DNA of 17,731 bases from Bacteroidales bacterium (GTDB taxonomy: Bacteria > Bacteroidota > Bacteroidia > Bacteroidales > UBA7960): assembly GCA_003554665.1 (NCBI GenBank), contig PWGY01000062.1:1-17731 (forward strand), read 5' to 3'. A model generated the notes under the pieces. That model saw nothing but the letters and a program-made list of their open reading frames with translations, was not told the origin of the DNA and made no database searches. Shown piece by piece: positions 1 to 17,731 of the stretch (the first letter of the stretch is position 1; every line of letters starts with the position of its first letter). Position numbers and translations under genes: made by a program.

Positions 1-46
1 ATGCTTGACAGGCATGAGGTCGCTGGTTCGATTCCAGCACGTCCCA
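1..46 (+). tRNA. tRNA-Val(GAC), 3' part only
   Basis: Partial gene; the 5' half lies before the window. The anticodon loop (5-11) contains GAC at 7-9, which reads GUC valine codons. The 3' anticodon stem (12-16) pairs with bases 1-4. A five-base variable loop follows, then a perfect T arm: GCTGG (22-26), loop TTCGATT (27-33), CCAGC (34-38). The 3' acceptor strand is ACGTCCC (39-45) with discriminator A46. CCA is not encoded. A rho-independent terminator follows at once. Confidence 0.9.
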
Positions 47-54
47 CAACCAAA

Positions 55-83
55 GCCACAGCGGCAATTGCTGTGGCTTTTTT
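55..83 (+). terminator. Rho-independent terminator after tRNA-Val
   Basis: The perfect 8-bp stem GCCACAGC (55-62) / GCTGTGGC (70-77) encloses a 7-base loop, and six T follow (78-83). It lies nine bases after the tRNA 3' end and only 16 bases before the next start codon. Confidence 0.88.
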
Positions 84-99
84 CTTAAGGTCACCCACC

Positions 100-690
100 A
101 TGAAAAAAGTATTGCTGTTTCTCCCAAAAGGATTTGAAGAGCTCGAAGCCACCGCCTTCATCGATGTCATGGGCTGGAGCAGGGCCCACGGAACCACACT
201 GGTTGCCCTGCATACCACGGGCCTGCGTGATACAGTTACCAGTGCCTGGGGATCAGGCTTGATGCCTTCTCTGCCGTTCACTGGCTTAAGTGCGGGGGAT
301 TATGACGCAATGGCCATCCCGGGAGGTTTTGAAAATGCCGGTTATTATGAGGATGCGTTTGATGAAAGGGTTCTTGAATTAATCAAAGCATTTAATGATC
401 AGCAAAAACCTATTGCATCTGTCTGTGTGGGCGCATTGCCATTGGCAAAAGCAGGGGTGCTGGTAAACCGCCCGGCCACCACCTATGCCCTTCCGCACGG
501 AGAAAGAAGAAAGCAGCTGGCAGACCTCGGTGCAATCGTAAAAGACCTTCCCCTGGTCACCGACAGGAATATCATCACCTCAGAAGGTCCGGCCACAGCC
601 ATAGATGTAGCCTTCAGTCTGCTTGAAATGCTAACCGATACAGGCAATGTACAAAAAGTAAAGAAGTACATGCGGTTTGGTCGGGGCTAA
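100..690 (+). CDS. DJ-1/PfpI (ThiJ) family protein
   Basis: A 196-residue protein, the usual size for single-domain DJ-1/YajL-type members of the class I glutamine amidotransferase-like superfamily. The N-terminal strand MKKVLLFLPKGFEELEA carries the conserved acidic residue near 16 that pairs with the nucleophile. PGGFENAG (74-81) is the oxyanion-hole turn. Cys109 in ASVCVGA is the nucleophile-elbow cysteine, matching human DJ-1 Cys106. The family includes oxidative-stress sensors, disputed deglycases/glyoxalase III enzymes and chaperones; the sequence does not say which. The reading frame is open upstream to base 1, but that part is tRNA and terminator, so ATG at 100 is the start. With so little room after the terminator it probably depends on read-through or on a promoter hidden in the tRNA region. 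The fold is sure, the activity is not. Confidence 0.9.
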   Translation: MKKVLLFLPKGFEELEATAFIDVMGWSRAHGTTLVALHTTGLRDTVTSAWGSGLMPSLPFTGLSAGDYDAMAIPGGFENAGYYEDAFDERVLELIKAFNDQQKPIASVCVGALPLAKAGVLVNRPATTYALPHGERRKQLADLGAIVKDLPLVTDRNIITSEGPATAIDVAFSLLEMLTDTGNVQKVKKYMRFGRG

Positions 691-959
691 CTGTTCGGAG
701 GCTTCGCCTCCTCCGGTTGACGGTTCTCATGGGATGTGTGATGGGAAAGCTGCCTGTGGATTCGGAAACGGCACATGTGGTTGTTGGTTCTCATGGGCAA
801 AGAACTTTGCAAGTAGCCCTTAGACCGTGGCCGGAGCCAGGCGGTTGTTGGTTAACCTGAATAAATCCCATCATTTTTTTTGAACAAAACACCCAGAGGC
901 AATGTTTATCTATTAAAGCATTAAAGTACCTTATTTCTTATAACTAAAACAATCACACA
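691..959. other. Gene-free stretch between DJ-1 and cupin genes
   Basis: I see no credible coding sequence or RNA gene here. It begins with a short hairpin GGAGGC-TTC-GCCTCC (697-711) without a T tract, then the 64-base-period repeats. From about 865 the sequence becomes AT-rich, with a run of T at 874-881 and a TATAACTAAAAC segment just before the cupin start. That is a plausible promoter zone for the downstream gene group, but I find no clean TTTG/TAnnTTTG pair with normal spacing. Confidence 0.5.
715..861. repeat. Three-copy direct repeat with exact 64-base period
   Basis: The core GGTTGnnGGTT starts at 715, 779 and 843, exactly 64 bases apart each time. The first two copies extend to a 19-base match, GGTTGnnGGTTCTCATGGG (715-733 and 779-797). 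The third keeps only the 11-base core. The sequence between cores is largely different, with slight residual similarity. The second unit holds an inverted repeat GCAAAG-AA-CTTTGC (797-810). This fits a decayed 64-bp tandem repeat in non-coding DNA; its function is unknown. Confidence 0.65.
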
Positions 960-1283
960 ATGAGCCAGTTTTCGCACAGCACCAAAATTCATTTCAGCAA
1001 AAATATTGACTACGCAGAAAACGGGATCGTCAGCAAGCGCGTCCTGGAAAAATCCACCGGCAACATTACCCTGTTTGCCTTTGACAAGGGCCAGAAACTC
1101 AGTGAGCACTCCGCTCCTTTCGACGCCCTGATCCAGGTTACAGAAGGCAAAGCCACCATCACCATCGACAAAAAACCGTTTCTGCTGGAAGCCGGAGAAA
1201 GTATTATTATGCCGGCTGATGTTCCGCATGCAGTCAATGCCACAGAAAAATTCAAGATGCTTCTGACCATGATCAAAGGATAA
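960..1283 (+). CDS. Small single-domain cupin protein
   Basis: A 107-residue protein that is almost entirely one cupin_2 beta-barrel. Recognisable parts are the motif-1 region QKLSEHSAPFDALIQVTEGK (about residues 45-64) and the motif-2 region GESIIMPADVPHAVNA (about 79-94). Two canonical metal ligands are visible: His in SEHSAPFD and His in VPHAV. The usual HxH pair in motif 1 is reduced to a single His, so metal binding may be weak or altered. Such mini-cupins can be isomerases, dioxygenases or ligand-binding proteins; I cannot assign a substrate. It is the first of five co-directional genes, 89 bases before the reductase gene, and may share their transcript. The ATG follows an A-rich leader without a Shine-Dalgarno block. 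Confidence 0.88.
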   Translation: MSQFSHSTKIHFSKNIDYAENGIVSKRVLEKSTGNITLFAFDKGQKLSEHSAPFDALIQVTEGKATITIDKKPFLLEAGESIIMPADVPHAVNATEKFKMLLTMIKG

Positions 1284-1372
1284 TCTGCCGGAAGACTGCC
1301 TTCTGTCAACATCTATTATCAGGATTTTCTTAAATTCGGGGCTGTGTTTAACCCAGATGAAACATAGCACCC

Positions 1373-2302
1373 ATGTCAATTCTTATTGCAAGTCCCGGAA
1401 AAAACCTGAACAGGTGGGTTGAGGCCCTGAAAGAAGCCGATCCGTCTGTTCCGGTTTTTCTCCCTGAGCAGGTAACAGATCCTGGTGATATAACATTTGC
1501 CCTGGCCTGGAATCACCCGCCGGGGTTCTTTAGCAACTATCCCAATCTTGGTGCCATTTCCTCATTCGGAGCAGGGGTTGATCACCTGATAAAAGACCCG
1601 CAAATCCCGGAAAAGGCAACCATAACCAGGATCATCGACCCTCTTCTTTCGGGCGACATGGCCGAGTTTGCGCTGGCCGTTGTATTGAAGCACATGCGCG
1701 GGCTGACACGCTACTGCCGCTACCAGGGAAAAAGTCAATGGAAAAAACACAGCTACCTGCGCGTCAAAAATGTAAGCATCGGCATCATGGGAACCGGAAT
1801 GATTGGCCATCAGGTCGCCAACTACCTGCTAAAAGCCGGATTCAGGGTTTCCGGATGGGGAAGGACGCCGGGCCGTGAAACTGCCTACAGGAAGTATTCA
1901 GGAAAGGATCAGCTTGACACCTTTCTTAAAGGATGCCATATCCTGATCTGCCTGCTGCCACTCACCAGCGCCACCCACGGTATCATCAACAATCATTTGC
2001 TGAAAAAGCTTCCTGAAGGAGCCCACGTAATTAATCTCGGCCGTGGTGCCCATGTGGTGGATGCTGAGCTGATTCGATGCATCGATGAAGGCCACATAAG
2101 CGGTGCCCACCTTGATGTTTTCGATCCGGAACCATTGCCGGAAGGTCACCCTTTCTGGGATCACTCAAAAATTGACATAACCCCTCATGTGGCCAGCCTG
2201 ACTGATCCCCGTTCAGTGGCCGGACAGGTAATGGAAAATTACCACCGGCTCAAAAACGGTGAGCCACTGATCAACACTGTGTCAAAAGAACTGGGGTATT
2301 AA
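1373..2302 (+). CDS. ghrA: GhrA-type D-2-hydroxyacid dehydrogenase (glyoxylate/hydroxypyruvate reductase)
   Basis: A 309-residue NAD(P)-dependent D-2-hydroxyacid dehydrogenase, close in length and organisation to E. coli GhrA (about 312). The Rossmann motif is G140-T-G142-M-I-G145. Arg164 in GWGR, just after the second strand, is where NADPH-preferring members carry a basic residue. The catalytic triad is visible as Arg224 (NLGRGAHVV), Glu253 (DPEPLP) and His272 (TPHVAS). Known family chemistry is reduction of glyoxylate to glycolate and of hydroxypyruvate to D-glycerate in the cytoplasm. The next two genes encode a probable glyoxylate-forming aldolase and a glyoxylate-using aminotransferase, which strengthens the glyoxylate assignment. 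The family also has members acting on other 2-oxoacids, so the exact substrate is inference. The gap to the next gene is 60 bases. Confidence 0.88.
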   Translation: MSILIASPGKNLNRWVEALKEADPSVPVFLPEQVTDPGDITFALAWNHPPGFFSNYPNLGAISSFGAGVDHLIKDPQIPEKATITRIIDPLLSGDMAEFALAVVLKHMRGLTRYCRYQGKSQWKKHSYLRVKNVSIGIMGTGMIGHQVANYLLKAGFRVSGWGRTPGRETAYRKYSGKDQLDTFLKGCHILICLLPLTSATHGIINNHLLKKLPEGAHVINLGRGAHVVDAELIRCIDEGHISGAHLDVFDPEPLPEGHPFWDHSKIDITPHVASLTDPRSVAGQVMENYHRLKNGEPLINTVSKELGY

Positions 2303-2362
2303 AGCAGTCAATAGCAAACAGCCATCCATGAATTGTCAAACAGTTAACAACCAAAAAACAAT

Positions 2363-3271
2363 ATGATCTCATTCAAAGGCATCTTTCCTCCCCTACCCAC
2401 TTCTTTTGATGAAAAAGAAAACCTTGCTCCCAGGAAAATCCGGGACAACATTGCAGCGCTGAGCAGCCACCCACTCGCGGGCTTCCTGGTACTCGGATCC
2501 AATGGCGAACTGGTAATGCTTTCAGAGGAAGAAAAATTGAAAACCTATCATGCAGCCAGAGAGGCCATCCCAGCGGAAAAGATCATGCTGGCCGGAACAG
2601 GCGGACAATCAACACGCGAAACCATCCGGCTTACCAGAGAGGCTGCCCGTGCCGGTGCAGACGCCGCATTGGTACTTCATCCTTTTTACTACAAGGGCCT
2701 TATGAACAAGAAGGCATTGGTGAATTATTATCACGCGGTGGCGGAATCATCGGAAATTCCGGTGCTGATCTACAATATGCCAGCCAACAGCGGCATGGAC
2801 CTGGGGGCAGAGATGATCCTGGAAATTGCCTCCCATCCGAACATTGCAGGGCTGAAAGATTCCGGAGGGAACCTGGCCAAAATGAGTGAGGTTACCGGAC
2901 AGGCAAAACCCGGATTCCAGGTGCTGGCCGGATCTGCAGGTTTTCTACTCCCTGCACTTTCTTCAGGGGCAATTGGCGGCATCCTGGCATTGGCCAATAT
3001 TGCCCCTGAAGCATGCACAGGGATTTACAATTATTTCCGGCAGGGAGCAATGGACAAAGCACTGAAACTACAGCAGCAAATGATCCGGCCCAACACCGCT
3101 GTTACAAGGCAATGGGGCGTTCCTGCCCTGAAGGCCGCCATGGATCACCTGGGGCTTTACGGAGGTCCGGCACGTCATCCCATCCTTTCCCTTGACCCGG
3201 ATACCAAAAACAAACTCATTGAAATCATTCAACAAGCAGGCATTAAGCCCAACCTGTCTGTCAACAAATGA
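2363..3271 (+). CDS. DapA/NanA-family aldolase, most like 4-hydroxy-2-oxoglutarate aldolase (HOGA1)
   Basis: A 302-residue TIM-barrel class I aldolase of the dihydrodipicolinate synthase/N-acetylneuraminate lyase family. The Schiff-base lysine is Lys165 in GLKDSGGN and the catalytic tyrosine is Tyr137 in IYNMPANSG. The phosphate/carboxylate loop is GSNGE (45-49), not the GTTGE of true DapA. From memory, GSNGE, PAN[ST]G, KDSGG, FQVLAGSAGFL (185-195), GG..ALAN and PN.AVTR (243-249) are all shared with mammalian HOGA1. That enzyme cleaves 4-hydroxy-2-oxoglutarate to glyoxylate plus pyruvate, the last step of hydroxyproline breakdown. Neighbouring reductase and aminotransferase genes both fit glyoxylate as product. 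Alternatives are a 2-keto-3-deoxy sugar acid aldolase or a bacterial hydroxyproline-pathway deaminase. Family certain; substrate inferred. Confidence 0.88.
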   Translation: MISFKGIFPPLPTSFDEKENLAPRKIRDNIAALSSHPLAGFLVLGSNGELVMLSEEEKLKTYHAAREAIPAEKIMLAGTGGQSTRETIRLTREAARAGADAALVLHPFYYKGLMNKKALVNYYHAVAESSEIPVLIYNMPANSGMDLGAEMILEIASHPNIAGLKDSGGNLAKMSEVTGQAKPGFQVLAGSAGFLLPALSSGAIGGILALANIAPEACTGIYNYFRQGAMDKALKLQQQMIRPNTAVTRQWGVPALKAAMDHLGLYGGPARHPILSLDPDTKNKLIEIIQQAGIKPNLSVNK

Positions 3272-3355
3272 CCGGGCATGCCTTACAGCACCTTTGCCAA
3301 ACAATCCGCTGACCGGAAACCAAAAAATAACCAAATAAACAATAAACCAACAACC

Positions 3356-4534
3356 ATGACCACCATGACCACCAACAGAAAAACCCTGATGATTCCCGGA
3401 CCCATCGAATGCGAAACCAATGTACTTCAGGCCATGGGCGAACCACCCAAAAGCCATACCGCACCGGATTTTATCAAAGCTTTTGGCAACTGCCTGAATA
3501 TGATGAAGGAAATTTGGATGTGCCCGTCGGGACAGCCTTTCCTTGTGGCCGGAACAGGAACCCTGGCCATGGAGATGGCCGCAGCCAATCTCATTGAAGA
3601 AGGCGACAGGGCCCTGGTGATCTCCACAGGCTATTTCGGAAAACGGTACGCCGACATTCTTGAACGACACGGAGCACAGGTTACCATACTGGAAGCCCCT
3701 TTGGGAGATACTGTAAAAACATCCGACATTGATGCCGTGTTGCAGCAGAATAATTACAAACTGATGACATTTACCCATGTGGATACTTCAACGGCCGTAA
3801 TGGTCGATCCGGCATCCATGGGAGAGCTGGGCCGCAAACACAATGTGCTTACCGTACTGGATGGAGTGTGCTCAGTAGCCGGAGAAGAGATCCGTCAGGA
3901 AGAATGGGGGATTGACATCGTATTGACAGCTTCCCAGAAAGCCATCGGCGTTCCGCCGGGGCTGGCCCTGCTGGTAGCCTCACCAAAAGCCATGGAGGCC
4001 TGGGAGCTTCGTAAAACCCAGGTACGCAGCTATTATGCCGACTGGAGCAACTGGCTGCCCATTATGGAAGCTTATACAGCAGGGAAGCCCGCTTACTTCG
4101 GAACACCTGCCGTAAGCCTGGTAATGGCCCTTGAAGCCGGATTGAAAAACATTCTTGAGGAAGGGCTGGAGGAGCGATTCGACCGCCATAAACAGACCGG
4201 AAAAGCTTTCCGGGAAGCCATGAAAGCACTGGGCTTAACCCTTATTCCAAAAAATGAATCAGTAGCCGCCAATACACTTTCAGCGCCCTATCTTCCGGAA
4301 GACGTCATGCTGCCTGATTTCATGCAGGCCATGGGAGATGCGGAAGTGATTATTGCCGGGGGATTGCTGCCGGATATCAAAAGCCTTTATTTCCGCGTCG
4401 GACACATGGGGTCAGTGGCACATACCGACCTGATGAACACCGTCAGGGGCATTGCACGTGCACTGAACCAGTGTGCCCACAAAGCCAATGAAGATGACGG
4501 GGTACTCGCCATTGAAAATATAATGACCAGGTAA
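3356..4534 (+). CDS. Class V PLP aminotransferase (alanine/serine-glyoxylate aminotransferase type)
   Basis: A 392-residue fold-type I PLP enzyme, about the length of human alanine-glyoxylate aminotransferase. The N terminus has the substrate-site motif IPGPIEC (13-19). GTGT (66-69) is the PLP-phosphate turn. Asp169 in LDGVCS bonds the pyridine nitrogen. Lys195 in TASQKAIGVPPG forms the internal aldimine, and FGTPAVSLVMAL (248-259) is the family's later active-site segment. Expected reaction: glyoxylate plus alanine or serine gives glycine plus pyruvate or hydroxypyruvate. The frame is open back to an ATG at 3278, but that would add a polar extension encoded by the A-rich leader. ATG at 3356 (or 3365) puts the conserved motif at the normal distance. 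Other amino donors and other class V specificities remain possible. The next gene is 27 bases away. Confidence 0.9.
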   Translation: MTTMTTNRKTLMIPGPIECETNVLQAMGEPPKSHTAPDFIKAFGNCLNMMKEIWMCPSGQPFLVAGTGTLAMEMAAANLIEEGDRALVISTGYFGKRYADILERHGAQVTILEAPLGDTVKTSDIDAVLQQNNYKLMTFTHVDTSTAVMVDPASMGELGRKHNVLTVLDGVCSVAGEEIRQEEWGIDIVLTASQKAIGVPPGLALLVASPKAMEAWELRKTQVRSYYADWSNWLPIMEAYTAGKPAYFGTPAVSLVMALEAGLKNILEEGLEERFDRHKQTGKAFREAMKALGLTLIPKNESVAANTLSAPYLPEDVMLPDFMQAMGDAEVIIAGGLLPDIKSLYFRVGHMGSVAHTDLMNTVRGIARALNQCAHKANEDDGVLAIENIMTR

Positions 4535-4561
4535 ATCAACTCCTTAACAAAATCCACCATT

Positions 4562-6199
4562 ATGAAAAAGAGACTTTTATTATTCAAGGGCCTGTTATCA
4601 ATGTTCCTGCTTACAGGCTGCGGCCCGGCACCCGATCAGGAATATCAGGAACTATTGGTTGAAAAGATCAATCAGTATGAAGAAGTCACCCTCTCCACCG
4701 ACCTGTCATGGCTGAATGAAAATGAGCGTGAAATGATCCCCTTCCTTATCGAGGCAGCCAGGGTCATTGACGAAATTTTCTGGTTGCAGTCTTACGGAGA
4801 CAAAGATGAACTCATGGATCACATAATTGACGAATATGCCCGTGCGTACGCAAGGATAAATTATGGACCCTGGGGCAGGCTTGAGGGGCACACCGCATTT
4901 TATCATGGGTTCGACGACAAACCACTGGGGGCCAACTTTTATCCGCACGATATGGAAAGACAGGAGTTTGAGGAGTGGGATGATCCGGACAAAACCAACC
5001 CGCATACCCTTATCCGCCGTGACCCTGATGGGGGCCTTATGGCAGTCCCCTACGCAGAAGCCTACGAAGAACTGAACCAGAAGGCGGCAAGGCTATTACG
5101 TGAAGCAGCCCGTTTATCTGATTATGAACCCCTTGCCGTGTATTTGGAAAAACGGGCAGAGGCACTGATAACCAACAGCTACTACGAAAGCGACAAGGCC
5201 TGGATGCAGATGCGTGACAACAATATTGATTTTGTGATAGGACCTGTCAATACGGGTGAGGATCGAAAGTTTGGGTACAAAGAAGCCCACAGTGCGTACC
5301 TGTTGATCAAGGATCTGGAATGGAGCCGACAACTGGAACGTTTTGAGGCCATGTTACCCCAGATGCAGGCAGAGTTGCCTGTTCCCGAAGAGTATAAGCA
5401 GGAGAAGCCCGGTGACGACTCCAGGCTTTTCGTGTATGATGCATTGTTTTACGGAGGTCACTGCAATGCCGGCCCGAAAATGATCGCTTTGAACCTGCCC
5501 AATGACCCGGCAGTTCAGCAGGAGACCGGAACCAGAAGCATTCAGATCAGGAATGTAATGGAAGCCAAGTTTGATGAAATACTGCTCCCCATCGGAGAAA
5601 TGATCATTCATGAAGACCAAAAAGATTATGTTACGTTTGACGCCTTTTTTCACCTGACTGCTTTCTATGAAATTGCCGAGGGTCTGAGCATCTCACAAAC
5701 CATTGATGGAGAAGGGTCTGTAAGAAATGCCTTACGTGAATATTACGGCATTATGGATGCAAACAGTTCTGACATGATCGCGCTGTACCTTCTTTCTTTG
5801 CTGCATGAAAAAGGTGAACTTACCGAAAAAGAACTGCACCAGGCCTATGTAACCTCCTTTGCCAGCATTCTCCGATCAAGCAGGTTTGGCACTGCAGGAG
5901 CTCATGGTGTTGCCGCAATGATCAGGTTTAACCACCTGAAGAATGCAAATGCTTTCAACCGTTGCCAGGAAACCAACACCTATACGGTCAACTTTGAAAA
6001 AATGCAAAAAGCAATTGAGGAAGGTGCTTCCCGGATCATTCAGTTAATGGGTGATGGCAATTATGAAGCCGCCCGTGAAATGGCCGAAACAGATGGCGAA
6101 ATGTCAGAAACCCTGCAAAAAGATATTGACCGTATCAATGAAAGCGATATTCCTGTTGATGTGGTTTTCAGACAAGGGACTGACTATCTTGATCTTTAG
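4562..6199 (+). CDS. M49-like (DPP III superfamily) lipoprotein with lost zinc ligands; probable pseudoenzyme
   Basis: A 545-residue envelope lipoprotein. The signal peptide ends in lipobox LLTGC with Cys20, so the mature protein is lipid-anchored. The rest matches the dipeptidyl-peptidase III-like family of Bacteroidetes and plant NUDT3 C termini: NAGPKMIALNLPND (302-315), TFDAFF (358-363), RSSRFG..AHG (438-449) and a PVDV ending. In active relatives TFDAFF is followed by HExxH and then E-E-x-K-A-D. Here the first reads Y369-E370-I-A-E373-G, so both zinc histidines are gone and only the general-base glutamate remains. The second reads D399-A400-N-S-S-D404, so the third ligand is alanine. The frame is intact from start to stop, so this is substitution, not decay. 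It probably does not cleave peptides and may bind ligand or act as a scaffold. It sits 27 bases after the aminotransferase. Confidence 0.85.
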   Translation: MKKRLLLFKGLLSMFLLTGCGPAPDQEYQELLVEKINQYEEVTLSTDLSWLNENEREMIPFLIEAARVIDEIFWLQSYGDKDELMDHIIDEYARAYARINYGPWGRLEGHTAFYHGFDDKPLGANFYPHDMERQEFEEWDDPDKTNPHTLIRRDPDGGLMAVPYAEAYEELNQKAARLLREAARLSDYEPLAVYLEKRAEALITNSYYESDKAWMQMRDNNIDFVIGPVNTGEDRKFGYKEAHSAYLLIKDLEWSRQLERFEAMLPQMQAELPVPEEYKQEKPGDDSRLFVYDALFYGGHCNAGPKMIALNLPNDPAVQQETGTRSIQIRNVMEAKFDEILLPIGEMIIHEDQKDYVTFDAFFHLTAFYEIAEGLSISQTIDGEGSVRNALREYYGIMDANSSDMIALYLLSLLHEKGELTEKELHQAYVTSFASILRSSRFGTAGAHGVAAMIRFNHLKNANAFNRCQETNTYTVNFEKMQKAIEEGASRIIQLMGDGNYEAAREMAETDGEMSETLQKDIDRINESDIPVDVVFRQGTDYLDL

Positions 6200-6249
6200 T
6201 TAACATCCGAAAAACCGGGCTGAATCATTAGAAAAGTCAGCAAAAAGCA

Positions 6250-6282
6250 TTGCCGGCCGCCAGGAAAAAATATGTATATTTG
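6250..6282 (+). promoter_or_regulatory. Bacteroidota-type promoter for tRNA-Tyr
   Basis: TATATTTG at 6275-6282 matches the TAnnTTTG -7 consensus of the Bacteroidota primary sigma factor exactly. A TTG at 6250-6252 could serve as the -33 element; the 22-base spacer is slightly longer than usual. Transcription would start near 6289, about 23 bases before the tRNA. Confidence 0.6.
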
Positions 6283-6311
6283 CCCCGCAAGTTTAAGCAA
6301 CGTTCATTACA

Positions 6312-6394
6312 GGGGGAGTTCCAGAGCGGTCAAATGGGGCAGACTGTAAATCTGTTGGCTTTCGCCTTCGGAGGTTCGAATCCTTCCTCCCCCA
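6312..6394 (+). tRNA. tRNA-Tyr(GTA)
   Basis: An 83-base type II tRNA. The acceptor GGGGGAG (6312-6318) pairs with CTCCCCC (6387-6393); the discriminator is A6394 and CCA is not encoded. The anticodon loop CTGTAAA holds GTA at 6346-6348. A long variable arm lies between anticodon and T stems, as expected for bacterial tRNA-Tyr. The T loop is TTCGAAT. Its G34-U35 anticodon makes it one of the four tRNAs that normally receive queuosine. Confidence 0.95.
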
Positions 6395-6408
6395 CGCGTT
6401 TTCACTCA

Positions 6409-6441
6409 AAAGGTGACCCTGATTCCGGGTCACCTTTTTTT
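6409..6441 (+). terminator. Rho-independent terminator after tRNA-Tyr
   Basis: A strong hairpin: GGTGACCC (6412-6419) pairs with GGGTCACC (6427-6434) around a 7-base loop, extended by AAA/TTT pairing, with seven T at 6435-6441. On the minus strand it is followed by four T, so it may also stop transcripts of the convergent outer-membrane protein gene ending at 6506. Confidence 0.9.
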
Positions 6442-6505
6442 GTTTCCCGCCTGATTTTTTTTGCTTTCTGTCTGACCAACGGATGACAAAGAACCTGCAG
6501 ACACG

Positions 6506-7336
6506 CTAAAACCGGAATCCAAGGGTAAAGCCGACAGCACGTATTCCAAGAATACCACCTCCGACCAACAGGTCCACCCTGTCATCACCAACTTTGGCGG
6601 TCAAATCAAGTATCCCGGTGTCAATGTCATTGACCTCTTTCTCAATATCCCGCTTTTCCTGCTCAGTGAGTCCAATATCTTCTGACCCCCTGGCGGCAAA
6701 CTTGCCGTCAACCGATCCGATAAATGGTCCCAGCAACCACCAGTCAACCGTTATCCGGTTGCGTGCGCGCTGAAAACCAAGCATCAGCCCGCCACCATAA
6801 TAACTCAAATCACCCGACAACCACAAATCAACCGGTGGTTCGTCATCACGGTCAAACTCAAGTTCGCTGACCGCGTCCCAACTTCCGTAACGGAAAAAAG
6901 GTGCCACATAAAACCCATTGGGTGCACCTTTTGAACCGGGGTAAAATCGAATTTCAGGGGTGAGGGTCAGATAGGAAAACTTCGTTTCATCCAAAAACCG
7001 ATGGGCATTCACCTCTCCCTCATCAACAAATGCATCTTTTATGAACCCGGCAAAAGGGAGTTGTCCTTCAGGCCTGAAATTCACTCCGGCAGAAACCGAT
7101 AACCGGGGAGTGATGATCCGTTCATACTGCAGCGAAACGCCCGACACCAGGAGTGAGGAAAGGTTAATTTTTACAACATTTTTGTGCTTCGCCATTTCCG
7201 GAGCCGTTACCTCATCCGAAAACTGATTCGAAAAAAAGACTCTGTTGCTGGCATTATCAGCAGCAAAAAGCAAACTTCCGGCCGGCAAGCAGCAAATTGT
7301 CAAAAAGTACAGGCAAACTGCGATTGGCTTTTTCAT
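6506..7336 (-). CDS. Outer-membrane beta-barrel protein (DUF3575-like)
   Basis: A 276-residue secreted protein. The N terminus is a signal peptide (MKKPIAVCLYFLTICCLPAG..., likely cut near residue 25 after LLFAA). The mature part has alternating short amphipathic strands: VVKINLSSLLVSGVSLQYER, LSVSAGVNF, YLTLTPEIRFYP, GFYVAPFFRYG, YYGGGLMLGFQ. It ends VGFTLGFRF with a C-terminal Phe, the usual BAM recognition signal for barrels. Strand arrangement recalls the DUF3575 family of small Bacteroidetes barrels; that match is from pattern, not a search. A very charged loop, roughly EQEKRDIEKEVNDID, lies before the last strands and should be exposed or periplasmic. No function can be assigned. It is followed by the tRNA-Tyr terminator in opposite orientation. 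Confidence 0.82.
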   Translation of the reverse strand: MKKPIAVCLYFLTICCLPAGSLLFAADNASNRVFFSNQFSDEVTAPEMAKHKNVVKINLSSLLVSGVSLQYERIITPRLSVSAGVNFRPEGQLPFAGFIKDAFVDEGEVNAHRFLDETKFSYLTLTPEIRFYPGSKGAPNGFYVAPFFRYGSWDAVSELEFDRDDEPPVDLWLSGDLSYYGGGLMLGFQRARNRITVDWWLLGPFIGSVDGKFAARGSEDIGLTEQEKRDIEKEVNDIDTGILDLTAKVGDDRVDLLVGGGILGIRAVGFTLGFRF

Positions 7337-7387
7337 GAATCAATCTATTTAGTGATCAAAAACAAACTGAAACTTCAATTGCAGCAA

Positions 7388-7418
7388 ACAAGTTATGGAA
7401 ATATTTCCATGCAAACAA
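7388..7418 (-). promoter_or_regulatory. Candidate promoter with 16-bp palindrome in the spacer
   Basis: Read on the minus strand, a TTG (7416-7418) is followed after 20 bases by TAACTTGT (7388-7395), an imperfect TAnnTTTG. The spacer contains the perfect palindrome ATGGAAATATTTCCAT (7395-7410), which also touches the -7 element. A dimeric regulator bound there would block polymerase. The outer-membrane protein gene starts 51 bases downstream. The promoter match is weak; the palindrome is certain. Confidence 0.4.
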
Positions 7419-7569
7419 CAGCAGCATTCAATTGGTTCGAATTTATTTTCAGATCTTCTCCTGAATCAAAAAGGTGATGGCCGCTTCGCCTATCGAACAG
7501 GTGAATGGAGGTCACTCTCAAACCGCCTGGTTACACCGGTGGCGGGCAAACCATCAGGCTGATATAAAA

Positions 7570-8046
7570 CTAATTGAACATGTCCTGAATCTCCGGCCAT
7601 TTCTGCCTGATCATACCACCCACTTTCCGGTCAATGGGCAATGTAAAAAGCTCTTCGCAAACTGCATCCACGGGAATCCACCTGGCCGACAATGCCCCTT
7701 CTTTCTTTTCTTTAAAAGCAAAAGGCTTGCCTCCCACCTGAAGCGCCTCCGGGTCATCCAGCCTCATCAAATAATAGATGCTGATCAACTGCTTTCCGGG
7801 AATAAAACGGGTGGGTTGAAAAATATCTGTGGTGTAAAAATGCGACAACACCTCTACCTTCTGCCCAAGCTCTTCCATCGACTCCCGTTTCAGGCAGTCG
7901 ATCGTTCCCTCGCCAAATTCAAGACCTCCACCGGGAAATTTGGTCATGTGGGTTTCAAACCAATACTCATCACAAACCAGTAGCTGGTCTTTGTGGATAC
8001 ACAGTCCGTAAACACGAATTACAAAAGGATGGTTGTTCAAAGACAT
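7570..8046 (-). CDS. NUDIX hydrolase
   Basis: A 158-residue NUDIX protein. The NUDIX box is complete at about residues 40-62: G-x5-E-x7-RE-x2-EE-x-G, seen as GGLEFGE...KRESMEELGQ. The glutamates of REsmEE bind the catalytic divalent metal. The family hydrolyses nucleoside diphosphates linked to another group; the substrate here is unknown. The frame is open to an ATG at 8094, but that would overlap mnmD by 17 bases and add 16 poorly conserved residues. ATG at 8046 gives a normal NUDIX N terminus (MSLNNHPFVIRVYGLCI) 31 bases after mnmD. The two genes are probably co-transcribed, which would fit a housecleaning role but proves nothing. Confidence 0.88.
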   Translation of the reverse strand: MSLNNHPFVIRVYGLCIHKDQLLVCDEYWFETHMTKFPGGGLEFGEGTIDCLKRESMEELGQKVEVLSHFYTTDIFQPTRFIPGKQLISIYYLMRLDDPEALQVGGKPFAFKEKKEGALSARWIPVDAVCEELFTLPIDRKVGGMIRQKWPEIQDMFN

Positions 8047-8077
8047 AGTGTTAATTGTTTTAACGAAAAACAGCACC

Positions 8078-8794
8078 TCAACCCGCCTTGCCAATATTTT
8101 TCACTGCCCTGGTCATCTCTCGCTTTCCTTTAGGTCCTGATGGGTGATCCAGACAAAACCCGCAGGCTTTAAGTGCCCGCTTAACGGACCCTTTGGCACT
8201 GTAAGTGGTAAGCACACCTTCTTTTTTCATGGAAGCATATACACTGGAAAACGCCCCTTCGGTCCAGAGCTCCGGCTGTACCTGGGGTCCGAACGCATCA
8301 AAATAAACCAGGTCAAAAGCCTCAGCAGGCAGGGGTGCTTCATGCAAGCTATAAGGCCATTTCTCAAAAGAAAATCCAGGATGGATGGTTTCTTTGTGAT
8401 GAAAAGGCATTTCATGCATCCGCATAAATGCGTCCCGGGGTATGGAACCGGGCATCAGGTCAAAAAAGTTCAATAATTCGACCTCTTTCGGGGTCAATGG
8501 ATAAGGCTCCAGCGCCAGGTAAGAAATACGGCAACCGGCATCTGCCGACCGCATCAGGGTCAATAAAGCATTCAGCCCGGTACCCAAACCGACTTCAAGA
8601 ATACCAGCCTCAACTTTTTTGTTTTGCAAAACCAGGTCTAGCCCCTCCCGGATAAAAACATGCAAAGATTCCGGAAGAGCACCATGCACTGAATGGTAAT
8701 GTTCATTCAGCTCCGGCAGGAAAAGGGTATGAGAACCGTCGGCCGTCTGTATGAGCTTTCTGTTAAAAAAATCTGTCAAAGCAAAAATTTTCAT
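8078..8794 (-). CDS. mnmD: MnmD: tRNA (5-methylaminomethyl-2-thiouridine)-methyltransferase
   Basis: A 238-residue SAM-dependent methyltransferase equal to the N-terminal domain of E. coli MnmC, without the FAD oxidase half. Diagnostic segments are TADGSHTLFLPELNEHYHS (17-35), SAM motif I ILEVGLGTGLNAL (65-77), the catalytic-region motif YFDAFGP (164-170) and GPKGKREMTRA (220-230). MnmD methylates nm5(s2)U34 to mnm5(s2)U34 in tRNAs reading split codon boxes. Absence of the oxidase domain means the aminomethyl substrate must come from MnmEG using ammonium, as known for other stand-alone MnmD enzymes. The first gene of a probable two-gene unit with the NUDIX hydrolase; divergent from the prenyltransferase gene 72 bases away. 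Confidence 0.93.
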   Translation of the reverse strand: MKIFALTDFFNRKLIQTADGSHTLFLPELNEHYHSVHGALPESLHVFIREGLDLVLQNKKVEAGILEVGLGTGLNALLTLMRSADAGCRISYLALEPYPLTPKEVELLNFFDLMPGSIPRDAFMRMHEMPFHHKETIHPGFSFEKWPYSLHEAPLPAEAFDLVYFDAFGPQVQPELWTEGAFSSVYASMKKEGVLTTYSAKGSVKRALKACGFCLDHPSGPKGKREMTRAVKNIGKAG

Positions 8795-8851
8795 CCAAAA
8801 TTAAACAAAACAGCGGGTTTTTTATTTTAATATATACTAATATTGTAATAC

Positions 8852-8859
8852 CAAAAATA
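8852..8859 (-). promoter_or_regulatory. Candidate -7 element for mnmD
   Basis: Read on the minus strand this is TATTTTTG, an exact TAnnTTTG. A TTTG (8877-8880) lies 17 bases upstream, a shorter spacer than the usual 19-21 bases. Transcription would begin about 50 bases before the mnmD start, in the AT-rich region shared with the divergent prenyltransferase gene. That gene has a weaker TAATATTG at 8838-8845. Confidence 0.4.
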
Positions 8860-8866
8860 CTGAATA

Positions 8867-9808
8867 ATGACCCAAGCAAATAAAGCAGGAATCGTTCAGG
8901 CCTGGCTGGCACAAACCCGGGCCAATTTTCTTCTTCTGGCCGTATTTCTGGTAGCCATCGGCCTGGCCTTTGCGGCAAAGTACAACCCCGGCGTATCATT
9001 CAACTGGCTTCATGCGATACTGATTACAGCCGGAACAATCTCCGCCCACATTGCCGTGAACCTTTTCAATGAACTTTCCGATTATTATACAGGAATTGAC
9101 TTCCAGACCAAACGCACCCCTTTCAGCGGCGGAAGTGGCATGCTGACCGGCGGACATACAAAACCCAGGCAAGTTAAGATTGCCGCAGCAATCACCCTTA
9201 TTTTTTCCGGGGGTGTCGGCCTTTATTTCAGCCTTGTGTCTCATTGGTCCATTGCCCTCATTTCCCTCATCGGTGCTTTTACCATTGTATTCTACACCAG
9301 GTTATTGTCACGCATAAGCCTTGGAGAATTGTTCGCCGGACTTGTGCTGGGGTCACTGGTTGTATTGGGGGCATTTATTGCCCAGAGCGGGTCACCTGGA
9401 ATGGCACTGTCAGCCCTCGTTCCCTTTGAGGTCTGGCTCGTTTCCCTGCCCCCAGGCGTTCTCACTGCTATGCTGCTGTTGCTCAATGAATTTCCTGACA
9501 CTGAAGCCGACAAAGCAGGTGGCCGCAAACACCTGGTAATCAAACTGGGGAAAAAACGTTCAGCCAGGCTCTATGCCGCTTCGATGGTGTTCGTCTTTCT
9601 GTTTATTCTGGTGTTGCCATTAACAGGCATTGCCTCAACATGGCTGTATCTGGCCCTGCTACCTTTCCCCCTGGCGATCAAGGCCGCAGTAACTGCCATC
9701 AGTCATGGAGAAGAGACCCAAAGGTTGATGCCGGCACTGGGAATGAATGTGATGGTCGTTCTTGGAACCGATCTGCTGATCGCTGTGGCCGTCATTATGC
9801 AGCTTTAA
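8867..9808 (+). CDS. UbiA-family prenyltransferase (MenA-like)
   Basis: A 313-residue polytopic membrane protein with about eight or nine hydrophobic segments. Two aspartate-rich metal/diphosphate motifs of the UbiA superfamily are present: N65-LFNELSDYYTGID-78 and NEFPDTEADKAGGRKHL (207-223). RTPFSGGSGML (83-93) follows the first motif, as in quinone-precursor prenyltransferases. The enzyme joins a polyprenyl diphosphate to an aromatic or other acceptor in the cytoplasmic membrane. 1,4-dihydroxy-2-naphthoate (menaquinone synthesis, MenA) is the most likely acceptor in this phylum, but no other men gene is here, so the acceptor stays open. Its stop codon shares the TTAA at 9805-9808 with the convergent methyltransferase gene. 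Confidence 0.85.
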   Translation: MTQANKAGIVQAWLAQTRANFLLLAVFLVAIGLAFAAKYNPGVSFNWLHAILITAGTISAHIAVNLFNELSDYYTGIDFQTKRTPFSGGSGMLTGGHTKPRQVKIAAAITLIFSGGVGLYFSLVSHWSIALISLIGAFTIVFYTRLLSRISLGELFAGLVLGSLVVLGAFIAQSGSPGMALSALVPFEVWLVSLPPGVLTAMLLLLNEFPDTEADKAGGRKHLVIKLGKKRSARLYAASMVFVFLFILVLPLTGIASTWLYLALLPFPLAIKAAVTAISHGEETQRLMPALGMNVMVVLGTDLLIAVAVIMQL

Positions 9809-10515
9809 GCTTGCTCCTGTTTGCATAAGGCAGCCACGTAATGGTTGTCATTGCCATGGTAAATGACTTCAAGCTGCAACCCACATGAATGCGCTATAGC
9901 AGCCAGATTGTCCAAATCCACAAAAAGCCAGGGAAAAGGCTCACCCTTCAGTTCTTTATAGGTGAGCTGGTAGGTCACTTCCCCGTAATAATGATCTCCC
10001 ATGGGAAGCAAAACAGAACCGTCTTCCTGCTCATACATATATGCCAGGTCGGTGGATTCCACAAAGATTTCGCCTCCAGGTAAAAGCAGCCCGGCAACAC
10101 GACTAAGTAACTGAGGCAGTTTCTCAAGACCGCCGGCAATTCCGATGCCATTCATCAGAAACAGGGCGGTATCAAACCCTTTCCGGTCAAACTTCCAGAT
10201 ATCTGCGCAAAAAGCATGCTTTACGCCCCTGGCCCTCATTACCTCAACAGCACCGGAAGAAATATCAATGGCCACCACAGATTTCCCTGCCTCCTGCAGC
10301 ACAAGTGCATGACTTCCCGCACCTGCACCAACATCGAGGATTGCTCCCCTGCTTTTATCCAGCACAAGGCGCTCCCAGGGAGGCATTTCTTTGTAGCCCC
10401 GGAAAAAATAGCTTACCGGCAATGGCTCAGGGTCGGAAAGGCTGGTATCCACCATGATCACCTCTTCCGTTTTGCCATCCATAAAGTCCAAAAAAGCCTT
10501 GCCAAACACATCCAT
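9805..10515 (-). CDS. Class I SAM-dependent methyltransferase
   Basis: A 236-residue Rossmann-fold methyltransferase. Motif I is AILDVGAGAGSHA (58-70), followed by the ribose-binding acidic residue Asp84 in VAIDIS. LLPGGEIFVESTD is the usual post-motif III strand. The substrate cannot be read from sequence; the C-terminal part has the many aromatic residues common in small-molecule methyltransferases. The ATG overlaps the stop of the QueA-like gene by one base (TAATG on the minus strand), so translation is probably coupled. That makes it the last gene of the acyl-CoA ligase/QueA operon. The 3' end overlaps the convergent prenyltransferase by four bases. Confidence 0.85.
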   Translation of the reverse strand: MDVFGKAFLDFMDGKTEEVIMVDTSLSDPEPLPVSYFFRGYKEMPPWERLVLDKSRGAILDVGAGAGSHALVLQEAGKSVVAIDISSGAVEVMRARGVKHAFCADIWKFDRKGFDTALFLMNGIGIAGGLEKLPQLLSRVAGLLLPGGEIFVESTDLAYMYEQEDGSVLLPMGDHYYGEVTYQLTYKELKGEPFPWLFVDLDNLAAIAHSCGLQLEVIYHGNDNHYVAALCKQEQA

Positions 10516-11756
10516 TACTCACGGGGGTTAAATAACAGGCAGCTGTCGCCATAACTTAAAAACCGGTACCCCTGCTCCAGGGCGTGGCTGTATATCCGGC
10601 GCCAGTCTCCTCCGGTAAAGGCAGCCACCAACAACAGCAGGGTGCTTCCGGGCTGATGAAAATTGGTCAGCAATATGTCAGTCATCCGGAACTGGTACCC
10701 CGGGGTAATCAGGAGGGCAGTCTCGCCACGAATCTGCTGAAGACCTTTCTCCCCTGCCCATTTTAACAGCGAACCAACAGCTTCCCGGACTTCAGGCAAA
10801 CTCCCCTTCCATTCATAAGGGGTCCACTGTGGCAGAAACAAAACCTCACCTGCAGGTTTGACGCCCTTATATATCAACGCTCCAAGCCAGTAGAGGCTTT
10901 CCAGGGTGCGCATGCTGGTTGTGCCGACACAGGCCAGCGACCCCTTGTGCCCTGAAAGCCGGCGGAGAAAATCCGTTTCAACCACAAATTGCTCATTGTG
11001 CATCGTATGTGTACCGATGGTTTCTGAAGTAACCGGTTTAAAGGTACCTGCACCAACATGCAATGTGACATAAGCCGTTGAAACTCCTTTATTATGTAAG
11101 CGTTCAAAAACCTTCGGCGTAAAATGCAGACCTGCTGTCGGAGCAGCCACCGAACCCTCATCACGCGCAAACACTGTTTGGTAAGTCTGTTTATCACTTT
11201 CTTGAGCTTTGCGGGTTATATATGGAGGCAAAGGAGTCATGCCCGCCTCCTCAAGTACCTCCCCGAAGCTCATGTCGGCCGGGGTCCAGTGAAAGCAGAT
11301 CTGCCGGCCTTCACTCCTGCTTCCCTCCAGGGTGGCCCGAAGGCTAAAACCGGTTTGCGGATTCCTGATTTCCAGTTCTCCTTCCTTCCATTTTTTCAGG
11401 TTGCCCACCAGGCACTCCCATCGAACCGGAGACACCTGACCCAAAGCCCTTTGCACATCCTTTTCAGGAGAAAGCGGATTCAGACAGAAAACCTCAACCC
11501 TTGCACCACTTGGTTTAAAAAACTCCAGCCGCGCCTGTACCACCCTCGTGTTGTTAAGCACCAGCATGGTGCCGGAGTCCAGGAAATCATCCAGCTGCCG
11601 GAATTTTGCATCGGTTATTTTTTCCCCGGAATAAACCAGCATACGTGAGGCATCCCTTTCCCTGAGCGGATAGGGGGCTATTTGTGTTTCAGGCAGCTTG
11701 TAAGTATAAGCTGCCATTGCAAGGTCTTTTACATTATCCTGCCTGATATCACTCAT
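10515..11756 (-). CDS. queA: QueA-like S-adenosylmethionine:tRNA ribosyltransferase-isomerase, enlarged form
   Basis: A 413-residue member of the QueA family; classical QueA is about 340-360. Conserved segments are LVLNNTRVVQARL (65-77), GSVAAPTAGLHF (201-212), TLHVGAGTF (231-239), GTTSMRTLES (278-287), TNFHQPGSTLLLLV (364-377) and GYRFLSYGD (396-404). QueA transfers and isomerises ribose from SAM onto preQ1 at position 34 of tRNA-Tyr, His, Asn and Asp, giving epoxyqueuosine. An extra segment of roughly 40-50 residues (about 289-345, with LPQWTPYEW) separates GTTSMRTLES from the PGYQF motif. FHQPGST replaces the usual FHLPxST. It may be true QueA or a paralogue of changed function. ATG overlaps the upstream stop as ATGA. 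Confidence 0.87.
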   Translation of the reverse strand: MSDIRQDNVKDLAMAAYTYKLPETQIAPYPLRERDASRMLVYSGEKITDAKFRQLDDFLDSGTMLVLNNTRVVQARLEFFKPSGARVEVFCLNPLSPEKDVQRALGQVSPVRWECLVGNLKKWKEGELEIRNPQTGFSLRATLEGSRSEGRQICFHWTPADMSFGEVLEEAGMTPLPPYITRKAQESDKQTYQTVFARDEGSVAAPTAGLHFTPKVFERLHNKGVSTAYVTLHVGAGTFKPVTSETIGTHTMHNEQFVVETDFLRRLSGHKGSLACVGTTSMRTLESLYWLGALIYKGVKPAGEVLFLPQWTPYEWKGSLPEVREAVGSLLKWAGEKGLQQIRGETALLITPGYQFRMTDILLTNFHQPGSTLLLLVAAFTGGDWRRIYSHALEQGYRFLSYGDSCLLFNPRE

Positions 11757-13693
11757 GATTTAAGCGATGAGATCACCGATTTATTCCGTGCATTGAACAG
11801 GTCTTTGCCCCCGGGGGTGTAGAGAAAATGAATGGTGTCCTGGTAATAAGTGTGTATGGCCGGCCGAACAATTTTCATGGTGCTGTTCATCAAGCCGTTG
11901 CCTTCCGAAAACGGTTCCGACAAGAAGGCCACAGCGGCCGGCAGCCATCTGGGCGGGAAACGGTCTTCCATCTCTCCGCCGGGAAAGTAACGATCCATTT
12001 CGGTTTTCAGGCGTTCAAGGGCTGCCTGCTGCCCCTGTTCCGTGTCCGGTTCCAGCCCCCGCCCGGACAAATACTGCAGCACCGCACTCCGGTTAATTAC
12101 AATAAGGGCAGCCGTATACCCCTGCTGGTTGTTATACAGCATGACCTGATCAAAGAAAACAGAGTTCTCCATCATGGCTTCCTCAATACCCTCGGGGCTG
12201 TACTTTTCCCCGTCACTGCCTATGAGCAAACTTTTGCTTCGGCCCAATACAAAGAGGTACCCTTCATGATCAAGGTAACCCAGATCACCCGTATGAAGCC
12301 AACCATCGCGAATGGTTTCTGCGGTGGCCTCCTCATTATTCCAGTAGCCTGCCATCACATTGTCACCGCGGATCACAATTTCACCCTGCTCCCCGATGGG
12401 CTTCTCCCGGCCGTCCTCGTCACAGATTTTCAGGTCCAACCACGGCACCACCTTTCCCGAAGACCCCAGCTTATGAAACTCAGGAGTATTGGAAGAAATA
12501 ACAGGTGAAGCCTCTGTAAGACCATATCCCTGGTACATGGGAATCCCAAGGGCATAAAAAAAGCGTTGCAGCTCAATGTCGAGCAGCGCACCCCCGCCGA
12601 CAAAAAAGCGGAGCCGTCCGCCAAAGCCCGCACGCACCTTTCTGAACAAGATCTTGTCGAAAAAACGATACAGCGGCCTGAGCAGTTTTCTGAAGCCAAC
12701 TCCTTTATTATGCCCTTCCCGATTATAGGCGGTGGAAACTTTCATGCCCATATTAAAGAGCCACCAGGCAACTTTCCCCTTCTCCTTTACACCACGCTCA
12801 ATGTTGTTGCGGAAATTTTTGGCAAGCGCGGGTACGCTCAATAAAAAATGGGGACGGATCTCCTGAATACACACAGGAATATTCCTCAACGTTTCATTGA
12901 CTGTTTTTCCGGTTTTCAGTGAGGCCAGGCTGGCCCCGTTGCGGATAAGGGCGTAGATCCCAACGGTATGGGCAAAAGAATGATCCCAGGGAAGAATGTG
13001 CAGTGAGGTATATTCCGGGGGAACCTCAAAAATAGCTGAGGCTTGCTCCACATTGTGCAGGTAATTCTTATGGGTCAGGATAATCCCTTTGGGGTCGGCT
13101 GTGGTTCCTGAAGTATAGCAAATATTCGCATAATTGTCTGGCAGCAGACCACCCTTTCGTTTTTCCAGAACAGGCTCAACAACATCCCGTTGTAAATTAC
13201 CCTGCTCCCTGACAGACTTCATTTCCATTACCCTGCATCCCGGGCTTCCGGAGGTATCGGCCAACTCTTCCCCAATTGGGTCAAGCACAGCTACAAAGGA
13301 AAGATCAGGCAACTGTTCAATCAAGCCAGGAATTTTATGGAAATGATTGCCTGAAACAATAATTCCCTTGCAACCCGCATGACTCAGCCTGAAATGTAAA
13401 TCCGCACTTTCCTGGATCTTTACTGAAAGGGGAACACAAACACCACCACAAAACAGAATGGCCAGCTCACTGATTACCCAGTCATTCCTGCCTTCAGCTA
13501 TCAGGGCAACCCGGTCGCCCTTTTCAACCCCGAGGGTCAATAATCCGCGCGCTGTTTCACATACCCGTTGATAAACCTGATCATAACTCATTCCCTCGTA
13601 CTGCCGGGCCTTTTTTTCCCAAAGAAGGACACGGTCAGGGAATGCATTCACACTTCGCTCAAACAACTGGACCAAACTCTTATTTTCCATCAT
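11753..13693 (-). CDS. Long-chain acyl-CoA synthetase (AMP-forming, FadD/FAA type)
   Basis: A 646-residue ANL-superfamily enzyme of the size typical for long-chain fatty acid-CoA ligases. Motifs in order: P-loop YTSGTTADPKG (193-203), LPWDHSFAH (234-242), the A5 motif YGLTEASP (390-397), GWLHTGDLG (464-472) and the hinge region GRSKSLLIGSDGEKYSPEGIE (484-504). The C-terminal lysine in STMKIVRP is the candidate catalytic lysine for adenylation. It activates fatty acids with ATP to acyl-adenylate and then to acyl-CoA at the inner face of the membrane. Two ATG codons lie in tandem at the start; either may be used. The first gene of the operon with the QueA-like and methyltransferase genes, and divergent from sulP across a 149-base repeat-rich region. 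Confidence 0.92.
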   Translation of the reverse strand: MMENKSLVQLFERSVNAFPDRVLLWEKKARQYEGMSYDQVYQRVCETARGLLTLGVEKGDRVALIAEGRNDWVISELAILFCGGVCVPLSVKIQESADLHFRLSHAGCKGIIVSGNHFHKIPGLIEQLPDLSFVAVLDPIGEELADTSGSPGCRVMEMKSVREQGNLQRDVVEPVLEKRKGGLLPDNYANICYTSGTTADPKGIILTHKNYLHNVEQASAIFEVPPEYTSLHILPWDHSFAHTVGIYALIRNGASLASLKTGKTVNETLRNIPVCIQEIRPHFLLSVPALAKNFRNNIERGVKEKGKVAWWLFNMGMKVSTAYNREGHNKGVGFRKLLRPLYRFFDKILFRKVRAGFGGRLRFFVGGGALLDIELQRFFYALGIPMYQGYGLTEASPVISSNTPEFHKLGSSGKVVPWLDLKICDEDGREKPIGEQGEIVIRGDNVMAGYWNNEEATAETIRDGWLHTGDLGYLDHEGYLFVLGRSKSLLIGSDGEKYSPEGIEEAMMENSVFFDQVMLYNNQQGYTAALIVINRSAVLQYLSGRGLEPDTEQGQQAALERLKTEMDRYFPGGEMEDRFPPRWLPAAVAFLSEPFSEGNGLMNSTMKIVRPAIHTYYQDTIHFLYTPGGKDLFNARNKSVISSLKS

Positions 13694-13746
13694 GGCAACC
13701 GGAAATTGGTAATAACTAGCCTAAATGGCCATATAAATCGACAAAA

Positions 13747-13803
13747 AAATCAGAAATATTTTGCAAATGGATTAATTTTGCAAAATCAGAAATAACTGAT
13801 TTT
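13747..13803. promoter_or_regulatory. Repeat-rich divergent regulatory region between acyl-CoA ligase and sulP
   Basis: AAATCAGAAATA occurs twice, 36 bases apart (13747-13758 and 13783-13794). TTTTGCAAA also occurs twice, 17 bases apart. The second copy lies inside the perfect palindrome ATTTTGCAAAAT (13775-13786). AAAATCAG (13782-13789) and CTGATTTT (13796-13803) form an 8-bp inverted repeat around six bases. TAATTTTG (13773-13780) is an exact TAnnTTTG for sulP and overlaps the palindrome. This looks like a regulator-binding region shared by the divergent genes; the regulator is unknown. Confidence 0.45.
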
Positions 13804-13842
13804 CCGCACAAAGATAATCTCCATAATGGTATAAATGATAAA

Positions 13843-15489
13843 ATGTTGAACCCGGTATTTTTTTCCACCATAAAAAATTACAAGCAGAAAACACTGTTTT
13901 CTGACCTTACAGCAGGTCTCATTGTGGGCATCGTGGCACTTCCCCTGGCCATTGCTTTTGCCATTGCCTCAGGTGTACCCCCCGAAATGGGTCTTATCAC
14001 CGCAGTGGTTGTCGGCTTTTTCGTTTCCTTTCTGGGAGGCAGCCGTGTTCAGATTGGCGGCCCGTCTGGTGCCTTTATCGTAGTCATTTACGGAATCGTG
14101 CAACAGTTCGGACTTGAGGGGGTGGTGGTGGCTTCCATCATGGCTGGCGTGATCCTGTTTATCATGGGACTGATACGTGCCGGTACCATCATCCAGTTTA
14201 TGCCCTATCCCATTATAGTAGGGTTCACCAGTGGCATCGCCCTGATCATTTTCACAACCCAGATGCAGGAGTTTTTCGGAATCCCGGGCAACGGGATTCC
14301 AGGTGACCCCCTGGGTAAGTGGGTCTATTATTTTAACCATATTCCTGAGATCAACCCGGTGGCCACGTCCATGGGGCTGCTTACTGTGCTGATTACCGTA
14401 TTATCACCAAAAATTTACCGCCGGATACCGGGTTCACTGGTGGCCATCATTGTGGTCACCCTGCTGGCAAATACCCTGAACCTGGATCTGGAAACCATCG
14501 GGAGCAAATTCGGCAAGTTTTCCGCCTCATTTCACCTGCCGGATTTCTCCGGTGTTAACCTGGAACTGATCAACCAATTGCTTGTTCCTGCATTTACCCT
14601 GGCCATGCTTGGTGCCATTGAATCCCTCCTTTCGGCCATTGTTGCCGATGGAGCAACGGGTTACCGGCACCGCCCCAATACCGAACTGATGGCGCAGGGA
14701 GTAGCCAACATCATCTCACCCCTTGCAGGGGGGATGGGAGGATCCGGGGCCCTTGCCAAAACCATGGCCAATTTACGTAACGGCGGCAAAACCCCTCTGG
14801 CAGGAATGTTTCATGCAATCATTCTCATGCTGTTCATGCTCTTTTTGGGCAAACTTGCCATGATGATACCGCTTGCGGCACTGGCAGGCATCCTGGTGGT
14901 AGTAGCTTACAACATGAGCGAGTGGCAATCTTTCCGCAGCATCCTGAAGAGTTCACGCGGCGAAGCTTCAGTGCTGCTTGCCACTTTTTTACTGACCATC
15001 CTCGTGGGCCTCAACATCGCATTGCCCTTTGGCATTATACTGGCCCTTGTTCTCTTCGTAAACAGGGTCATGGAAACTTCTGAGATCGAGGTGCTGAAAC
15101 ATGAGGTTGAGGATGAAAAATCGCATATTTCCGAAGATTTTGAAACCCTCGACATCCCAAAAGGAGTGGAAGTATTCCAGATCAGGGGGCCATTCTTTTT
15201 TGGCATTGCCAACAAGTTTGAGCAGGCAGAAAAAGAAATCGGAGAAGCCCCAAAGGTTCGCATACTCCGGATGAGACGGGTTCCCTTTATTGACTCAACC
15301 GGAATGAAAAACCTCCGCAGTTTCTGTAACCGTTCCTGGAAAAACCACACCCGGATCATTCTTTCAGGGGTTACCCCAAAAGCCATGCGGGCCCTGATCA
15401 AAGAGGGCCTCTACGATGAGATCGGCAAGGAGAATATTTGTGAAAATATTGAACGCGCCCTTGAAAGAGCCAGGGAGATCATTGACTGA
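13843..15489 (+). CDS. SulP/SLC26 family anion transporter with C-terminal STAS domain
   Basis: A 548-residue inner-membrane transporter. Residues about 15-420 are a hydrophobic core of some 12-14 segments. It opens with DLTAGLIVGIVALPLAIAFA, the SulP signature region, and has VQIGGPSGAF (69-78), where the two core-domain half-helices meet in this family. A cytoplasmic STAS domain spans about 440-548, with FIDSTGMKNL around Asp484-Gly487, the site that is phosphorylated at Ser in anti-sigma-factor antagonists. The family moves sulfate, bicarbonate or dicarboxylates with Na+ or H+. No cysteine-synthesis or carbonic anhydrase gene is adjacent, so the anion is not decided. The 3' end overlaps the convergent ftcD gene by 11 bases. 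Confidence 0.93.
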   Translation: MLNPVFFSTIKNYKQKTLFSDLTAGLIVGIVALPLAIAFAIASGVPPEMGLITAVVVGFFVSFLGGSRVQIGGPSGAFIVVIYGIVQQFGLEGVVVASIMAGVILFIMGLIRAGTIIQFMPYPIIVGFTSGIALIIFTTQMQEFFGIPGNGIPGDPLGKWVYYFNHIPEINPVATSMGLLTVLITVLSPKIYRRIPGSLVAIIVVTLLANTLNLDLETIGSKFGKFSASFHLPDFSGVNLELINQLLVPAFTLAMLGAIESLLSAIVADGATGYRHRPNTELMAQGVANIISPLAGGMGGSGALAKTMANLRNGGKTPLAGMFHAIILMLFMLFLGKLAMMIPLAALAGILVVVAYNMSEWQSFRSILKSSRGEASVLLATFLLTILVGLNIALPFGIILALVLFVNRVMETSEIEVLKHEVEDEKSHISEDFETLDIPKGVEVFQIRGPFFFGIANKFEQAEKEIGEAPKVRILRMRRVPFIDSTGMKNLRSFCNRSWKNHTRIILSGVTPKAMRALIKEGLYDEIGKENICENIERALERAREIID

Positions 15490-17167
15490 TGGTTTTCTCT
15501 ACGCTGGCCACAATTTCTTTTTCTTTTTCAAGCGCAGCTGCCTCAATCTCTTTGGCTTCACGGATAATATTTTCCAAAAACTTTTTGTCTTCCAGGCCTT
15601 CCGCATTGATTTTTACATTGAGGAATGCACCCCGCACAGCTGTAGCTGCACACATCGCACCCACTCCGGCATCTGAAACAGAGCTTGGACTCCCTGTTTG
15701 AGCCATCTGTTCCATTACCTCCAGAGACTCCCGGGCCTTTTTCATTATCCGGAAGGGTATTTCAATGGCATACTTTGTGGCGTCCTGAATGGCCTGATTA
15801 CGGAGTTTTTTGTCTTCCTCTGATTTTTTCGGCATGCCGAATGCCTCCATGATGCGGTTAAAAGAACGGGTATCTTCATCAACCAGGTAAAGCAATTCAT
15901 CCTTGATGGCCTGCCCTTTCTCTGCCCACACACTGAATTCCTCCCAGCGATCGTCCCAGCCTCGTTTGTGCGACGACAAATTGGCCACCATGGTTCCAAG
16001 GGAAACGCCCAGGGCTCCCACATAGGCCGACACCGAGCCGCCACCCGGAGCAGGAGATTCGCTGGCAGTTTCATCGGCAAATCCGCGAACCGTCATGTCA
16101 ACCAGCTTCTTTTCGTTCTCATCCTCCAACATATACTCAATGATCTTTTCCTTTGGGTTGAACGGCTTGAGTTCATCCAGCCCCATCGACTTCACTGCAA
16201 TCTTGATCAGCTCCGATTCCGATACCCCAAGACTTCTCTGCTGCTTCCGCAGATAATATTTGCCTGCATCCAGCATTGCATCAAGCGGCACCAGACCCAC
16301 AAGCTCTGATCCGGTAACTCTCAGTCCTCGATCATTTGCTTTTTTACACACCTCATCAAACGCCACATGCACAGGAGTTACCTTAATATTTGTCAGATTC
16401 ATTGATATCTGGGCCACTCCGTATTCTTCAATAAACCATCCGATACCCTTTACCTCTTTAAGGGTGCCCGGTATATACACAGGATCTCCATTCTGATCCT
16501 TAACAATCTTCCCTGTGAGCGGATGACCTTCCCGCTTCACACGACCCTTCTCACGCACATCGAAGGCCACTGCATTGGCACGGCGGGTTGAGGTGGTGTT
16601 CAGGTTGATGTTATAAGCCACCAGGAAGTCACGGGCACCCACTGCAGTAACACCACTGCGGGCATTCAACTCAGCAGGGCCAAAATCCGGAGCCCATTCG
16701 GGCTGCTGCAACTTCTCCGCCATTCCTTCATATTCGCCCTTACGGCAATTGGCCAGATTTTTCCGCTCCGGTTTCTGAGCCGCATTTTCGTAACAATACA
16801 CAGATATATCAAGCTCATCCCCGATTCGTTTGGCCAGCTTGTGTGCGTACTCAACGGTTTCCTCCATGGTGATGTTCGATACCGGCACCAGGGGACAAAC
16901 ATCAGTTGCTCCCATCCGTGGGTGGGCACCCTTGTGTTTGCGCATATCAATGAGTTCCGAAGCTTTTTTAACAGCCTGGAATGCAGCTTCCACAACCTCA
17001 TCCGGTGTTCCCACAAAGGTAACTACTGTCCTGTTGGTATCCTGACCGGGATCCACATCCAGCAATTTTACACCTTCTACTGACTCAATTTCACGGGTGA
17101 TCCTGTCAATCACACCCATATCCTTCCCTTCACTGAAATTGGGGACACATTCAATTATTCTCTTCAT
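15479..17167 (-). CDS. ftcD: Fused glutamate formimidoyltransferase / formimidoyl-THF cyclodeaminase
   Basis: A 562-residue bifunctional folate enzyme. The formiminotransferase N and C subdomains cover about 1-300, starting MKRIIECVPNFSEG, with His82 in KGAHPRMGATDV as catalytic base, the same number as in mammalian FTCD. The cyclodeaminase domain covers about 350-560, with SPAPGGGSVSAYVGALG (371-387), LVDEDTRSF (428-436) containing the catalytic aspartate, and SDAGVGA (498-504). It transfers the formimino group of formiminoglutamate to tetrahydrofolate and deaminates it to 5,10-methenyl-THF: the end of histidine breakdown and a source of one-carbon units. No hut genes (hutH, hutU, hutI) are in the window, so it stands alone here between sulP and rplS. 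Starts from an AT-rich leader. Confidence 0.95.
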   Translation of the reverse strand: MKRIIECVPNFSEGKDMGVIDRITREIESVEGVKLLDVDPGQDTNRTVVTFVGTPDEVVEAAFQAVKKASELIDMRKHKGAHPRMGATDVCPLVPVSNITMEETVEYAHKLAKRIGDELDISVYCYENAAQKPERKNLANCRKGEYEGMAEKLQQPEWAPDFGPAELNARSGVTAVGARDFLVAYNINLNTTSTRRANAVAFDVREKGRVKREGHPLTGKIVKDQNGDPVYIPGTLKEVKGIGWFIEEYGVAQISMNLTNIKVTPVHVAFDEVCKKANDRGLRVTGSELVGLVPLDAMLDAGKYYLRKQQRSLGVSESELIKIAVKSMGLDELKPFNPKEKIIEYMLEDENEKKLVDMTVRGFADETASESPAPGGGSVSAYVGALGVSLGTMVANLSSHKRGWDDRWEEFSVWAEKGQAIKDELLYLVDEDTRSFNRIMEAFGMPKKSEEDKKLRNQAIQDATKYAIEIPFRIMKKARESLEVMEQMAQTGSPSSVSDAGVGAMCAATAVRGAFLNVKINAEGLEDKKFLENIIREAKEIEAAALEKEKEIVASVEKTISQ

Positions 17168-17285
17168 ATTTAAGTCTTTTATAAATGATTACTAAAATGG
17201 TCCTGAATGCAAACCGGGCAACATGACATACATCTGCTGTGGACATTTTCAAAACCCGGGGGATGCCATCACTTCATGCGAAAAT

Positions 17286-17316
17286 AAAAAAAAAGCCCTT
17301 AATAATAAAGGGCTTT
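17286..17316 (-). terminator. Rho-independent terminator after rplS
   Basis: Read on the minus strand, AAAGCCCTT (17316-17308) pairs with AAGGGCTTT (17300-17292) around a 7-base loop, followed by an unbroken T run down to 17286. It lies 30 bases past the rplS stop and separates the ribosomal transcript from ftcD. Confidence 0.92.
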
Positions 17317-17345
17317 CTGTGAATCTGATATGGTAAAACGCCAGG

Positions 17346-17702
17346 TTAGCGTCTCGCTTCCTTGATACGGGCTTTCTTACCACGCAATTTGCGCAGATAA
17401 AATATCCTGGCGCGCCGAACCAGTCCGCGGCGATTCAGTGCAATTTTTTCAATAAAGGGAGAATGCACGGGGAATATGCGCTCCACCCCGATACTTCCCG
17501 AAATTTTCCGTACGGTAAAGGTTTCTGTCGCGCCATTGCCCCTGCGCTGCAATACTACGCCCTGAAAAGGCTGGACACGTTCTTTGTTTCCTTCGCGGAT
17601 CTTATAGTATACGGTGACGTTGTCACCAGCTTTGAATGCAGGCCACTCCTTCTTTTCTACCAGGTTATCCTGCACAAAACGCATTGTTTCCGTCTGGTTC
17701 AT
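17346..17702 (-). CDS. rplS: 50S ribosomal protein L19
   Basis: A 118-residue protein, the normal length for bacterial L19. Diagnostic segments are [20 protein letters not shown] (about 23-42), [14 protein letters not shown] (44-57), [20 protein letters not shown] (61-80), SPFIEKI and the basic tail [21 protein letters not shown]19 sits at the 30S-50S interface of the ribosome. In many bacteria it follows trmD and rimM; those would be beyond the right edge of the window. The strong terminator after it shows it ends its transcript. Confidence 0.97.
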
Positions 17703-17731
17703 CGGTATTGTATTTTTGTGTGTGCTATTTC

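What the first reader, a model, noticed from the sequence alone, without database searches (positions are those of the whole stretch)
1373..4534. A bacterial cluster of the three activities defective in human primary hyperoxaluria
Seen: three adjacent same-strand genes (gaps of 60 and 84 bases) with intact catalytic residues for a GhrA-type reductase, a DapA-family aldolase with GSNGE, KDSGGN and LAGSAGFL motifs, and an AGT-type class V aminotransferase. Known: in liver, HOGA1 splits 4-hydroxy-2-oxoglutarate to glyoxylate and pyruvate, AGT makes glycine from glyoxylate, and GRHPR makes glycolate; they are PH3, PH1 and PH2. Inference: this run makes glyoxylate and removes it at once, possibly as the end of a hydroxyproline or 4-hydroxyglutamate route. 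The textbook bacterial hydroxyproline route via 2-oxoglutarate semialdehyde does not use HOGA, so this would be an animal-like route in a bacterium. The reductase is of the GhrA branch, not an orthologue of human GRHPR.
Basis: partly seen in the sequence, partly recalled or inferred. Interest (0 to 1): 0.75.

Follow-up and report, generated by a model that had tools for sequence, protein, structure and literature searches.

The report
Bacterial HOGA1-type glyoxylate gene cluster
A Bacteroidales-like bacterium carries, side by side, a close relative of the human enzyme HOGA1 and two enzymes expected to use up the glyoxylate it makes, and relatives in other bacteria place this kind of aldolase inside operons that look like the animal route for breaking down the collagen amino acid hydroxyproline.

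Summary
In detail: three same-strand genes, GhrA-type reductase (1373-2302), HOGA-type aldolase (2363-3271), class V aminotransferase (3356-4534). The aldolase belongs to the HOGA1 clade: best solved match human HOGA1 (252.7 bits, next 147.3); support 100/100 against DapA, NanA, YagE, KdgD; seven active-site residues as in human. Gene order is conserved: of 80 loci, AGT follows HOGA in 49, GHR precedes it in 22, all three in 13. The hydroxyproline idea gains outside support: in a second Bacteroidota group, HOGA lies near proline dehydrogenase (16 of 20 loci), AGT (14), P5C dehydrogenase (9), HypD (7); two relatives of the window's own branch have HypD plus activase directly upstream. Limits: the window shows no hydroxyproline gene; within one Bacteroidales family HOGA does not co-occur with HypD or ProDH beyond chance; outside Bacteroidota the HOGA-AGT pair occurs without hydroxyproline genes nearby. 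The window's AGT is of the yeast AGX1 kind, not that of human AGXT. No activity was measured. Real, and a new variant of known chemistry.

The parts
1373..2302 (+). GhrA-type D-2-hydroxyacid dehydrogenase (glyoxylate/hydroxypyruvate reductase family), 309 aa
   Evidence: NF012013 GhrA 214.8 bits, below cut-off 403; PDB 4xa8 219 bits; GhrA 6p35 192 bits; glyoxylate/hydroxypyruvate reductase 2gcg, human GRHPR by recall, 76 bits; motifs GTGMIG, NLGRG, DPEPLP, ITPHVAS located (their catalytic meaning is recalled)
2363..3271 (+). HOGA1-clade aldolase, predicted 4-hydroxy-2-oxoglutarate aldolase; S46 N47 Y109 Y137 K165 S167 G190 match human S77 N78 Y140 Y168 K196 S198 G222
   Evidence: human HOGA1 best; trees; residues; model pLDDT 90.8, best PDB match 3s5o, TM 0.93
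3356..4534 (+). AGX1-like class V aminotransferase (predicted alanine/serine:glyoxylate aminotransferase); longest frame starts 3278
   Evidence: 2bkw alanine-glyoxylate aminotransferase 1, yeast AGX1 by recall, 246.5 bits; 1h0c, human AGXT by recall, 133 bits; tree; within 500 bases after HOGA in 49 of 80 loci
4562..6199 (+). M49 (dipeptidyl peptidase III)-like lipoprotein whose zinc motif is lost (FYEIAEG); travels with the cluster in the nearest relatives only; role unknown, context rather than core part
   Evidence: (within 2.5 kb downstream of HOGA in 7 of 80 loci)

Best explanation
The three genes form a glyoxylate-making and glyoxylate-clearing module. The HOGA-clade aldolase splits 4-hydroxy-2-oxoglutarate (HOG) through a Lys165 Schiff base into pyruvate and glyoxylate; the AGX1-like aminotransferase turns glyoxylate into glycine, and the GhrA-type reductase turns any excess into glycolate (or reduces hydroxypyruvate if serine is the amino donor). 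The HOG most likely comes from trans-4-hydroxyproline: proline dehydrogenase, P5C dehydrogenase and an aspartate-type aminotransferase encoded elsewhere would give 4-hydroxyglutamate and then HOG, as in animal mitochondria. Shown by sequence: clade membership, active-site identity, gene order, and hydroxyproline operons around HOGA in relatives. Inferred: the reactions, the direction, and that this organism uses hydroxyproline. My confidence: about 0.8 that the module makes and clears glyoxylate from HOG, about 0.5 to 0.6 that hydroxyproline is the source in this organism.
For: Human HOGA1 is the best solved relative by over 100 bits (252.7 vs 147.3 for the window protein; 341.6 vs 188.8 for the family profile). 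Human HOGA1 sits inside the bacterial clade, 100/100. In the wider tree human HOGA1 and the window group share a 24-row subclade (SH-aLRT 97), and a Bacteroidota clade whose HOGA genes are in hydroxyproline operons is one of several branches outside it, so the window enzyme is bracketed by a measured HOG aldolase (PMC3188589, passages incl. abstract) and by context-linked ones. Operon L142: HypD activase (326.1 bits, cut-off 425), HypD (1326.8, cut-off 1100), Xaa-Pro-peptidase-like, ProDH (235.9, cut-off 500), HOGA, AGT, P5CDH (803.6, cut-off 613.6). HOGA is followed by AGT in 49 of 80 loci, and 9 more have GHR upstream without AGT. Two different AGT subfamilies are paired with HOGA: AGX1-like in the window group, AGXT-like in the operon group. 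HypD plus activase lie directly before HOGA-AGT in L023 and in L022 (there HypD is cut by the contig edge); L027 shows only the activase, at its contig edge. L021 has HOGA, AGT, a dicarboxylate symporter and an aspartate-aminotransferase-like gene in a row. Phylum sample: HypD at E <= 1e-200 in 14 of 24 HOGA genomes (one of them a partial, below-cut-off match) versus 11 of 371 others. Of 41 Bacteroidota-titled HOGA genomes, 34 have ProDH and 36 P5CDH, 30 both.
Against: Within one Bacteroidales family of 59 genomes, HypD over cut-off is in 14 of 19 HOGA+ and 28 of 40 HOGA-, ProDH in 14 of 19 and 30 of 40: no association. The phylum association is not corrected for kinship, and only part of the first-look candidates of many genomes were scored. 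Of 9 non-Bacteroidota HOGA genomes searched, 2 have ProDH and 1 P5CDH. Of 16 loci of the phylum of G041 and 13 Bipolaricaulota loci read, none shows ProDH, P5CDH, HypD or a proline-racemase-family gene within six genes, though several contigs end sooner. The nearest relative genome G001 (2.1 Mb) has HypD and P5CDH but no ProDH hit; the window's own genome is not held. Aldolase, AGT and GHR all lie under every NCBIfam cut-off. The base of the HOGA clade is unresolved. No activity data.
Confidence: 0.7

Rival explanations
1. Same module (HOG to pyruvate plus glyoxylate, then glycine and glycolate), but HOG comes from something other than hydroxyproline, for instance free 4-hydroxyglutamate or a pentaric acid (3-deoxy-2-oxo-pentarate is the same compound as HOG; my chemistry, from no call).
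For: No hydroxyproline gene seen in the window; no ProDH or HypD association within the family; Bipolaricaulota keep the pair in 8 of 13 loci with no hydroxyproline gene nearby; L021 pairs it with a dicarboxylate symporter and an aspartate-type aminotransferase.
Against: HypD directly upstream in two relatives of the window's own branch, its activase in a third; no sugar-acid dehydratase appeared among the neighbours that I annotated (not all neighbours were annotated).
Confidence: 0.25
2. The aldolase acts on a longer 2-keto-3-deoxy sugar acid (as YagE, or the fungal L-threo-3-deoxy-hexulosonate aldolase, recalled) and the neighbours are unrelated or deal with a different aldehyde.
For: The fold is shared by many pyruvate aldolases; Asn78 and Ser198 alone are not exclusive, since two outgroup rows have N and S at these places.
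Against: Clade support 100/100 with human HOGA1 and against YagE; all seven HOGA1 active-site residues kept; neighbours are two glyoxylate-type enzymes. No fungal relative was placed in the tree.
Confidence: 0.08
3. A serine/hydroxypyruvate module: the aminotransferase uses serine plus glyoxylate and the reductase makes D-glycerate from hydroxypyruvate; HOGA merely feeds glyoxylate.
For: A serine-pyruvate aminotransferase (3zrp) is the second best solved match (228 bits) and GhrA is named for hydroxypyruvate as well as glyoxylate. It would explain why GHR and AGT co-occur.
Against: In 9 of 22 GHR-HOGA loci there is no AGT next door, so GHR is not tied to hydroxypyruvate from this AGT. The best match is an alanine:glyoxylate enzyme (2bkw).
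Confidence: 0.15
4. It is a lysine-route DapA with chance neighbours.
For: TIGR00674 dapA is its best NCBIfam match at 165.5 bits.
Against: Below the dapA cut-off of 206.15; outside the DapA clade; the three DapA rows read TT and A where this protein has SN and S; conserved order.
Confidence: 0.02

Closest known systems
Human HOGA1 (PDB 3s5n/3s5o)
   Same: Same clade, 40-42% identity, the seven residues taken from PMC3188589 passages kept, model TM-score 0.93
   Different: Bacterial, no mitochondrial context, in an operon-like run with AGT and GHR; activity untested
Alanine:glyoxylate aminotransferase 2bkw (yeast AGX1 by recall)
   Same: Best solved match, shared TASQKAIG lysine region and RxGHMG
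   Different: Separate long branch; not the subfamily of human AGXT (133 bits)
GhrA glyoxylate/hydroxypyruvate reductase
   Same: Best NCBIfam family and among the best PDB relatives
   Different: Below the GhrA cut-off; not the GRHPR branch
Animal hydroxyproline route (PRODH2, ALDH4A1, GOT2, HOGA1, AGXT; recalled)
   Same: B2 operons such as L142 hold ProDH, P5CDH, HOGA and AGT together
   Different: They may also hold HypD (7 of 20 loci); the window shows only HOGA, AGT and GHR
Known bacterial 4-hydroxyproline route (4HypE, DAAO-type oxidase, DHDPS-type deaminase, KGSA dehydrogenase; passages of PMC4113996)
   Same: Also uses a DHDPS-family protein
   Different: That protein is a deaminase giving a semialdehyde; the presumed S. 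meliloti member falls outside the HOGA clade, on a very long branch
HypD trans-4-hydroxyproline dehydratase
   Same: Directly upstream of HOGA-AGT in two relatives (its activase in a third) and near HOGA in 7 of 20 B2 loci
   Different: Gives P5C by dehydration, a different fate for hydroxyproline (PMC7077986, abstract start and passages)

Membership tests
HOGA1-type HOG aldolase | Groups with human HOGA1 to the exclusion of DapA, NanA, YagE, KdgD | tested here: met
   42 rows, 100/100; (without NanA and KdgD): 60 rows, SH-aLRT 100
HOGA1-type HOG aldolase | S77, N78, Y140, Y168, K196, S198, G222 of human HOGA1 (PMC3188589 passages) | tested here: met
   all seven identical in the window; none of 10 outgroup rows has all seven
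HOGA1-type HOG aldolase | Cleaves HOG to pyruvate and glyoxylate | not testable with these tools
   needs an assay
DapA (4-hydroxy-tetrahydrodipicolinate synthase) | TIGR00674 curated cut-off and DapA clade | tested here: not met
   165.5 bits against 206.15; outside the DapA clade
Pyr4H2C deaminase of the bacterial hydroxyproline route | Groups with the DHDPS-type gene of the S. meliloti hydroxyproline region | tested here: inconclusive
   that row falls outside the HOGA clade, but its branch is extremely long and its identity is inferred from its place on pSymB, not annotated
Alanine:glyoxylate aminotransferase, human AGXT subfamily | Closer to AGXT-type than to AGX1-type | tested here: not met
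   246.5 bits to 2bkw, 133 to 1h0c; opposite sides of the tree from the Nostoc/Aedes AGXT-like rows (human AGXT itself was not a row)
AGX1-type glyoxylate aminotransferase | On the yeast AGX1 side of the class V tree | tested here: met
   the yeast and Sulfolobus rows are long branches, midpoint root
GhrA | NF012013 cut-off | tested here: not met
   214.8 bits against 403; best-scoring family all the same
GRHPR (PH2 enzyme) orthologue | Best match in the GRHPR branch | tested here: not met
   2gcg 76 bits against 192 for GhrA 6p35 and 219 for 4xa8
Hydroxyproline catabolic operon | ProDH, P5CDH or HypD in the same run | tested here: not met
   none seen in the 17.7-kb window (frames read by eye; eight of them). 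In the 20 B2 loci, 18 have ProDH, P5CDH, HypD or a proline-racemase-family gene nearby

The most novel reading that the evidence does not exclude
Anaerobic Bacteroidota run an animal-type oxidative hydroxyproline route (ProDH, P5CDH, aspartate-type aminotransferase, HOGA, AGT) beside the glycyl-radical HypD route, so that hydroxyproline from collagen serves both as electron donor (to pyruvate, glycine, glycolate) and as electron acceptor precursor (to proline); the window is a member in which the HOGA-AGT step has been joined by a GhrA reductase, and human HOGA1 descends from within this bacterial HOGA clade.
Probability: 0.45. Interest if true: 0.75.

Novelty: new variant of a known kind. Interest (0 to 1): 0.6.

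Why it matters
The route that makes glyoxylate from hydroxyproline, and so feeds oxalate in primary hyperoxaluria, is usually taught as animal, with bacteria using other routes (recalled; PMC4113996 passages give one bacterial route). A conserved bacterial HOGA-AGT pair and ProDH-HOGA-AGT-P5CDH operons, some next to HypD, would mean that bacteria of sediments, and perhaps elsewhere, make glyoxylate from collagen the animal way. It gives testable enzymes, a prokaryotic relative set for reading HOGA1 variants, and a lead on where eukaryotic HOGA1 came from. JGI names show that automatic annotation already calls such proteins HOG aldolases; the operon context and its meaning were not found in print in my ten searches.

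Tried and rejected
DapA identity: rejected (cut-off, trees, residues). HypD as a strict partner of HOGA: rejected at family level (14 of 19 versus 28 of 40), though strong at phylum level. ProDH as a strict partner: rejected at family level (14 of 19 versus 30 of 40). Other upstream or downstream neighbours in relatives (GH92 glycosidase and heptosyltransferase; helicase-, YqeY- and SelO-like by eye): read as lineage-specific neighbours, not partners. Class I aminotransferase cluster c85: its second member (L024) is not beside HOGA, so the L021 case stands alone. Plasmid records: none at 60% identity or more; the 15 best listed are 31 to 33%.

Literature: ten searches; searches found no paper, and some lists were cut (15 of 23 shown, 12 of 41, 12 of 248). 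No listed title or abstract start described a bacterial HOGA-AGT or ProDH-HOGA operon. I saw listings and abstract starts, plus passages of PMC3188589, PMC4113996, PMC7077986, PMC11278836 and PMC12838403. The library lacks most subscription journals, so this is weak.

Rows dropped or not examined: the HypD, ProDH and P5CDH searches covered the genomes of 50 of the 80 loci (my choice, not random). B2: 20 of 23 second-group hits fetched (20 is the limit of a call). Phylum of G041: 20 of 45 hits fetched, 16 with a HOGA frame in my ORF call. Bipolaricaulota: 17 of 21 fetched, 13 with a HOGA frame. My ORF picker is greedy by length and can miss or mis-start genes; neighbour names are BLAST matches to a small set of my own reference genes, of which the L142 run, L133's two and L144's one were checked against NCBIfam (the L144 one matched nothing). 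The 80-locus counts use tblastn with a 500-base limit; 3 loci were not assessable for AGT and 6 for GHR. Tree 48 used 40 of the 80 loci and tree 73 used 22; tree 92 used 15 of the AGT loci of the first set. Organism names behind PDB codes are recalled, save where or a molecule name prints them.
Full report
What is there. Three genes on the + strand follow each other: 1373-2302, 2363-3271 and 3356-4534 (longest frame from 3278). They match, in order, the GhrA group of D-2-hydroxyacid dehydrogenases (NF012013, 214.8 bits, cut-off 403), the DHDPS aldolase family (PF00701) and class V aminotransferases. A fourth gene, 4562-6199, is an M49 peptidase-like lipoprotein. The window's own genome is not held. 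The nearest named relatives are Bacteroidales metagenome assemblies whose isolate names suggest sediment.

The aldolase. Against all solved structures human HOGA1 leads with 252.7 bits and the next protein has 147.3; a profile of 19 relatives widens this to 341.6 against 188.8. An AlphaFold model (pLDDT 90.8) has human HOGA1 as best structural match, TM-score 0.93. In a 52-row tree human HOGA1 lies inside a clade of 42 rows (41 bacterial proteins and human HOGA1), 100/100, on a long stem that excludes DapA, NanA, YagE, KdgD and the presumed S. meliloti hydroxyproline-region deaminase; the label of that last row is my inference and its branch is too long to trust. The residues that PMC3188589 (passages read) gives as catalytic or substrate-binding are kept: S77 N78 Y140 Y168 K196 S198 G222 equal window S46 N47 Y109 Y137 K165 S167 G190; none of 10 outgroup rows has all seven.

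Gene order. One scan of genome contigs found 195 relatives and kept 80 loci. By tblastn, within 500 bases, an AGX1-like AGT follows HOGA in 49 of 80 (3 not assessable), a GhrA-like gene precedes it in 22 of 80 (all Bacteroidota-titled; 6 not assessable), and all three stand together in 13; 9 loci have GHR but no AGT; 58 of 80 have at least one of the two glyoxylate-type enzymes next door; 22 have neither or could not be told. Among the 23 loci not titled as Bacteroidota, 12 have the AGT and 1 is not assessable.

A hydroxyproline context in the window's own branch. L023 has complete HypD (NF043068 1163.8 bits, cut-off 1100; 978 bits to the HypD of PDB 6vxc against 490 to the next) and its activase (346, below its cut-off of 425) directly before HOGA-AGT; L022 has the same with HypD cut by the contig edge; L027 shows only the activase, at its edge. 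L021 shows HOGA, AGT, a sodium:dicarboxylate symporter and an aspartate-aminotransferase-like gene in a row (403.7 bits to an aspartate transaminase model, cut-off 617); an aspartate-type aminotransferase is what turns 4-hydroxyglutamate into HOG in animals (recalled).

A second HOGA group. A sample of 395 genomes of the phylum of G034 (Bacteroidota, by the title of L039) gave 24 with HOGA, one at 489 bits and 23 at 256 to 346 bits. I fetched 20 of these 23 neighbourhoods. Same-strand neighbours within six genes: ProDH in 16 of 20, always one or two genes upstream; AGT in 14; P5CDH in 9; HypD and activase in 7; Xaa-Pro-peptidase-like gene in 10; proline-racemase-family gene in 5; a family whose L133 member matches oligopeptide symporters in 5; at least one of ProDH, P5CDH, HypD or proline-racemase family in 18; one locus (L152) has none of the genes looked for and one (L150) only the AGT. 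The L142 run was annotated gene by gene: HypD activase (326.1, cut-off 425), HypD 1326.8, Xaa-Pro aminopeptidase-like 209.1 (cut-off 465), ProDH 235.9 (cut-off 500), HOGA (dapA model 203.0, cut-off 206.15), AGT (below all cut-offs), P5CDH TIGR01236 803.6 (cut-off 613.6). This is the enzyme list of the animal route, less the aspartate aminotransferase, in one bacterial run. Its AGT is of the AGXT kind (1vjo 366.9 bits, 1h0c about 242), whereas the window's is of the 2bkw (AGX1) kind; a tree puts them on opposite sides. So HOGA has been joined to glyoxylate aminotransferases of two subfamilies, which argues that glyoxylate is its product in both.

Bracketing. In a 67-row tree the window group and human HOGA1 share a 24-row clade (SH-aLRT 97); the hydroxyproline-operon group lies outside it, as do branches from the phylum of G041 whose function is unknown, and the base of the clade is unresolved. 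The window enzyme thus shares its subclade with a measured HOG aldolase, with operon-linked ones one step out. Human HOGA1's sister row is L153, from a genome of the phylum of G041 (52% identity, SH-aLRT 97). Trees 73 and 92 are quick trees without bootstrap.

Results that go the other way. Within one Bacteroidales family (59 genomes) HypD over cut-off is in 14 of 19 HOGA+ and 28 of 40 HOGA- genomes, and ProDH in 14 of 19 and 30 of 40: no association. Across the phylum sample HypD (E <= 1e-200; 24 of the 25 over cut-off) is in 14 of 24 HOGA+ and 11 of 371 HOGA- genomes (Fisher 3e-13), but kinship is not corrected for and only part of the first-look candidates were scored in many genomes. In an order sample of 149, HOGA was in 4 and HypD over cut-off in 49, including those 4. 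Of 50 HOGA genomes tested (50 of 80, my choice), HypD is over cut-off in 26, ProDH present in 36, P5CDH in 37; among the 41 Bacteroidota-titled ones 24, 34 and 36; among the other 9 only 2, 2 and 1. None of 16 loci of the phylum of G041 and none of 13 Bipolaricaulota loci has a hydroxyproline gene near HOGA, yet 8 of the 13 keep the AGT; many of these contigs are short. So the pair itself is broader than any one substrate source that I could see.

Mechanism judged most likely. HOG binds through a Schiff base to Lys165 and is split to pyruvate and glyoxylate; the AGT makes glycine and the reductase makes glycolate, so that little free glyoxylate remains. Net from hydroxyproline: pyruvate plus glycine or glycolate and reducing power, which in a fermenting anaerobe could be balanced by the HypD branch that consumes reductant on the way to proline. 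The reactions are inferred from family and clade; the last sentence is speculation, and that the organism is an anaerobe is inferred from its relatives' HypD.

Novelty. Each enzyme kind is known. Automatic naming already labels such proteins HOG aldolase. What I did not find in ten literature searches of an open-access library is a description of the bacterial HOGA-AGT pair or of ProDH-HOGA-AGT-P5CDH operons beside HypD. I file it as a new variant of a known kind.

Noticed in passing
window 4562-6199: M49 dipeptidyl-peptidase-III-like lipoprotein (327.5 bits to 6eom) in which the HEISHG zinc motif of 6eom reads YEIAEG; of five relatives that cover it, one reads YEIAEG, three HEIAGG and one HEISMG, so it looks like a family of inactive peptidases.
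   Followed up: partly
L153 (HOGA frame, in G659): Sister row of human HOGA1 in the 67-row tree (52% identity, SH-aLRT 97); a lead for the origin of eukaryotic HOGA1.
   Followed up: partly
L142:2924-12501: Hydroxyproline-type run: HypD activase, HypD, Xaa-Pro-peptidase-like, ProDH, HOGA, AGT, P5CDH.
   Followed up: yes
L023:6519-12072: HypD, HypD activase, HOGA, AGT in a row; here HypD precedes its activase, the reverse of the order in the 15 HypD loci L081-L095.
   Followed up: yes
L021:9585-14430: HOGA, AGT, dicarboxylate symporter, aspartate-aminotransferase-like gene, with an Lrp-like regulator divergent upstream (regulator label by eye).
   Followed up: partly
L084 and L091: An Xaa-Pro-peptidase-like gene follows HypD at a locus away from HOGA, which fits use of collagen peptides (label by similarity to the L142 gene).
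   Followed up: no
window 960-1283 and 88-690: Cupin protein and DJ-1/PfpI-type protein upstream on the same strand; conservation with the cluster not tested.
   Followed up: no
window 6312-6395: tRNA-Tyr (GTA) downstream of the cluster.
   Followed up: no
the 16 HOGA rows of loci L153-L171 (phylum of G041): Asn78 is Thr in 10 of 16 rows, an AGT is next door in 1 of 16 and no hydroxyproline gene is near: perhaps a different substrate.
   Followed up: no
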